Below are positions 1 through 64,000 of a DNA stretch of 64,000 nucleotides, in pieces. How positions within the stretch are numbered: the first letter of the stretch is position 1; each line of letters opens with the position of its first letter. The stretch covers positions 1-64,000 of the forward strand of contig CAJOJE010000014.1 in NCBI GenBank assembly GCA_905234865.1, in the 5' to 3' direction. This stretch comes from Candidatus Gastranaerophilales bacterium (GTDB taxonomy: Bacteria; Cyanobacteriota; Vampirovibrionia; Gastranaerophilales; Gastranaerophilaceae). The notes beneath the pieces were generated by a model. The model did not search any database. It was not told the origin of the DNA and saw nothing but the letters and a program-made list of their open reading frames with translations. A program made the position numbers and the translations under genes.

Positions 1-1123
1 TGTTGTAACAGGTGTTGTTGCAGCAATTATGATACCTGCGCTATCGGCTTTAATCCAAACAAGAGTAAGAGAACATCAGGTTGCGGTTGCTCAAAGAAAA
101 TTCAATAAAGCAGCCGAAATAATGATATTAAACGGTAAAATGGGGCCGTATTACAGTAATACCAATGATTTTGTAAATGAATTACAAAAATATCTTAAAA
201 TCGTACAAGTTTGTAAAGTTGGCAATTCTCCTTCCAATCTTCCTCCCATAACAACCTGTTTTGGAGAAAATTACGAAACGATTACAATAAACACAGACGA
301 CGATACGATTAACCTAACCGACATTCAGACGGGTTCGGATTTAGGCATAAATACAAATGATGACACTAACGATTGGACAAGTAATAACATTGGCATTTTA
401 ACAATTGACGGCACGAGAATGATACTTTCATATAATTCAAAATGCCCTGAAGTTGCTGCAGGGGTTTATCAAGGAAATGCCGCTTCAGGATGTATTGCAG
501 GTTTAGTTGATGTAGACGGAGATAAAAAACCAAATCAACCGGGGAAAGATGCTTATCTTATAGGGTCTGCAAAAAGTATCGGCAATACTTGTATCGGACA
601 AGCTCTTGGGCTTTGTTTATCTTACCCGATTGATTTAGCTGATATTTTATCCTCTAAAGGATATGTAACGGATTCGGAGTGCCGGGCAAATAGGTCCAAA
701 TGGGGCTTGCCTGATGATTTTTGTACCGTTTTTTATTATTGGACTTTTGATTCACATTGGCTTGCATCAGCCGCAAGAGAATGCGGCGGTTTGAACAAAA
801 TTGCAAGTGTAGAAGATGTCAACAAGATTGTAAATTATATTTATGACACCAATGCTTATGCAGGGGGGCAAATTTCAAGTATAATAGCTGATTTTAATGA
901 TAATGCCGCTTCAAGAGCAGCGCAGCTCGGGCTTCCCGATGTCAGAACAACAAATAACTTGGAAATTTTTATACTTACCTCCGGACTTACAACAATGACC
1001 GGCAAGTATTTTTCTTGGTATAGCAGCCTATATACAAACAGCGCTTTGAGTTCAAAAATGCAATCTTCTTATAATTACGGCTCAAACGCCCCCATTAACA
1101 GTTACATTTATTGTAAATTATAA
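1..1123 (+). CDS. Type IV prepilin-like / pseudopilin protein, 5' end cut by window
   Basis: The reading frame is open from base 2 and enters the window inside a hydrophobic segment (VVTGVVAAIMIPALSALIQT), followed by a charged helix (RVREHQVAVAQRKFNKAAEI). This is the usual N-terminal alpha-1 helix of class III-signal prepilins. The true start and the GFTLIE-type cleavage site therefore lie upstream; the internal ATG at 29 is not the start. The rest of about 370 residues is polar, rich in Asn, Gly, Thr and Ser, with several cysteines (CPEVA, CIAGL, CIGQ, CYSK-like tail) that may form disulfides in an exported globular domain. Pilin-like proteins of this size occur in type IV pilus and type II secretion systems. 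Which machine it serves cannot be told. mutS2 follows 33 bp downstream and looks unrelated. Confidence 0.7.
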   Translation, partial: VVTGVVAAIMIPALSALIQTRVREHQVAVAQRKFNKAAEIMILNGKMGPYYSNTNDFVNELQKYLKIVQVCKVGNSPSNLPPITTCFGENYETITINTDDDTINLTDIQTGSDLGINTNDDTNDWTSNNIGILTIDGTRMILSYNSKCPEVAAGVYQGNAASGCIAGLVDVDGDKKPNQPGKDAYLIGSAKSIGNTCIGQALGLCLSYPIDLADILSSKGYVTDSECRANRSKWGLPDDFCTVFYYWTFDSHWLASAARECGGLNKIASVEDVNKIVNYIYDTNAYAGGQISSIIADFNDNAASRAAQLGLPDVRTTNNLEIFILTSGLTTMTGKYFSWYSSLYTNSALSSKMQSSYNYGSNAPINSYIYCKL

Positions 1124-1156
1124 TTCAGTTTTTTATTTTTAATGTAAAATTTATTT

Positions 1157-3505
1157 ATGCCATCAAAATATTTACAAGCACTTGAATACGATAAAATTTT
1201 AAATCTTGTATCGAATTGCGCTCAAACGGAAGCAGGGAAAATTCAAATACAAGAACTTGTCCCATACAACAATAAAGCCGACATTGAATTATCAATCAAC
1301 CAAACAACGGAAGCAAAAACAATTCTTGATAATGACGGGATAAATTCTCTCCCGATTAAAAGCGCATATAATCCGGATATGATTTTGACGACGATAAGAC
1401 TTTCAATTGAGGATATTATCGGTTTAACAAAAACTCTTACGACTTCAAGGCTTTTAAAAAATTATCTTTTAAGAAATAAGGAATTTTGCCCGAATTTATT
1501 TTTATTAAGTGAAGCATTAATTTCAAACAAAGAAATCGAAGATAAAATTTATTCCGTTTTCGATGACAATTTTAATATAAAAGATAGCGCAACTCCTGAA
1601 TTAAAAAGGCTTAAAATGTCCTTAAACGCTACAATTCAAAATTTAAAAGAACAAATAAACAAATTATTAAATAACCCTGATTTTACAATTCATCTTCAAG
1701 ACATCCTTTACACGGAAAGAATGGGGCGTACCGTTTTTCAGGTTAAGGCTTCCGACAAATCAAAAGTTAAAGGGATTGTACATGACGTTTCTTCAAGCGG
1801 ACAAACCTTTTTTATTGAGCCTGAAATATTAGTTTCAATAAATAATAAAATCAAACAAACAGAATGCGAAATAGAAGCTGAAATTGAGCGCATTTTGCTT
1901 GAACTTGCTTCGATTTTTCATAAAATTAAGCCCGAATTTATAATATCATACAATGCAATTGTTGAATTGGACGTTATTTTTGCAAAAGCAAAATATTCTA
2001 TTTTAACAAAATCAAATCCGCCTGAAATAAGTGATGAAAAAATTATAAAACTGCAAGCGGCAAGCCACCCTTTGCTTGGTGAAAACGCCGTAAAAAACGA
2101 TTTTGAAATAGGAATTGATTATAAATCGCTTTTAATAACAGGTTCAAACACAGGCGGAAAAACCGTTACGATGAAAACGGCAGGATTATTTGTTTTAATG
2201 GCAAAAACGGGGCTTCATCTGCCTTCATTACATTCTGTCATTTATCCTTTTAAAAATGTTTATTCCGATATTGAAGAAAGACAAGATATCACCCGTTCTT
2301 TATCTACATTTTCCGCGCATATAAAAAATATCGCATATATTTTAGATAATGCGGATAATGACGACTTAATTTTATTTGATGAACTTGGTGCAGGAACCGA
2401 CCCCACAGAGGGCGCTTCTTTAGCAAGGGCAATTTTAGAATATTTAAAAGAAAAAGACATAATAACAATTACAACAACCCATTTGGGCGAATTAAAAATA
2501 TTGGAATATGAAAATTCATATTATAAAAATGCCTGCGTTGAATTTGATAAAGACACCCTGAAACCGACATACAGGTTAATTATAGGACTTGCGGGCAGTT
2601 CTTGGGCAATAGACATTGCATACAATTACGGAATTAAAAAAGAAATAATTGATATTGCAAGAGAAATTTTATCTAAAAATTCAAACCCCGATACAAAAAT
2701 TTTCAATAAAATTCAGGAAACTCATCAAGAACTCTTAGGACATACGAAAAAAATCGAAGAAACAAAAATAATTGCAGAGAAAAAAGAAGAAGAATTAAAA
2801 GAAAAATTAAAAGAAATAAAAGAGAAAAAGAAAAAGACAATTGATTCATTCAAGAAAAAATATCAGTCAATGATAGAAAATGCAAGATATGAAGTTAAGA
2901 CAAGTTTGGATGAATTAAGAAAAGAAAAAACGGAAAAAATCGCAAGAAGAACATACTCAAGGCTTGCTAAAATCGAAGCCGACATAAGAGAGCAATTTTC
3001 AAAAGATGAGGACGAATTATCGGAAAAATATCCGAAAATTAATTGGAATGAAATTAAAACAGGACAAAATGTTCTTGTAGTTGGAATTAACCAGCCTGCA
3101 ATTTTAAAAACCATGCCTGACGATAAAGGAATGGTAGAAATTCAAATCGGCTTAATAAAATCCAAAGTCCATATATCAAAACTTGCTAAAACCGACAAAA
3201 AGGTAAATAAAGGAATTAAAAAATTAACCGTTTCTTTTGACGATTTCCACGCAAGTGCAAGTTTTTCGCCCAGACTTGATTTAAGAGGAATGAGGGTTGA
3301 AGAAGCGATTGATACGGTTGAACATCACCTTGATTTAGCAATGAGAAGAAATATTAACCAATTTACGATAATCCATGGTCATGGATTGGGTTCTTTAAAA
3401 AAAGGGGTCAGAGAATACTTAAATTCAAGCCCCTACGTTTTAAAATTCAGACAAGGGGAAGACACTGAAGGCGGGGACGGCGTTACAATCGTTGATGTTA
3501 AATAA
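1157..3505 (+). CDS. mutS2: Endonuclease MutS2
   Basis: At 782 aa this has the usual length and layout of MutS2: an N-terminal helical core, a MutS-type ATPase with Walker A GSNTGGKT near residue 329 and Walker B/signature LFDELGAGTDPTEG near 415, a long Lys/Glu-rich coiled coil (about 515-620), and a C-terminal Smr domain (DLRGMRVEEA ... IHGHGLGSLKKGVREYL, about 708-770). The Smr domain gives MutS2 nuclease activity. The mismatch-recognition domain I of MutS1 is absent. In the family, roles include suppression of homologous recombination and rescue of collided ribosomes; which applies here is unknown. The ATG at 1157 follows a 33-bp gap after the prepilin-like gene. A second, MutS1-type homologue lies at 34129-36438. 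Confidence 0.95.
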   Translation: MPSKYLQALEYDKILNLVSNCAQTEAGKIQIQELVPYNNKADIELSINQTTEAKTILDNDGINSLPIKSAYNPDMILTTIRLSIEDIIGLTKTLTTSRLLKNYLLRNKEFCPNLFLLSEALISNKEIEDKIYSVFDDNFNIKDSATPELKRLKMSLNATIQNLKEQINKLLNNPDFTIHLQDILYTERMGRTVFQVKASDKSKVKGIVHDVSSSGQTFFIEPEILVSINNKIKQTECEIEAEIERILLELASIFHKIKPEFIISYNAIVELDVIFAKAKYSILTKSNPPEISDEKIIKLQAASHPLLGENAVKNDFEIGIDYKSLLITGSNTGGKTVTMKTAGLFVLMAKTGLHLPSLHSVIYPFKNVYSDIEERQDITRSLSTFSAHIKNIAYILDNADNDDLILFDELGAGTDPTEGASLARAILEYLKEKDIITITTTHLGELKILEYENSYYKNACVEFDKDTLKPTYRLIIGLAGSSWAIDIAYNYGIKKEIIDIAREILSKNSNPDTKIFNKIQETHQELLGHTKKIEETKIIAEKKEEELKEKLKEIKEKKKKTIDSFKKKYQSMIENARYEVKTSLDELRKEKTEKIARRTYSRLAKIEADIREQFSKDEDELSEKYPKINWNEIKTGQNVLVVGINQPAILKTMPDDKGMVEIQIGLIKSKVHISKLAKTDKKVNKGIKKLTVSFDDFHASASFSPRLDLRGMRVEEAIDTVEHHLDLAMRRNINQFTIIHGHGLGSLKKGVREYLNSSPYVLKFRQGEDTEGGDGVTIVDVK

Positions 3506-3661
3506 ACTTAACATTGTAATATTTCTTTAAAATAAAAAATAGGTTAAAATAGCGCTCGTAGAGTTATTGTATCCTTTTTACTTGCCATTAACAATAAAAA
3601 AATATATTATTAAATTAAAGGTTTAATAAAAAGAACCGATACAAAAATTACGAGATATTAT

Positions 3662-4789
3662 ATGTTAAGTATAGATGCGGGTTTGCAATTTGAAGGGTTG
3701 GATAATCTCTTCTATGTGTCAAACGACAATACGGCTAATACTATTCTCTTGGTTGATGATGAGATTAACAATCTTCAGCTTATTCGCCGTACCTTTAGAG
3801 GCAAATACGATGTTTTGACCGCAACAAACGGCGAAGAAGGCTTAGAGGTTTTAAAAGACAATCTCGATAAAATTTGTGTCATAATATCAGACCATAAAAT
3901 GCCCGTTATGGAAGGAACGGAATTTTTAAAAAAAGCAAACGATATTGCCCCCGACATTATAAAAATACTTTTAACGGGCTTTACGGATATTGAAATTTTA
4001 ACGGAAGCGGTTAATTCCTGCAACTTGTTTCAATACATAACAAAACCTTTTGATCCCAACGAACTTATTAAAGTCGTTGAGTCGGGCGTAGAAAAATTTA
4101 ACCTTTCAAGTTCAAAATCTTTAATGAAAAAAGAATTGAAAGAGCTTTTCTATCAAACAATTAAATCAATCTCCGCAACGCTTGATGCTAAAGATACTTA
4201 CACCCATGGACATTCAATGAGAGTGACGTTATATTCTCTTATGCTCGCATCGCAAGTTAATCCCCTTGATACGGATTTTATCGAAAAGGTTGAAATTGCG
4301 GGATTATTGCACGATATAGGTAAAATTTCCATTCCTCAAAGCGTTTTGTGCAAACCCGGAAAATTAACGGATGAAGAATTTGTCATTATGAAATCTCATT
4401 CGAGCTGCTCGGAAAAATTAGTTCATAATATTAAACAATTGGGAGATATCAGAGCATGGGTCAGGGCACACCATGAAAAGTGGAACGGAACGGGATATCC
4501 TGACGGACTAAAGGGCGAAGAAATTCCGTTGTGTGCAAGAATTGTCGCCATAGCGGATACTTATGACGCTATGACAAGTACACGTTCATACAGAAAAGCT
4601 CTTACCCATGAAATTGCGATACAAGAAATCGAAAAATGCGCAGGAACGCAATTTGACCCTAATCTTGCAAAACTTTTTATAGAAATGCAGGATGAGGTTA
4701 AACTTGCAAAAGAAAATCCCGAAAAATATTATAAAATGTACAGTCTTTTCCATAAAAATTTTGAAGCGGGAAAAGCTCAAAGAATTTAG
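3662..4789 (+). CDS. Response regulator with HD-GYP domain (c-di-GMP phosphodiesterase type)
   Basis: The 375-residue protein has an N-terminal receiver domain (TILLVDDEINN, phospho-acceptor Asp in IISDHKMP near residue 77, conserved Lys in YITKPFDP). A C-terminal HD-GYP domain follows: HGHSMRV, LLHDIGKISIP near 216, and HHEKWNGTGYPDGL near 271, with the GYP triad intact. The receiver-HD-GYP architecture is that of RpfG-like regulators, which hydrolyse cyclic di-GMP when phosphorylated. The catalytic HD and HHE metal ligands are present, so enzymatic activity is likely. The first 25 residues before the receiver are not conserved, and a later start is possible. No histidine kinase is adjacent. 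It stands alone, convergent with gpsA. Confidence 0.9.
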   Translation: MLSIDAGLQFEGLDNLFYVSNDNTANTILLVDDEINNLQLIRRTFRGKYDVLTATNGEEGLEVLKDNLDKICVIISDHKMPVMEGTEFLKKANDIAPDIIKILLTGFTDIEILTEAVNSCNLFQYITKPFDPNELIKVVESGVEKFNLSSSKSLMKKELKELFYQTIKSISATLDAKDTYTHGHSMRVTLYSLMLASQVNPLDTDFIEKVEIAGLLHDIGKISIPQSVLCKPGKLTDEEFVIMKSHSSCSEKLVHNIKQLGDIRAWVRAHHEKWNGTGYPDGLKGEEIPLCARIVAIADTYDAMTSTRSYRKALTHEIAIQEIEKCAGTQFDPNLAKLFIEMQDEVKLAKENPEKYYKMYSLFHKNFEAGKAQRI

Positions 4790-4808
4790 CTTGAAAAAAT
4801 TTTGTCGG

Positions 4809-4835
4809 TGAAAATTTAATACACAGTAATTTTCA
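4809..4835. terminator. Weak hairpin between convergent genes
   Basis: An 8-bp inverted repeat (TGAAAATT / AATTTTCA, 11-nt loop) lies between the HD-GYP gene and the convergent gpsA end, and on the + strand is followed by a short T-rich stretch. The stem is A/T only, so termination is only possible, not convincing. Confidence 0.3.
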
Positions 4836-4871
4836 AAATTCTTTTTCAAATTCGGTTAAAAATTTCAAATT

Positions 4872-5879
4872 TTACGCTTTTGAGAAGTTTTCTTCGCCTT
4901 TAAGAGTTCTGTTCATTAATTGCAAAAAGACTTCTTTTGAATTTTCTTTTGAATAAACAGCCATATATATTGCCTTTGAAATCGGAGTTTCTATGCCGAT
5001 TTTATCCGCAAGCTCACAAATTGCTTTTGACGTTTTAACGCCCTCTGCAACAGAACCCAATTCTTGCAAAATATCGTCAATTTTTTTGCCTTTTGCAAGC
5101 ATTCTGCCTACGGTATTATTTCTGCTTAAATGGCTGTAACAAGTTGCGATTAAATCACCCATGCCTGATAACCCCCACAACGTTGAAGGGTTAGCACCCA
5201 AATGAACCGCAACACGAACAATCTCTGCCATTCCTCTTGCAAGAAGTGCGCCTTTTGAATTATCTCCGAATTTCATTTCATCCAAAAAACCTGCCGCAAT
5301 AGCAATAACGTTTTTGAGGCTTCCGCCGAATTCTACGCCGATAACGTCCGTATTTGTATAAATTCTGAACTTGTTCGGAACATTCAACATGCTTTGAGCT
5401 TTTTTTGCAATTTCAATATCACCGGATGCAATACATGCTGCCGTAGGCTGCCCTTCAAGAACTTCTTGCGCTAAGGTGGGACCCGATAAAACGGCTATTG
5501 TTTGATTAGGCAATTCATCCTTTATAACTTCGCTCATTCTTTTTAAAGAACCCTGCTCAAGCCCTTTTGAAGCATTAACGAGAATTTGATTATCTTTAAT
5601 TCCCGCTTCTTTTAATTGTTTACAAACCGCCCTTATTGCAGAAGTTGCAACAACAAGAAGAATAATGTCCGCATCTTTTATTGCTTCCTTTAAATCGGAT
5701 GTAATATGAACTTTATCATCCAATTGAACCTCATAAGGTTTTTTACACCTTTTATATTTAAGAAGTTCTTCGGATAAATCGATACTTCTTGACCAACCGG
5801 TTACACTTTCAAAATTATCGCTTAAAAGTTTAGTTAAAACCAAACCCCAACAGCCTAAACCTAATACTGCAAGCCTCAA
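4872..5879 (-). CDS. gpsA: Glycerol-3-phosphate dehydrogenase [NAD(P)+]
   Basis: The 335-residue protein has the N-terminal Rossmann motif in the form LGLGCWG (usually GxGxWG), the conserved SGPTLAQEV and EFGGSLKNVIAIAAG segments (the latter carrying the catalytic Lys) and the GLSGMGDLIATCYS motif of GpsA. It reduces dihydroxyacetone phosphate to sn-glycerol 3-phosphate for phospholipid synthesis in the cytosol. The start appears to be a TTG (5877-5879) placed directly after the TAA stop of the small upstream gene. A GGGG stretch inside the end of that gene can serve as ribosome binding site. This arrangement suggests translational coupling. Confidence 0.94.
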   Translation of the reverse strand: MRLAVLGLGCWGLVLTKLLSDNFESVTGWSRSIDLSEELLKYKRCKKPYEVQLDDKVHITSDLKEAIKDADIILLVVATSAIRAVCKQLKEAGIKDNQILVNASKGLEQGSLKRMSEVIKDELPNQTIAVLSGPTLAQEVLEGQPTAACIASGDIEIAKKAQSMLNVPNKFRIYTNTDVIGVEFGGSLKNVIAIAAGFLDEMKFGDNSKGALLARGMAEIVRVAVHLGANPSTLWGLSGMGDLIATCYSHLSRNNTVGRMLAKGKKIDDILQELGSVAEGVKTSKAICELADKIGIETPISKAIYMAVYSKENSKEVFLQLMNRTLKGEENFSKA

Positions 5880-6080
5880 TTATATAAGCCCCATTGAACG
5901 TAATTCTAACTCTATTTTTTTATCTCTCATGCTCGCTTCAGCCAATTTAAAGTATGCTTCGTCGCAATTTGTTGTGCTTAATGTTTGTTCGGGACGTTTA
6001 GAGCGCATTCGCTGAAACGCTTGGTTTGAAGCGTTTGCATTTATCGAGCCTTGTTGTGCGAATATTGGAGAAATTCGCAT
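5880..6080 (-). CDS. Small conserved-looking protein of unknown function, upstream of gpsA
   Basis: I read this as a 66-residue protein starting MRISPIFAQQGSINANASNQ. The ATG at 6080 is preferred over one eight codons upstream because a GGGAG ribosome binding site lies about 10 nt before it. It is hydrophilic, rich in Asn, Gln, Arg and Ala, and its C-terminal half is probably helical (ending ELRSMGLI). Its stop abuts the gpsA start without a gap, so it is probably co-translated with gpsA. The opening 'MxIS' with an Asn/Ser-rich stretch resembles the start of the unrelated protein at 54925-55377, which suggests a shared N-terminal element in this organism. No function is recognised. Confidence 0.6.
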   Translation of the reverse strand: MRISPIFAQQGSINANASNQAFQRMRSKRPEQTLSTTNCDEAYFKLAEASMRDKKIELELRSMGLI

Positions 6081-6148
6081 TCTGACATTACTCCCTTTTA
6101 ACAATAAGCCATAAATAATATATCACAACTTAATTATGTGTGCAATAA

Positions 6149-6895
6149 TTAAATTCGGCAATTTTTTTGTAATTCATAAAGGACAATTCCCGCACATAGC
6201 GCCAAATTTAATGATTCAACATCGTTTGTCATTTTTATCGTAAAATTTTCATCCGATAAATTAATTAATTCCTTGCTTAAACCTTTCGCTTCAGAACCAA
6301 ACATAACGATTATTTTTGATTTTACTTCATAATCATCAAAATAATTATTTGAATTAACAATTGTGCCTATGATTTTAAATTCTTTTTTAAATTGTTTAAT
6401 CTCCTCTAAACCAACCTTTAAAACGGGGATTTTAAAAATATTTCCCGTTGATGACCTTATTGTTTTTGGAGAATATTCATCCGTCGTATCGCCGTATAAT
6501 AAAATTCCGTCAACTCCAAAAGCCGAACAACACCTTATAATCGTGCCCAAATTACCTTGGTCTTTAATGTTATCAAGAAGAACTATTTTTTTAAATTTTT
6601 TAAAAATATTAATTGAATAACAGGGTTTTTCAAAAACGGCAACAATGTTGGACGGGCTTTCGGTTGTCGAAATTTTTTTCATGACCGCTTCATTTACATG
6701 GTAATTTTCGCAATTATATTCTTTTACTTTTTTTTGAAAAAAAACGTACTTTGGTTTTAAACCCGCCTTTATCGCTTCATCGACCGACTTTTCCCCTTCC
6801 GTTAATATTAATTCCGTTCGATATTTTTTTTGATGAAGTTTAACGACTTCTTTTATAAGAGGGTTGGATAAACTTGTTATTTCTTTTGTTTCCAT
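6149..6895 (-). CDS. TrmH/SpoU-family RNA 2'-O-ribose methyltransferase
   Basis: At 248 aa from the chosen ATG, this protein carries the three SpoU signatures: LLDNIKDQGNLGTIIRCC (motif 1, cofactor knot), IIVMFGSEAKGLSKELI (motif 2) and FTIKMTNDVESLNLALCAGIVLYE (motif 3, here split around VESLNLA). An N-terminal substrate-binding part starts LSNPLIKEVVKLHQKKYR. Such enzymes methylate 2'-OH groups of 23S rRNA or tRNA; the exact nucleotide cannot be assigned. The ATG at 6895 is preferred because an AAAGGGGG Shine-Dalgarno precedes it, and it overlaps the stop of the upstream peptidase gene by one base (TAATG), indicating coupling. Confidence 0.88.
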   Translation of the reverse strand: METKEITSLSNPLIKEVVKLHQKKYRTELILTEGEKSVDEAIKAGLKPKYVFFQKKVKEYNCENYHVNEAVMKKISTTESPSNIVAVFEKPCYSINIFKKFKKIVLLDNIKDQGNLGTIIRCCSAFGVDGILLYGDTTDEYSPKTIRSSTGNIFKIPVLKVGLEEIKQFKKEFKIIGTIVNSNNYFDDYEVKSKIIVMFGSEAKGLSKELINLSDENFTIKMTNDVESLNLALCAGIVLYELQKNCRI

Positions 6896-8421
6896 TAAAT
6901 TTCCCCCTTTTGCCATTTTGAAAGATACTCTTTTTCTTCATTATTTAACATATCAAACAAAATCAAATCTTCTTCATAAGGAAATTTTGAAAGAGAAGTT
7001 TTAATTTCATCTTTTAAATAAACCGTATTTTCAAGCCTTATTCCAAAGGCATTTTCCTTATATAACCCGGGTTCAATCGTAAATACGTTATTATTAACTA
7101 TTTTTTGTTTAATTTTATCCGATAACGTGGGCGGAGCCTGATGAACCATAATTCCTATCCCATGCCCCAAACCATGAGGAAAGAAAAATCCTTCTTTTTC
7201 ATATTCTTTTAACATATTATATGCCTTTTTATGAAGTTCATCGGTATATAAAATATCCGAATGATAAATATTTAATTGTGCTTTTAAAACGGCAGTATAA
7301 ATTTCTTTAACTTTTTTTGAAACCGACTTCGGATTAGGCGAAAAAACCCTTGTAATATCGGTTGCATAACCGCCTTCAAAATATCCGCCGCAATCAAGAA
7401 GAATGATGTCGTCTTGTTTTAAAATTTTTTCTTTTGAACTTGCCGTATAGTGGATTATGCTTGAATTTTCACCGATTGCAAGAATTGTTTTAAACGAAGT
7501 TTGAAAAGCACCCGCTTTTTTTAATTCGTTTTCAAATATTTCATTTAATTCAAACTCGGATAATCCCGTTTTGATTTTTTCTCTAAAAGAAAACAGGGCA
7601 TTGTCCAATTTTTTAAAGCAATCTTTATAATGTTTTATTTCATATTCGTTTTTAATCGATGAAAAAATTTTAATCGGATTATCACTAACAGGCATTGGTT
7701 TTTTTATCAAATTATAATCATACATGGAAGTCGTATCCGGAGAAAATTTTATTTCTTCATCAATATTTTTTATAAAAGAAGGGTATTCAAAAAGTTTTAA
7801 AACTTTCACATTTTCTATATCGGGAATTTTATAATCGGTAAATAAATACGCTTCATTTTGATTTTTTATAAATAATTTTGCCCTGAACGTTGATGTGTTT
7901 TTTGTTTTGTATGACCTTAAATTTAATAAATACGCAATATCTTCAAGGTTTGTTATAAGAAAATTATCAATTTTTACATCAAAAATCTTATCTTTGGCGG
8001 TTTTTCCGCATATCTCAAAAGGAACTTCAAAAACGGGTAAAGTATCATCCGTAATTGAAGCAGGGTCATCTTCGGTATCATAAAAAGAAACATTTGAAAT
8101 AAATTCTTTTATTTTTTTATAATATGTGTAACTTGTAGATTTTTCGGGAATTAAAAGAGTTGAATTTTCGGGAAGAAAATTTTTTAAATACGTTAAAAAA
8201 CTCATTTGGTTAGACATTTTAACAATTGCAACTTCTTTTCCTTTTGTTTGAATTTCAGCCTGTATATGATATCTCGGGTCCACAAAAAGAGTTATAAGCC
8301 CGTTTTCGGTTAAAAGCGCTTCTCCCGCCGTTCCTATAAAACCCGTTATTTTACTCAAAGGAGAAGTTTCATAATGTTCAAAAGAATAATCATCTTTAGA
8401 TTTTAAAAGTTTAAATTCCAT
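6895..8421 (-). CDS. Xaa-Pro aminopeptidase-like M24 peptidase
   Basis: The 508-residue protein has creatinase-type N-terminal domains (about 1-240) and a C-terminal pita-bread M24 domain. Metal-ligand motifs are visible in order: LLDCGGYFEGGYATDITR (two Asp), FPHGLGHGIG (His), FTIEPGLY (Glu) and FGIRLENTVYL (Glu). The motifs fit a cytosolic dinuclear metal aminopeptidase P that removes N-terminal residues preceding proline. Gene order hppA-yjbQ-this gene-trmH on the same strand with gaps of 31, 14 and -1 bp suggests one transcript. The pairing looks like a housekeeping cluster and does not reveal a special substrate. Confidence 0.9.
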   Translation of the reverse strand: MEFKLLKSKDDYSFEHYETSPLSKITGFIGTAGEALLTENGLITLFVDPRYHIQAEIQTKGKEVAIVKMSNQMSFLTYLKNFLPENSTLLIPEKSTSYTYYKKIKEFISNVSFYDTEDDPASITDDTLPVFEVPFEICGKTAKDKIFDVKIDNFLITNLEDIAYLLNLRSYKTKNTSTFRAKLFIKNQNEAYLFTDYKIPDIENVKVLKLFEYPSFIKNIDEEIKFSPDTTSMYDYNLIKKPMPVSDNPIKIFSSIKNEYEIKHYKDCFKKLDNALFSFREKIKTGLSEFELNEIFENELKKAGAFQTSFKTILAIGENSSIIHYTASSKEKILKQDDIILLDCGGYFEGGYATDITRVFSPNPKSVSKKVKEIYTAVLKAQLNIYHSDILYTDELHKKAYNMLKEYEKEGFFFPHGLGHGIGIMVHQAPPTLSDKIKQKIVNNNVFTIEPGLYKENAFGIRLENTVYLKDEIKTSLSKFPYEEDLILFDMLNNEEKEYLSKWQKGEI

Positions 8422-8435
8422 TTTTAAATACCAAA

Positions 8436-8852
8436 TTAATAAATAATTTGTATTATAACACTTCTTGTTGCAGATAAGCTATTAAAATCAAATAATAAAA
8501 TTCTCTGAAATCTGTCTAATTCAAAACTACCCTCAACAAAAGGAATTGAAACCGAACATCCGACAAAAAGTGATTTTAAATATGTATCCGCAAGGTTATC
8601 GTTCCATTCCGCATTGTGTTTATAGTTTATGTCATAAGGGATGAATTTTGAAATCAAATCCGAAAAATCCCTTATTATATCGGGATTATACTCCATAACT
8701 CCGATACCGGTTGAAGAACAGGGCGAATGAACGGAAACAAGCGCATTTTTTATATCAAATTCGGATATTATCAATTTAATTTTATAAGTTAAATCGACAA
8801 TATCCGAATTACCGTTTGTATGTACTAAAAATTTTGTATTTATTACGGGCAT
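8436..8852 (-). CDS. YjbQ family protein (UPF0047)
   Basis: The 138-residue protein matches the YjbQ/UPF0047 family over its whole length: [19 protein letters not shown] near the middle (usually HTTxxxxxNE), [19 protein letters not shown] (the conserved H-x-x-x-x-DNxxxH-type region) and the C-terminal [17 protein letters not shown]. Family members have been reported to have weak thiamine-phosphate synthase activity, but their true role is unsettled. Here His in the usual HTT is replaced (SVHSPC), and the Asn-His spacing is altered (LADTYLKS), so the active-site reading is uncertain. A GAGGAAAAA ribosome binding site supports the ATG at 8852. Confidence 0.75.
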
Positions 8853-8883
8853 TTTTTCCTCACCCGTATATTAAAAAACAACC

Positions 8884-11007
8884 CTATGGCACAAATAATC
8901 CCGCACAGACTAATGCCACTATGGTCATTAATTTTATTAAAATATTCAAAGAAGGACCTGAGGTATCTTTGAAAGGATCACCCACAGTATCGCCTACAAC
9001 GGCGCATTTATGACATTTGGAGCCCTTTCCGCCCAAATTGCCTTCTTCGATTAATTTTTTAGCATTATCCCAAGCGCCGCCCGAGTTTGCCATCATAATC
9101 GCAAGACAAACCCCCGTTGCGATTGCCCCTGCGAGCATTCCGCAAAGAGATTGTGCGCCTATTGTTTTTCCGTAAAAATGCCCTATACCGAACCCTACAA
9201 CAAGAGGAGCAGAAATTGCAACCAACCCCGGTGCCACCATTTCCAAAATTGCAGCCTTTGCGGAGATTTTTATACATTTTTTATAATCGGGTTTATCTTC
9301 TCCTTGTAAAATTTTCGGATTTTCTCTAAACTGACGTCTTACTTCATCAACCATTTTTGAAGCAGCCCTGCCGACCGCTCCCATGGTAAGTCCTGAAAAT
9401 AAAAACGGCAACGAAGCACCAAATAAAACGGAAACCATAACAAAAGGATTTAAAACATCAACATCGGGAACATTAACCGTCATTGCAAAAGCCGAAAGCA
9501 AGGAAACCGCAGTTAAAGCGGCAGAACCTATTGCAAAACCCTTTCCGATTGCAGCGGTTGTATTTCCGACAGAATCAAGTTTATCCGTTCTTTTTCTAAC
9601 TTCTTCATCCAAATTCGCCATTTGCGCTATACCGCCCGCATTATCCGCAATCGGACCGTATGCGTCAACCGCAATAATAATTCCTACCGTTGATAACATT
9701 CCTATCGCAGAAAGGCTCACACCCCAAATGCCTAAATTATAAGAAGAAAAACCGCCCGACACAATAAATGAAGCTAAACTTGCAAAAGAAATCAACGCAA
9801 TGGGAATAAACGTCGATATCATGCCTGTTTGTATTCCCGAAATAACCGTCGTTGCACTGCCCGTTGTTGTCGAATTAGCGATATTTTTAACGGGAGGATA
9901 TTCTTTTCCCGTATAATATTGAGTTAAAAAGCCTAGAATGCACCCCGTTAAAACTCCGATTAATACGGAATTAAAAAATGCGGGAGCTTCGGGCAAAAAT
10001 ACTTTAGTTATTAAATAATAAGCAGAGAGTGTAAATAACAAAAGAGAAATTATCGTACCCAATTGCAAAGACATCATGGGATTTCCGTTTTCTTTCGTTC
10101 TTACAAACAAACTTCCGATAACGGAAGATAAAATTCCTGCCGCACAAAGCGTTAACGGGAGATACATTCCCATTAAGTCAAGTATAATCATACCGACAAT
10201 CATTGAAGCTATAATCGAACCTACATAAGATTCAAATAAATCGGCGCCCATGCCTGCAACATCCCCAACGTTATCACCTACGTTATCCGCAATAACGGCA
10301 GGGTTTCTCGGGTCATCTTCGGGGATATCTTTTTCAACCTTGCCCACTAAATCAGCGCCCACATCGGCAGCTTTTGTGTAAATTCCGCCGCCGACCCTTG
10401 CAAAGAGGGCAACTGAACTTGCGCCGAGCGCAAAACCGTTTATAATTTCGGGATTTTTAAAAATTAATAAAAGCATGGGAAGAAAAATCATGGCCAACCC
10501 CACAACGGATAAGCCCATTACAAGACCGCCCGAGTATGCGACTCTAAATGCGGCATTTAAACTTTCTTTAGCGGAATTTGCGGCTCTCGCATTGGTTTTT
10601 GTTGAAACTATCATTCCGACAACTCCCGCAAGGGCTGAAATAATTGCTCCGATTGCAAAACATATTGCCGTATTCAATCCTATAAAATAAGCTATTAGAC
10701 AAAATACAACGAATAAAAAAGTAAACATAATGGTATATTCTTTTTTAATAAAAGTCATTGCGCCTTTAAAAATCAAGTTAGATATTTCTTTCATTTTTTC
10801 ATCACCTTGATTTTTAAGCATAATATCATGGGTTTTTATTGCGGCATATAAAAGCGAAACACACCCTGCAAGAGGACCTGCAAAAATTATTTTGCTTTTG
10901 GGCGAAAAATCGGGCGCCCAAACAAAGAAAATATGATAAAAGGCGTATAGGAAAAAACACCAAAAAAGTGCATTGTAAATTGATTTTCTTAAATTCATTA
11001 ATGTCAT
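8884..11007 (-). CDS. hppA: Membrane-bound K+-stimulated pyrophosphatase (H+ or Na+ pump)
   Basis: The 707-residue, roughly 16-helix membrane protein contains the PPi-binding signature [20 protein letters not shown] near residue 213, followed by DNVGDNVGD. The [18 protein letters not shown] segment near 478 has Ala at the position that is Lys in K+-independent enzymes, pointing to the K+-dependent class. The C-terminal signature GGAWDNAKK and [16 protein letters not shown] are also present. It couples hydrolysis of cytosolic pyrophosphate to ion export across the membrane. Many K+-dependent members pump Na+, but the ion cannot be assigned from motifs alone. It begins the leftward hppA-yjbQ-M24-trmH run, with an AAAGGA ribosome binding site about 10 nt before the ATG. 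Confidence 0.95.
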
Positions 11008-11204
11008 AACTTTTCTATCCTTTGATTAATAACTTGAAAATTATAGCATGTGTAAATAAAATAATTAAATTTTTAACCAAAAATCCGCAAAACAATGGGT
11101 TTTTAGGGAATATGTAAACAAATGTAAAATAAATTTATTTTTATGAAATTTTAAAACTTTTGAAGTTTTTATTTTAATGTACGGATAAGGAATACTTAAT
11201 CTCT

Positions 11205-11507
11205 ATGGCAAACCCATTTACAATAGGTGCGCTTGACGCATACAAAAATTATCAAATGCCTGAAGTATCTTCAGGCGGTATAGAATCGGGTAAATCAGGT
11301 GCGGGAAGCATTTTCACCAACCCCCAAAAAACCGCTACTCAACCTTTAGGCCAACCCGGAGGCATAGGTGTATCGGGTACGGGAGCAGGAAGTCAGCTTC
11401 AACAGGAATTGAGCTACATAGGCTCTCTTAAAAACCCGAATGATTTCGGGAACGGTTTGGGCGGAACAAACAACCCCGACGACCATAAGTTATTTTTATA
11501 CGCATAA
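11205..11507 (+). CDS. Small Gly/Ser/Asn-rich protein of unknown function
   Basis: This 100-residue protein (start MANPFTIGALDAYKNYQMPE) is dominated by Gly, Ser, Asn, Pro and Gln (GGIGVSGTGAGSQLQQE) and has no hydrophobic segment or cysteine. It is probably largely disordered. An AAGGAA stretch lies upstream of the ATG and a strong terminator follows 23 bp after the stop, so it looks like a monocistronic unit divergent from hppA. I do not recognise a family. The single-gene transcription unit and clean terminator argue that it is real. Confidence 0.6.
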   Translation: MANPFTIGALDAYKNYQMPEVSSGGIESGKSGAGSIFTNPQKTATQPLGQPGGIGVSGTGAGSQLQQELSYIGSLKNPNDFGNGLGGTNNPDDHKLFLYA

Positions 11508-11530
11508 ACAATAACTTTAAAAAAGATGTT

Positions 11531-11570
11531 AAAATGCTCTTTCATTTATTATGAGGGGGCATTTTTGTTT
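11531..11570 (+). terminator. Strong rho-independent terminator
   Basis: A 15-bp stem (AAAATGCTCTTTCAT / ATGAGGGGGCATTTT, with G-T pairs) with a TTATT loop runs into TTTTTGTTTTT. It follows the small gene at 11205-11507. Confidence 0.85.
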
Positions 11571-11624
11571 TTAACTTAATACTTAAAATTAACCCCGAGG
11601 AAAATATATTCACCCTGTTTAAAA

Positions 11625-12380
11625 CTAATCAATTTCTTCAATTATAAGTTCTTCGCCCGAAGGGTCATGCAAATAATCAGGACCCGTTACCTTTATTTTT
11701 TTATCAAACCTTCCCTTAAATAAATTTTCCGAATAAATATTATAAAGCCCGTCCACAAGAACAAACCTTCCTAAAAGTTCGACTTTTGTATAAAATTTCA
11801 GTGCGTCCGTAAAGCGGGAATTTTCGCAAAAACCGCCCGATAGATAAATTTTATCGGGTTTTTTCGTAAAATTATACGCATTGTTTGCAATTCCCGTTAT
11901 GAATTTTGAAATTGCAATTTTTGAATCAATACCGTTTGAAATATCATCCATGATTTTTTCTAAACCGAAAATTCCGCAGGTAACGTTGTATTTTTCATTT
12001 GTCGGAATTAAATCATCCGAATTAATTTCATAAAATTTTAAAAGCATTTCGACTGTTGCACCCGTTGAACTTGCACAATTCGTGTTCCAGTCCATATCTT
12101 TAAATTTGCCGTTTTCAAATTTTACCCATTTTGCATCTCTTGAGCCTAAATCTAAAATTACTCCGTTTTTTATCTCTTTTGCTCCAAAAGAAAGGGCTAT
12201 TACTTCATTTTCGGTTTTTTTCGTTTTTACTTTGGATAAAGTGTGTCCCGTTGATATTTCAAATTCAACATCATAATTTGATAAATCTTTTGTTCTTATA
12301 ATCGAATATGCTTTTTTTCCGTCTTTGACGGTTAAAATTTTGCTCCAAGTCGTTCCCGCATCTAAAAAATATTTTTCCAT
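11625..12380 (-). CDS. BadF/BcrA/HgdC-type ATPase (2-hydroxyacyl-CoA dehydratase activator-like)
   Basis: The 251-residue ASKHA-fold protein resembles activators of 2-hydroxyacyl-CoA dehydratases. It has an N-terminal phosphate-1 loop (FLDAGTTWSKI), a second DLGSRDAKWVKF motif (usually DIGGQDTK), DMDWNTNCASSTGATVEML with Cys102, and VTCGIFGLEKIM with Cys135. A late GG motif, IYLSGGF, is also present. In HgdC the two equivalent cysteines of each monomer hold the [4Fe-4S] cluster bridging the dimer, and both are kept here. Such proteins use ATP to push a low-potential electron into a partner. The gene starts 2 bp after the stop of the HgdB-like gene upstream, so the two products very likely work together. 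The substrate is unknown. Confidence 0.75.
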   Translation of the reverse strand: MEKYFLDAGTTWSKILTVKDGKKAYSIIRTKDLSNYDVEFEISTGHTLSKVKTKKTENEVIALSFGAKEIKNGVILDLGSRDAKWVKFENGKFKDMDWNTNCASSTGATVEMLLKFYEINSDDLIPTNEKYNVTCGIFGLEKIMDDISNGIDSKIAISKFITGIANNAYNFTKKPDKIYLSGGFCENSRFTDALKFYTKVELLGRFVLVDGLYNIYSENLFKGRFDKKIKVTGPDYLHDPSGEELIIEEID

Positions 12381-12382
12381 TT

Positions 12383-13108
12383 TTAACCGAGCCTCAAATA
12401 TGCTTCAATTTTGGCTTTTGTGGAACTGTTTGAAATACCGTCAATATCAACGTACAGTCCGCCGTATTTTTGGCTTAAATATTTTGCAAGCTGATTTTTA
12501 GCGCAAAATGTTTGGGCAAAAAATACCGTTTTTATATTTTTATCCACAAATTTTTCAAGCTCAATATCATAAGGCGCCATTTGTTCAACGCACCTCATCC
12601 AGCCGAAAATATGCGTTTCGTTCGGAAAAATCTCTAAAATTGAAAGGTCATTCGGCGGAACTCCCCAAAAACCCGCTTTTGGTTTTACATAATCCAAATT
12701 ATCATAATTTTTTTGTTCGATTATATTTTTTGTAATTAATTCGACTTTTGTTTTTAGGGGAATTGAACTTGTTGAAATCGGGGCGATTTCTTTTTTAAAA
12801 TTTTTTTCTTCAAAAATGGAAGTTTCAACAATAAACCCTTCGTCTTTTAAGATTTCCGCCGCAAAAAGAGCGCTGTCGCACTTATCTTTCCCTATGGGCG
12901 CTAAAATTTTAATAATTCTGTCTTTATAAAAATAGGCATTATTGTAAATATTTTTTATAATTGTGCAATAATTTTCAGGCAATATTGAAACTTTATTTGC
13001 ACCGAAATCTACGTCCAAATCAAGAAATTGCACGTTTTTATATTCTTCTTTTGCACGTTTTATAATATCGGGGTGCGGATATCCCCAAAAGGCAATTATA
13101 TCTTTCAT
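12383..13108 (-). CDS. Short protein resembling a 2-hydroxyacyl-CoA dehydratase component (HgdB/FldC-like)
   Basis: The 241-residue protein starts MKDIIAFWGYPHPDIIKRAK. Its last 80 residues recall the C-terminal domain of dehydratase D-components: HIFGWMRCVEQMAPYDIELE, a VFFAQTFCAKNQ motif (compare the cysteine-containing FxxxFC region) and DIDGISNSSTKAKIEAYL (compare the closing RTRIEAF helix). Cysteines are at 48, 77, 173 and 202. It is far shorter than the roughly 380-residue canonical subunits, so it could be a single-domain scaffold for an Fe-S cluster. Identification rests on these local similarities plus the adjacent activator gene; alone I would call it unknown. It sits 30 bp after the SNF2 ATPase gene. 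Confidence 0.5.
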   Translation of the reverse strand: MKDIIAFWGYPHPDIIKRAKEEYKNVQFLDLDVDFGANKVSILPENYCTIIKNIYNNAYFYKDRIIKILAPIGKDKCDSALFAAEILKDEGFIVETSIFEEKNFKKEIAPISTSSIPLKTKVELITKNIIEQKNYDNLDYVKPKAGFWGVPPNDLSILEIFPNETHIFGWMRCVEQMAPYDIELEKFVDKNIKTVFFAQTFCAKNQLAKYLSQKYGGLYVDIDGISNSSTKAKIEAYLRLG

Positions 13109-13138
13109 AGGAAAAGTTTACCATGAAAAAACCTTATC

Positions 13139-16015
13139 CTAGCAAAGAGAAAATATTTCATAAATTTCGTCATCGGATAATTCGGTTATTATTTTTTCTC
13201 CGATATATACGGCAGAATCCGCAAGCTCACGCTTATCTTTAATTATTTTGTCAATCTTTTCTTCAAAAGTAGAAAGCGTAATAAACCTATGAACCATAAC
13301 GTTTTTATCCTGTCCTATACGATAGGTTCTGTCCGTTGCCTGATCTTCAACGGCAGGGTTCCACCACAAGTCATAATGAATAACATTCGATGCGCTTGTA
13401 AGGTTTAAGCCTAAGCCCCCTGCTTTAAGAGAAAGTATCATGATTTTTTTCTTTTCATCTTCCGAAAATTCTCTTATCATTTCTTCTCTTTGCTTAACAT
13501 TTAACGAACCATGGAAGAAAAGCGGGTCAGTATCAAATTCTTCTCTTGTAAGTTTTTCTAAAATTGCGCCCATTTCTTTATATTGAGTAAATACCAAAAC
13601 TTTTTCATCATTTGAGATAATGTTACTTAAAATAGACATTAATTTTTGAGTTTTGCCGCTTTGGGACGTACTCATATCGCCATGTTTTAAATAATGATAA
13701 GGATGGTTGCAAACTTGTTTTAAAGAGGTTATGAGCTTAAATATCGCACCACGCCTGTTTATTGTTTGTTCCGCAGAATGAATTTCAGACATCGACTGGG
13801 TCAAAACTCTTTCATATAAAGCAGCCTGCGGTTTTGTTAAATAGCAAAATTCATCAAGAACGATTTTTTCGGGCAAGTCTGAAATAATTGTTTTGTCGGT
13901 TTTTAAGCGTCTTAACATGAAAGGAGAAATTGCCTGTTTTAATTTTTCCGCTCTTTGTGTTTCTTTGAATTTTTCAATCGGCATTGAATAATTTTTTGAA
14001 AAATCACTTATTGTGCCCAAATATCCTTTATTTATAAAATCAAATATGCTCCATAATTCGGACAATCTGTTTTCAACGGGGGTACCCGTCATTGCAACTT
14101 TCATCGAAGCCTTTATTGATTTTACCGCTTGAGTTTGGCTTGTTGAAGAATTTTTAATGTTTTGAGCTTCATCAATAATTAAAATATCCCAATTATGTTT
14201 TTTAAATTCTTCGATATCAATTCTTAATATTGCATAAGTTGTTAAAATAACATCGCAATCTATTGAAAATTCACGACTAAAGCCATGGTATGTAAATACT
14301 TTTAAGTCGGGGGCAAAAGTTTCCAATTCTCTTTCCCAATTACCCAAAAGCGTTGTAGGACAAACAACAAGAGCGGGTTTTTTAAGTTTTTTCTCCTCTT
14401 TTAATTTTAAAATTAAGGATATAACCTGTATTGTTTTACCGAGCCCCATATCATCCGCTATACAACAGCCAAAGCCTTTTATAACGTTAGTATAAAGCCA
14501 CCTGTATCCGATTTCCTGATAAGGTCTTAATGTTCCGATTAAACCGTTTGGAAGCGAAACATCCTCTACTTTGGTAAAGTTTGATACAACCTTTGCAAAA
14601 GCTGCGTCATAATCAAAATCATATTCGTCAATTTTGCCCGAGAGCGCATGGTGTAATAATTCCATTTTATTCATGACAAAATTGGGTTTTTTCAGTCTGG
14701 ACAAAAGCTTTTCGGTTTCTTCTTTATCAATCAGGATAAATTTACCCTTATATTCAATTAAGCCGTTTGTGTTTTTGGCAAGTTCCCTAAATTCTTCTGC
14801 GGAAATTTTTTCATCACCCAAAGCCACTTCAATTGAAAAATCCATAATTTCGTCAAGAGAAACGGCGGAATCATTTTTAAGCGAGAAAAATTCTTCAATA
14901 TCCGATATTCTTTTTTGTTTAACTTTGGCATTGATTGAAGCACGAGGAATTACGACATTTTCCATTCCCTCGGGCAAATTAACCTCCATGCCTGCTTGCG
15001 CAAGATAAAAGGTTATTTGGGTTATAAGTTTATAGACTCCCGTTAAATCAAGCTCAAGGGTAACATCTTCCAAATCTTCAATATATTTTGTTGCCCAATT
15101 TATTTGTTTTTCAACAATTGTTTTTTCGCTTTCCGTCAAATCGTCAAGCTCGATTATTTGATTTTTGGTTTTGTTCTTAGCTTTTATGCGCATTAAGAAC
15201 TTTTCGCCGTCCAATTTTTCAATATTGAAAACGGGAACAATCTCATAAGTTCCAAGGCTCATTTCATCAAGCCAAATTTGAATATCCGAAGCAAGGTCAT
15301 GTCCTTTAAACATTCTTCTGTGGCTTGTTAATTTCGTAAAATAAATTGCCGATTTTAAATCTTTGAATTTATAGTGTTTAACGCCCAAAAAAGTAAAGAT
15401 AAGATAGTTTAAATATTTATCAATGAGTTTTTTGGTTGTTTCTTTATCAAGGAAATCGTTATTAATAATTTTTGTATACTGTTCCAAATAGTCTTTATTT
15501 TTAAAATAAGGCTCATAAATAACCGAAAAAGTTTCTTTGTGGAACTGAACGGCGGGAGTAAAATTTAATTTTTCGACGGTCTTTTTTACAAAATTCGTAA
15601 GATAAAAATAAAATCTGAAACTGTCTTTAATATCATCCGTTAATTCGACATTTTCGCTCAATCCCGTAAAATATTCGAAGAATAAATCAAAAGGAATATT
15701 GTATCCGATTTTATCACCCTTGTATTCGCTTCTTAATTTATACAAAGACCCTCTTGATTTTAAATAATAGTCAAAATTATAAGGCGGAGTTATAAAAACT
15801 TTTCCGTTTTCAACATCTAAAATAATATCGGTTGTTCTTAATATATTATTTTTTGTATCAAAAGTTTCCGCAAATTCTTCTTCAATTAATTCATATATTA
15901 AAGATAACGTGTATCTAAAGTCTTTATTCTTTTGAGAATAAGGGTTTGAATCCAAATTCAAAAGAAGTTTTTCTATGTCGTTTTTCTTAAATGTTAAATT
16001 TATTTGTTCCATCAT
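13139..16015 (-). CDS. SNF2-family DEAD/DEAH helicase-like ATPase
   Basis: This 958-residue protein has an uncharacterised N-terminal half (about 1-490). A Swi2/Snf2 ATPase follows: FGCCIADDMGLGKTIQVISL near 515 (Walker A), LIIDEAQNIKN near 612 (DEAQ box), MTGTPVENRLSELWS, and the helicase-C motifs LVFTQYKEMG, LSLKAGGLGLNLTSA and DQATDRTYRIGQ. SNF2 proteins of this bacterial type are double-stranded-DNA translocases or RNA polymerase recyclers (RapA/HepA-like). No SWIM zinc motif is apparent. Two ATG codons are adjacent at the start (16015 or 16012). It is divergent from psp1 with 44 bp between. The short gap to the two dehydratase-like genes suggests co-transcription, though a functional link is not obvious. 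Confidence 0.9.
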   Translation of the reverse strand: MMEQINLTFKKNDIEKLLLNLDSNPYSQKNKDFRYTLSLIYELIEEEFAETFDTKNNILRTTDIILDVENGKVFITPPYNFDYYLKSRGSLYKLRSEYKGDKIGYNIPFDLFFEYFTGLSENVELTDDIKDSFRFYFYLTNFVKKTVEKLNFTPAVQFHKETFSVIYEPYFKNKDYLEQYTKIINNDFLDKETTKKLIDKYLNYLIFTFLGVKHYKFKDLKSAIYFTKLTSHRRMFKGHDLASDIQIWLDEMSLGTYEIVPVFNIEKLDGEKFLMRIKAKNKTKNQIIELDDLTESEKTIVEKQINWATKYIEDLEDVTLELDLTGVYKLITQITFYLAQAGMEVNLPEGMENVVIPRASINAKVKQKRISDIEEFFSLKNDSAVSLDEIMDFSIEVALGDEKISAEEFRELAKNTNGLIEYKGKFILIDKEETEKLLSRLKKPNFVMNKMELLHHALSGKIDEYDFDYDAAFAKVVSNFTKVEDVSLPNGLIGTLRPYQEIGYRWLYTNVIKGFGCCIADDMGLGKTIQVISLILKLKEEKKLKKPALVVCPTTLLGNWERELETFAPDLKVFTYHGFSREFSIDCDVILTTYAILRIDIEEFKKHNWDILIIDEAQNIKNSSTSQTQAVKSIKASMKVAMTGTPVENRLSELWSIFDFINKGYLGTISDFSKNYSMPIEKFKETQRAEKLKQAISPFMLRRLKTDKTIISDLPEKIVLDEFCYLTKPQAALYERVLTQSMSEIHSAEQTINRRGAIFKLITSLKQVCNHPYHYLKHGDMSTSQSGKTQKLMSILSNIISNDEKVLVFTQYKEMGAILEKLTREEFDTDPLFFHGSLNVKQREEMIREFSEDEKKKIMILSLKAGGLGLNLTSASNVIHYDLWWNPAVEDQATDRTYRIGQDKNVMVHRFITLSTFEEKIDKIIKDKRELADSAVYIGEKIITELSDDEIYEIFSLC

Positions 16016-16059
16016 TAATACATTTTATAATAAACAAGTTTTATTGTATAATTATTTTT

Positions 16060-16980
16060 ATGAAATTTGCAGTTCGTTTAATAAAACATACATATCACCC
16101 TCTTAAAGTTCCTGACGGCGTTAATTTAAAAGAAAATCAAATGATTATCGTCAAGACGGAAAAAGGAGAAGAAGCCCACAAGGTTATTCTTGTAAGCGAA
16201 GCTATCGCAAAACATTGGCAAAAATACAAGCCCGAAGCGCTGAGTGTCGTAAGGGTCATGAACGATAAGGACATGCAGACTTACAAAGAGCAAAAAGAGC
16301 TTGAAGTTAAAGCATTATTAAAATGCAGAGAATTTGCAAAAAAAAGAAACCTTGTTATGAATTTAACAAAGGCAATGTATACGTTCGACAGAAAAAAAAT
16401 AACTTTTTACTATACTGCGCCTGAAAGAGTTGATTTTAGGGAACTTTTAAAAGACTTAACCTCGGAATACAAAAGAGTAAGAATAGATTTAAGGCATATA
16501 GGCGTTAGGGACGAAACCGCCCTTTTGCAAGGAAAAGGCGTGTGCGGATGTAATTATTGCTGCTGCACATTTTTGAAAAATTTTGATTTTGTATCGACAA
16601 AACTTGCAAAAGACCAAAATATTCCCTTAACCCCCGGCAAAATAACGGGCGGGTGCGGAAGATTATTATGCTGTTTAAATTTTGAATACGCAAATTACAT
16701 AGAAACCGCAAAATTGCTTCCTCCGGTGGGTTCGGGAATTATGACTCCGGACGGTGTTGCTAAAGTTGCTTCGATTTGCTTTTTAAAACAAAAAGTTAAT
16801 GCAAAGCTGGAGGACGGTAAAATTAAAGAATATTCAAAAGATGAAATTGAAATGATTGACCAAGAAGTTAATATCGAAATTGACCAAAACGACAATTCTT
16901 TAAACTATGGCGGTTTTGAAGATGCGGTTGACATTAAAAATCTTGATAACGACAGAAACTCATCAACGGGAAATATATAA
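16060..16980 (+). CDS. PSP1 domain protein (RicT-like)
   Basis: From the ATG at 16060 the product is 306 aa, starting MKFAVRLIKHTYHPLKVPDG; an in-frame earlier ATG overlaps the divergent SNF2 start and is unlikely. The PSP1 core (RVDFRELLKDLTSEYKRVRI, DLRHIGVRDE) carries two cysteine clusters, CGCNYCCCTF near 160 and GGCGRLLCCLNFEY near 197. They correspond to the cluster-binding cysteines of RicT. In Bacillus, RicT forms an Fe-S complex with RicA and RicF that influences RNase Y. Whether partners exist here cannot be seen. The C-terminal 50 residues are acidic and Asp/Asn-rich. rsfS follows 1 bp later. Confidence 0.85.
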   Translation: MKFAVRLIKHTYHPLKVPDGVNLKENQMIIVKTEKGEEAHKVILVSEAIAKHWQKYKPEALSVVRVMNDKDMQTYKEQKELEVKALLKCREFAKKRNLVMNLTKAMYTFDRKKITFYYTAPERVDFRELLKDLTSEYKRVRIDLRHIGVRDETALLQGKGVCGCNYCCCTFLKNFDFVSTKLAKDQNIPLTPGKITGGCGRLLCCLNFEYANYIETAKLLPPVGSGIMTPDGVAKVASICFLKQKVNAKLEDGKIKEYSKDEIEMIDQEVNIEIDQNDNSLNYGGFEDAVDIKNLDNDRNSSTGNI

Positions 16981-16981
16981 A

Positions 16982-17404
16982 ATGAAAGATGTAACAAGCA
17001 AAAAACTGGTAAGCACGATAGCAAGAATTTTAGACGATAATAAAGGGAAAGACATTGTCATTTTAAATGTTGCAAACGTCAGCGTTTTATCCGATTATTT
17101 CGTAATTGTTACGGCAAATTCAACTCCACAGGTAAAAGGGTTGACGGAAAACGTTAAAGATAAAATAAAAGAACTTTTCGACAGAATTCCGCAAGGCAAA
17201 GAAAACGACGCTAAAAACAGGTGGAATTTATTGGATTACGGAGATGTCGTCGTTCATATAATGCATTTTGAGCAAAGAGAACTCTACCAAATTGAAAAAT
17301 TCTGGAACCATGCTCTTAAAATGGACAGAGAAACTTGGGAAAAAGAATCTCTCGAATTTGCAAAATATATAGATAACTCCGATAATCAAAACTTTATTAA
17401 TTAA
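16982..17404 (+). CDS. rsfS: Ribosomal silencing factor RsfS
   Basis: From the ATG at 16982 the product is 140 aa (MKDVTSKKLVSTIARILDDN). It shows the RsfS/DUF143 pattern KGKDIVILNVANVSVLSDYF, VIVTANSTPQVKGL, and the conserved WNLLDYGDVVVHIMHFEQRE followed by YQIEKFW. RsfS binds ribosomal protein uL14 and blocks 30S-50S joining when nutrients run low. The ATG begins 2 nt after the psp1 stop, so the pair is translationally coupled. Confidence 0.93.
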   Translation: MKDVTSKKLVSTIARILDDNKGKDIVILNVANVSVLSDYFVIVTANSTPQVKGLTENVKDKIKELFDRIPQGKENDAKNRWNLLDYGDVVVHIMHFEQRELYQIEKFWNHALKMDRETWEKESLEFAKYIDNSDNQNFIN

Positions 17405-17407
17405 GTT

Positions 17408-17956
17408 TTATATTTTAACACTCCCTTGTCTTAAAACAACGGGGGCTTCTCCCGTACACAAAACAACGGTCGAAGCAAGCCCTGCCGGAGGAGTATTGTT
17501 TAAGGGTTTTATTATTTCAATCTTATCGCCGAATTTTTGATATGCTTCTTCATAATTTTTAACGGGCGGTTCGTTTGAAATATTTAAAGAAGTTGTTGCA
17601 AGAACATGCCCCTCAAAATTTTCCGCCAAATCATAAAAACCTTTATGGTTTGGAAGCCTTACTCCTATCGTATTAAACCCCGATGTTAAAAAATCGGGAC
17701 AAAAATCCGTTTTTTCAAAAATTAAGGTCAACCCTCCGGGGAAAAAATTTTTAATTAAATCTTTTGCATAATCGGGAATTATTTTTATATAAGGAGTTAA
17801 ATATTCAAATTTTGAACTCATTAAAATTAACGGTTTTGTTTTTTCTCTCCCTTTTATATCATAAATTTTTAAAACGTTTTCCCGTTTTAAGGGGTGGCAC
17901 CCTATACCCCATACGGTATCCGTTTCAAAACCCAAAATTACATTTTTATCATACAT
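17408..17956 (-). CDS. tsaC: Threonylcarbamoyl-AMP synthase (YrdC/TsaC family)
   Basis: The product is 182 aa from the ATG at 17956, which has a GGGG ribosome binding site 7-8 nt upstream and overlaps the murJ stop. YrdC-fold motifs include FETDTVWGIGCHPL, IYDIKGREKTKPLILM (the KxRxxxKP motif), FFPGGLTLIF (PGPxT-like), IGVRLPNH and TTSLNISNEPP. The C-terminal Sua5 domain is absent, so this is the short TsaC type. It makes threonylcarbamoyl-AMP from threonine, bicarbonate and ATP for the t6A37 modification of tRNAs. The window also encodes an MtaB-like enzyme (31156-32412) that would act on t6A. Confidence 0.88.
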   Translation of the reverse strand: MYDKNVILGFETDTVWGIGCHPLKRENVLKIYDIKGREKTKPLILMSSKFEYLTPYIKIIPDYAKDLIKNFFPGGLTLIFEKTDFCPDFLTSGFNTIGVRLPNHKGFYDLAENFEGHVLATTSLNISNEPPVKNYEEAYQKFGDKIEIIKPLNNTPPAGLASTVVLCTGEAPVVLRQGSVKI

Positions 17957-19544
17957 TTTTTTGCCCCGATTTTGACCTAATTTTTTCAATTAATTCTTCC
18001 GTATAATCAATTTTAAAAATATGTGATAACCCGAAATAGCTTAAAATCATACAAATTGAAATAATAACAAGCTTAATAAAACCGATTATAAAGTTCCATT
18101 CAAATAACGTCGATATGAAATTTGATATTGAATATCCCAAAATATAAACAATAACGGAAACAATTAAAATTTTAATGCAATTTTCAATTAATTCTTTATA
18201 TCCGATTGAGATTTTCTTTGTTAATAATGCCGTAAGCATTGTTGCGTTAAAAAGCGTTACGAGCGAGGTTGAAAGCGCAATTCCGTTTATGCCCATAAGA
18301 TTTACCAAAGACATATTCAATAAAATTTTTACGATGATACAACTTGTTGCAATGATAAAGGGGGTTTTTGAATCGTTAAAAGAATAAAAAAGCCTTGTTG
18401 CGCTATCTCTTACAACGTATGGAATAATTGAGAGAGAAATAAAAAATAAAATCTCGGATACTAAAACCGTAGCATCATCATTGAACGCACCTCTTTGAAG
18501 CGCAAGCCTTATGGCGTCTTTTCCCATAACAAAAAGCATGGTCATTAAAAGAGAACCCGCATAAATTAACGTTCCTACACCTTTTTTGTAATAATGTCTT
18601 ATGCCTTCTTTGTCGTTATTTGCGACAAGTTTTGAAAATAGCGGAAAAAGAGGAACTAAAATCGCCGTTAAAAGCATTCCTACGGGAAACTGGAAAATTC
18701 TGTTCGCATACCCGAAAGCAGTCCATGCCCCTTCTTTTAAGGAGGAAGAAAAGAACATGTCGATATAAACCCCTAATTGTCCGATTGTAGAACTTAAAAA
18801 AGCAGGAAACAAAAGCTCGAGTATTTCATTAAAATTTTTATTTTCAAAAAAATCAAAGCATGGCTTAAAACCGTACCCCAGTTTTTTTATTGCATTTGTT
18901 TGCAAAACCCATTGCAATATAGCGCCTAAAAGTGTACCTATCGCTAAATAAAATCCCGTATTATCCCCTTTTGTAAATAAAAGAACAATAATTATACCTA
19001 TTGATAACATCGAAGGAGAAATGTTCGGAAGCAAAAATCTTTTATATGTTACCAAAATACCGTAATATAAACCGATAACCGCTCCTATTAAAATAACGGG
19101 CGACATTATTCTTAAAAGATTTGAAGCGTATTGAAGAAGTTCAACGTTACCCCCTCCTATTATAAGTTTCATTATTTCATTCGGGAAAAAGAAACAAAGA
19201 AGAGCTAAAATTAAAAACAAAATAATAGAAAAAGTTTCAAACGTATTAAAAAGTTTTTTTACGCTTTCATCGGGTTTTTTTGAAAAATCTTTTATGAGTT
19301 TGGAAAAAACCGCAACCGTTGCACTATGAAAAGGGCCTCCGACACCGCCCAAAATAATAAGAACGAGAGCAGGAATTTGATAAGCGTAAAAATAAGCGTC
19401 CGAAATAATGCCCGCACCATAGTAGTTTGCAATAACGACATCTCTTAAAAAACCTGCTATTTTTGAAAGAAGAATAATAACGGCAATCCAGCCCGCCGCT
19501 TTAAATAAGCCTTGTCCTTCCTCTCTTTTAACTTCACCTGTCAT
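17949..19544 (-). CDS. murJ: Lipid II flippase MurJ
   Basis: The 531-residue polytopic membrane protein has the MurJ/MviN pattern. The N-terminus reads GWIAVIILLSKIAGFLRDVV followed by GAGIISDAYFYAYQIP. The family's central segment RIFQFPVGMLLTAILVPLFP is intact, as are YVVRDSATRLFYSFNDSKTP and GINGIALSTSLV. About 13-14 hydrophobic helices are visible. It moves lipid-linked peptidoglycan precursor across the inner membrane. It overlaps the spoIID-like gene upstream by 11 bp and tsaC downstream by 8 bp, so the three genes form a tight operon. The family match over full length is clear. Confidence 0.93.
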   Translation of the reverse strand: MTGEVKREEGQGLFKAAGWIAVIILLSKIAGFLRDVVIANYYGAGIISDAYFYAYQIPALVLIILGGVGGPFHSATVAVFSKLIKDFSKKPDESVKKLFNTFETFSIILFLILALLCFFFPNEIMKLIIGGGNVELLQYASNLLRIMSPVILIGAVIGLYYGILVTYKRFLLPNISPSMLSIGIIIVLLFTKGDNTGFYLAIGTLLGAILQWVLQTNAIKKLGYGFKPCFDFFENKNFNEILELLFPAFLSSTIGQLGVYIDMFFSSSLKEGAWTAFGYANRIFQFPVGMLLTAILVPLFPLFSKLVANNDKEGIRHYYKKGVGTLIYAGSLLMTMLFVMGKDAIRLALQRGAFNDDATVLVSEILFFISLSIIPYVVRDSATRLFYSFNDSKTPFIIATSCIIVKILLNMSLVNLMGINGIALSTSLVTLFNATMLTALLTKKISIGYKELIENCIKILIVSVIVYILGYSISNFISTLFEWNFIIGFIKLVIISICMILSYFGLSHIFKIDYTEELIEKIRSKSGQKNV

Positions 19545-21342
19545 TTTCTTCTCCCGTTACGACATAAAATTTAACTTTTTTTCTTTTATCCGCTTCCTGA
19601 AGCGGTGCAAAAACAATAGTATTAACGCCTTCCGTTAAATATTGAGTAATATCGGTTTTTAAATTTTTCTTTTTAAAACCGTCAAGCTCAGGGTCGAACG
19701 AATAGTTATTTATGGAAAATTGGAGTTTTGAAACTTTATTTTCATTTTCAATAACAAGGTATACCTTTTGATTTTTCTTATGAATTAAATTTTCTACTTC
19801 TTCTTTTAAATCCGTCTTAGAAAGTTCATCTTTATTTGCTTTTGAAATTTTCGGAGTTTTGGTCGAATAATAGAATTTTTGGGCGTAATTTAAGTCGATA
19901 TTATTGTATTTTACTTCTTTCGGTACCGTTCCCAAAGTTATTCCCGTATAATAATGTTTTAAAATATTTTCATACGGCACCCCGAAACCCGACAAAAATC
20001 CTGCTCCGTATTGGCTTAACCCGACACCGTGTCCAAACCCCGCACCGTAAAATTTAAAAGCATAAGGAAGATTTTTACCTAAAATTCCATGTTCCTTTGT
20101 TTCTTTTGTATTTTCATTTTCTTCGTTTTGGAAAATCGCTTCTTTTTTATTATCTTTTGTTTCTTGTATTTCTTTTTGCTCTTTTTTAAATTCTTTTTTT
20201 GAAATTTTTTCAATTATAAAATTTGCGGAACTTAAAATTTGTCCGTTATCTTTAAAGGTTCTCCTGATTGGAAGCTCTCCCGATACGGTATAAGTTTTTG
20301 ATTTGGTCTTTATTTGAATTTCAAGCGCTTTATTCGAGGCGCCTTTTTTTATTATTTTAATTTCTTCAAGGTCTTTAATTTTATCGGATGTCGTAAACTG
20401 CGGAAAAACATTACCTGCTTTTGATTGTTCAACCAAATTTTTACTTAAAAGTTCTTCAAGATATTCTCTTTCAAATTCTTTTTCCCATCTGTATCTTGGG
20501 GATTTCATATCGAAAGAAGGCGGATTTGTTTTAAAAAAGCTTTCTTCATTCATTCTTTTTAATTTTTCGGTATCGCTCACCGATTTCAAATAAGGTTTAT
20601 CTTCAATTCCTTTTCCGAACGTATCAAAATAATTCTCCGTAATCCCCGAAGCGGTTGAAGAATACAAGGCAAGAATAATATCGTTGTTATAAAGAGCATA
20701 AATTCCCAAAGTTTCATCTACCGCTTTGTTTGAAATAGGCGTTTCACTGTTTGCGCCGTAGTATACCTGACATGCAACCGAATCACAAACATCATAATTG
20801 TTATAAACGGTATTCGGGCGGTTAGCATAATTTCTTGCAGAAACCGCCTGTGCCTTGAGCGCTTCAAGACCGAATGAAACGGGCATTTCGTTCGGAACGA
20901 CGCCTTTTAAATAAGTTTGCATATCAAGAACGTTTATTATGTTGAATTTACTTGAATTTATTCCTTTTAATTCAATCATTCCCCTGTAATAAGCGGGGTC
21001 ACCATGCCTTTTTATACCCGTTATGCCGATTTTATCCATTGAAGTTATCGTAAGAGGGCCTTGAACATTTTTTAAAATCTTTTTATCATTCGCAATTACG
21101 GTAAATTCACCGTTTTTATATTCAATAAAAATATCCGCATCCGATTGCAGGCTAATTTCGGCGCCTGAATACATATCAAGAATATTTGAATTATCAATAA
21201 AGTGTAAATTAACTTCACTGTGTTCAAAAGTCGAAAAAGAAGAATTTGAAATGCCTACTCTGACTACGTTTAATTCTTCTACCCCGAAAGAGGGAGTAAT
21301 AAAAGCAAATAAAAGCGTGATTAATAAAATTATTTTTTTCAT
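19534..21342 (-). CDS. Exported SpoIID/LytB-domain protein (amidase enhancer-like)
   Basis: The 602-residue protein begins with a signal peptide (MKKIILLITLLFAFITPSFG). The SpoIID domain follows: YLKGVVPNEMPVSFGLEALK near 138, AQAVSARNYA, and VALYSSTASGITENYFDTFG-like strand region. The domain ends with GAGFGHGVGLSQYGAGFL near 433 and ILKHYYTGITLG. The Glu in PNEMP aligns with the catalytic Glu of SpoIID lytic transglycosylases. A Lys/Glu-rich insert splits the domain around 380-415, and there is an extra C-terminal beta-rich part. It probably trims glycan strands in the periplasm; neighbouring murJ also serves peptidoglycan. The subcellular role outside sporulation is inferred. Confidence 0.85.
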   Translation of the reverse strand: MKKIILLITLLFAFITPSFGVEELNVVRVGISNSSFSTFEHSEVNLHFIDNSNILDMYSGAEISLQSDADIFIEYKNGEFTVIANDKKILKNVQGPLTITSMDKIGITGIKRHGDPAYYRGMIELKGINSSKFNIINVLDMQTYLKGVVPNEMPVSFGLEALKAQAVSARNYANRPNTVYNNYDVCDSVACQVYYGANSETPISNKAVDETLGIYALYNNDIILALYSSTASGITENYFDTFGKGIEDKPYLKSVSDTEKLKRMNEESFFKTNPPSFDMKSPRYRWEKEFEREYLEELLSKNLVEQSKAGNVFPQFTTSDKIKDLEEIKIIKKGASNKALEIQIKTKSKTYTVSGELPIRRTFKDNGQILSSANFIIEKISKKEFKKEQKEIQETKDNKKEAIFQNEENENTKETKEHGILGKNLPYAFKFYGAGFGHGVGLSQYGAGFLSGFGVPYENILKHYYTGITLGTVPKEVKYNNIDLNYAQKFYYSTKTPKISKANKDELSKTDLKEEVENLIHKKNQKVYLVIENENKVSKLQFSINNYSFDPELDGFKKKNLKTDITQYLTEGVNTIVFAPLQEADKRKKVKFYVVTGEENDR

Positions 21343-21425
21343 AAGAAAAATTTTACAACAAAATTCATATTTTGGCTGATTGAATTATATTGAATTAAAA
21401 TAATAATTTGAATAGAATAGATTTT

Positions 21426-22283
21426 ATGAAAACCGATTTTAAAATATCTCCTTATTTATACCTGCTTCCCGCTTTTATAATGTTGTGGATATTCTTTTTT
21501 CTTCCTTTTTTTCAAACAATCGTTATGAGTTTTTACGATTATTCGGTTGATTTTTATTCGCCATCATTTACAATGTTTTCAAATTATTCAAAAATTCTAA
21601 ATTCGGATGTTTTTTTAAAATCAATTTTAAATACGTTTTGGTTTTTAATTTTATGCGTTCCCGCTCTTGTGATTTTGCCTTTAATCGTTGCAATTTTAAT
21701 TGACCAAAAAATTAAATTTAAAACGGGGTACAAGCTCATAATTTATACTCCCGTAGTTGTATCAATAGTTGTTGTTGCAATTGCTTTTAAATGGCTTTAT
21801 CAGCCGGAGGGGTTATTAAATTATTTTTTTCATAAAGAAATCGGATATTTGACAGACCCTAAGATTGCAATGGTATCGGTTGCCATAGTTACGATTTTTA
21901 AGGGTATCGGATATTATATGATGATTTATCTTGCGGCATTAATGAGCGTGCCGAAAGAATTAATTGAAGCTGCGGAAATTGACGGCGCAGGCTTTATAAG
22001 AAAACATCTGACCGTTACGATTCCGCATATCATGCCCGTTATTGCACTTGTTTCAACAATAAGTTCAATTTCTGCCTTAAAAGTTTTTGTTGAAATTTAC
22101 GTTATGACAAAAGGCGGACCTTTAAACTCAACAAAAACAATAGTTTATTATATTTACGAAAAAGCGTTTGAAAACCTTGATTTAGGTTCCGCAAGCGCCG
22201 CATGCGTAATTTTGCTTATTTTGGTAATGGCGTTTTCCGCCGTTAATATTTTATGTTTTGAAAGGGATAAATACAAATTATGA
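21426..22283 (+). CDS. Sugar-type ABC transporter permease (MalF/UgpA-like)
   Basis: The product is 285 aa from the ATG at 21426; a TTG six codons upstream is a less likely start. Six membrane helices are visible, starting SPYLYLLPAFIMLWIFFFLP. The permease EAA loop reads LIEAAEIDGAGFIRKHLTVTIPHI (E-A-A---G), which contacts the ATPase subunit. This is the pattern of carbohydrate uptake transporter-1 membrane subunits. It overlaps the next permease by 4 bp (ATGA). No substrate-binding protein or ATPase gene is adjacent, so those subunits must be elsewhere. The substrate is unknown. Confidence 0.9.
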   Translation: MKTDFKISPYLYLLPAFIMLWIFFFLPFFQTIVMSFYDYSVDFYSPSFTMFSNYSKILNSDVFLKSILNTFWFLILCVPALVILPLIVAILIDQKIKFKTGYKLIIYTPVVVSIVVVAIAFKWLYQPEGLLNYFFHKEIGYLTDPKIAMVSVAIVTIFKGIGYYMMIYLAALMSVPKELIEAAEIDGAGFIRKHLTVTIPHIMPVIALVSTISSISALKVFVEIYVMTKGGPLNSTKTIVYYIYEKAFENLDLGSASAACVILLILVMAFSAVNILCFERDKYKL

Positions 22284-23119
22284 AGCATATGAAAGGTTTT
22301 TTAATTCACCTTATTTTAATTTCAATTTGCATTTTTTGTATGCTTCCTTTTTTGTGGCTTTTATCTACCGCCTTAAAAGGGGCGGAAGAGAATATTTTTC
22401 AATATCCCCCTTCTTTAATACCGAAATTTCCGACGTTAAATAATTTCGTAAAAGTTTTGAAACTCGTTCCGATTGTTCAATACGCAATAAACAGCACAAT
22501 CGTTGCCGCTTTTACCGTCATATTGAATTTAATTTTTTCTTCCCTTGCGGCATACCCTCTTGCAAGAATGTCTTTTAAGGGAAAAAATACGGCATTTTTC
22601 CTTATTTTATTAACGCTTACGGTTCCCTTTCAAGCAATTATGCTCCCTGTTTACATAATAGTTTTAAAATTAAACTTAGTGGATTCCATATCCGATTTTG
22701 GGGGATATTTGGGAATGATTTTGCCTTTTTCGGTAAATGCTTTCGGGATTTTTCTTTTAAAACAGGCATTTTTAAAAATTCCTAAAGAAATTGAAGAATC
22801 GGCAATTATTGACGGATGTAATTCGTTTCAAATATTTTATAAAATTCTTCTTCCTTTAATCAGACCCGAACTTTCGGTTCTTGCAATTTTTACTTTTGTC
22901 GGAAGCTGGGGGGAATTTTTGTGGCCTTCGATTATTTTAACAAAGCAAAATCTTTTCACGCTCCCTGTCGGAATAAACGAACTTCAAGGAGCTTTTAGCG
23001 CAGATTACAGATTGATTGCTTCGGGAAGTATCGTTTCAATAATTCCTATTTTATTATTCTTTTTAATACTGCAAAAATATTTCATAAAAGGCACAAACGA
23101 AGGTGCGGTTAAAGGATAG
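22280..23119 (+). CDS. Sugar-type ABC transporter permease (MalG/UgpE-like)
   Basis: The 279-residue protein, MKHMKGFLIHLILISICIF at its start, has six hydrophobic helices. Its EAA loop reads IPKEIEESAIIDGCNSFQIF, and the closing helix is preceded by FVGSWGEFLWPSIIL, typical of MalG-like subunits. It pairs with the permease encoded upstream through an ATGA overlap to form the heterodimeric channel of a CUT1-type importer. After its stop comes a palindrome-rich spacer with a candidate terminator hairpin. The absence of partner genes is noted under the upstream permease. Confidence 0.9.
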   Translation: MKHMKGFLIHLILISICIFCMLPFLWLLSTALKGAEENIFQYPPSLIPKFPTLNNFVKVLKLVPIVQYAINSTIVAAFTVILNLIFSSLAAYPLARMSFKGKNTAFFLILLTLTVPFQAIMLPVYIIVLKLNLVDSISDFGGYLGMILPFSVNAFGIFLLKQAFLKIPKEIEESAIIDGCNSFQIFYKILLPLIRPELSVLAIFTFVGSWGEFLWPSIILTKQNLFTLPVGINELQGAFSADYRLIASGSIVSIIPILLFFLILQKYFIKGTNEGAVKG

Positions 23120-23194
23120 ATTTTTATTAAACTTATATTAAAGGCATGGAATTTTATTTTTTAATTTTTTTATTTTATAAAATAAACATTTTTT

Positions 23195-23219
23195 AAAATC
23201 CTTGTACGGTAAGGATTTT
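23195..23219 (+). terminator. Hairpin after the permease pair, possible terminator
   Basis: A perfect 9-bp stem AAAATCCTT / AAGGATTTT with a 7-nt loop lies 75 bp after the second permease stop. There is no long T-run after it (only the TTTT of the arm), so it may be a weak terminator or a processed 3' end. Confidence 0.45.
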
Positions 23220-23223
23220 AGGG

Positions 23224-23291
23224 GTATAAAATTTTATACTGTTTTTTAAAAAACAATAAGTATTTTCAATTAATACTAAAGTATTAATACT
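23224..23291. repeat. Cluster of perfect palindromes in spacer
   Basis: Two perfect 16-bp palindromes lie back to back: GTATAAAATTTTATAC (23224-23239) and TGTTTTTTAAAAAACA (23240-23255). Then ATTAATACT and its complement AGTATTAAT (23269-23288) form a dyad with a 2-nt gap, and AGTATTAATACT (23280-23291) is itself palindromic, giving three half-sites. They precede the candidate RNA at 23335. Their roles may be regulator binding or local hairpins; a function is not shown. Confidence 0.55.
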
Positions 23292-23334
23292 AAAAGGCGA
23301 TAAAAACATACCTGTAATAAGCTATCATGATTAT

Positions 23335-23453
23335 GTGAGCTGATGAAACCACCGTTATCTTATTCGGGGTTGCGATTAAAAATTTTGAACGGGACAAATG
23401 ATTTTGTCGGCTCACTTCCTAAAAAGAGGACTTAAAAAAGTCCTCTTTTTTTG
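23335..23453 (+). ncRNA. Candidate structured RNA / leader upstream of pyrF
   Basis: No protein frame fits here, but the sequence folds by eye into a three-way junction. The closing stem is GTGAGC (23335) with GCTCAC (23410). One arm is AACC-a-CCG with CGGGGTT (23347-23371). Another is GACAAA with TTTGTC (23393-23408, TGAT loop). A strong intrinsic terminator follows at 23421-23453. This is the layout of a short independent RNA or of a riboswitch/attenuator leader. A separate promoter-like sequence sits after the terminator, before pyrF, which favours a free-standing RNA. I could not match it to a known riboswitch, SRP, 6S or tmRNA consensus. Confidence 0.45.
23421..23453 (+). terminator. Strong rho-independent terminator
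   Basis: AAAAGAGGACTT pairs perfectly with AAGTCCTCTTTT around a short A-rich loop and runs into TTTTTTT. It ends the candidate RNA and lies 67 bp upstream of the pyrF start. Confidence 0.9.
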
Positions 23454-23463
23454 TTGCGTTATT

Positions 23464-23491
23464 TTGAAAAAGATTTTTTATGTGATAAAAT
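23464..23491 (+). promoter_or_regulatory. Promoter-like sequence of pyrF
   Basis: TTGAAA (23464-23469) and TAAAAT (23486-23491) are separated by 16 bp, with TGTGA just before the -10. A start about 7 nt later would leave a short leader carrying the AGGAGG of pyrF. Confidence 0.55.
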
Positions 23492-23519
23492 ATTTTGGCA
23501 GAACAAAAAAGGAGGTTTT

Positions 23520-24272
23520 GTGACGATTTTAAAACCCGAAACTGCAAAAGACAGAATTATTTTAGCGCTGGATGTTGATACGATTGAAGAAGCGGAAAAA
23601 CTCGTAATTGAATTAAAAGATTATGTCGGTCTTTTTAAAGTCGGACTCCAATTGCAAAATCAAGGTGCCGAAGTAAGCGATATGATTAAGCACCATGGTT
23701 CAAAAGTTTTTTACGACATGAAATTTCATGACATACCGAACACCGTTGCAAGAGCAGGCGCAAATCTTGTTAAAAGAGGAATAGACTTTTTTGACGTTCA
23801 TATTAAAGGCGGCTCAAAGATGATGAGCGCAACCGTTAAACTTGCTTCGGAAACCGCCAAAAAATACGGGTTTGAACCGCCCACAATTTTAGGAGTAACG
23901 GTTTTATCAAGTTTCGGACAAAGAACATTAACGCAGGAATTGAACGTAAACATGAGTATTGACGAATACGTTTCAAGACTTGCCGCAACCGCTAAAGAAT
24001 CAGGATTAAACGGCGTTGTGGCGTCGGCTTCGGAAGCGCCCGTCATAAGAGAAGAATGCGGAAAAGATTTTTTAATTGTTTGTCCTGCCGTAAGACCGAC
24101 ATGGAGTATCGTAAACGATCAGGTAAGAGTTACAACCCCAAAAGATGCAATTAAATCGGGGGTTGATTTTATGGTAGTGGGCAGACCCGTAACAAATGCG
24201 GAAAATAAGATTGATGCCGTTCAACTTATAATTCAGGAAATCGAAGAAGCCCTCACGGAAAATATATTTTAA
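23520..24272 (+). CDS. pyrF: Orotidine 5'-phosphate decarboxylase
   Basis: I place the start at GTG 23520, a few nt after a strong AAGGAGG, giving a 250-residue enzyme beginning MTILKPETAKDRI. The family's catalytic tetrad elements are visible: ILALDVD near 17, FKVGLQL near 40, and FYDMKFHDIPNTV near 68 with the Asp-Lys-Asp pattern. The C-terminal phosphate-binding segment DFMVVGRPVTNAENK is also present. It converts OMP to UMP in the last step of pyrimidine synthesis. It is the group of short PyrF proteins. It is followed 12 bp later by ald; no other pyr gene is near. Confidence 0.95.
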   Translation: MTILKPETAKDRIILALDVDTIEEAEKLVIELKDYVGLFKVGLQLQNQGAEVSDMIKHHGSKVFYDMKFHDIPNTVARAGANLVKRGIDFFDVHIKGGSKMMSATVKLASETAKKYGFEPPTILGVTVLSSFGQRTLTQELNVNMSIDEYVSRLAATAKESGLNGVVASASEAPVIREECGKDFLIVCPAVRPTWSIVNDQVRVTTPKDAIKSGVDFMVVGRPVTNAENKIDAVQLIIQEIEEALTENIF

Positions 24273-24284
24273 GGATAACAAACA

Positions 24285-25424
24285 ATGTCTAAATCCGTAT
24301 TTGGAATACCGAAAGAAATAGACGAAGGAGAAACAAGGGTTGCTCTTACTCCTGACAGTGTCAAAATTTTAACCAAAAAAGGACATAAAGTTTATATTGA
24401 AAAAAACGCAGGCATTTTGAGCGGTTTTTCGGATGAAAACTATGCAAATTCAGGTGCCGAAATTCTTAATACAAAAGAAGAATTATGGCAAAAGGCGGAT
24501 ATAATCGTAAAAGTAAAAAACCCGACAAAAGAAGAATACCCTCTTTTGAGAGAAGGTCAGGTTATTTTTGCCATTATGCACCTTGCAATTAATAAGGAAC
24601 TTGTTCAAAATCTTTTAAAGAAAAAAGTATGCGCCGTTTGCGCAGAATCAATCCGAACAAAAGAAAACGAACATCCGGTTTTGCGCCCGATGTCCGAAGT
24701 TGCGGGAAGATTATCCGTTCAATTGGGGGCAGAATACCTTATTAAAACTAAAGGCGGCAGAGGAGTTTTAATCGGCGGAGTCCCCGGAGTAAAACCCGGC
24801 AAAGTCGTTATTATAGGAGGCGGAGTCGTCGGAAGCAACGCAGCAAAAGTTGCGGCGGGCATGGGAGCCGATGTTTCCGTTTTGGATATTAATTCAAAAC
24901 GACTTGCAAAACTGGATTTTATTTTTAACGCTTCCGTTAAAACACACTATTGTAACCCGACAACCATTCTTGAGGAAGCAAAAAAAGCGGATATTCTTAT
25001 TACGGCAGTTTATATTCCCGACAGAAAAGCGCCTAAACTTCTCGGTGAAGAAGTTGTTAAACAAATGAAAAAAGGTTCGATTATAATTGATGTTGCGATT
25101 GACCAAGGCGGAAACGTAGAAACGATAAGCGAAGAAACAACGATTTTTAACCCCGTATATGAAAAATACGGCGTATTGCATTGTGCAATTTCAAATTTAC
25201 CCGCTCTTACGCCAAAAACTTCTTCTTATGCGTATTCTTATGCCATTATGCCTTATATAGAAGAAATAGCAGAATACGGAAGTCTTGAAGCAATAAGAAA
25301 TTCGGATACTTTATCTTCGGGTGTCGGAACCTTTAAAGGACGAGTTACAAATATGGATTTAGCGCAAACTTTGGGGTATGAACATACCGAATTGTCGCTT
25401 CTGGTAGGTTTTAAGGTGGAATAA
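24285..25424 (+). CDS. ald: Alanine dehydrogenase
   Basis: The 379-residue protein matches alanine dehydrogenase end to end: GIPKEIDEGETRVALTPDSV at the N-terminus (Arg binding pyruvate), FAIMHLAINKEL (catalytic His), VKNPTKEEYPLLREGQVIFA, and the NAD-binding Rossmann segment VVIIGGGVVGSNAAKVAAGM. NLPALTPKTSSYAYSYA near the C-terminus is also typical. It interconverts L-alanine and pyruvate plus ammonia. Its stop overlaps the proB start (TAATG), placing it in a pyrF-ald-proB-proA transcription unit with proline synthesis. Regulation is not visible. Confidence 0.95.
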   Translation: MSKSVFGIPKEIDEGETRVALTPDSVKILTKKGHKVYIEKNAGILSGFSDENYANSGAEILNTKEELWQKADIIVKVKNPTKEEYPLLREGQVIFAIMHLAINKELVQNLLKKKVCAVCAESIRTKENEHPVLRPMSEVAGRLSVQLGAEYLIKTKGGRGVLIGGVPGVKPGKVVIIGGGVVGSNAAKVAAGMGADVSVLDINSKRLAKLDFIFNASVKTHYCNPTTILEEAKKADILITAVYIPDRKAPKLLGEEVVKQMKKGSIIIDVAIDQGGNVETISEETTIFNPVYEKYGVLHCAISNLPALTPKTSSYAYSYAIMPYIEEIAEYGSLEAIRNSDTLSSGVGTFKGRVTNMDLAQTLGYEHTELSLLVGFKVE

Positions 25425-26536
25425 TGAATATAAACGAAGCAAAAAGAATTGTTTTTAAATTCGGAACAAATATCCTGAAAAATGAGGACGGTGATATTTC
25501 GCTCTCAAGGTTATATTCTTTCATTGAAGATATCGCAAGGCTTTACAAGCAAGGAAAAGAAGTATTAATCGTGACATCGGGCGCCGTCGGCTTGGGGGTT
25601 AAAAAATTAGGGCTTAAAACTCCGGAAACTACCGTTGACAAACAAGCCGCAGCTTCAATCGGACAGCCCATGCTGATTGAAATTTGGCAGGACGGTTTTG
25701 ACAGATTCGGCATAAACATTTCTCAAATTCTATTAATTGAAGATGATTTTTCGGTAAGAAAGAGATATTTAAGTTTAAGAAGTACTCTCTCAAGGCTTTT
25801 GGAAGCAGGAATAATTCCCGTTATTAACCAAAATGACGTAATTTTGCCTTCCGAACTGGAACATGTAAGTTTTTCCGATAACGATAAATTATCGGCTCTT
25901 GTTGCAAGCAAATTAGACGCCGACCTTCTTGTTATGGTATCTGATATTGACGGCCTTTTTGATAAAAACCCGAAAGAATATAAAGATGCAAAATTAATAA
26001 GAACCGTACAAAAAGTTACGCCAAAAATCGAAAAACTCGCTTCCGGCGCTTCTTTAGGCGGCAGAGGCGGAATGATTACAAAATTAAATGCCGCAAAAGT
26101 CGTTACAAATTCAGGCTCAAACGCAATAATCGTAAACGGTTTAACTCAAGGTATCATAAGAAAACTTTTTGATGGCGAGGAAGTCGGAACTTTGTTTTTA
26201 TCAAACAATAAATTATCCTCAAAACAGCGCTGGATAGCATACGCCACAAACGTTCGAGGAGAAATTATCGTAAACGAAGGCGCAAAAACGGCTTTAATCG
26301 ACAAACAAAAAAGCCTCCTTCCGATTGGCGCTTTAGAAATAAAAGGAACTTTTGAGGCAGGCGAAGTGGTTTGTATTTTTGATGAAAACGGCTTAGAATT
26401 TGCAAGAGGCGTTGCCAACTACAACTCAAACGAATGCAGGCAAATTTTAGGAAAGCACAGCGTAGAAATCAAAAACATTTTAGGATATACTCAAAGCGAC
26501 GACTTAATACATAAAGATAATTTGGTGATTTTATGA
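25424..26536 (+). CDS. proB: Glutamate 5-kinase
   Basis: The 370-residue enzyme has an amino acid kinase domain with KFGTNIL, VTSGAVGLG, QAAASIGQP, NDVILPSELEHVSFSDNDKL and LVMVSDIDGLFDKNP, and ASLGGRGGMITKL. A C-terminal PUA domain follows (about 275-360), containing SLLPIGALEIKGTFEAGEVV. It phosphorylates glutamate for proline synthesis and is the usual point of feedback by proline. It overlaps ald by one base and proA by four, so ald, proB and proA are translationally coupled. Confidence 0.96.
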   Translation: MNINEAKRIVFKFGTNILKNEDGDISLSRLYSFIEDIARLYKQGKEVLIVTSGAVGLGVKKLGLKTPETTVDKQAAASIGQPMLIEIWQDGFDRFGINISQILLIEDDFSVRKRYLSLRSTLSRLLEAGIIPVINQNDVILPSELEHVSFSDNDKLSALVASKLDADLLVMVSDIDGLFDKNPKEYKDAKLIRTVQKVTPKIEKLASGASLGGRGGMITKLNAAKVVTNSGSNAIIVNGLTQGIIRKLFDGEEVGTLFLSNNKLSSKQRWIAYATNVRGEIIVNEGAKTALIDKQKSLLPIGALEIKGTFEAGEVVCIFDENGLEFARGVANYNSNECRQILGKHSVEIKNILGYTQSDDLIHKDNLVIL

Positions 26537-27777
26537 TAAAAGATATTATTTTGAGCGCAAATGAAGCTAAAATCAAACTTTTTTCCTTAGATACAAACGT
26601 TAAAAACGAAGCACTTTTAAAAATAAGCGAAGAAATTGAAGCAAATAAGGAAAAAATTTTTGAAGCAAATAAAAAGGATTTGGAAAATTCAAAAGTTTTA
26701 CTTGAAGAAAATAAAATTACAAAAGCAACTTATAACCGCCTTAAACTCGATGAAAACAAAATGAGAGATATGATAAAAGGCGTAAAAGACGTTATAAAAC
26801 TTGATGATCCGTCAAATAAAGTTTTATGGACAAGAGAATTAGACGAAAACCTTATTTTGAAAAAAGTAACTTCTCCAATCGGGCTTATCGGAGTAATTTT
26901 TGAGGCAAGACCCGACGTTATTACTCAAATCACCGCTCTTGCCGTTAAATCGGGAAATGCCGTAATTTTAAAAGGCGGAAAGGAAGCCGATAATACAAAT
27001 AAAATTTTCTTTGAAATCATACAAAATGCATTATCCAAAGTAAAAGACTTCCCGAAAAATGCGGTAAATCTTGTTTTTTCCCATGAGGACATTAAAGAAA
27101 TGTTATCTTATGATGATTATATTGACCTTATTATTCCGAGAGGCTCAAATAAACTGGTTCAATTTATTCAAAACAATACAAAAATTCCCGTTTTAGGGCA
27201 TGCTTCAGGCATTTGCCATATTTTTGCGGATGAAAGCGCAGAAAAAGATGTAGTAAATTCTATTGTATTGGATTCTAAAACGCAGTATCCTTCAGCATGC
27301 AACAGCGTAGAAACGGTTCTTGTACATAAAAATTACAAGTATTTGGACGAACTGAAAAAATATTTAACGGAAAATGGCGTTAAAATTATAGAAAATCCCG
27401 ATACTTATTCAAAAGAATATTCGGATACGATTTTAACCTTGAAAGTCGTAGAAAACTTGGATGAAGCAATTAACCACATAAATAAATATTCTTCGCACCA
27501 TACGGATTCTATTATTACAAACAATAAAGAAAATGCGGAAAAATTTATGCTTATGGTTGATTCTTCCTGTGTTTTTCATAATACGTCAACAAGATTTTCA
27601 GACGGATTCAGATTCGGTTTCGGCGCAGAAGTCGGAATTTCTACAAATAAAGCTCTTGCAAGAGGACCGGTAGGTTTAGAGGGGCTTTGCGTTTATAAAT
27701 ATAAACTTTTCGGTGAAGGTCAAATCGTTGATGATTACGCTAAAGGAAGAAAAGAATTTCATCATAAAGATTTATAA
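26533..27777 (+). CDS. proA: Gamma-glutamyl phosphate reductase
   Basis: The 414-residue protein has ProA hallmarks: SPIGLIGVIFEARPDVITQI, NAVILKGGKEADNTN, IIPRGSNKLVQFI and the catalytic cysteine in YPSACNSVETVLVH, ending with FGAEVGISTNKALARGPVGL. It reduces gamma-glutamyl phosphate to glutamate semialdehyde with NADPH. With proB directly upstream this completes the dedicated steps; proC is not in the window. A TATAAT-like box at 27790-27795 in the following gap may start the nadA transcript. Confidence 0.97.
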   Translation: MIKDIILSANEAKIKLFSLDTNVKNEALLKISEEIEANKEKIFEANKKDLENSKVLLEENKITKATYNRLKLDENKMRDMIKGVKDVIKLDDPSNKVLWTRELDENLILKKVTSPIGLIGVIFEARPDVITQITALAVKSGNAVILKGGKEADNTNKIFFEIIQNALSKVKDFPKNAVNLVFSHEDIKEMLSYDDYIDLIIPRGSNKLVQFIQNNTKIPVLGHASGICHIFADESAEKDVVNSIVLDSKTQYPSACNSVETVLVHKNYKYLDELKKYLTENGVKIIENPDTYSKEYSDTILTLKVVENLDEAINHINKYSSHHTDSIITNNKENAEKFMLMVDSSCVFHNTSTRFSDGFRFGFGAEVGISTNKALARGPVGLEGLCVYKYKLFGEGQIVDDYAKGRKEFHHKDL

Positions 27778-27824
27778 AATTTTTTGTATTATAATAATAT
27801 TCAACAATTTTTAGGAAATTAAAA

Positions 27825-28736
27825 TTGACACAGGAAATAATTCAAGAGATAAAAAAATTAAAGAGAGAGAAAAACGCAGTAATTCTTGCTCATTGTTACC
27901 AAAACCCCGAAATTGACGAAGTTGCGGACTTTGTGGGAGATTCTTTGGGTTTAAGCCGCCTTGCCGCTAAAACAAATGCCGATATTATTGTTTTTGCAGG
28001 TGTTTATTTTATGGCCGAAACCGCTAAAATTTTATCCCCGAACAAAAAAGTTCTTCTTCCGAACTTAAAATCGGGCTGTAATATGGCAGATATGATTGAC
28101 CTTAAACTTGTAAGAGAATTTAAGGAAAAATATAAAGGTATACCTTTAGTATGCTACGTTAATTCAACGGCAGAGGTTAAAGCGGAATGCGATATTTGCG
28201 CAACCAGCGCCAATGCGATAGAAATTGTAAAATCTTTAAACGCAAACAAAGTTTTATTTGCACCCGATTGTTATTTAGGCTCCTGGGTTCAAAAAAATCT
28301 TCCGGACGTTGAAATTATTTCCTATACGGGATATTGCCCGACACATTTAAGAATTACCCCGAAAGACATTATCGAACAAAAAGAAAAATATAATAATGCA
28401 CTTGTTTTGGTACACCCTGAATGCCATCGGGAAGTTGTCGAACTTGCTGATTTTACGGGTTCTACAACTCAAATTTTTGATTACGTTAAAAATTCAAAAG
28501 AAAATTCTTTTATAATTTGTACGGAAAAAGGAGTAACTGACAGATTACGAAGAGATTATCCCGATAGAACTTTTATTCATGTTAATGACAGAGTTGTATG
28601 TCACAATATGAAGCAGAATTCTTTATATGATATTTTTGATGTTTTAAAAACAGAAAAAAATGAAATAACCGTTGATGAAAACATTGCAAAAAAAGCACTT
28701 AGCGCAATCAATAAAATGCTTGAAATTAAAAGGTAG
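27825..28736 (+). CDS. nadA: Quinolinate synthase
   Basis: The 303-residue enzyme begins at a TTG (27825), after TTTAGGAAAT. NadA signatures are AHCYQNPEIDEVADFVGDSL, FAGVYFMAETAKIL, SGCNMADM, CDICATSANA, PDCYLGSWV, VHPECHREVVELADFTGSTT and VVCHNMKQNSLYD. The cysteines in SGCN, PEC and VVC are the three expected [4Fe-4S] ligands. It condenses iminoaspartate with dihydroxyacetone phosphate to quinolinate for NAD synthesis. nadB and nadC are not in the window. Confidence 0.95.
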   Translation: MTQEIIQEIKKLKREKNAVILAHCYQNPEIDEVADFVGDSLGLSRLAAKTNADIIVFAGVYFMAETAKILSPNKKVLLPNLKSGCNMADMIDLKLVREFKEKYKGIPLVCYVNSTAEVKAECDICATSANAIEIVKSLNANKVLFAPDCYLGSWVQKNLPDVEIISYTGYCPTHLRITPKDIIEQKEKYNNALVLVHPECHREVVELADFTGSTTQIFDYVKNSKENSFIICTEKGVTDRLRRDYPDRTFIHVNDRVVCHNMKQNSLYDIFDVLKTEKNEITVDENIAKKALSAINKMLEIKR

Positions 28737-28739
28737 GTT

Positions 28740-29267
28740 ATGAGTATCGAAGAAGAACAAAATTCCGAAGATTTGTATGCGGACATTGATTTCGATGAAG
28801 AAGATAAAGACGATATCGAATTAAAAGACGCAAAATTCATTGCCGAAACTCCAAAAACAGTTAAAAAGAAAGAAAATAAAGAAGAAAAATTATCTCAATT
28901 TTTTAATGATGAAGATAAATTAATCGGCGAAAAAATTATACAAAAAAAATCCGGCGAAATTATTGAAATAAAATACGACCCTCTTGGGCATAAAGAGGGT
29001 GTATTGTATAAAAACAAAGATAAATTTTTAAAAAAAGCGGTTGATTACTATGCAAACGGCTCGATTAAAATGGTAACCGAGTATGAAAAAAACGGAGGTT
29101 ACAAGTCTTTAATGTATAATGCAGACGGCTCGAGGCAGTCTTTTGTGGAAAAGCACCCCGACGGTACGGCAGATGCCGTTTATTACGACGCTGATGCCAA
29201 AGGAACAACGATGTATATGAAACTGGATAAAAATAAAAATTTAATCGAAAAGAGGTTTGAAAGATAA
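28740..29267 (+). CDS. Acidic protein with MORN-like repeats, unknown function
   Basis: The 175-residue protein starts MSIEEEQNSEDLYADIDFDE. An acidic, charged N-terminal half (about 1-60) precedes repeats of a YxNGxxK/YxxDG type: KKAVDYYANGSIKMVTEYEK, SLMYNADGSRQSFVEKHPDG and AVYYDADAKGTTMYM, similar to MORN/YwqK-type motifs. It follows nadA by 3 bp and probably shares its transcript. No export signal or membrane segment is seen. The function is unknown; repeats of this kind often mediate binding rather than catalysis. Confidence 0.65.
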   Translation: MSIEEEQNSEDLYADIDFDEEDKDDIELKDAKFIAETPKTVKKKENKEEKLSQFFNDEDKLIGEKIIQKKSGEIIEIKYDPLGHKEGVLYKNKDKFLKKAVDYYANGSIKMVTEYEKNGGYKSLMYNADGSRQSFVEKHPDGTADAVYYDADAKGTTMYMKLDKNKNLIEKRFER

Positions 29268-29289
29268 ATTTATTCAAAATTTATCTTTC
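29259..29289 (+). terminator. Perfect hairpin over the stop of the MORN-like gene
   Basis: A perfect 13-bp stem GAAAGATAAATTT / AAATTTATCTTTC with a 5-nt loop overlaps the stop codon. An A-run, not a T-run, follows, so it may stabilise the 3' end rather than terminate by itself. Confidence 0.45.
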
Positions 29290-29690
29290 AAAAAATTGCT
29301 AAAAATCTTGCCTTCTGTTGTTTAAAATCTTGCTTATAAAATTTCCCGTTCTAAAAAAACATATAAAAAAATAATAGAACCAACCGCTTATTAAATTTAT
29401 TTTGGGACCCGTTCAATCAAAGATAAATGCTGATTTTAGAAGATTTAAGACGAGTTTAGATTAACATTGTTATTGAATTTTAAAATATTCAACTTTTTTA
29501 TACAATTTCTTTTAAAAAATAATATTTTTGTATTCTTTTACATTAAAGTATTAAATATAATAACTTTACGGGCTTGCGCCAAAATATTTAACGCAATTGG
29601 TAAAAATATTTGGTTACGTTTTTTAATATAATCTTTTTAAATTATATATATCATAATAAAATGATTTTATCTTATATTATTTTTAACACG
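29290..29690. other. Gene-free spacer between convergent genes
   Basis: About 400 bp of very AT-rich sequence without a credible reading frame on either strand (the longest ATG frames seen are under 20 codons). It holds an imperfect inverted repeat, CCAAAATATTT with AAATATTTGG (29579-29622), and a TTGAAT/ATTCAA dyad near 29475-29494. I see no tRNA or known RNA in it. Confidence 0.5.
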
Positions 29691-29742
29691 AAATTACCGC
29701 ATAAGACATGTTCTTAAAACACGTTATGCGGTAATTTTATTT
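29691..29742. terminator. Bidirectional hairpin terminator
   Basis: AAATTACCGCATAA pairs with TTATGCGGTAATTT over 14 bp, with an inner TGTT/AACA helix; TTTATTTT follows on the + strand. It lies between the rightward nadA unit and the leftward zinc-ribbon gene and could serve both. Confidence 0.7.
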
Positions 29743-29755
29743 TCATAGATTGATT

Positions 29756-30604
29756 TTACGCTTTTTGGCGATATTCTTCGGGAGCATCCTCTCTTTCTTG
29801 GTTCCAACGGTCAAGCCCCATTTGTTTTCTGACTAAACCGATACCGACATGGACTCTCCATTCATCCATTTTCAACTGCGCAGCTAAGATTTTATGGCAC
29901 CCGATAGGAGGCAAAGGCAATAAAGGCTCGTACAAGTTTTTGATTGCCATTAATTGGTCGGGCGTGAGCGCAAGTTTTCTTTTAGGCATTTGAATTTTAG
30001 GAAGCATTAACTTTTGTCTGATTAAATTAATGCCGAAAAATACCTTCTTAGGCTCTAAACCGATTGCCTGTCCGATTACTTCATGTGCATCGGGATTCGG
30101 CAAAGGTAACATTTTTTTATACAATTCTTCAATTTGGGCAAGCTGTTCTCTGTTTACCAATAATGCTTTAGGCTTTTGGGGCGCACGTCTTTTATTAAAT
30201 CCGCCCTGACTATTTCTGTTAAATCCGCCGCCTTGAGGTCTGTTACCATAAGGGCGCCTGTTGTCACGCTGCTGATATCCGCCGCCTTGGCTATTATACG
30301 GGCGTCTGTTATCTCTCTGCTGATATCCGCCTTGGTTATATCCTTGTCTGTCACGATTATAGCCGCCTTGCGAATACCCGTCACGGTTTCCGTAGTTATT
30401 TGGGCGTCTGTTATATCTCGGCGCTTGATTGTTGTCGCTGCCAAAACTGTAACTTCTGGGGTATTCAACTCCGGTTTGAGAAGGTTGAGCATCACCGCCT
30501 GCACTCAGTTGCTTATCGGGGTATAAACAATCGGGGCATATAACTCTTTTGGGGTTCTTTGTTTCAAATTCCTTCCCGCATTTAATACATTTGTTTGTAT
30601 ACAT
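29756..30604 (-). CDS. Zinc-ribbon protein with RG/QGGY-rich linker and duplicated C-terminal domain
   Basis: The 282-residue protein has a zinc ribbon (Cys 6, 9, 23 and 26 in MYTNKCIKCGKEF and VICPDCLYP). A long low-complexity stretch follows (about 35-145), rich in Gly, Arg, Gln, Tyr and Asn, with repeats such as QGGYQQRDNRRPY. The C-terminus is a tandem repeat of about 55 residues: REQLAQIEELYKKMLPLPN ... VFFGINLIRQKLMLP, then PDQLMAIKNLYEPLLPLPP ... VHVGIGLVRKQMGL. The composition suggests nucleic-acid (probably RNA) binding and possible condensate behaviour. I do not recognise the C-terminal repeat as a named domain. It stands alone with its own terminator; an AAAAGG ribosome binding site precedes the ATG. 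Confidence 0.7.
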   Translation of the reverse strand: MYTNKCIKCGKEFETKNPKRVICPDCLYPDKQLSAGGDAQPSQTGVEYPRSYSFGSDNNQAPRYNRRPNNYGNRDGYSQGGYNRDRQGYNQGGYQQRDNRRPYNSQGGGYQQRDNRRPYGNRPQGGGFNRNSQGGFNKRRAPQKPKALLVNREQLAQIEELYKKMLPLPNPDAHEVIGQAIGLEPKKVFFGINLIRQKLMLPKIQMPKRKLALTPDQLMAIKNLYEPLLPLPPIGCHKILAAQLKMDEWRVHVGIGLVRKQMGLDRWNQEREDAPEEYRQKA

Positions 30605-30853
30605 AATTTAAAAGATTCCTTTTGGCTCTTTGCCTTTGTCCTCGAACTCTTATAGCGGCAATTTTTAAACCGATAAAAATAAAAATTAAATCACTAATTA
30701 AGCACTTATAGCCTTATTTTATACTTAAATTCAAAATTATACAAGTTTTTTGTTTTAATAAAATTTCACTAATTTTACATCTCTTAATATAAGCATAAGC
30801 CGAAACCGGAGAAAAGCCACAATAGCATTAAAATTAACGCTTCAAAAATTTTG

Positions 30854-31060
30854 TTATGCTATAAAGTTGTTACCGTATTTAAGAGAACCGACAAGAAAAC
30901 CTTCTTGAAGCATTTTATTCATGCTTTTGTAAACTTTCTTTTTGGGGGGTAAACTTGCTTTATGAAAGGCTTCTTGAGCGAGGCAATATTCTCTTGTAAT
31001 TGTATCCGTTATAAAGAAGTTTTCCGTGTTCATAAATTTTTCTTCAGTTAATTCAATCAT
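30854..31060 (-). CDS. Small protein of unknown function
   Basis: The 68-residue protein starts MIELTEEKFMNTENFFITDT; a GAGG five nt before the ATG supports this start, although a second Met nine codons in is possible. It is mixed-charge, probably helical, with a basic middle (PPKKKVYKSMNKML), and has no cysteine or membrane segment. Non-coding gaps of 249 bp and 95 bp isolate it. I do not recognise a family. It could be a small DNA- or RNA-associated protein, but nothing proves that. Confidence 0.5.
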   Translation of the reverse strand: MIELTEEKFMNTENFFITDTITREYCLAQEAFHKASLPPKKKVYKSMNKMLQEGFLVGSLKYGNNFIA

Positions 31061-31155
31061 ATTATCCTCGATATCTCTCTTTGTATTTATATAAAAAAAA
31101 TCATCGAAAATAAATTGACAAATTATATATAAAATATATACTTTTGTTACAAAAG

Positions 31156-32412
31156 TTAATACAGTTCTTCTTTGGAAAAATCAACAAGTTCTATCGTGTT
31201 TCTAATATTTTCATCGGATTTTCTGTAAATTTTTACATAGTTATCGCTAATGCCCGAGAAAAGACCGTCTTTTCCTCTTTTTTCAAAAAGTACGGGACGG
31301 ATTTGATTTTTATTTTTTTCAAGAAATTTTTTATGCAGAGAGTTTGATATTTCAATTATTTCTTTTGTTCTCTCTTTTTTAACATGGTCTAAAACCTGAT
31401 TTAAAAAGCCGTATGCGCTTGTTCCTTTTCTTTTTGAATAAGGAAAACTGTGGACATAGCTTAAATTTGAATTTAAAATTGCTTCTTTTGTTTCAAGAAA
31501 ATCGTCCCTGTTTTCATCGGGAAACCCTAAAATTATATCCGCACCGATAAAAGGGGTATTGAAGTTTTTATGTATTTTTTCAATCATTTCCAGAGCATTG
31601 TGCTTTGTATATTTTCTGTTCATATTTTTTAAAGTTTTATCACACAAACTTTGAAGGGATAAGTGGAAATGCGGACAGAATTTTTTGGAATGAACAAGAA
31701 AATCAAACAATTCTTCGTCAATTTCGTTTACATACAATGAGCCTAAACGATACCTTACGATATCGGTATTTTCTATTTCATAAAGCAGGTCAACGAGCTT
31801 TTTACCCCATAAATCCGCTCCCCACTGCCCTATATGAATGCCCGTCAGAATAATTTCCTTTACGTTGTTTTTTGTATGGATATTTATTTGTTCAATTATG
31901 TTTTCAATTGTTTCGGACCTTGAATTACCTCTTGCAAAAGGAATAACGCAATAAGAACACCTGTTGTCGCACCCGTCTTGAATTTTAACGGAGGGTCTTG
32001 TTTTATTGGTTTTGTGGAGAATTTTTGTTTCGTATTTTTTAATTTCAAAAATATTTTGTATGAAAATACTCTTTTTATATTCAAAAAGAGAATTAATGTA
32101 CTCGTCTATTCTTAATTTTTCCGAATTTCCCAAAATTAAATCTGCGTCAATTTTGTTTATATCTGCGGTTTGCGCCGTACATCCCGTCAAAACGACTTTT
32201 ATTTTCGGGTTTTCTTTTTTCATTTGTTTAATCAGATAAAAGGTTTGATTATCGGCATGTTCTGTCACAGAACAAGAATTAATAATAAAAATATCCGCTT
32301 CGCTTTTGTTGTTTGTTTTAATAAAACCTTTATTAACAAGAAGTTCGGAGATTATTTGCCCTTCGGTTTGGTTTGTTTTGCACCCCAAAGATTTAATATA
32401 AAATTTATGCAT
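31156..32412 (-). CDS. mtaB: tRNA (t6A37) methylthiotransferase, MtaB-like
   Basis: From the ATG at 32412 (AGGTG upstream) the product is 418 aa starting MHKFYIKSLGCKTNQTEG. The N-terminal UPF0004 domain has Cys in SLGCKTNQ, NSCSV and LTGCTAQ. The radical-SAM motif is DGCDNRCSYCVIPFARG (CxxxCxxC). A TRAM-like tail (about 370-418) follows. MtaB rather than MiaB is preferred for the SLGCKTNQ opening and RPSVKIQDGCDNRC context. It adds methylthio to t6A37 of tRNAs. Its start overlaps the end of the RlmD-like gene. Confidence 0.85.
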   Translation of the reverse strand: MHKFYIKSLGCKTNQTEGQIISELLVNKGFIKTNNKSEADIFIINSCSVTEHADNQTFYLIKQMKKENPKIKVVLTGCTAQTADINKIDADLILGNSEKLRIDEYINSLFEYKKSIFIQNIFEIKKYETKILHKTNKTRPSVKIQDGCDNRCSYCVIPFARGNSRSETIENIIEQINIHTKNNVKEIILTGIHIGQWGADLWGKKLVDLLYEIENTDIVRYRLGSLYVNEIDEELFDFLVHSKKFCPHFHLSLQSLCDKTLKNMNRKYTKHNALEMIEKIHKNFNTPFIGADIILGFPDENRDDFLETKEAILNSNLSYVHSFPYSKRKGTSAYGFLNQVLDHVKKERTKEIIEISNSLHKKFLEKNKNQIRPVLFEKRGKDGLFSGISDNYVKIYRKSDENIRNTIELVDFSKEELY

Positions 32413-33727
32413 TTTCACCTGCCTCAAAATGCGCAATGCATTCGATATGATGAGTGTTCGGGAACATATCCGCACCCTGAACGGATTTTAGTTTAAACCC
32501 TTTTTGAATTAAAAAGAGGGAATCCCTGCGCAAAGTCATCGGATTGCAACTTATATAGATAATATTTTTTGTTAATTTTGAAATGCCCGAAAGCGTTTCC
32601 TCATCCGCCCCTTTCCTTGGCGGGTCAATGATGATATTTTCAAACATTATTTTTTCTTTTTCAAATTTTTGAATACATTCTTTCGCTTTGGAATTTATTA
32701 TTTCAAAGTTATCAATATTGTTCAATTTGTAATTTTCTTTAGCAAGTGCAATAGATTCTTCGTTTTCTTCAACAAGACAAATCTTATCAACGCTATCGCT
32801 CATAAAAATTCCGATAACCCCCGAACCGCCGTATAAATCAAGAAGATTACCTTTATTTTTAATTAATTTTTTTGCATTTTCAAATAAAAGTTCGGCACAA
32901 TGCGGATTAACCTGAAAGAAGGAATTGCCGCCCAGTTTATACCGGAATTTGCCTAAATTTTGAATTATATAATCAACTCCTTGAATAAGATATGTTTTAT
33001 CCCCCGTTATTTTGTTTGTTTTATCAGGATTAAGATTAACAAAAACCCCTTTTATTTGAGGAAATTCAGATATTATGCGGGATGTAAAGTTTTTTATGTC
33101 CGGTTTTGTTTTGGAATTTAAAACAAGGGTTAAAAGAATATCATTGTTTGTTGTTGAAATTCTGATATTAACATGCCTTAAAAGCCCTTTATGCTCTTTT
33201 TCGTGGTAACACCCGAAAATCCAGTTATTTCTTATGAATTCAATTATCTTATCAACAATTTCAGGCTGAATCGGGCAATATTTAATGTTGATAATATCAT
33301 GGGTTTTTTCTTTATAATACCCTAAAATTACCCTTTTTGAATTTTTTGTATCAGTGGCGGGATATTGGGTTTTTGCCCTGTAATTATATACAAGAGGGCT
33401 TTTTATAAAGGGTAGAAAATTGACATTTTCAAAGTTTTGAAAAATTTCTTTTATGATATTTTCTTTAATTTTTGCCTGATAATCATAATCAATAAACCCG
33501 AAATCACACCCCCCGCAGCAGTTGCTTAAAGGGCATTTAGGAGTTATTCTGTGAGGACTTTTCGTAATTATTTTTTCTAATTTAGCCTTTGTATAATTTT
33601 TATATTTTTTAATTATTGAAAACTCGACAACTTCCCCTTCGATAACTCCTTTAATAAAAACGGTTTGCCCCTCAAAACGGGCAAGCCCCTCTCCTTCAAA
33701 AACATTTTTCTCAATAGTCGTAATCAA
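32405..33727 (-). CDS. RNA (uracil-5)-methyltransferase, RlmD/RumA family
   Basis: The 440-residue protein has an N-terminal TRAM domain (FEGEGLARFEGQTVFIKGVI), an Fe-S cysteine set CPLSNCCGGCDFG with a later KYCPIQP, and the SAM domain LLDLYGGSGVIGIFM. The catalytic motifs IIDPPRKGADEETL and ISCNPMTLRRD (nucleophilic Cys) are present. It methylates U to m5U in 23S rRNA (or tRNA; specificity is not assigned). It starts within 4 bp of the winged-helix gene stop, and its last codons overlap mtaB, forming a compact unit of RNA-modification genes. Confidence 0.9.
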   Translation of the reverse strand: MITTIEKNVFEGEGLARFEGQTVFIKGVIEGEVVEFSIIKKYKNYTKAKLEKIITKSPHRITPKCPLSNCCGGCDFGFIDYDYQAKIKENIIKEIFQNFENVNFLPFIKSPLVYNYRAKTQYPATDTKNSKRVILGYYKEKTHDIINIKYCPIQPEIVDKIIEFIRNNWIFGCYHEKEHKGLLRHVNIRISTTNNDILLTLVLNSKTKPDIKNFTSRIISEFPQIKGVFVNLNPDKTNKITGDKTYLIQGVDYIIQNLGKFRYKLGGNSFFQVNPHCAELLFENAKKLIKNKGNLLDLYGGSGVIGIFMSDSVDKICLVEENEESIALAKENYKLNNIDNFEIINSKAKECIQKFEKEKIMFENIIIDPPRKGADEETLSGISKLTKNIIYISCNPMTLRRDSLFLIQKGFKLKSVQGADMFPNTHHIECIAHFEAGENA

Positions 33728-34047
33728 TATTCGAAATACCTGTCAAAATCAACATCGTCAAAAGAACAAAGGAGCATATATACAGGGTCATCCTCGTTCA
33801 TTCTTTGAAAATTATATTCGTCAAACTTCCACAATTTAGGATTTATTCCGATTACTCTCACTATATTATGTTCCATTAAAATTCTCAATTTCTTTTTTAC
33901 AATTTCTATATCCATGTTCAATTGTTTAGAAAGTTCAACGGCTGTTATTCCGTCCTCGTTGGAACATTTTTCGGGGGTCATAAACATAAGTTCAAGACCC
34001 ACTTTCTTTAAGTCAGTATCTTCAATATCTCCTGTTATAACTTGCAT
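33724..34047 (-). CDS. Small winged-helix-like protein
   Basis: The 107-residue protein (MQVITGDIEDTDLKKVGLEL) has a probable winged helix-turn-helix: DGITAVELSKQLNMDIEIVKK then LRILMEHNIVRVIGINPKLW. An acidic C-terminal tail follows (DDPVYMLLCSFDDVDFDRYF). It overlaps the RlmD-like gene by 4 bp (ATGA). It may be a small transcription regulator or a protein-binding wing domain. No cysteine cluster is seen, and no autoregulatory site is evident. Confidence 0.6.
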   Translation of the reverse strand: MQVITGDIEDTDLKKVGLELMFMTPEKCSNEDGITAVELSKQLNMDIEIVKKKLRILMEHNIVRVIGINPKLWKFDEYNFQRMNEDDPVYMLLCSFDDVDFDRYFEY

Positions 34048-34128
34048 GATTCAATTATACTCCAAAAAGAAATCCTTTCGACAATCGTGTTTTACCATGA
34101 ACTTTTATCGACAGGTATTGTGAAATCT

Positions 34129-36438
34129 TTAATCCGTATAAGAAGATTTTATGATATCATTAGCAAATTTTATTACCTTTTCCGGTAAATTTTCTTCATA
34201 CAGAGTATCTACGCCTCGGCTGTTTTTAGCAATACCTTTTGTTATTTGACGATTTTTATTCATCTGAAGATATAAAATATCGTTTTCATAATCTTTCAAT
34301 AAATCCTTTATTTCAAGGTAATGAGTTGCGCATACGGTTGTCGAGAATTTTTCTTCGATAAAATACCTTATAACGGCATAAAGAATTGAAATTCCATCCT
34401 TATAAGACGTGCTTTTTCCGATTTCATCAAAAAGAATTAAGCTCTTTTTGGTTGCATATTCCATAACCTTTGAAATCTCGGACATTTGCGCCTGATGAGA
34501 AGATTTTTGACCGAATAAATTGTCGGAAACGTTCAATACGGCAAAAAGCCTGTCAACAGGGGAAATTTTAACGCTTTCTGACGGAATAAAGCACCCTGCT
34601 TGAGATAAAACCGTTATAAGACCCAATTCTTTTAACAAAGTCGATTTTCCCGCCCCGTTTGCACCTGTCAGAACAATTAATTTTGAATTTTCAAAATTAA
34701 AATCCAAAGGCACGAATTCATTGAGTTTTTGAACGACGATATGTCGCCCTTTTTGAATTTTAACGGGGGCACCCTCACAAATAAACGGACGTTTAAGATC
34801 ATATTCTTTCACGCTTTTCAAGAAAGAATAAAATACGTCCAAAAGAGCGATGTTTTTGGAATATTCTCTTATTTGTCCCGTTAATTCTCCCGCATTTGTT
34901 TTCAATTCGGAAAAAATCGTTTTTTGCACATTGGTTATTTTTGATAACGTTGAAAAATATTTCTCTTCAAGTTCGAGCAATTTTCCCGTCGTATATCTTT
35001 TTGTGTTCCTCAATTCTCTGCAAAGCCTGAAATCATATCCTATAAGAGAAGTTGCCCCGTTTGGAACTTCAATATAAAAAGAACCTTGCTTTTGAATAAT
35101 TTTTAAGTTTTTAATTTTCGTACATTCAATTAAAGAGAGCCTGTATTCTTCAATTTGCCCTTCAATTTCCGAAAAATCCATAAATAAAAGGTCAAGTTCG
35201 GTATCGGCACCTTTTTTAATGTAATATCCTTTTTCGATTTTATCGGTGTCATCTTCGATTGTTTTGTTTAAAATTTCGTAAAAGTCCGATAAAATTTTAA
35301 AATGACGGGTTTTATTAAATATCGGCGAATTTAATTTTTCAATAAGTTTACTCGCCTCTTTTACCTTGGAAAATCCGTCTTTTAAAGTCAAAAATTCTAA
35401 AGGAAGCACCGTTTTATTGGATAATTTAGATGATATTCTTGAAATATCGCCCGTATTATCTAAAATAGAGGATAACTTTTCTTCACTATCGGGAATTGAT
35501 AAAATTTTATCCAAAAGGTCATACCTTTTTTCAATTTCTTCAATGTTATATAAAGGACTTGAAATAAAAGAGGATAAAAGCCGTTTCCCCATTGGGGTTT
35601 TGCAATTATCGAGAGTCCACAATAAAGAACCGTAAGTTGTATTGTTATATGAATTTTTGTTAAGTTCAAGATTTTTTCTTGTCAGAAAATCCATTTGCAT
35701 AAAATCTTTTACGTTATAATCTTCAACTTGTTCAAATTCAATTACGAAATCTTTCAGGATATTTTTTGAATAATTTAAAATTCCCGAATACGCATAATTT
35801 TCTTCTTCTTCGTAAAATTCTTCATCCAAAATTTCATATTTATAATTTGAATATATTTTAGGATCGATATTTGAGCTTTCCCTGATTAAAAGCTCTTTTG
35901 GAGAAATTCTCGACAATTCTAAAATTACATCGTTTAGAGTTCCCTTGGTTTTGTAAATATCCCCCGTAGAAACATCCGCATAACTGAAATCATAATTTTC
36001 ATTATTTTTTGAAATTGAAGCTATGTAGTTATTTTCGTTGGGTGTTAAAAATTCAGGCTCAAACAACGTGCCGTTCGTATAAATTTTTGCTATATCTCTC
36101 ATAAGAATACCGTCTTGGCTTTTTGCCGATTTTTCTTCAACAATGACAACTTTATAATTATTTTTTAAAAGTTTATCAATGTGACATTGTACGCTTCTGT
36201 TATTCACACCTGCCATCAAAACATCGGGCATGTTCTTGAATTTTTTCTTTGTAAGCGTAATGGATGAAACATTGGAGAACGTAATTGCATCGTCAAAATA
36301 CGTTTCGTAAAAATCACCCGCCCTGAAAAGAACGATATAATCTTTGTACTTTTTCTTTATATCGTAGTATTGTTTTAGTATGCCTGAAATTTGTTCAGGA
36401 TTAATGTCATTAAATTTAAAAAACTTTTGAATTTCCAT
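34129..36438 (-). CDS. MutS-type mismatch repair ATPase (divergent)
   Basis: The 769-residue protein has a MutS domain I with the mismatch-contacting F-x-E motif (RAGDFYETYFDDA, Phe43 and Glu45), then lever/clamp regions and a C-terminal ATPase. The ATPase is unusual: Walker A reads LTGANGAGKSTLLKELG near 590 instead of GPNMxGKST, Walker B LFDEIGKSTSYKDGI instead of DEIGRGTST, and CATHYLEIKDLL follows. It recognises mismatches or is a MutS-like paralogue. No MutL is in the window. The start has no clear Shine-Dalgarno (ATG 36438). A MutS2 is at 1157-3505. Confidence 0.85.
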   Translation of the reverse strand: MEIQKFFKFNDINPEQISGILKQYYDIKKKYKDYIVLFRAGDFYETYFDDAITFSNVSSITLTKKKFKNMPDVLMAGVNNRSVQCHIDKLLKNNYKVVIVEEKSAKSQDGILMRDIAKIYTNGTLFEPEFLTPNENNYIASISKNNENYDFSYADVSTGDIYKTKGTLNDVILELSRISPKELLIRESSNIDPKIYSNYKYEILDEEFYEEEENYAYSGILNYSKNILKDFVIEFEQVEDYNVKDFMQMDFLTRKNLELNKNSYNNTTYGSLLWTLDNCKTPMGKRLLSSFISSPLYNIEEIEKRYDLLDKILSIPDSEEKLSSILDNTGDISRISSKLSNKTVLPLEFLTLKDGFSKVKEASKLIEKLNSPIFNKTRHFKILSDFYEILNKTIEDDTDKIEKGYYIKKGADTELDLLFMDFSEIEGQIEEYRLSLIECTKIKNLKIIQKQGSFYIEVPNGATSLIGYDFRLCRELRNTKRYTTGKLLELEEKYFSTLSKITNVQKTIFSELKTNAGELTGQIREYSKNIALLDVFYSFLKSVKEYDLKRPFICEGAPVKIQKGRHIVVQKLNEFVPLDFNFENSKLIVLTGANGAGKSTLLKELGLITVLSQAGCFIPSESVKISPVDRLFAVLNVSDNLFGQKSSHQAQMSEISKVMEYATKKSLILFDEIGKSTSYKDGISILYAVIRYFIEEKFSTTVCATHYLEIKDLLKDYENDILYLQMNKNRQITKGIAKNSRGVDTLYEENLPEKVIKFANDIIKSSYTD

Positions 36439-36483
36439 GATGTTAATAATAAAATATTACAGTAAGTAAAACAAGGAAAAAAT

Positions 36484-37131
36484 ATGGGCTGTTTAAAAAA
36501 ACTTTGCGGATTTATCGTTTTTATCTCTATTATATACGTTTTTTTCGCTTTTGGCGGATTTAGTTTTGTTAAGAATAAATACACCGAATATACATCTCCG
36601 ACACGAGAAGTCATAGTTGAAGAAGAAAAAGACTTCGGAAATCTCGAAAATATATCCGATAATTATATTTTATCACGTTCTTTGAATTTTTTCGGGTACA
36701 GAAAATTAAATGCGTATTATTTTCCTAAAAAACAAAGAATTACCATTCTTGACCTTAACGAAAGTAACATTTTAACAAATCAGGATTTTGAAAACGGAAA
36801 TCTTGAAAAAAAATTGGAAGAATTTTCTTCAAAATGGACAACTTCTCCGATTTTTCCCGTTAATAACATTAAAATAACCCACAGAGGAAAAATTAAAGCA
36901 GGGGATAAAAAAATTTCTTATGCGGAATTTGAAGCAAACGTAAAGATGATTCCTTTCTTTAAGGCAAAAGGAACCGTCGCAATTTATGAAACGCAAAACA
37001 AAGAAAACTTTATTCAAAAAATCAAGAAAAATTCAACAACAACGCCAAAACTCGTTATCTCCGCAAAATTCCCGACGGGATACGATTATTCCGTTACCAA
37101 AAATTTTATATCGGAACTTAGATTTAATTAA
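36484..37131 (+). CDS. Membrane-anchored protein of unknown function
   Basis: The 215-residue protein starts MGCLKKLCGFIVFISIIYVF; a single hydrophobic segment (about 9-27) anchors a soluble C-terminal domain of mixed alpha/beta character, with a Lys-rich part (KIKAGDKKISYAEFEANVKM). The N-terminal Cys at position 3 is in no lipobox. An AAGGAAAA ribosome binding site supports the ATG. It is divergent from mutS and ends in a strong terminator. I do not recognise a family. Confidence 0.6.
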   Translation: MGCLKKLCGFIVFISIIYVFFAFGGFSFVKNKYTEYTSPTREVIVEEEKDFGNLENISDNYILSRSLNFFGYRKLNAYYFPKKQRITILDLNESNILTNQDFENGNLEKKLEEFSSKWTTSPIFPVNNIKITHRGKIKAGDKKISYAEFEANVKMIPFFKAKGTVAIYETQNKENFIQKIKKNSTTTPKLVISAKFPTGYDYSVTKNFISELRFN

Positions 37132-37146
37132 TAAAATTTAACATAT

Positions 37147-37188
37147 TAAAAACCCGCCTTTCGATAAAAAGCGGGTTTTTAATTTTTT
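37147..37188. terminator. Bidirectional rho-independent terminator
   Basis: TTAAAAACCCGC pairs with GCGGGTTTTTAA across a 13-nt loop, followed by TTTTTT on the + strand and an A/T symmetric sequence on the other. It separates the membrane protein gene from the convergent pgi. Confidence 0.88.
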
Positions 37189-37202
37189 AAGGTTATTAAA
37201 CT

Positions 37203-38441
37203 CTATTGATTAAGAGCTTTTTTAACTTCTTTTTTATAAATTTCAACATTCGGCTGCAACACTTCGGGAAGTGCAACGTCTTTTGTCGTTACGTCATTTT
37301 CTTTTCTTCTTAAAAGATTTCCCGTATAAAGTGTTTCAAAATGTTTCAATTCAATAAAATGCGCAATTGACGTTAAATCAAAATCTTCCGTTTCAATGAC
37401 GGAAACAGGGTGCATATTTGAATATGCGCTTATAACACCCGATAATACGGCATTTGTTACTTTGTCCGTTGTTTTTGTATAAACGAAAGTAAAAAACGAA
37501 TCTTTGTTATTAACGTCAAGGTCAGCTTCCGCATTGTAGTGAAGGTACCCCGGTCCAATATTTGTATCCGTTGCAATTCTTGCTTTTAAGGATTCGTTTT
37601 TAAGTTGTTTTTCCCATAAAGTCGTACCTTGATAAGCGTCGCCGAAGTATTCCACAAAATGTTTATTTTTACCGTTTAATTTAGCTTCAACGTTAGAAAT
37701 TGCAAGCTGCATTGCAGGATTAGACATAATATCTTTTGTCATAAAGATTTTTTGTGCTTCCAAAGATGCTTCAAGAAGGTTTTGAACCTGTTTTTTATCG
37801 TACCCCGAGAAGAATAACGTAAACAACGTTGCATCGTCTAAAATCGAAAATCTTCCGCCTACATCATCATGAACAAACCCTGAACCTTTAAGCTCGCCCT
37901 TATCCACAAGACGTCTTAGAGCGCTTTTTTCGCTTGAAGCGTCCGTCATTGCATAAAATCTGTCCGATACGTCGTCTTTTCCCAAATGTTTTTGCATTAA
38001 TTCTTTTGCTTTATTGTATCCCGTTGTTGTTTCAAGCGTTCCGCCCGATTTTGAAACAACGAGAAAAATTGTTTTATCCAAGTTTAAATTTTTTGAAAAT
38101 CTTTCAAAGCTGACAGGGTCAACCGAGGAGAAGAAATGAACGTTTTTATCAACCCCCAGCATTTTTACCATTGATTCGGTCGTATGTCTTGAACCGCCGA
38201 TACCTAAAATGCAAAGTTCGTCAAATCCGCCTTTTTTTGCTTCATTTGCAAGATTTTGCAAAGAATCGAGATTTGCAAGCTGAATTTTTTGCAATTCGCC
38301 TATCCAGTTTAAAAATTGTCCTTTTTTCCCTGCACGAGCTTCGATATCTTCGATTGCTTCTTTGCTTAAAGCTTCATAATTTGAAAATTTAATATCATTT
38401 TCAAATTTGACACTGACATTTAATTTTGTAGCAGTCATCAT
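37203..38441 (-). CDS. pgi: Glucose-6-phosphate isomerase (short type)
   Basis: The 412-residue enzyme has the two SIS domains of Pgi: LCILGIGGSRHTTESMVKM and the sugar-phosphate loop VVSKSGGTLETTTGYNKAKE. GSGFVHDDVGGRFSILDDAT is another conserved segment, and the C-terminal HFIELKHFETLYTG contributes the active-site His. It interconverts glucose 6-phosphate and fructose 6-phosphate. It is shorter than the roughly 550-residue E. coli form and resembles the compact bacterial type. Two adjacent ATG codons (38441, 38438) follow a GAGG. It ends at the terminator above. Confidence 0.9.
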   Translation of the reverse strand: MMTATKLNVSVKFENDIKFSNYEALSKEAIEDIEARAGKKGQFLNWIGELQKIQLANLDSLQNLANEAKKGGFDELCILGIGGSRHTTESMVKMLGVDKNVHFFSSVDPVSFERFSKNLNLDKTIFLVVSKSGGTLETTTGYNKAKELMQKHLGKDDVSDRFYAMTDASSEKSALRRLVDKGELKGSGFVHDDVGGRFSILDDATLFTLFFSGYDKKQVQNLLEASLEAQKIFMTKDIMSNPAMQLAISNVEAKLNGKNKHFVEYFGDAYQGTTLWEKQLKNESLKARIATDTNIGPGYLHYNAEADLDVNNKDSFFTFVYTKTTDKVTNAVLSGVISAYSNMHPVSVIETEDFDLTSIAHFIELKHFETLYTGNLLRRKENDVTTKDVALPEVLQPNVEIYKKEVKKALNQ

Positions 38442-38513
38442 TTTGTATTCCTCTTTCTTAATTAATTTTCAAAAATCATTTTACCATAAAATTGTTCAAG
38501 TTATAATTAATTT

Positions 38514-39677
38514 ATGGGTGATGAAGATAAGCAATTTGAGGCATCCCAGCAAAAACTGAGGAAGGCAAGAAAAGAAGGTCAGGTAGTTAAATCAAAAGAT
38601 TTTTCTACGGCGGTGTCGTTAATTGTCATGTTTTTGGTTATTTATTCTTTGGGGATGTTTATTTGGACCCAAATTTCGGGACTTTTTTCCAATTTATACG
38701 AACAAATTCCAAACAAACATTTTAACGAAATCGGCATATCGTACATAATTTTTGTAACACTTGTGCCGAGCGTTTTAATAATTCTGCCTATCGTGTGCCT
38801 TTCCGCTTTAACTTCGATTATTGCGGATTTAATTCAGGTCGGTCCTTTATTTACGATGACCCCTTTAATGCCGAAACCCGACAAATTAAATCCGACAAAG
38901 TATTTCAAAAATCTTATGAACCCGAAAACGTTGTTTGAATTGGTTAAAAACATCGCAAAAGTAATAATTTTAGGGTTTATAGGCTTTAGTGTTTATATGG
39001 CTCATTTTCCCCACATTTTGGGTCTTGCCGTCGTTGATAATCAATTTGCGACGTTAAATGCTTTCGGAAGTTTAATCGTAGATTTTATTATTAAAGCGGG
39101 GATTGCTTTTTTAATTATTGCAGCAATGGATTATGGCGTTACAAAATGGAAATTCATGCAGGATCAAAAAATGTCTTTTAAAGAAGTAAAAGACGAATAC
39201 AAAAACTCTGAAGGCGACCCTCACGTTAAAGCGGCTTTACGACAAAAAAGACAGCAATTGTTAAGACAATCCATGAAAGATTCCGTTCCCGAGGCGGATT
39301 TTGTCGTAACAAACCCGACGCATGTGGCATGCGCCCTAAAATACGACGCTCAAACAATGGATTCTCCCGTTCTTCTTGCAAAAGGAGCGGAATTGTTTGC
39401 AAAAGAAATTAAAGAAATAGCAAAAGCTCATGATGTTCCCATTATCGAAAATCCTCCCGTCGCAAGGGCAATTTATCGCCTTGTTGAAGTAAACAGACAA
39501 ATTCCGCCCGATTTATATAAAGCGGTTGCCGAAATATTAATCTTTGTATATAATTCCAAAAAACAAAAACAGATTACGGAAGAAAACAAAATCAAGGAAA
39601 TCAAAAAACGACAGGAAGCCTACGAGAAGAATTACTTTAGAGAAAACGGGAACGAAAATAAAGATAAAGAAAAGTAA
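38514..39677 (+). CDS. flhB: FlhB/SctU-family type III export apparatus protein
   Basis: The 387-residue protein starts GDEDKQFEASQQKLRKARKE, the family's charged opening, followed by four membrane helices (about 28-215). The cytosolic domain carries the autocleavage motif NPTH near 266 (VVTNPTHVACALKYD), followed by LAKGAELFAKEIKEIAKAH, IIENPPVARAIYRLVEV and a Lys/Glu-rich tail. FlhB is the substrate-specificity switch of the flagellar type III exporter. No other flagellar gene is in the window except the sigma factor that follows at 78 bp, so it could also be the SctU of another secretion system. Confidence 0.92.
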   Translation: MGDEDKQFEASQQKLRKARKEGQVVKSKDFSTAVSLIVMFLVIYSLGMFIWTQISGLFSNLYEQIPNKHFNEIGISYIIFVTLVPSVLIILPIVCLSALTSIIADLIQVGPLFTMTPLMPKPDKLNPTKYFKNLMNPKTLFELVKNIAKVIILGFIGFSVYMAHFPHILGLAVVDNQFATLNAFGSLIVDFIIKAGIAFLIIAAMDYGVTKWKFMQDQKMSFKEVKDEYKNSEGDPHVKAALRQKRQQLLRQSMKDSVPEADFVVTNPTHVACALKYDAQTMDSPVLLAKGAELFAKEIKEIAKAHDVPIIENPPVARAIYRLVEVNRQIPPDLYKAVAEILIFVYNSKKQKQITEENKIKEIKKRQEAYEKNYFRENGNENKDKEK

Positions 39678-39696
39678 TATAAATAATCGGTTTAAT

Positions 39697-39731
39697 TTGC
39701 ATTTTACCCCTAAAAAGTATATGATATACTT
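39697..39731 (+). promoter_or_regulatory. Promoter with palindrome over the -10 box
   Basis: TTGCAT (39697-39702) and TATGAT (39720-39725) are 17 bp apart. The perfect 17-bp dyad AAGTATATGATATACTT (39715-39731) covers the -10 region and would be a natural repressor site. The start of the sigma-factor gene lies 25 bp downstream. Confidence 0.5.
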
Positions 39732-39755
39732 AAAATACGGCACAATTAGCAAGCT

Positions 39756-40433
39756 ATGACTATGACGGTTCAATCAAGACTAAAAGATTATATAGATATA
39801 ATTCAAAAAGTTGCAAAGGTGGAATATCGAAGAATTCCATCTCACATGGTGGAGTGCGAGGAATTGGTTTCCATAGGTATTATTGCCATACAAACCTTAA
39901 TTAAAAATAAAACCGACGCAGAGCTTGAAAAATACAATTCTTCTTATATTGCAACCGCAGTAAGATGGGCAATCAGAAACGAACTTAGAAACAGGTATAA
40001 ATGGTATACCTTAAAACATAAAACCGAAGAACAATCGGATAATTTGGACGTTCAAACAGCCGATTCAAATTCTTCTTCTCTTGATGTTTCTCCGACAAAA
40101 GTAAGAGAGGCGATTTATGAAACGATTTTATCAATTGATTCAATTGCAAGCGCCTCATCGGATAATGATTCGCCGTTTGATTTTATTAAAGATACGCACG
40201 CAACTCCTGATGAAAATGCGGAAATAACCGAATTAGGGCGTGTAATCAGAGAAGCAATCGCAAAACTTCCTCAAAAAGACAGAACGATTGTTGAATACAG
40301 ATTTTACAGAAATTTACAAGTTAAACAAATTGCCCAAATGGTTGGTCTTTCAAGTTCGAGAATAACAAGAATCGTCCAATCGTCTTTGAATACCGTAAGG
40401 GAATATCTTGAAAAAAGAGGGCTTTCATACTGA
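39756..40433 (+). CDS. Sigma-70 family RNA polymerase sigma factor
   Basis: The 225-residue protein has a region-2-like segment (ECEELVSIGIIAIQTLIK, SYIATAVRWAIRNELRNRYK) and region 4 with helix-turn-helix (KLPQKDRTIVEYRFYRNLQV, KQIAQMVGLSSSRITRIVQ). A Ser/Asp-rich linker (about 90-140) takes the place of region 3. Size and neighbour flhB make an alternative factor of the FliA type possible, but region 3 is not clearly kept, so I do not assign a symbol. Two in-frame starts (39756, 39762) are possible. A palindrome over its promoter suggests autoregulation. Confidence 0.85.
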   Translation: MTMTVQSRLKDYIDIIQKVAKVEYRRIPSHMVECEELVSIGIIAIQTLIKNKTDAELEKYNSSYIATAVRWAIRNELRNRYKWYTLKHKTEEQSDNLDVQTADSNSSSLDVSPTKVREAIYETILSIDSIASASSDNDSPFDFIKDTHATPDENAEITELGRVIREAIAKLPQKDRTIVEYRFYRNLQVKQIAQMVGLSSSRITRIVQSSLNTVREYLEKRGLSY

Positions 40434-40460
40434 TACTGTTGTAAGGAAGGATAACGAGCA

Positions 40461-42350
40461 ATGCAATTGGAACAAGTTCAAAAAATCAATGAAAATTACA
40501 AAAAAACCGTAAAAAAAGCGCTTAATGTTTTAGGTAAAAAACATTTGGCTCTTATTTGCCATGGAGTAAGTTTTCCTGCTTTAGAGGGCGAAAATACGGG
40601 CTTTGGAACTTATAATTCAAACGGTGCAAAGAAATTATACGAGTTTTTGGGCGGAATGTTCAACGTAATTCAGCTCGGGCCGAACGGTAAAACCAAAAAA
40701 GGCGATGCTTCGCCGTATACGGGAACGGTTTTTTCCCAAAATCCTCTTTTTATAGACTTAAAGAGCTTAACGGAAAAAGAAGGACACAACCTTTTATCTA
40801 AAGAAACTTTTGACAAAATCGTAAAATCCAACCCGAAACAAGGTCAAAACAGAGCGGATTACGCTTATGCAACAAGTTCATACGATAATGCCTTTGATGA
40901 AATTTATTCAAATTACAAAAAATTATCCGACAAAACTTTTGAAAAAGAATTTGAACAATTCAAAAAAGAAAACGCAAGCTGGCTTGATAACGATTCTTTA
41001 TACGAAGCACTTTCCGTTGAAAACGGAAGCGACTATTACCCGAATTGGAAAAACGATTTGGATAAAAACCTTTTATATAAAGCGGATAAAAAACTTGCGA
41101 AAAAAAGAATTGAAGAAATAACGAAAAAACATAAAGACGTTATTGAAAAATACAAGCTTATTCAATTCATTGTTGCAAAACAATCGGATAAAACAAGAGA
41201 ATTTGTTAAAAAGAACGGCTTAAAGATGATAGCCGACAGACAAGTTGCATTCTCAGACAGAGATTGCTGGGCATATCAATCTTTATTTATGGAAGGCTGG
41301 TCTTTGGGGTGCCCTCCCGATTATTTTTCAAAAGACGGTCAGGCATGGGATTTTAGCGTTGTAAACCCCGAAAAACTATTCAATAAAGACGGTTCATTGG
41401 GTGAAGCGGGACAACTTTTGAAAAGACTTTACTTAAAGATGTTTAAAGAAAACCCGGGCGGTGTCAGAATTGACCATACGGTAGGTTTAATTGACCCTTG
41501 GGTATACAAAAAGGGACACAAACCAAAAGTTGAAGAAGGTGCGGGAAGATTGTATTCTTCGCCTAATCATCCCGAACTTTCAAAATATTCAATCGCAAAA
41601 AGCGAAAATACGGATTCCGATTATAAACCCGATGAAGAAAAATGGATTAAAGAATTATCGGACGAACAAATAAAACAATACGGCGCAATGATAGAAAAAA
41701 TCGTCATTCAAAGCGCAAAAGAAGCAGGGCTTGATAAATCGGCAATCGTTGCGGAAGATTTAGGAACTTTAACATATCCTGTTGTTGAAGTTATGAAAAA
41801 ATACGAACTTGCAGGCATGAAACTTGTTCAGTTCGTTGTTGCAACGGAACCCGATCACCCGTACAGATGTAAAAATATAACCGCAAATTCATGGGCAATG
41901 ACGGGAACTCATGATAACCGTCCCATAAGGCTTTGGGCTAAAGATACGGTTAATACGGAAGAAGACACTCCGCACGTTAATAATTTAATGGAAGATTTAT
42001 ACAAAGAATTTGAAGGACAGGATATGATTCGCCATAAACTTTACACAGACGATAAATTTCTTGCTTTTTCAAAATTAGTCGAAATTTTTGCTTCAAAAGC
42101 AGAAAATCTTCAAATTTTCTTCACCGATTTCTTCGGCATTCAAGAAGCATACAATACCCCCGGTACCTCGGGAAATAAAAACTGGTCTTTAAGAATACCC
42201 GATAATTTTGAAGAACTTTACTACAACAATTTATCAACGGGTGATGCCTTAAATCTTCCTTTGGCGCTTTCATACGCAATTAAAGCAAGAGGCAGAGATT
42301 TTGCCGAAAAGAATAAAGAATTGCTTGTTGAACTTGAAAAATTGGCATAA
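40461..42350 (+). CDS. malQ: GH77 4-alpha-glucanotransferase (MalQ-like)
   Basis: The 629-residue protein has GH77 features: SPYTGTVFSQNPLFIDL near the start, a long Lys-rich helical insert (about 130-240), and GGVRIDHTVGLIDPW with the nucleophile Asp. VAEDLGTLTYPV carries the acid/base Glu, and TGTHDNRPIRLW the third Asp. It transfers maltodextrin segments in glycogen or starch use. The substrate-binding Arg in GGVRIDH is present. It starts 27 bp after the sigma gene with an AAGGAAGG ribosome binding site. Insert length differs from typical MalQ. Confidence 0.88.
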   Translation: MQLEQVQKINENYKKTVKKALNVLGKKHLALICHGVSFPALEGENTGFGTYNSNGAKKLYEFLGGMFNVIQLGPNGKTKKGDASPYTGTVFSQNPLFIDLKSLTEKEGHNLLSKETFDKIVKSNPKQGQNRADYAYATSSYDNAFDEIYSNYKKLSDKTFEKEFEQFKKENASWLDNDSLYEALSVENGSDYYPNWKNDLDKNLLYKADKKLAKKRIEEITKKHKDVIEKYKLIQFIVAKQSDKTREFVKKNGLKMIADRQVAFSDRDCWAYQSLFMEGWSLGCPPDYFSKDGQAWDFSVVNPEKLFNKDGSLGEAGQLLKRLYLKMFKENPGGVRIDHTVGLIDPWVYKKGHKPKVEEGAGRLYSSPNHPELSKYSIAKSENTDSDYKPDEEKWIKELSDEQIKQYGAMIEKIVIQSAKEAGLDKSAIVAEDLGTLTYPVVEVMKKYELAGMKLVQFVVATEPDHPYRCKNITANSWAMTGTHDNRPIRLWAKDTVNTEEDTPHVNNLMEDLYKEFEGQDMIRHKLYTDDKFLAFSKLVEIFASKAENLQIFFTDFFGIQEAYNTPGTSGNKNWSLRIPDNFEELYYNNLSTGDALNLPLALSYAIKARGRDFAEKNKELLVELEKLA

Positions 42351-42353
42351 CTT

Positions 42354-43520
42354 ATGAAAAACAACTTTATATTAAAAACATTATTTATAATTTTTACGTT
42401 CGCTTTCGGAATTAACAATGCTTTTGCAGATTTTGCCTTTAGCGAAATGGAATTAAGGTTTGCTCAGGTGTCCGACGTTCATTTGTCGGACGCACCCGAT
42501 ACAAGCTATAAGGTTTTATCACATTCAAAAGACCTTATGAGATCTGCAATTAAAGACCTGAACACAATGAAAGGGCTTGATTTTGTTGCGTTTACGGGCG
42601 ATATGGTAAACGAACCGACAAAGAAATTATACAGGGATTTTTTACTTGAATTATCCGATTTGAATTATCCTTCATTGCTTGTTTTGGGAAATCATGACAG
42701 CACCTCAAACGACAGTAAGAGCGAAGAATATTTAAACAAAAATACGGTATATGAAATAATCAGAAGGTATAACCCTTATCAAGACCATAATTCCGTTTAT
42801 TTTGCATATTCTCCCGCAAAAGATTTCAGAGTTATAGTTCTTGATACGACGACGGGGTACGAAAACCGGTCAACAGGGTTTCTATCCGATGAACAATTAC
42901 AATTTCTTGATAAAGAAATAGGGGAAAATGAAGATAAAATCATAATTATTTTTCAACACCACCCTGTCATCGAACCGTTTTCAAGCTCTGACCATAAATT
43001 ATTAAACGCAAACGCTTATTTGGATGTTTTAAATAAGCATAAACACACTCCCATAGGGATTTTTTCGGGACACTACCATTGCACTAAAATCATAAGAAAA
43101 GGAAACGTAATCCATGTTACGACTCCTTCTCTTGTTACATATCCCAACGCATACAGAACGGTTGTTGTTTCAAATTACAGGGACAGGGTCACTTTTGATA
43201 TAGCGCTTCATGAAACAAAATTAACCAAAATTCAACAGCTTGCAAAATCAAACATAATTGCAAAAAGCGTTATGTACGGACTTGCAAGCGATAGAAACAC
43301 TTCAATCTTAATCAGAAAAAGAGGATTGCCCGGAATTAAATTATCTCAAGAAGAAAAAGATGAAATTAAAGCAAAAGAGCTTGAGAGAAAAGAAGCCGAC
43401 AAAGCTCAAAGACTTGAAGAAAAACAATTAAGAAAAGAAGCAAAGGAAAAAGCAAAACAAGAAAAAGAATTATTAAAACAAGAAGCTAAAAAACAAAAAG
43501 AATTAAGCAAAGGAAAATAA
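42354..43520 (+). CDS. Exported calcineurin-like metallophosphoesterase with charged tail
   Basis: The 388-residue protein has a signal peptide (MKNNFILKTLFIIFTFAFGI, ending near ...FADFA). The metallophosphoesterase motifs follow in order: QVSDVHLSD (D-x-H), FTGDMVNEPT (GD), LVLGNHDST (GNHD), FQHHPV and SGHYHC (GHxH). The last 75 residues are a Lys/Glu/Ala-rich coiled coil (about 315-388), unusual for the family. It probably acts on an extracytoplasmic phosphate ester. The ATG starts 4 nt after the malQ stop, which suggests co-transcription. Confidence 0.85.
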   Translation: MKNNFILKTLFIIFTFAFGINNAFADFAFSEMELRFAQVSDVHLSDAPDTSYKVLSHSKDLMRSAIKDLNTMKGLDFVAFTGDMVNEPTKKLYRDFLLELSDLNYPSLLVLGNHDSTSNDSKSEEYLNKNTVYEIIRRYNPYQDHNSVYFAYSPAKDFRVIVLDTTTGYENRSTGFLSDEQLQFLDKEIGENEDKIIIIFQHHPVIEPFSSSDHKLLNANAYLDVLNKHKHTPIGIFSGHYHCTKIIRKGNVIHVTTPSLVTYPNAYRTVVVSNYRDRVTFDIALHETKLTKIQQLAKSNIIAKSVMYGLASDRNTSILIRKRGLPGIKLSQEEKDEIKAKELERKEADKAQRLEEKQLRKEAKEKAKQEKELLKQEAKKQKELSKGK

Positions 43521-43521
43521 A

Positions 43522-44448
43522 TTGACTTTCAAAGTAACATTCAGAGGCACAAGAGGCTCATACCCGACACCCAAAAAAACTCACCTGAAATACGGCGGGA
43601 ATACTTCTTGCGTTGAAGTTATGATTGATGATAAACTTATTATCCTTGATGCGGGAACGGGAATAACGGAAATCGGAGATAATCTCACAAGAAACCATAT
43701 TTTATCGGGCAATACCGAAAGTGAAAGAGAACCCGTTCAAGCAACTTTAATTTTAAGTCATATCCACCAAGACCATATTCAAGGCTTACCGTTTTTTTCT
43801 CCCGTATATTTAAAAACAACAAAATTAAAAATTTACGGTCCCGATATTCAGGGAGAAAAGCTGAAAGACTCAATTTCGTCGCTTCTTTTTGACAAAAGTT
43901 TTCCCGTAAGTCTTGAAGAACTTCAAGGTTCAATTCAATTTGAAGCTGTCGGACAAAAAAATATCATTATAATTAAAAATAACGGGGAACAAATTGTTTG
44001 TAATTCCCAAGAATACGAAAACAAAAACTTTGATAAAGACGATATCGTAATATCTTTTTTCAAAACGATGGCACACCCTAAAAACGGCTGCCTTTGCATA
44101 AAAATCGAACATGACAATAAAAGTTTGGTTTATGCAACGGATAAGGAATGTTACGTCGGTTCCGATAAAAAGTTTATACAATTTGCATTCGGATGTAACG
44201 TGTTAATTCATGATTCCCAATACACTCACCAAGATTACATCTCACCCGTTATGTCAAAGCAAGGATACGGACATTCTACATTTAACATGGCAATTGAAAC
44301 CGCAAAACTTGCAAAAGCCAAAAAGCTGTACTTCTTCCACTATGAGCCGACGTATGACGATAATATTCTCGATATGTTGGAAAAAGACTTCAGAAATATG
44401 ACGGTAGATTTTAACTTTTCTAAGGAAAATTTAGAAGTTGTTTTATAA
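43522..44448 (+). CDS. Metallo-beta-lactamase-fold hydrolase
   Basis: The 308-residue protein starts at a TTG (43522), 8 nt after AAAGGA. Motifs are FRGTRGSYPTP near the N-terminus, LDAGTGI, the metal motif SHIHQDHIQGLPFF, the ligand His in CIKIEHD-like region, a later LIHDSQYTHQDY and GHSTFNMAIETAK. It resembles MBL proteins of the phosphonate/cAMP phosphodiesterase and RNase Z-like branch (HxHxDH with GLPFF). The SH-x-H-x-D-H set is intact. The substrate is unknown. It overlaps the TPR gene by 11 bp. Confidence 0.85.
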   Translation: MTFKVTFRGTRGSYPTPKKTHLKYGGNTSCVEVMIDDKLIILDAGTGITEIGDNLTRNHILSGNTESEREPVQATLILSHIHQDHIQGLPFFSPVYLKTTKLKIYGPDIQGEKLKDSISSLLFDKSFPVSLEELQGSIQFEAVGQKNIIIIKNNGEQIVCNSQEYENKNFDKDDIVISFFKTMAHPKNGCLCIKIEHDNKSLVYATDKECYVGSDKKFIQFAFGCNVLIHDSQYTHQDYISPVMSKQGYGHSTFNMAIETAKLAKAKKLYFFHYEPTYDDNILDMLEKDFRNMTVDFNFSKENLEVVL

Positions 44449-45055
44449 AATTTTATTTCTGTTTATTGCGGCATTACTTATTCAATTCCCCTGTTATGCC
44501 GATTTACACAAAGCTTCAATCGTAAGTACGGTTGATGCGACAAAAGCTGCGCAAAGACATAATAATTTGGGAACTTTATACCTTAAAGACAGGGATTTAT
44601 TTGCGGCAATTAAAGAATACAGAATTGCAATAGCAATTAACCCCGACAGCCAAACAACCGCCGTATATTTCAATAATTTGGGCAAAGTTTATTTAATTTT
44701 GGGAGAAATTCAAAAAAGAAACAATCTTCCGCTGCAAGGGTGGGATGATTTTTCGATTATGGCCAAAATTTCTTTTGAAGAAGCAATTACAAAAGACTGC
44801 ATGAAACTTGAATATTACCAAAATTTAATTAAAGCATATGAATTAACGGGCGAAACAAACTCTAAAAAAGAGTTTTTCCTCTCAAACAGAGATAAAAACC
44901 CGTTTAATGTCATTCCTGCCGCAATAATATTAAAAAAACAAGGTCAAGAACAAAGCGCAAATATGCTTCTTGACGATTTTGTATCGGAAAACCCCGATAT
45001 TATTATTTCTAAAGACTTAAAAAAATTAATTAAAATGAAAGAAGGAGATTTATAA
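44438..45055 (+). CDS. Exported TPR-like protein
   Basis: The 205-residue protein begins at a TTG overlapping the previous gene. It has a signal peptide (MFYKILFLFIAALLIQFPCY), with Cys 19 in a possible lipobox-like context (FPCYAD, weak). TPR-like helices follow: AAQRHNNLGTLYLKDRDLFA, AIKEYRIAIAINPDSQ, FNNLGKVYLILGEI and ISFEEAITKDCMKLEYYQNL. Such proteins bind partners in the envelope. It ends the malQ-to-TPR run; a small membrane protein gene is encoded on the other strand downstream. Function unknown. Confidence 0.75.
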   Translation: MFYKILFLFIAALLIQFPCYADLHKASIVSTVDATKAAQRHNNLGTLYLKDRDLFAAIKEYRIAIAINPDSQTTAVYFNNLGKVYLILGEIQKRNNLPLQGWDDFSIMAKISFEEAITKDCMKLEYYQNLIKAYELTGETNSKKEFFLSNRDKNPFNVIPAAIILKKQGQEQSANMLLDDFVSENPDIIISKDLKKLIKMKEGDL

Positions 45056-45088
45056 CCCTTTCTTTCATCTCAATTAATTATTTTTAAT

Positions 45089-45235
45089 TTAAAGCTCAAC
45101 TCTTTCATGCGAGCATTTTTTCATACAAGCCTTTTTAAATTCCTCGCTGCTGAAATTCTCAACAACCGTCGGAACAACTACAAGACAAAAATACATAACA
45201 CATGCAAACAGCGCTAAACTTATTGCCTCAAACAT
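45089..45235 (-). CDS. Small single-pass membrane protein (48 aa)
   Basis: This short frame encodes 48 residues starting MFEAISLALFACVMYFCLVV. A hydrophobic helix spans about residues 4-24, followed by a soluble tail ending with the Cys- and Lys-containing EFKKACMKKCSHERVEL. A GAGG sits 8 nt before the ATG. It lies 113 bp downstream of cysK on the same strand. Small membrane proteins like this are easy to miss; the start signal and hydrophobic pattern support it. Function unknown. Confidence 0.5.
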   Translation of the reverse strand: MFEAISLALFACVMYFCLVVVPTVVENFSSEEFKKACMKKCSHERVEL

Positions 45236-45347
45236 TTCTGCCGCCTCGCTTTCAATGAAAAATAATTAACTTACTTTTTATTTGACGGCAGCTTATTCTA
45301 AATCTTTAGAATAAAAAATGTTATTTTTACAAATATTAATAAATTTT

Positions 45348-46277
45348 CTAAATTTCAAACATCGGACTTGAAAGATATCTCTCGCCCGTATCGGGAAGAA
45401 GCGCCACGATTGTTTTACCTTTATTCTCGGGGCGTTTTGCAAGTTCGATTGCACCGTATATTGCAGCGCCCGAGCTTATGCCGATTAAAAGCCCCTCGGA
45501 TTTTGCCGCCATACGCCCAAATTCAAAAGCGTCCTCATTTTTAACGGCAATAATTTCATCATAAATATCCGTATTTAAAGTTTTCGGAACAAACCCTGCG
45601 CCTATTCCCTGAATTTTGTGTCCTCCCGAAACCCCTTTAGATAAAACGGGAGAATCAAAAGGTTCTATTGCAACAACTTTAATATTCTTATTTTGGGATT
45701 TCAAATATTCCCCGACACCGCTCAGCGTTCCGCCCGTTCCGACGCCCGCAACAAAAATATCGACTTTACCTTCCGTACTTTTCCAAATCTCGGGACCCGT
45801 CGTTAAAAAATGCATTTTTGGGTTTGCGGGGTTTTCAAATTGAGAAGGAATAAAAGAATTAGGAGTATTTTCGGCTATTTCTTTTGCTTTTTCAATTGCC
45901 CCCTTCATACCTTTTGAGCCTTCCGTCAAAACAAGCTCTGCACCGTATGCGGCAAGGATTTTTCTTCTTTCGATACTCATTGTTTCAGGCATGGTAAAAA
46001 TTACCTTATACCCTTTTGAAGCTGCGATTGAAGCAAGCCCAATCCCCGTATTTCCGCTTGTAGGCTCAATTATAACGGAATTTTCTTTTAAGATGCCCCT
46101 TTTTTCGGCATCTTCAATCATATTAAAAGCAATTCTGTCTTTAACGGAACCTGCAGGGTTAAAATATTCAAGTTTTCCTATAACTTTTGCTTCGAGGTTT
46201 AATTTTTTTTCAATATTTTTTAATTCAAGCAAAGGTGTATTACCGATTAATTCGGTAATTGAGTTATAAATCGTCAT
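45348..46277 (-). CDS. cysK: Cysteine synthase (O-acetylserine sulfhydrylase)
   Basis: From the ATG at 46277 (AGGAGA upstream) the product is 309 aa. It shows PLP-dependent synthase motifs: [30 protein letters not shown] (Lys near 45), [32 protein letters not shown] and the C-terminal [16 protein letters not shown] and [12 protein letters not shown]. It makes cysteine from O-acetylserine and sulfide. The TTG two codons upstream is less likely. No riboswitch or T-box pattern is apparent in the 130-bp leader. Confidence 0.95.
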
Positions 46278-46412
46278 TTTCAAAATCTCCTTTTTAAAAT
46301 ACTAACAAACTTTAAAAAATTAAAGCATGCCGCAACATCGGAAAAAATTTTGAAACGTAATATTCATAGCCTTTGTTCTAGCATTTTATTTTTAATTTGT
46401 CAATTATTAATT

Positions 46413-47063
46413 TTAAATCGTTTTTGCCATTTTTGCCGTAGCTTTTTTTATATTTGAAGATACTCTGTATGATTCTCTTATTTTTTGCAAAGTTTTATTG
46501 TATGTGGATTTATCGAGTTTGCAATTTTTAGATTTTAAATATTCCATGCATTTTTCGGGATATTTCCCCATAATTGTTGCAAATGCCCATGCAACACCCA
46601 TTTTTGAATAATAATCATCCGTATTCAATTCATTCAAAACATTAATTACTTCGTCAATGTATTCATCGTTCAAATAATGCGACAATAAAGAAACCGAAAC
46701 TATTCTGCTTTCAAATTCCCGTTTTGAATTTTTATATTTCATAAGAAATTTAAAAAAAGTATCGGGGTATTTTCTTGCTATTTTAAAACTCTGACATAAA
46801 GAATCATTCACGCCCCAATCATTAACATAAGGCATAAATTTTTCAAAATAATTAACCAAAGTTTCAAAATCATCCTCTGCATACCCCAAAACAAAAGCAT
46901 GCAAAAGTTTTAATTCAAATGTTGAAAAATCATTATTTTCGACAAATTCTTTATAATTATCTTTTGCAACCCTCTTTGCGAATTTGCGCAATTTCGGAAT
47001 TGAAATCCCGAATTTTGTTCTCTCTGTTTTATCTAATTCCGATTTAACTTTTTCTAATTCCAT
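46413..47063 (-). CDS. AlkD-like DNA alkylation repair protein
   Basis: From the ATG at 47063 (AAGG upstream) the product is 216 aa, starting MELEKVKSELDKTERTKFGI. It is all-helical HEAT-like, with the AlkD motifs ISIPKLRKFAKRVAK (V/I-x-x-P-x-L-R) and DWGVNDSLCQS (Trp and Asp corresponding to the base-excision site). It probably removes bulky or positively charged alkylated bases by glycosylase action. The C-terminus is basic (NIKKATAKMAKTI). It stands between cysK and the zinc-ribbon cluster. Confidence 0.8.
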   Translation of the reverse strand: MELEKVKSELDKTERTKFGISIPKLRKFAKRVAKDNYKEFVENNDFSTFELKLLHAFVLGYAEDDFETLVNYFEKFMPYVNDWGVNDSLCQSFKIARKYPDTFFKFLMKYKNSKREFESRIVSVSLLSHYLNDEYIDEVINVLNELNTDDYYSKMGVAWAFATIMGKYPEKCMEYLKSKNCKLDKSTYNKTLQKIRESYRVSSNIKKATAKMAKTI

Positions 47064-47222
47064 TTTATATAAACCTTTTTTACTTTTAATATTGCCCGAT
47101 ATCAACTTTTTGTCAATATTTTTTAATATTTTATTGCAAATAAAAATTTTTATAGTATTGACAAAGTGTAAAAAATTGTCATAATGAAAAAAGGTTTGGT
47201 TTTATGAATTAAGGAAGTCTGA

Positions 47223-48174
47223 TTGTTTAAATATACCTGCGCTATTTGCAATAATACTTTTGAGGAAGCTGAAAACAGGAAGGCAATTGAATGTCCCCTT
47301 TGTCATAGCAGATTGCTTAAAAAAGAACGTGTTATTTTAGAAGATAAAGCGGAAAATATTGAAGAAAATAATCTCGATACAGAAAATTCCGCCCCTGAAA
47401 TACCCCCCCCCCCCAAAACCAAAATTTATTTTATTGCCCATAATTATAACAATTATCGGGTTTGCTTGCATTTTAGCTTCAATCATGTATTTTAACGGTA
47501 TCTCATTTTATAACAAAATGGGAGATAAGTCCTGTCTTAAAAAAGATTATAAGCAAGGCATAGTCTGGTATAAAAAAGCTGTTGCAAAAATTAACGAAAA
47601 GAATGAGAAAAAATGGGGCTTTATTTATAAAAACCTCTCTGAAGCATACGCATACGAAAAAGATTGCAAAAATGCAATCAAAGAATACGACAAATACAAT
47701 AAAATTACGGGAGAAAAAGGATATAAAAGCGAGTTTTTAAAGCCTTGTACGGCAAATAAAACCCAAAAAACTCAACCAAAAAAAGCTGAAGAAACAAAAA
47801 CAACAGCCAAAAAACCGCAAAATACAAAACCCGCAACCCAAAAAACTTCCTCGACTCCTCAAAAAACTGTTACAAAACAGGTTCAAAAGCCTGCACAGAA
47901 AAATGTTCAAAAAGCACCCGTAAAAACTGCGCCTTCAAATACGACAACCGCAAAAACTGCGCCTCTTCCAACCAAAACAACTTCAACAAATCCCAATTCC
48001 CCGGATATGATAGATGTTTACGTTAAAGAGGGTGACAGTCTTTTTAATAAAGGAAATTATTCGGGCGCACTTGCCAAATACAAGCTTGCCGAAAATTTAT
48101 CGTTGATTTATTACGGCCCGTATTTTGATACAACTTCAAAAATTCAAGCAAAAATAAGAAAATGTCAAAACTAA
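47223..48174 (+). pseudogene. Zinc-ribbon/membrane/TPR protein interrupted at a C12 tract (phase-shifted)
   Basis: Two overlapping frames join into one protein of about 316 aa if one C is removed. The first begins at TTG 47223 (AAGGAAG upstream): MFKYTCAICNNTFEEAENRK with a double CxxC zinc ribbon (Cys 6, 9, 24, 27). It runs through an acidic linker into PPPP at the C12 run, where the frame is lost. The other frame supplies a membrane helix (FILLPIIITIIGFACILASI, about 68-90) and a TPR-like part (CLKKDYKQGIVWYKKAVAKI). A Lys/Thr/Gln/Pro-rich linker and a C-terminal TPR-like segment follow. The zinc ribbon closely resembles that of 51300-52265. 11 or 14 C would restore the frame. This is either a phase-variable ON/OFF gene or a homopolymer sequencing error. 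Confidence 0.75.
47403..47414 (+). repeat. Homopolymer tract of 12 C in a coding region
   Basis: A C12 run at the end of the acidic linker of the zinc-ribbon gene, at the point where the reading frame switches. Such tracts change length by replication slippage. Confidence 0.9.
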
Positions 48175-48188
48175 AGGAAAGTTATAGT

Positions 48189-49229
48189 ATGAAAAAATTA
48201 AAAACCTATGCTTTATTAATTGCTCTGTCGATTTCTTTTACGCTTTCTCCCGTATTTGCGGATAATGCAAGCGATATGGTGAATTCCGCAATTCAAACAA
48301 AAATCCAATCGGCATACAACCTCAATATTAAAAATAACGGAACGGGAATTGATTTAGTTTCAACTTACGGTCAAATAGGCGATATGTATATAAACAAAGA
48401 CCAGTCCTATAAAAATGCGCTTATTTATTACAAAAAAGCTTATGAAGCAGGCATGAAAACTCTGTCTCAAGGAAATAAAGCCGATATAACAAAAGATTTT
48501 TTGGAGCAATTCAATAAATACGCAATTTTATACGCAAATGGTATTCCTCTATCGGAAGATACATCAAAAAATACGTCGGAAGATACAGATGTTCAAAAAT
48601 ATCAAGAAGCCGTAAATATTTTAAGAGATGTAAAACAAAAAATAAAATTAACGGGTCTTGATACTCTAAAAGAAGAAACTTATCTTGATGCTGCTCTTGC
48701 AATGAATTCAATTGTAATTGACCCTAAGGAAGGCATTGAATTCTACAAAAAGGCATGCACAACTTTTGCGAATAACCCTCAGCTTACAATGGACGGCGAT
48801 GAAATATCGGATATTTATCTTGAATTTCAATCAAATTATATGACGATAATCGGAAGTGTCGAAGGCGCAAATATTGATGATTTAGCGCAAAGTTACGAAA
48901 GAAACGTTATTTCAAAATACGGTGCGGGAACAATGAAAGACGCTATGGCAAAAAATTCGATAAGCATGGTATATTTTCTGAAACGTGACTATTCAAAAGC
49001 CCTTGCTTACGCTAAAAGCGCCTATGATATCGCAAAAAAATATTATGCCGACACCGATACTTATATGTATTACTACCAAATAAATTTAGCTAACATTTAC
49101 TATTTTTCAAAAGATTACGCTAATGCAAAAATTTATTACCAAAAAGCTTATATAAACGCAAAAAGCACTTTTGGCGAAAACGATTCAAAAACAGAATATG
49201 TTAAAAACTTGCTAAACTCCATTAAATAA
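48189..49229 (+). CDS. Exported TPR-like protein
   Basis: From the ATG at 48189 (AAAGGAAAG upstream) the product is 346 aa with a signal peptide (MKKLKTYALLIALSISFTLS, cleavage likely after PVFA). The rest is helical TPR-like repeats, e.g. YINKDQSYKNALIYYKKAYE, MVYFLKRDYSKALAYAKSAY and YYFSKDYANAKIYYQKAYIN. It is probably periplasmic or surface-exposed and binds partners. The gene follows the interrupted gene by 14 bp and precedes the single-pass protein gene by 48 bp, all in one direction. No catalytic motif is visible. Confidence 0.75.
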   Translation: MKKLKTYALLIALSISFTLSPVFADNASDMVNSAIQTKIQSAYNLNIKNNGTGIDLVSTYGQIGDMYINKDQSYKNALIYYKKAYEAGMKTLSQGNKADITKDFLEQFNKYAILYANGIPLSEDTSKNTSEDTDVQKYQEAVNILRDVKQKIKLTGLDTLKEETYLDAALAMNSIVIDPKEGIEFYKKACTTFANNPQLTMDGDEISDIYLEFQSNYMTIIGSVEGANIDDLAQSYERNVISKYGAGTMKDAMAKNSISMVYFLKRDYSKALAYAKSAYDIAKKYYADTDTYMYYYQINLANIYYFSKDYANAKIYYQKAYINAKSTFGENDSKTEYVKNLLNSIK

Positions 49230-49277
49230 CGGCAAAGAGGCAAAATGGTTATAGAATAATATTTTAGGAGAATGTTT

Positions 49278-50168
49278 ATGGCACCTCAAAATACGGAAAA
49301 ACAAGGTACGAATATTGTGCAAAAACAAATTGCAAAGCAAGATAGCGGTACAACAGAAGTAAAAAAACAGGATTTAAACAAAACCGATACCACTATCGTT
49401 AAAAATGTAGAAAATAATACAACTACCGTTCAAAAAGCAGCTGACTTTCAAATTAAAAAAGAAGTGTCAAATTACTTAAATTCGACAGACGGTAAAAAAT
49501 TAATCGAAACAACTGTTCAAATTCCAAAAACAACCTTGGGACAAAATGAAATTATATTAATTTCAGGCTCAATGGGGCTGATTATGGGTATAATCGGCGG
49601 ACTTATCATATATTTAATCATTTCTAAATTATTCCCCGAAGAAAAAACTACAACCGTTATCCAACAACGCCCTCAATATAATACTCCGCCAAATTTAAAA
49701 AATATACAGCCTGTTATTATAAACCCTTGTAAATCGGAAGTTAACCTTGAAAATTTTGTAAAACTCGTAATTGAAAAACATATAAGGGATAAACGTGAAA
49801 TTAAAGCTCAATCCTTTGAACAAACGGAAACTCCTCAAACAATTCAATATCAAGAGCCAAAAGAAGAAGTTATCTACGATAAAGAAATTACGGTCACTCC
49901 AAAGGATAAAATTTTCTTACAATGCTTAATCGAAGCGACCAAAAATTCAACTACGGTATCCGTTAAATCCTTAAACGAAAATTGCGGAACAAACTACACA
50001 AGAGATGATGCAATTGCTATTCTTCAAAAAATAAATATTTTAGGCAAAAAAGAAAAAATTACATCCCTTATGGACGGAAATTTTGCAAACGTAAGATTTA
50101 TAAGAGATGACATTGCAAAAATAGAATTTAACCCCTCTTGCATAGAAGATTTAAAGAAATTAGTATAA
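49278..50168 (+). CDS. Single-pass membrane protein with soluble C-terminal domain
   Basis: The ATG at 49278 follows AGGAG at the right distance (an ATG two codons earlier is too close), giving 296 aa. The N-terminus (1-90) is polar and repetitive (Gln, Lys, Thr, Asn), then one hydrophobic helix at about 91-118 (LISGSMGLIMGIIGGLIIYL). After a linker, a C-terminal helical domain (about 205-296) with LQCLIEATKNSTTVSVKSLN and AIAILQKINILGKKE looks winged-helix-like. It stands 14 bp before the ATPase gene and may tether it to the membrane, but this is inferred from position only. Confidence 0.65.
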   Translation: MAPQNTEKQGTNIVQKQIAKQDSGTTEVKKQDLNKTDTTIVKNVENNTTTVQKAADFQIKKEVSNYLNSTDGKKLIETTVQIPKTTLGQNEIILISGSMGLIMGIIGGLIIYLIISKLFPEEKTTTVIQQRPQYNTPPNLKNIQPVIINPCKSEVNLENFVKLVIEKHIRDKREIKAQSFEQTETPQTIQYQEPKEEVIYDKEITVTPKDKIFLQCLIEATKNSTTVSVKSLNENCGTNYTRDDAIAILQKINILGKKEKITSLMDGNFANVRFIRDDIAKIEFNPSCIEDLKKLV

Positions 50169-50181
50169 AAAGGAAATAAAA

Positions 50182-51300
50182 ATGAAAAAGAAAAACGCCG
50201 TAGCAAATTTTGCACAAATGATATCTTCAACAAGCCTGACCCCGATTGCTCTGGATAATACGGCAGCCCTTGTTTGTATGACGGTAGGTTTAAACAGATT
50301 AAAACTTTTTAATTCGATATATGAAAGAATTTCTAACTGGTTTTGTTTGGACGACAGTTCTCAAGAACCCGTATACCGCCTTGAAGCTGAAGCAATAGCA
50401 GGCGAATACGGTTCAGGAAAAAGCCATATTTCATATATGATAAAAAACAGTCTTTTATCGCAAGATATTGAATTGCTTCTTGCGCATTGCCAAATTACGT
50501 CCGCTGCGGCGAATTATCAAGATATTTTATGCGAAATTTTGTGTAATTTGCGCATATCAAGCGCCCCCTCTCAAGTTGAAAGCGGTGTCGAAATAAGCGC
50601 ATATATCAACCTTTTCGGATGGTACGGCGGAAATTACGATTTATTTTTAAATTCGATAAGAAGAAGTGTCGGAAACATTGATAGTGCGATTATAACCGAT
50701 TTTGCATACTCGCTTTCAATGTTGGCACAAGACACATCAAACGTAATTTATTTACAAAAATGCCTTGATTCCTGGGTTAGAAATTCTGACCCCCAAAAGG
50801 CAACGGAAGTATTTTTCTTAATCTTATCTTTATTCCAAAAAGTTTCCGTTCAAAGATTTGCTCTTGTAATAGATGAATTTGAAGCTATATCTCACCTTCC
50901 CGACTTAAAGAAACGTGAAATTTTACAACATTTTCAAAATCTCTACGACAAATTAACTCAACAGGCTGCAGGACCTATGTCTTGCTATATGCTTTTATTT
51001 ACAACGGAAGACTGGTTAAACCAACTCGATATGATTTTACCTTCACTCGGAAGAAGAAACAGAATTCGCCGTTGGTCGCCCATTCCGGATTTAACGGAAG
51101 CCGATATAAGAGCGCTTGTTTATAAAAACGCAACTTATTATATTATGGCAAATCCTTCCGCACCCGAAATTACCGATAAAGATTTAGATATGATAAGCGA
51201 AAAAATCATTTCTCAATCCGTCGGCACAAGATATCATTTAAGAAGTATTCAAAGAGATATTAACGATTTAATCGAAATGACCGTAAGAAGGAAAAAATAA
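50182..51300 (+). CDS. P-loop ATPase, AAA/STAND-like (GEYGSGKSH)
   Basis: The 372-residue protein has Walker A GEYGSGKSH (74-82), Walker B FALVIDEFEAIS (226-237), a sensor-1-like MLLFTTEDWL (270-279) and a basic RRNRIRRW (291-298) that could be an arginine finger. The C-terminus (YHLRSIQRDINDLIEM) is helical. The GxYGSGKSH form recalls ATPases such as BREX BrxC/BrxD and ORC/Cdc6-like proteins. No BREX or other defence gene accompanies it; the neighbours are zinc-ribbon membrane proteins. I read it as the energy-using component of this cluster. Its stop overlaps the next ATG (TAATG). Confidence 0.75.
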   Translation: MKKKNAVANFAQMISSTSLTPIALDNTAALVCMTVGLNRLKLFNSIYERISNWFCLDDSSQEPVYRLEAEAIAGEYGSGKSHISYMIKNSLLSQDIELLLAHCQITSAAANYQDILCEILCNLRISSAPSQVESGVEISAYINLFGWYGGNYDLFLNSIRRSVGNIDSAIITDFAYSLSMLAQDTSNVIYLQKCLDSWVRNSDPQKATEVFFLILSLFQKVSVQRFALVIDEFEAISHLPDLKKREILQHFQNLYDKLTQQAAGPMSCYMLLFTTEDWLNQLDMILPSLGRRNRIRRWSPIPDLTEADIRALVYKNATYYIMANPSAPEITDKDLDMISEKIISQSVGTRYHLRSIQRDINDLIEMTVRRKK

Positions 51301-52265
51301 TGAAATTTTTCAAATGTGAAATATGCCAAAATACTTTTCAAGCAGAAATTAAAGGCAGCTGCCCTTATTGCGGATCAAGGATTTTAACGGAAATAACTCA
51401 AACCGCACAAAATATAAATTATCAACCCGTTCAACCCCAACCCGTTCAAGAACCCGTTTGCGAACAATTACCCCCTCCCGTTGAAGAAAAAAGAGGAAAC
51501 GGTTGCTTGATAGGGTGCATTGCAGGTGCGGTTATACTTATTATAATAACCATTGTTATTATAATGCTTTTTATGGTATTGAAACACAATGAAAATAAAA
51601 GTGATTCTACCATAACCGAACATAATAATGTTGTGCAAACCGTAAAAAACGAGCCTGATGAAAATACGTCAAAAAATGAAGATATCACTTTAACAAACAG
51701 TGTTCCTTCCTGTATCGGGTGTGGTTCGATAAATTATAATTTAGAAGCTTTTTATGTATCTTTGCCCCAAAGGTTTAAGCTCGATTATAACGATTCAAAT
51801 ACAAAAGAGTTTAGATATTCGTATGTAACTTTTAAGACAAATGACAATACCGAAAATATTGTTATTTATCCATATTTTGAAATAGATGAAAATATGAGCC
51901 TTGATGAAATTTTGGCAAATATGTACCCTGATGAACTTTCAAGTTATTATACCGTTTCGTCTTATGACGTAAGCAATAATAATAACGATTTTGATTTAAT
52001 ATTTGCACTCGGATATAACCAAACGATAATGGACTTTACTAAAAAGTTTTATAAAATAAATGCAACTTGGTCTGACGGAACTGTGGGACATATCAATTTT
52101 ACCGTTTATAAAGCAATTTCTTCATCGGGAAATATTAGAACTTTGATTACGAATATTTTTGAATATCATTATGTAAACGGCAAGACAGCAAGTCCGTTTA
52201 CGGCAGATAAAGCAGAAAGTATTGCAAAATCGGTGCAATACAATTTCAATTGGATAAAAAATTAA
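51300..52265 (+). CDS. Zinc-ribbon single-pass membrane protein with extracytoplasmic domain
   Basis: The 321-residue protein has a zinc ribbon (MKFFKCEICQNTFQAEIKGS; Cys 6, 9, 21, 24 in CPYCGSR). A Pro/Gln/Val-rich linker (QPVQPQPVQEPV) and a membrane helix (GCLIGCIAGAVILIIITIVI, about 76-100) follow. A globular domain of about 180 residues comes last (SINYNLEAFYVSLPQRFKLD, DYNDSNTKEFRYSYVTFKTN). The ribbon is cytosolic and the C-terminal domain outside, by the positive-inside rule. It is a paralogue of 47223-48174 in its first 30 residues. It starts on the ATPase stop (TAATG), so it is coupled. Confidence 0.7.
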   Translation: MKFFKCEICQNTFQAEIKGSCPYCGSRILTEITQTAQNINYQPVQPQPVQEPVCEQLPPPVEEKRGNGCLIGCIAGAVILIIITIVIIMLFMVLKHNENKSDSTITEHNNVVQTVKNEPDENTSKNEDITLTNSVPSCIGCGSINYNLEAFYVSLPQRFKLDYNDSNTKEFRYSYVTFKTNDNTENIVIYPYFEIDENMSLDEILANMYPDELSSYYTVSSYDVSNNNNDFDLIFALGYNQTIMDFTKKFYKINATWSDGTVGHINFTVYKAISSSGNIRTLITNIFEYHYVNGKTASPFTADKAESIAKSVQYNFNWIKN

Positions 52266-52279
52266 AGAAAGGATAAATT

Positions 52280-52717
52280 ATGTCAACAAAACAATGTCCC
52301 TATTGCGGTTCAAGAATTGCACTTAATGCCGTTATTTGTCCTGTTTGCAATCAGCCTGTTATGGGTGCGCCGAATAACAGTTTTCAAGGCGGAGGATACA
52401 TACCCAATCAACCTTCAAATTATGCTCCTCCCCCGCCTCCCGTTCAACAGACTTATTCTGCGCCCGTAAGCTCGGGGCAATTTAGCGGAATAAACTTTTT
52501 TAATGAACCGAAAGCAAGAGTGAATAAAGTAACTTATCTTATTATTAATTTCCTTTTAGGTTGGATTGGCATTCATAAATTTTTGACGGGAAAACCGATT
52601 ATGGGAATTTTGTATTTACTTTTATCTTGGACATTTATTCCGGGTATTTGTTCCTTAATTGATTTATTTGCAGCTATACAATTAAGAGCCAACGCTAACG
52701 GTGATATTTATGTATAA
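52280..52717 (+). CDS. Zinc-ribbon TM2-domain membrane protein
   Basis: The 145-residue protein has a zinc ribbon (STKQCPYCGSRIALNAVICP, Cys 6, 9, 20, 23), a Pro-rich linker (APPPPPVQQTYSAP), and a TM2 domain with the typical two helices: VTYLIINFLLGWIGIHKFLT and GILYLLLSWTFIPGICSLID. TM2 proteins are widespread membrane proteins of unclear function, and zinc-ribbon TM2 fusions occur in many bacteria. The gene lies 14 bp after the previous stop. It shares CPYCGSRI with its neighbours. Confidence 0.8.
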   Translation: MSTKQCPYCGSRIALNAVICPVCNQPVMGAPNNSFQGGGYIPNQPSNYAPPPPPVQQTYSAPVSSGQFSGINFFNEPKARVNKVTYLIINFLLGWIGIHKFLTGKPIMGILYLLLSWTFIPGICSLIDLFAAIQLRANANGDIYV

Positions 52718-52732
52718 AGAAAGGATTTAAAA

Positions 52733-53494
52733 ATGGCTGAACAAAGAGCTTGCCCGTATTGCGGTTCAAGAATAATTCCAAATAACGGCATTTGCCCCGT
52801 TTGCGGACAAAACGTTAATGGAGTAAATCAAACATATAATCAATTTCAAAGACCAATGGGACAAAATACGGGACAAAATAATTTTAACCCCAATATGCAA
52901 GGGCAAAACATAAATTACAATCAACCTCGACCGTACGGAGCCCCTCAAGGGCAAAACTTTAACCCTAACCCGAATTTTAATCCACAATTCAGCCCTAATA
53001 TTCAAAATAATTACAATCAAAATGAACAATATGTCCAACAGGAAGAAAGCGTCCAAAACGCTTTGGATGAAGAAACGGAACAAGAATTACGCAAATTCAA
53101 CTGGGGCGCATTTCTTATGACTTGGATATGGGCAATAGGCAACAAGGCTTGGACTATGTGGGCTGCTCTTATCGGTGCGGGAATTATAGTTTTAATAATA
53201 ACCGGTATTGCATATATTCCTAAATTGCCTCAGGTAATATCCGTTGTTCTTTTAATATTTTCAAGAATTTTGTCATTTATAGTTAATATCTTATGCGGTA
53301 TTTTTGGAAACAGAATTGCTTGGAAAAGTAAACAATGGGACAATTTAGAGCACTTTAGAAAAGTTCAAAAAATCTGGGTAATTGTTTGGCTTATTTTAAC
53401 GATTATTAGTATAGGAATTATTGCATTATTAATCGGATTAATCGGATTGGGCGTTATTGCAGGATTAACTGCAGATACGAGCGGTGCATGGTAA
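52733..53494 (+). CDS. Zinc-ribbon, Asn/Gln-rich membrane protein
   Basis: The 253-residue protein has a zinc ribbon (AEQRACPYCGSRIIPNNGIC, Cys 7, 10, 21, 24) and an Asn/Gln/Gly/Pro-rich disordered stretch (about 30-100, for example GQNTGQNNFNPNMQGQNINY). A C-terminal hydrophobic domain of about four helices opens with KFNWGAFLMTWIWAIGNKAW, a sequence pattern seen in DUF2628-like membrane proteins. The stop overlaps the next start (TAATG). Function unknown. The disordered linker may allow long-range or multivalent contacts between membrane and the zinc ribbon. Confidence 0.7.
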   Translation: MAEQRACPYCGSRIIPNNGICPVCGQNVNGVNQTYNQFQRPMGQNTGQNNFNPNMQGQNINYNQPRPYGAPQGQNFNPNPNFNPQFSPNIQNNYNQNEQYVQQEESVQNALDEETEQELRKFNWGAFLMTWIWAIGNKAWTMWAALIGAGIIVLIITGIAYIPKLPQVISVVLLIFSRILSFIVNILCGIFGNRIAWKSKQWDNLEHFRKVQKIWVIVWLILTIISIGIIALLIGLIGLGVIAGLTADTSGAW

Positions 53495-54294
53495 TGAAAA
53501 AATGCCCTTTTTGTAATCATGAACTTGATGATAAATTAAGAATTTGCCCTAATTGCGGAAACTTTTTAACAAATGTCAAAAATTCCAACAACTTAAATTC
53601 CTCTTTTTCGGAGGAATTTAAGTCTGATGTGAAAAATATTCAAAAACAAAGACAGAATTTGAACTCCAATCAAAACTTAAATGCCTCAAATTTCAACGGT
53701 AATCAAATTAATCCGCCGATAACGGGTACCGCTCATCATCAAAATATAAACAAAAACGGCTTGAATTACGGTAATAATCAAACCGTTTTGCCGACAAAAG
53801 GTTTAACTGACAATCAAAACACAAATTACAAAACCGATTCACCCAATGTTCAAAACAATGCAAGCTTAAACAGAGGGCACCGAATACAACATAACGACAA
53901 AAATCAAGTCGGAACCAAAATCCAAACTCCTTTTGACACACAAGACATTCTTAAAACGGGACTGCATCTTTATTCCTCGGGAATAGTCGCAAAGCGTTTT
54001 TTGAGCGGTAAAAAATTGCGATTAAAATGGGAAAACGCCACAAAAATCTACTACATTTTTTCAACCCCCATCGGGGAGTTTCTGATTGAAACAAAAGCAG
54101 CCGTATTCTTAATTAATTTTTGGTTTCGCTTTATGCCCGCCTGCATTGTCATGCTTAATATTGCAATTAATACTACGGAACTGGAAACGGCGATACGTCA
54201 AAATTTAGATATAATTATAATGCCTATTGTTATAATATATATAATTTTAACGGTAAGTTTTTGGTTTTTAATAAAACCAAAATTGAATAAGTAA
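53494..54294 (+). CDS. Zinc-ribbon membrane protein with Asn-rich linker
   Basis: The 266-residue protein starts MKKCPFCNHELDDKLRICPN (Cys 4, 7, 18, 21), at the ATG overlapping the preceding stop; an earlier in-frame ATG at 53488 is not needed. A long Asn/Gln/Ser-rich linker (about 30-150) leads to a C-terminal part with two hydrophobic helices (FMPACIVMLNIAINTTELET and IIIMPIVIIYIILTVSFWFL). This is the last of the co-oriented run. It has no clear family. It ends 34 bp before a convergent gene, with no strong terminator seen. Confidence 0.65.
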   Translation: MKKCPFCNHELDDKLRICPNCGNFLTNVKNSNNLNSSFSEEFKSDVKNIQKQRQNLNSNQNLNASNFNGNQINPPITGTAHHQNINKNGLNYGNNQTVLPTKGLTDNQNTNYKTDSPNVQNNASLNRGHRIQHNDKNQVGTKIQTPFDTQDILKTGLHLYSSGIVAKRFLSGKKLRLKWENATKIYYIFSTPIGEFLIETKAAVFLINFWFRFMPACIVMLNIAINTTELETAIRQNLDIIIMPIVIIYIILTVSFWFLIKPKLNK

Positions 54295-54327
54295 GCACTA
54301 ATTTACGTAAGCGAATTTTTTAAATAC

Positions 54328-54924
54328 CTATTTTTGTTTTGCAAAATCAGGGACTTGATTTTTTGCCATACGCATTTTAAGGTATTGTTCTTTTAATTCT
54401 TGCTTTTCTTCAACGGAAGCATTTTTTGCTTTGTCTGCGATTTGAGAATATATTTCCCTTTCGGCTTTATTTGATTTTATATATACATCCATATCTTTGC
54501 CCTTTTTATAAGCATTCACCTTACTGTCGTATGCTATTTGAGGAGCCTTAAAAAGAGTATACAAAGTTGCGAAGCCTGCTACCAAACCGCCCGCAATCGC
54601 AGCGAAAGCGCCTATTTTATAAAGCGTTTTCATATCCTTGCTTGCGTTTTTTTTGTTTTTTTCAACAAGTTTATCCGCAGTTTTTGCAATTTGGTCAACT
54701 TCAAAATCGCCGTCGGTTGCAAGTTCTAAAAGCAATTTACCGCCTACGGCAAGCCCGCCCAAAAAAGTTGCTCCCGCAAGATTGGCTGCTTCGCCCTTTC
54801 TTGAAATCGGATTTTTATCGCCGTTATTGTTTGCTTTTTTTTGTTGATTTTGCTTCGTTTTTTTTGGAGCATTTGCCGTATTGTCATAAAGGCAATTTGA
54901 AGCATTGAGAGAAGAAACACTCAT
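54328..54924 (-). CDS. Small helical membrane-associated protein, paralogue of 54925-55377
   Basis: The 198-residue protein (MSVSSLNASNCLYDNTANAP) has a basic, Asn/Lys/Gln-rich N-terminus and two hydrophobic Gly/Ala-rich helices (NLAGATFLGGLAVGGKLLLE and IGAFAAIAGGLVAGFATLYT). A C-terminal charged helix contains KKGKDMDVYIKSNKAEREIY. The motif K-x-x-x-MDV-x-x-x-x-KA is shared with the upstream gene. The ATG immediately follows that gene's stop (TAA then ATG), so the pair is coupled. Function unknown. Confidence 0.6.
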   Translation of the reverse strand: MSVSSLNASNCLYDNTANAPKKTKQNQQKKANNNGDKNPISRKGEAANLAGATFLGGLAVGGKLLLELATDGDFEVDQIAKTADKLVEKNKKNASKDMKTLYKIGAFAAIAGGLVAGFATLYTLFKAPQIAYDSKVNAYKKGKDMDVYIKSNKAEREIYSQIADKAKNASVEEKQELKEQYLKMRMAKNQVPDFAKQK

Positions 54925-55377
54925 TTACACACCTTTTATCATCATTCCGTTACCGTTATCAGCCATTTTTACGGTAGCATAATGATTAATTTTTTCACTC
55001 AAAGGAATGTCGTTATTTTGTAATTCGTCATTAATGCCTTCGTAGATATTATTTTGCGCAGCTTTTTGTCTTGAGAAAACATCCATTTCTTTTTCTCTTG
55101 TATAAGCATTTACGCTTGTATTGTATAATTTAGAGGGTAAAGTCAACCCTAAAACGGCAAGTGCAGCTCCTGCACCGACTGCTATCGGAATTTTCTTTCC
55201 TTCGGTAACACAAGTTGTTAAACCGCCTGCGATAGCGCCTGCGACAGCCGAAGTACCGATTGAACTTAAAACGGCAAGCGATTTTTCGGTGCCTCTATCT
55301 ATCGGATTTTCGTATTCTTGTTTTTTAGGATTTGATTTAAAACTTGTGTTGTATGAATTAATAGCACTTATTTGCAT
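54925..55377 (-). CDS. Small helical membrane-associated protein, paralogue of 54328-54924
   Basis: The ATG at 55377 follows GGGAGG and gives 150 aa starting MQISAINSYNTSFKSNPKKQ. Two Gly/Ala-rich hydrophobic helices (IGTSAVAGAIAGGLTTCVTE and IAVGAGAALAVLGLTLPSKL) precede a charged C-terminal helix with AYTREKEMDVFSRQKAAQNN. The shared EKEMDV/KGKDMDV motif and helix order show paralogy with the adjacent gene. The opening MxIS...SFKSNP looks like a recurring N-terminal element in this organism. Function unknown; it resembles no export signal I know. Confidence 0.6.
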   Translation of the reverse strand: MQISAINSYNTSFKSNPKKQEYENPIDRGTEKSLAVLSSIGTSAVAGAIAGGLTTCVTEGKKIPIAVGAGAALAVLGLTLPSKLYNTSVNAYTREKEMDVFSRQKAAQNNIYEGINDELQNNDIPLSEKINHYATVKMADNGNGMMIKGV

Positions 55378-55600
55378 ATAACCTCCCAGTTGTTGACAAT
55401 TTGTACAAACCATGTGAATAAAAAAAATTGCCTAAATTATAGTATATTACAAACAAAATTTAAAATAATTTTCATGCAAAAAATTTTATTTTCATACATT
55501 ATTAAATACAAAAAACTTAAATTTTACTATCCGACAAAATAAATCATCAAACCCGATTTTTGGGAATTTTTATTGACCGCAAAAAAGATAAAAAAGAAAA

Positions 55601-56179
55601 ATGAAAATAAATTTTGGCACATTTGTGCCTTATTATGCCGACAATAAAAAGGGCGGCAATTTTAAACCAAAATATTCAAACCCTGCGCCTTTGCCTTTTG
55701 ATACCGTTTCATTCGATGTTAATTTTAACAAGCAAACAAAATGACCCTGTTCATTTTTCTTCGAACGTAGAAAAGTTAAAATCTCTCTCTCATAAAAGCC
55801 GGTGCACAAAATCATATAACGCAGAACCATACTTATCAAAAGGAGATTTTCATATTTATATTGAAAATGATGAACCTAAACTCGGAGTAAGGTTTGAAAA
55901 CGACTAAAAAGAATAGGATACAGGGCATATTTTGAAAATTCAAACGTGGTTGACCTTAGTAATTTAAGGAAAATAGGCGGATGTGCTTATTTTGAAAATT
56001 CAAAAATTACAAGTCTTAAAAACCTTGAAAAAATAGGAAAAGACCTCATACTTAAAAACTCCCTCGTTTCAAATTTGGGCAATTTAACAGAAGTAGGCGG
56101 AAAAGTTTATATAAAAAATTCCGGTTTAACCAAAGAAGAATGTTTGAACCGTAATCCGAATTGGTATATTGTTACATAA
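55601..56179 (+). pseudogene. Broken repeat-protein gene (LRR-like repeats)
   Basis: The fragments in three frames fit one decayed gene. It starts at ATG 55601 (MKINFGTFVPYYADNKKGGN, the same style of opening as neighbours) and runs to a TGA at 55742. It continues in another frame through SSNVEKLKSLSHKSR and AEPYLSKGDFHIYIENDEPK to a stop at 55905. It then returns to the first frame as KRIGYRAYFENS, VVDLSNLRKIGGCAYFENSK, ITSLKNLEKIGKDLILKNSL and VSNLGNLTEVGGKVYIKNSG. The last part contains repeats of about 20 residues of a leucine-rich type. At least two frameshifts, and probably a deletion, separate the pieces. It is unlikely to make a full protein. Confidence 0.7.
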
Positions 56180-56237
56180 GAGAAATTGTATTAAAATATT
56201 CTCATTAAATAAAAATATGCAAAAGTGAGGAGAGCTA

Positions 56238-56846
56238 ATGAAAATATCATTGGATTTAAAATTGAACTTTACCGCAATTTTAGCTTTTCTGATTCTTGTT
56301 ATAATGACCCCTTGCGTTTTGCTTCTGCCCGAATATTTAGGATATGAAAACGGATTATTTGAAAATATACAAATGGGTGTTCTGTTTTTATGCTGTTTTT
56401 TTGCGCTTCGTGCTTCCGGTAATAAAAAATTTTTTACGTTTATTTTTCTTTTTCTTACAATTTTAATTTTAAGAGAAGTAAATTGCGGAAGAACTCTGTT
56501 TTTCCCCATTCCGAACGAACCAAACGCTTTTTATTCATGGAAAGATTTGGGCTTAAATAAAATCGTACATTCTGTTTTTGGCGCTTATATCGGTCTTGTC
56601 GGTCTTTATTTTATTTTTAATAAATTATGGAACGATTTGAAATTCTTTTTATTTGAAACGAAAATTCCTCTTTTTAACGTTATTTTTCTTGCCGTCGGCA
56701 TATTTTTAAGTCTTGTTGCGGAAAAATTTGCTAATAATTTGATTTTTGAAGAACTCTCGGAACTTATTATGTATCTTTCAATATTAGGAATTATATATAC
56801 ATATTCAAAAAATATAAAAATAACGGAAACAAATTCCGCAAATTAA
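56238..56846 (+). CDS. Polytopic membrane protein of unknown function
   Basis: The 202-residue protein starts MKISLDLKLNFTAILAFLIL with about five or six hydrophobic helices (e.g. NIQMGVLFLCCFFALRASGN, VHSVFGAYIGLVGLYFIFNK, PLFNVIFLAVGIFLSLVAEK). A conserved-looking acidic stretch, NLIFEELSELIMYLSIL, sits near the end. The ATG follows GTGAGGAGAG. I do not recognise a family. It lies between the broken repeat gene and the decayed restriction locus. No paralogue is in the window. Confidence 0.55.
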   Translation: MKISLDLKLNFTAILAFLILVIMTPCVLLLPEYLGYENGLFENIQMGVLFLCCFFALRASGNKKFFTFIFLFLTILILREVNCGRTLFFPIPNEPNAFYSWKDLGLNKIVHSVFGAYIGLVGLYFIFNKLWNDLKFFLFETKIPLFNVIFLAVGIFLSLVAEKFANNLIFEELSELIMYLSILGIIYTYSKNIKITETNSAN

Positions 56847-56965
56847 AATTCTCCGCCCGATATTGAATTTTGCCCTTGCAAATACTTTTTTTGTAAACTT
56901 ATTGCAAGCGCAAGCAATTTCCGTATAAAATTAAAACATTCAAAAATATTCAATAAGGGTTTTAT

Positions 56966-57622
56966 ATGTCTTACGAAGAACAAAGGAGAGAGCTTCAGCG
57001 AAGAATTTGACAAATTGCAAACGAAGTAAGAGGCGCTGTTGACGGGTGGGATTTTAAACAATATGTTTTAGGTACGTTATTTTACAGGTTTATAAGCGAA
57101 CATTTTAAAAAATACATGGAGGGCGGGGATTCCTCAATTAATTATGCCAAACTTCAAGACGACGTTATTCCCGAAGAATTAAAAATAAATACCGTAAAAG
57201 AGCAGGGATATTTCATATACCCGAGCCGGCTTTTTGAAAATATCGTACAAAATGCCGAAGAAAACGAAAATCTTAATACCGATATAGATAAAATATTCAA
57301 ATCAATCGAAAGCTCAGCCGACGGGTTTCAATCTCAAGATAACGTAAAAGGTTTATTTGCCGATTTTGATACAACAAGTAAAAGATTGGGTAATACCGTA
57401 AAAGAGCGTAATCAAAGACTATGCGCCGTATTAAAAGGCGTCAACGATTTACGATTCGGTAATTTTGAAAATAACGAAATCGATTTATTCGGGGACGCTT
57501 ATGAATTTTTAATTTCAAATTATGCGGCAAATGCGGGTAAATCCGGCGGAGAATTTTTTACGCCCCAATCGGTTTCAAAATTAATCGCAAGACTTGCAAT
57601 GGAGGGGCAAGAAAAAGTTTAA
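56966..57622 (+). pseudogene. hsdM remnant (type I methyltransferase N-terminal part)
   Basis: The frame starts at ATG 56966 (AAGGG upstream) as MSYEEQRRELQRRI, meets an in-frame TGA at 57008, and continues as [20 protein letters not shown]. HsdM normally has Trp at the TGA position (IWxIA), so one base change (TGG to TGA) explains the stop. The rest carries the HsdM N-terminal domain and the [20 protein letters not shown] segment. It then ends at GQEKV, just before the catalytic SAM motif I. All of the methyltransferase active site (DPACGSG, NPPF) is missing. The sequence runs straight into an HsdR tail at about 57616, which shows a large deletion. Confidence 0.85.
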
Positions 57623-57948
57623 TCGTAGAATTTATAAATGATACGAATTTAGACAATATGGAAGATAAAACGGATATTATTCAAGCCTTTTTCACTTTTG
57701 CGCAAAAGAAGCAAAGAAAAGCAATAGAAAATTTGATTAAAGAGGAAAATTTAAACCCCGAAAGCGCAAAGCGCTACATAACGACATCCTTAAAAAAAGA
57801 ATACGCAAGCGAAAACGGCACTGGATTAAATGAAATTCTTCCCAAAATGAGCCCCTTAAACCCGATGTATTTAACGAAGAAAAATATCGTATTTCAAAAA
57901 ATATCGGAATTGGTCAATAAATTTAAAGGTATCGGAGGATTATCGTAA
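57616..57948 (+). pseudogene. hsdR C-terminal remnant
   Basis: In a different frame from the hsdM piece, this segment reads [20 protein letters not shown], then [40 protein letters not shown] and [20 protein letters not shown]. This is the pattern of the C-terminal end of type I HsdR subunits. The nuclease and helicase domains are gone. The fusion to hsdM at about 57616 implies a deletion that removed hsdM's second half, any hsdS, and most of hsdR. It is a dead remnant beside the intact R-M operon. Confidence 0.8.
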
Positions 57949-58321
57949 TTTTGCCGACAGTTTTTAATTAATTGCCTATAAATGCACTTGCAGTATGGCT
58001 CATAAATTCGCCTACTCTGAATGTGGATTTGTGTAAACTAACACTCCGGATGATTATTTGTAACAGGGTAAATGATTATTTGACTTTTATATTAAATCGG
58101 TATTTTGAACTTCATTAAAACTACAATAAAACGTTATTTGTTTATATAAAATAAAGAAATAAAATCAGAAGAAGTAACACAAATTATCAGAAAAAATTAA
58201 AACATACTATGTCCGTTTTTGACATAGTCATGTGTTTTAATTGAATTATATCAGGATTGTTACACAACAGGCAGTTGTGTATTTTCATGATATGATTAAT
58301 TCAAAAGCTGCGAGGTCTTCC
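57949..58321. other. Spacer between dead and intact R-M loci, with repeats
   Basis: About 370 bp without a credible gene. It holds two direct copies of ATGATTATTTG (58050-58060, 58072-58082; period 22), an inverted repeat ACTATGTC / GACATAGT (58206-58228), and a TTGACA (58219-58224) overlapping its right arm. It also holds a decamer, CGCCTACTCT (58009-58018), that recurs beyond the cassette at 63780-63789. These may be control sites of the R-M operon. Confidence 0.5.
58206..58228 (+). promoter_or_regulatory. Inverted repeat over a -35-like TTGACA upstream of hsdR
   Basis: ACTATGTC and GACATAGT form an 8-bp dyad with a 7-nt gap; the right arm overlaps TTGACA (58219-58224). No good -10 sits at 16-18 bp, so it is best read as an operator candidate with an uncertain promoter. 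Confidence 0.4.
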
Positions 58322-60712
58322 ATGAATAAAAAAGATTTATCTGAACGAGATATATGTACCAAATTTATTACTCCTGCAATTGTTAAAGCAGGCTGGGATA
58401 AAAACTTACAAATTCGTGAAGAAGTTTCTTTTACAGCAGGAAAAGTTATTGTAAGGGGAAAACTTGTATCTCGTGGCAAACAAAAACGAGCTGACTACAT
58501 TCTTTATTATAAAAATAACATACCTATTGCAGTTGTCGAGGCTAAGGATAACAAGCATTCTGTTGGGGCAGGAATGCAACAGGCAATAGATTATGCAGAA
58601 ACTCTTGATATCCCTTTTGTATTCACTTCAAACGGAGATGCTTTTTTGTTTCACGATAGAACGGTTGATTTAGGCAAAAAGGAAACTGAATTAACATTAG
58701 ACCAATTTCTATCTCCTAAAACGCTATGGGAAAAATACAAAAGATTTAAAGGCATAGAAGAACCTGAAGTAGAAGAAGTATTTACCCAAAGTTATCATAA
58801 AGATGCAAGCGGTAAAGAACCAAGATATTACCAACGAATTGCAATAAATAGAGCAGTTGAAGCAGTTGCAAAAGGACAGGATAGAGTTCTTCTTGTTATG
58901 GCAACAGGAACAGGTAAAACTTATACAGCTTTTCAGATTATTTGGAGATTATGGAAAGCGAAAAAGAAGAAAAGAATTTTATTTTTAGCTGACAGAAATA
59001 TTTTAGTTGATCAAACAAAGAGCCAAGATTTTGCTCCGTTTGGCGATAAAATGACGAAGATTACAAAACGTCAAATAGATAAATCTTATGAAATTTATCT
59101 TGCCTTGTATCAGGGATTAACAGGTAATGATGAAGATAAAGACGCTTATAAACAATTCTCTCCTGACTTCTTTGACCTTGTTGTAATAGATGAATGCCAT
59201 AGAGGGAGCGCAAAAGAAGATTCTGCATGGAGAGAAGTTCTTGATTATTTTAGTTCCGCTACTCATTTAGGTTTAACGGCTACACCAAAAGAAACAAAAG
59301 ATGTTTCAAATATTGAATATTTTGGTGAACCTATTTATACATACTCTCTTAAACAGGGTATCGAAGACGGTTTCCTTGCTCCTTATAAAGTTATAAGACC
59401 TCTATTGAATATTGACCTTGACGGATTAAAACTAAAAGAAGGAACGATTGATAAATATGGTAATGAAGTTCCGAATGAAGAATTTAACGTAAAAGATTTT
59501 GATAAACGAATTGTTGTCGATGAAAGAACAGAGCTCGTTGCAAAACGTATTACTCAATATTTAAAGAAGAACAATCGCTACGATAAAACTATTGTTTTTT
59601 GTGTGGATATAGACCATGCAAACAGGATGAGGCAAGCTCTTGTTAATGAAAATCCTGATATGGTTACAGAGAATTCTAAATACATAATGCGGATTACAGG
59701 CGATAATGATGAGGGCAAAAGAGAGTTGGACAACTTTATTGACCCGGAATCTACATATCCTGTTATTGCAACGACTTCAAAACTAATGACAACAGGGGTT
59801 GATGCTAAAACTTGTAAACTGATTGTTTTAGATAGCAACATAAATTCAATGACAGAATTTAAGCAAATTATCGGTCGTGGAACTCGTTTAAGACCTGATT
59901 ACGGCAAATGGTATTTTACAATACTTGATTTCAGAGGTGTAACAAGGCTATTTGAGGATAAAGATTTTGACGGAGAACCTGTTCAGATAAAAGAAGTTAA
60001 TGAGGGAGAAGAGTTTTCTGATGATGAACAAACACAAGAAGAAGTTGAAACTCTGATTGAAGAACTGCCTGAAGATGAAACTGTTGTAGAACTCCCACCC
60101 GATATTGATATAACAGAAATAGAAAACCCGACAAGAAAATTTTATGTAAACGGAGTTGAGGTTGTTCAAGTTGGTGAACGTGTTCAGTATTACGGCAATG
60201 ACGGAAAACTTATTACTGAAAGTCTTGTTGATTATACTAAAAAGAACCTAAAGGCTCAATTTGCAACAATGAACGATTTTATCAAGAAGTGGTCTGAATC
60301 TGATAAAAAGACTGCAATAATAAAAGAACTTGAAGAACAGGGGATAATGTTTGCGGAACTATCTGAAGAAGTTAAGCAAAAGACCGGTAAAGACCTCAGT
60401 ATTTTTGATTTAATCTGCCATGTAGCATTTGATATGCCGCCACTTTCAAGAAAAGAAAGAGCAGAAAATGTCAAAAAGCGTAATTACTTCGGCAAGTATT
60501 CCGAAAAAGCAAGAGCAATCTTGAACGCTATAATAGATAAGTTTGCAGATGACGGAATAATGGAGATTGAAAGTAGAGAAATCCTGAAGTTTCAGCCATT
60601 TGACTCTTTTGGAACTCCATTAGAAATAGTTAAAGAATTTGGTGGAAAAGATAAATACGAAGAAGCAATCCGAGAACTTGAAAGAGAATTGTTTAATGAT
60701 GAGGTGGCGTAA
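58322..60712 (+). CDS. hsdR: Type I restriction endonuclease subunit R
   Basis: From the ATG at 58322 (GAGG upstream), preferred over an earlier ATG at 58241, the product is 796 aa. It starts MNKKDLSERDICTKFITPAI. The nuclease domain has the PD-(D/E)xK pattern ADYILYY ... VVEAKDN near 56-75. The SF2 translocase has MATGTGKT near 192, VVIDECHRGSAK near 287, LTATPKETKD and later IIGRGTRLRP. It cuts DNA after ATP-driven translocation, with HsdM and HsdS for specificity. The next gene starts on its stop (TAATG). Confidence 0.92.
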   Translation: MNKKDLSERDICTKFITPAIVKAGWDKNLQIREEVSFTAGKVIVRGKLVSRGKQKRADYILYYKNNIPIAVVEAKDNKHSVGAGMQQAIDYAETLDIPFVFTSNGDAFLFHDRTVDLGKKETELTLDQFLSPKTLWEKYKRFKGIEEPEVEEVFTQSYHKDASGKEPRYYQRIAINRAVEAVAKGQDRVLLVMATGTGKTYTAFQIIWRLWKAKKKKRILFLADRNILVDQTKSQDFAPFGDKMTKITKRQIDKSYEIYLALYQGLTGNDEDKDAYKQFSPDFFDLVVIDECHRGSAKEDSAWREVLDYFSSATHLGLTATPKETKDVSNIEYFGEPIYTYSLKQGIEDGFLAPYKVIRPLLNIDLDGLKLKEGTIDKYGNEVPNEEFNVKDFDKRIVVDERTELVAKRITQYLKKNNRYDKTIVFCVDIDHANRMRQALVNENPDMVTENSKYIMRITGDNDEGKRELDNFIDPESTYPVIATTSKLMTTGVDAKTCKLIVLDSNINSMTEFKQIIGRGTRLRPDYGKWYFTILDFRGVTRLFEDKDFDGEPVQIKEVNEGEEFSDDEQTQEEVETLIEELPEDETVVELPPDIDITEIENPTRKFYVNGVEVVQVGERVQYYGNDGKLITESLVDYTKKNLKAQFATMNDFIKKWSESDKKTAIIKELEEQGIMFAELSEEVKQKTGKDLSIFDLICHVAFDMPPLSRKERAENVKKRNYFGKYSEKARAILNAIIDKFADDGIMEIESREILKFQPFDSFGTPLEIVKEFGGKDKYEEAIRELERELFNDEVA

Positions 60713-61245
60713 TGTCTAGTGAGTGGCAATTAGTATTTAATGGATTAACAGGGGTCTCAACATTTTTAATGGCTGTCACAGCGTGGAAAGCTTTAGATAG
60801 TTGGAAAAAAGAAATTCGGGAAAAGAAAGTTTTTGAGATTAATAAAAGATATATTGAAACAATAAATAAACTTGAAAATTTAATGAATAACTATGAATTA
60901 ATTTCAGAAAAAGATAAAACAAGAGAACTATTAAAACAGATCTATGATAGTTTTAATGAAGTTTTATATGAATATAACCTTGTGCAAAAAAAATCAAAAA
61001 GAGAAACAGGTTTCCTTGGAAATTTAATGTATTTTAAATTGATTATTGAAAAATATTTGACACAAAAAATTGAATCAAATAATGGTCGCATAAGGTTTTA
61101 TTTTGATAATTTTTGGGATGATTATGCACCCTCGCAGAGCGATGAAGGAAAAATCATAGAAACGGTTGAATATGAGAATCTTTTATCTGTACTTAAACAA
61201 GCAAAAGAATTATGTGAAAACAATATAAACAAATTTTACAATTAA
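60712..61245 (+). CDS. Unknown membrane-anchored protein within the R-M operon
   Basis: The 177-residue protein starts MSSEWQLVFNGLTGVSTFLM. A hydrophobic stretch at about 8-25 may anchor it in the membrane; the rest is charged and helical (KEIREKKVFEINKRYIETIN, LLKQIYDSFNEVLYEYNLVQ). It overlaps hsdR by one base and lies 9 bp before hsdM, so it is cotranslated with them. Similar small proteins occur as unknown inserts in type I R-M loci. No enzymatic motif is seen. A role in modulating the complex, or in another defence function, is only guessed. Confidence 0.6.
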   Translation: MSSEWQLVFNGLTGVSTFLMAVTAWKALDSWKKEIREKKVFEINKRYIETINKLENLMNNYELISEKDKTRELLKQIYDSFNEVLYEYNLVQKKSKRETGFLGNLMYFKLIIEKYLTQKIESNNGRIRFYFDNFWDDYAPSQSDEGKIIETVEYENLLSVLKQAKELCENNINKFYN

Positions 61246-61254
61246 GGAGTAACA

Positions 61255-62709
61255 ATGCCAAACATATCAAGTGTAATAAAAGCGATACAGGACATAATGA
61301 GAAAAGATACAGGTGTTGATGGTGATGCTCAAAGGCTTTCTCAAATTGTTTGGATGTTATTTTTAAAGATTTTTGCTGATAAGGAAGAAGAAGCCGAAGT
61401 TATGAGTGATGACTATACTTCACCGCTTGAAGAAAAATACCGCTATTCAACTTGGGCAAAAGATGACGAGGGTATGACAGGGGATGAACTTATTGATTTT
61501 ATCAATAACGACTTGTTTCCGTACTTGCAGAACCTCGAAAACGACTCCGATAAACGTGCTTTTATTATTAAGAATATTTTCCAAGATACTTATAACTACA
61601 TGAAATCAGGTACTTTGTTACGCCAAGTTATAAATAAGATTAACGAAATTGATTTTAATTCGAGTGAAGACAGACACCTTTTTAACGATATTTACGAACA
61701 ACTTTTGCAAAGTTTACAATCAGCAGGTAACGCTGGAGAATATTATACTCCTCGTGCGGTAACTCAATTTATCGTTGATATGATTAACCCGCAGTTAGGT
61801 GAAAAAGTTCTTGACCCTGCTTGCGGTACTGGTGGATTTTTAGCTTGTTCGATTGAACACTTGAAAAAGCAGATACAAAAAACTGAAGACGGTGAAACCT
61901 TAAATAATAACATCTTTGGAATAGAGAAGAAACCGCTTCCGCACCAACTTTGCACAACTAATATGATATTGCATGGGATAGATACTCCAATAAACATAAG
62001 ACGAGATAATACTCTATCAAAACCGATAAATAATATTTCACCTGCCGATAGAGTTGATTGCATCGTAACAAACCCACCATTTGGCGGTGTTGAAGAAGAC
62101 GGAATTGAAAGCAATTTTCCCTCCGCTTATAGAACAAAAGAAACAGCGGACTTGTTCTTGCTTTATATTATTGCAATGCTAAAACCCCAAGGCAGATGTG
62201 GTGTCGTTCTTCCTGACGGTGCTTTATTTGGTGAGGGTGTTAAAACAAGAATAAAAGAAAAACTTATGACGGATTGCAATTTACATACGATTATAAGACT
62301 TCCAAAGAGTGTATTTGCACCATATACTTCTATTAATACCAACCTTTTATTCTTTACTAAAGGTGAACCAACTCGTGAAACTTGGTTTTACAGACTTGAT
62401 ATGCCTGATGGGTATAAAAATTTTTCTAAAACCAAGCCAATGAAACGTGAACACTTAAAACCGGTTGATGAGTGGTGGAATAATAGAAAAGAAATTGAAA
62501 TAGACGGATTCTTTAAATCTAAAAAATATACGATAGATGAGATAAAAGAACGCAATTATAACCTCGATTTGTGCGGTTATCCGTATGAGGAAGAAGAAGT
62601 CCTGCCACCTATGGAACTTCTTGAAAACTACCAAAAACAAAGGGCAGAGCTTGATAAAAACATTGATGATGTTTTAGGTAAAATAAAAGCCATGCTTAAA
62701 GTTAAATGA
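61255..62709 (+). CDS. hsdM: Type I restriction-modification DNA methyltransferase subunit M
   Basis: The 484-residue protein has an N-terminal helical domain (RLSQIVWMLFLKIFADKEEE), the HsdM-specific NAGEYYTPRAVTQFIVDMIN, SAM motif I VLDPACGTGGFL near 184, and the catalytic motif IVTNPPFGGVEEDG near 269 (NPPF, an adenine N6 methylase). RLPKSVFAPYTSINTNLLFF and DKNIDDVLGKIKAMLKVK follow toward the C-terminus. It modifies the target adenine with HsdS. A clear AAGGAG precedes the ATG. The active site is intact. Confidence 0.93.
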   Translation: MPNISSVIKAIQDIMRKDTGVDGDAQRLSQIVWMLFLKIFADKEEEAEVMSDDYTSPLEEKYRYSTWAKDDEGMTGDELIDFINNDLFPYLQNLENDSDKRAFIIKNIFQDTYNYMKSGTLLRQVINKINEIDFNSSEDRHLFNDIYEQLLQSLQSAGNAGEYYTPRAVTQFIVDMINPQLGEKVLDPACGTGGFLACSIEHLKKQIQKTEDGETLNNNIFGIEKKPLPHQLCTTNMILHGIDTPINIRRDNTLSKPINNISPADRVDCIVTNPPFGGVEEDGIESNFPSAYRTKETADLFLLYIIAMLKPQGRCGVVLPDGALFGEGVKTRIKEKLMTDCNLHTIIRLPKSVFAPYTSINTNLLFFTKGEPTRETWFYRLDMPDGYKNFSKTKPMKREHLKPVDEWWNNRKEIEIDGFFKSKKYTIDEIKERNYNLDLCGYPYEEEEVLPPMELLENYQKQRAELDKNIDDVLGKIKAMLKVK

Positions 62710-62764
62710 TGTATAATTAAGTTATTCGGAAATTCCGAACAACTTAAACAATGGGAGAAGTGAT

Positions 62765-63751
62765 TTGATTGCAGATTTATTACTGGAAAAATCAAAAGAA
62801 GCATTTATATTAGCTGTTGAAATATATAATAAGCCTACAATAAGATATAGGGTTGAAGGTTTTGCATTTTTTATCTGCAACGCTTGGGAGTTAATGCTAA
62901 AATCTCATTTAATAAAAACAAAAGGGGAACAAAGTATATACTATAAAGATAATCCTGAGAGAACTATCAATTTAGAAAATTGTATTCGTCTAATCTTTAC
63001 TAATGATAAAGATCCTTTAAGATTAAATCTTGAAAAAATAATAGAGCTAAGAAATACAAGTACTCATTTTATCACAGAAGAATATGAAATGGTTTATGTT
63101 CCTTTGTTTCAATCTTGTTTGTTTAATTTTGGCGAAAAAATGCAAAAATTCCATGGGATTGATATTACAGAGTTAATTTCTCTAAATTTTCTTAATTTAG
63201 TTGTAAAAGAAAAAGCACTTGATGAAAACGAGATTAAAGCAAAATATTCTGATAAAATTGCCCAAAAGTTGATTGGTTTAAACGATAAAATTGAAAAGAT
63301 ATCGGAAGTAAGTAATAGCCATTTTGCAATAAGAATTGAACACGTCCATTACATAACAAAAGATAAAGATAAGGCAACTGACGTAATTGCGTTAGATAAA
63401 AATGCCGAAACAAAAGGGGTTATAATTAAAGAACTTAAAGACCCTAATAAAACTCACGCTTATACAATGAAAACTATTAACAAAGCCGTAAATAATAAAT
63501 TAAAAAATTTAGGAATAGTATTGAAATATAACGGAGATGAAAAAGAATTTAATCAATATCACTTTAAAATGTTTTGCAAATACTTTGATTTAAAATCTAA
63601 AATAGAATTTTGTTATCCTCATACTCAATTTGCAAAACCTAGCTATTCTTATTCACAAAGAACGGTAGATTTTATAGTAGATGAAATTCAAAAAGACCCT
63701 GAAAACATAATTTCTAAAATAAAAGAAAGGTTAAAACAAAAAACAAGTTAA
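62765..63751 (+). CDS. DUF3644-like protein between hsdM and hsdS
   Basis: The 328-residue protein starts at a TTG (62765) after GGGAG. Its first part (LLEKSKEAFILAVEIYNKPT, FAFFICNAWELMLKSHLIKT, IIELRNTSTHFITEEYEMVY) matches the pattern of DUF3644 proteins, including the helical RNTSTHF element. A C-terminal winged-helix-like region (about 200-328) follows. DUF3644 genes are often found in or beside R-M and other defence loci, with unknown activity. The HEPN-like R-x(4)-H spacing in RNTSTHF hints at an RNase fold, but I cannot confirm it. Confidence 0.7.
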   Translation: MIADLLLEKSKEAFILAVEIYNKPTIRYRVEGFAFFICNAWELMLKSHLIKTKGEQSIYYKDNPERTINLENCIRLIFTNDKDPLRLNLEKIIELRNTSTHFITEEYEMVYVPLFQSCLFNFGEKMQKFHGIDITELISLNFLNLVVKEKALDENEIKAKYSDKIAQKLIGLNDKIEKISEVSNSHFAIRIEHVHYITKDKDKATDVIALDKNAETKGVIIKELKDPNKTHAYTMKTINKAVNNKLKNLGIVLKYNGDEKEFNQYHFKMFCKYFDLKSKIEFCYPHTQFAKPSYSYSQRTVDFIVDEIQKDPENIISKIKERLKQKTS

Positions 63752-63779
63752 CCCCCGGAGCAAAGGAATTCTAAGCATA

Positions 63780-63820
63780 CGCCTACTCTCATTCGAGAAC
63801 CCAGCTTTAATCCATCTCGA
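63780..63820. repeat. Spacer before hsdS with decamer copy and small inverted repeat
   Basis: The gap between the DUF3644-like gene and hsdS holds CGCCTACTCT (63780-63789), also found at 58009-58018 before the cassette, and a 6-bp inverted repeat TCGAGA / TCTCGA (63793-63820). Its composition is less AT-rich than the genes around it. The meaning is uncertain. Confidence 0.35.
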
Positions 63821-63879
63821 GCTAACTCGTATTTACATTATAACAAAATTTTTATAAAAATACAATCATAAGGAAAATA

Positions 63880-64000
63880 ATGAAAGCGGAAACTTTAAAA
63901 AAAGCGATATTACAATATGCAATGCAGGGGAAGTTGGTTGAACAAGATCCAAAAGATGAACCTGCGAAACTTTTGCTTGAAAGAATTAAAGCTGAAAAAG
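63880..64000 (+). CDS. hsdS: Type I specificity subunit HsdS, 3' end cut by window
   Basis: The ATG at 63880 follows AAGGAAAATA and opens a frame that runs off the window (40 codons seen). The product starts MKAETLKKAILQYAMQGKLV and continues with EQDPKDEPAKLLLERIKAEK, the HsdS signature (LVPQDPNDEPAxxLLERI). HsdS recognises the DNA target through two recognition domains not visible here. It completes the R, M, S set of the operon. Confidence 0.85.
   Translation, partial: MKAETLKKAILQYAMQGKLVEQDPKDEPAKLLLERIKAEK

Follow-up and report, generated by a model that had tools for sequence, protein, structure and literature searches.

Eight genes on the forward strand, at 47223-54294 of a 64,000-nucleotide stretch of Gastranaerophilales DNA (contig CAJOJE010000014.1, positions 1 to 64,000; hereafter the window), include five whose products carry a double-CxxC zinc ribbon at the N-terminus, and the first of the eight is broken by a homopolymeric run of 12 cytosines. 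The explanation proposed here, held with somewhat less than even confidence, is that these genes form a lineage-specific operon for an envelope-associated complex whose first component, the product of gene 1, can be switched. The poly-C frameshift is the strongest new fact and the strongest functional clue that the cluster offers.

Organization of the gene cluster

The initial annotation had described eight tightly spaced genes in one direction, and this is borne out: from gene 2 to gene 8, the gaps range from -7 (an overlap) to about 42 bp. Just upstream of gene 1, a sigma-70-like promoter sequence (47158..47185, + strand; TTGACA-16-CATAAT with TG before the second hexamer) matches the consensus at 11 of 12 positions; because such sites are as common in the region as in shuffled sequence, that is, at chance level, it counts as a consensus match only. 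The tight run of genes on one strand and this promoter match were both counted in favor of the operon reading.

The five ribbons are found in gene 1 and in the genes starting at 51300, 52280, 52733, and 53488, as had been claimed. They occur in five of the eight cluster genes compared with about 4% of other sampled ORFs, and although the test is post hoc, this is well above the local rate and not attributable to chance. Two patterns are distinguished: genes 1 and 5, whose ribbons are homologous to each other (E 5e-6), share the form FxCxIC..TF..CPxCxSRxL, while in genes 6, 7, and 8 the N-terminus itself carries CPxC....CPxC.

Gene 2 (48189..49229, +) encodes a TPR protein (TPR_12, E 1.9e-12) with one N-terminal hydrophobic segment, either exported or membrane-anchored, in agreement with the secreted TPR protein expected from the initial annotation. 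The product of gene 5 (51300..52265, +) consists of a ribbon, a linker, one transmembrane (TM) helix at about residues 76-94, and a domain of about 200 residues that is probably extracytoplasmic. Gene 6 (52280..52717, +) encodes a ribbon, a low-complexity linker, and a TM2 domain, whose assignment is firm (PF05154, E 5.5e-15). Gene 7 (52733..53494, +) combines a ribbon and an Asn/Gln-rich linker with an FNWGAF (DUF2628-like) membrane domain, matched at E 0.0019, below the curated cut-off. Gene 8 (53488..54294, +) has a ribbon, an Asn-rich linker, and a C-terminal membrane domain; the first 50 positions of NF053815 (TcaA-type) match its N-terminal ribbon with E 0.00062, scoring 18.7 against a cut-off of 550. 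The picture of paralogous ribbons on differing membrane bodies, arranged like an operon around a P-loop ATPase in mid-cluster, is supported, as is the earlier statement that no known system fits all the parts; as far as the observation goes, the initial annotation was mostly right.

A poly-C run that interrupts gene 1

Gene 1 (47223..48174, +) encodes a ribbon, a Pro-rich linker, one TM helix, a Lys/Thr/Pro-rich stretch, and TPR-like ends, and the 12-C run (47403..47414, +) lies between the ribbon and the TM helix. It had been taken for one continuous protein, the frameshift being overlooked: as assembled, the gene is split into a 90-aa ORF (47223-47495) and an overlapping ORF in the +1 frame that ends at 48174, and it is in this next frame, beyond the run, that the TM and TPR parts are found. 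When run lengths from 9 to 16 were tried, only 11 or 14 cytosines opened the gene (316/317 aa, ribbon-TM-TPR), while with all remaining lengths the product stops at 72-91 aa. That a single long frame uniting ribbon, TM helix, and TPR part reappears at 11 or 14 C was counted for a switch. The next-longest C run in the window has a length of 6, and a first-order model expects about 0.0005 runs of at least 12 in the window. Gene 5, the ribbon relative of gene 1, has a Pro-rich stretch at the corresponding place without a long C run.

To judge from the sequence, the break looks like a reversible on/off switch, and poly-C phase variation of gene 1 is the best reading of it, although gene 1 could be a plain pseudogene. 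Because of the run, gene 1 becomes a candidate for on/off switching, one of a wider group of such genes in the lineage.

Homopolymeric runs elsewhere in the genome and in relatives

A search with a ten-C pattern found five C runs of at least 10 in the same genome, against about 0.5 expected for C and G together from base-pair statistics. Each of the remaining four follows a copy of one leader, TATAATAAAAATATCAAAAAGGGGTAATTTATGAATTTAAAACGGTTT, with slight differences upstream, and is 11 or 14 C long; these copies, L122, L123 (1573-1583), L124 (756-769), and L125, are distributed over contigs C4, C15, and C17, and two of them lie at contig ends. The C run of the leader starts about 7 codons past the ATG of pseudopilin-like ORFs, and, wherever the contig extends far enough, the next ORF is pseudopilin-like (FTLAETLIAL): the 11 C of L123 put it in frame, and the 14 C of L124 put it out of frame. 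The four copies look like a phase-variation cassette, and the flanks of the run in gene 1 are unlike those of this cassette.

In three relatives of the genus, with one genome per species and gene classes judged among the listed loci, the runs are mostly found in or beside surface-polysaccharide and pseudopilin genes. For example, a G10 run separates the two parts of a DHQ-synthase-like protein, which are read in different frames (L135), and an aldolase-like gene is broken at a C10 run next to an intact tandem paralogue (L137). Furthermore, an acyltransferase present in two genera with 59% identity carries G12 and G10, respectively, at the same 3′ end while the surrounding DNA has diverged, which argues against a sequencing artefact. 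These observations favor a maintained feature over sequencing error. As is characteristic of contingency loci, run length sets the frame in gene 1, and the runs in the genome exceed chance and prefer surface genes. Among the relatives' loci (L127-L139 and L147), where C/G runs of 10 to 13 lie in or beside surface-polysaccharide and pseudopilin genes, many G runs have C directly before and TA directly after. Runs of at least 40, which may be artefacts, are present in a further genome of the genus (G007). The literature search returned no link of phase variation with Gastranaerophilales or Vampirovibrionia; with Melainabacteria, the term was joined in an unrelated flagellin context.

The ATPase encoded by gene 4

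Gene 4 (50182..51300, +) encodes a P-loop ATPase with the Walker A motif GEYGSGKSH at residues 74-82, the Walker B motif VIDEFE at residues 229-234, and a predicted C-terminal helical lid, confirming the motifs that had been pointed out. The protein is best called AAA+-like and assigned to no particular family: its AAA_22 match (E 0.004) is below the cut-off, and its single-sequence model has a pLDDT of 42 and is confident for the C-terminal helices only. At this pLDDT, fold matches to helical repeats were discarded as meaningless.

Pfam PF10923 (BrxC/BrxD) matches the ATPase at 22.8 bits against a cut-off of 22.2, centered on the P-loop and covering 37 of 414 positions, and hhalign with true PF10923 members of the order aligned 58 columns around the P-loop. 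No full-length profile match to BrxC/BrxD was found (NF033438, the BrxD equivalog, reaches 11.3 of 350 bits), and a search for the PF10923 family in the same genome did not call this protein. Other BREX genes are absent among genes 1 to 8 and the scanned neighbors, the contig ending 110 bp past the window. Four loci of relatives (L053, L058, L060, and L061) carry a three-gene set of a protein of about 430-434 aa, a full-length PF10923 ATPase with GEYGSGKTFF, and a helicase; the ATPase of this set is 93-98% identical across genera, suggesting recent transfer. These PF10923 members were rejected as kin of the cluster because they belong to that other system.

Gene 3 and its predicted winged helix

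The product of gene 3 (49272..50168, +) has a Gln/Thr/Lys-rich N-terminus, one TM helix at about residues 103-121, which agrees with the single-pass membrane protein noted before, and a predicted winged-helix C-terminus at about residues 203-298. Modelled alone, its last 96 residues fold as helix, strand, helix, helix, strand, strand, and helix with a pLDDT of 74. The best structural matches of this model are mostly winged helices (SarS, BrxR, CodY, Rex, and ORC) with Z of at most 7.2, and the best Foldseek E is 0.098. Five of the eight weak sequence matches found in the order are OmpR-type DNA-binding domains of response regulators (hhalign probability 34%), and this hint replaced a likeness to FtsK gamma that had been considered. 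The model thus makes it likely that the C-terminus of gene 3 is a winged helix. A 910-aa match to gene 3 (L114) is, by eye, an unrelated kinase-like ORF.

Distribution and genomic surroundings

The ATPase is absent from 57 relatives and, by profile-free searching, from 382 other genomes of the order. Its matches in the phylum sample are at chance level: one of those inspected was a true AAA protein, and the rest were a peptidase, a glycosyltransferase, a dehydrogenase, a cyclophilin-like protein, and a TPR protein. A photosynthetic CYP38/PsbQ-like protein in a phylum-mate, along with the small genome and its gene style, suggests a place in Gastranaerophilales within Cyanobacteriota. No relatives of the ATPase were detected in plasmids or phages by tblastn, or in viral or genome collections by single-sequence and motif-anchored pattern scans, which reach fairly close relatives only; the bait alignment built around the motifs (A1) includes four rows that were scrambled artificially and was used for searching only. 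Gene 5 is likewise absent from the relatives searched. The body of gene 7 occurs in 22 of 116 genomes, mostly as a single gene amid housekeeping genes and sometimes with a ribbon. TM2 and DUF2628-like bodies, whether or not a ribbon precedes them, are commonplace and in relatives are found singly, and Rahnella plasmids have annotated ribbon-TM2 proteins.

Recurrence of the gene order in relatives, which had been suggested as a check, is therefore negative so far, as the ATPase and gene 5 occur in none of them and the gene 6 and gene 7 bodies stand singly among unrelated housekeeping genes; comparison accordingly lends no support to a joint action of the genes. It had been reasoned that the cluster would be a coincidence if its genes were scattered in relatives and the ATPase had orthologues in unrelated contexts only. 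The gene order indeed does not recur, but ATPase orthologues were not detected in other contexts, or anywhere at all, so that this check did not cleanly refute the idea of a system.

The cluster sits in a variable stretch, with restriction genes and remnants downstream. A neighboring DNA-alkylation gene has other neighbors in relatives. At 54328-55413 of the window, there are two small adjoining proteins, distantly related to each other, to which few matches turned up within the genus. Pieces of a type I methylase (HsdM) and of the C-terminus of an EcoR124-type HsdR (57116-57948) are directly followed by a complete-looking type I restriction-modification set (58241-62709). At 62765-63751, a protein with DUF3644 and a restriction-endonuclease-like part strongly matches the PADLOC candidate PDC-S19 (E 1e-137).

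A proposed switchable envelope complex

In the proposed operon, the ribbons of the five membrane proteins would probably lie on the cytosolic side, beside the soluble AAA+-like ATPase and the membrane-tethered winged-helix protein of gene 3, while an outward orientation is probable for the gene 5 body and for the TPR portions encoded by genes 1 and 2; this topology is predicted. The proteins may form one complex, driven or gated by the ATPase and with a role at the surface. Gene 1 would be a contingency gene: if the 12-C run slips in living cells, slippage would toggle its product between the truncated ribbon seen in the assembly and the full ribbon-TM-TPR protein, and the complete complex would be present in only some cells of the population.

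ORC-type ATPases have a winged helix after the lid. Since gene 4 ends at its lid, gene 3 could, speculatively, supply a winged helix in trans. A more specific version of the proposal builds on this: an ORC-like ATPase lacking its own winged helix would pair with the membrane-anchored one of gene 3 and dock effectors through paralogous ribbons, the first effector being switched by the C run, in a phase-variable membrane machine. This version is considered very unlikely.

Other explanations concern either the function of the genes or the nature of the run. An anti-phage or conflict system, in which the ATPase senses or processes an invader, the membrane proteins act as effectors, and phase variation limits the cost, would suit a genome-specific island adjoining type I restriction-modification genes, remnants, and the PDC-S19 candidate gene, as well as an ATPase that is absent from relatives and whose P-loop is nearest to BrxC/BrxD. 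Against PADLOC models, however, the cluster proteins gave weak partial matches at most (the best, PDC-M62A, with E 0.0026 over residues 50-95 only), the cluster showed no recognizable nuclease, NADase, protease, or pore domain, and exported TPR proteins with five ribbon proteins are unlike known defence layouts; we regard defence as unlikely. Membrane-bound sensing or regulation, with gene 3 as a tethered transcription factor in the style of CadC/ToxR and the ATPase and ribbons as signal transducers, draws on the TM helix of gene 3, its predicted winged helix, and the OmpR-type likeness. That likeness is weak, winged helices also serve protein contacts, and the domain of gene 3 is C-terminal, unlike in CadC/ToxR, which leaves this role distinctly improbable.

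It is also doubtful, to a similar degree, that the genes are accidental neighbors, that is, promiscuous ribbon-membrane proteins of the family duplicated beside an unrelated ATPase: ribbon proteins with TM2 or FNWGAF domains are commonplace and dispersed and the gene order is without recurrence, but the overlapping or near-abutting genes on a common strand and the excess of ribbons speak against accident. As for the run itself, an assembly error or a fixed frameshift, leaving gene 1 intact or dead, is rather unlikely. Homopolymers are error-prone, two of the five runs in this genome are at contig ends, and those of G007 are implausibly long; on the other side, runs of 10 to 14 sit at matching positions when orthologues from two genera are compared, and they concentrate in one gene class.

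Comparison with known systems

The BrxC/BrxD ATPases of BREX (PF10923) share the P-loop GEYGSGK with gene 4, but the match is confined to about 37 residues and the cluster is without BREX genes. Ribbon proteins with TM2 or DUF2628-type membrane domains follow the domain order seen in genes 6 and 7; unlike these two, they mostly stand alone elsewhere in the family. With TcaA-type ribbon-TM-extracellular proteins (NF053815), gene 8 shares a likeness in the N-terminal ribbon, whereas the bodies are unrelated.

The proposed switch is most readily compared with the G/C-tract contingency loci of Campylobacter (reviewed in PMC8355987) and of other host-associated bacteria. There, as here, C/G runs of 10 to 14 lie inside or immediately ahead of surface-structure genes, and run length decides the frame. 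The present case differs in that it belongs to another phylum, that the switched gene encodes a ribbon-TM-TPR protein within an ATPase operon, and that slippage is predicted from sequence. If the reading is right, non-photosynthetic gut relatives of cyanobacteria share the slippage switch of Campylobacter, and with it they vary their surface polysaccharides, their pilin-like proteins, and a new membrane complex linked to an ATPase.
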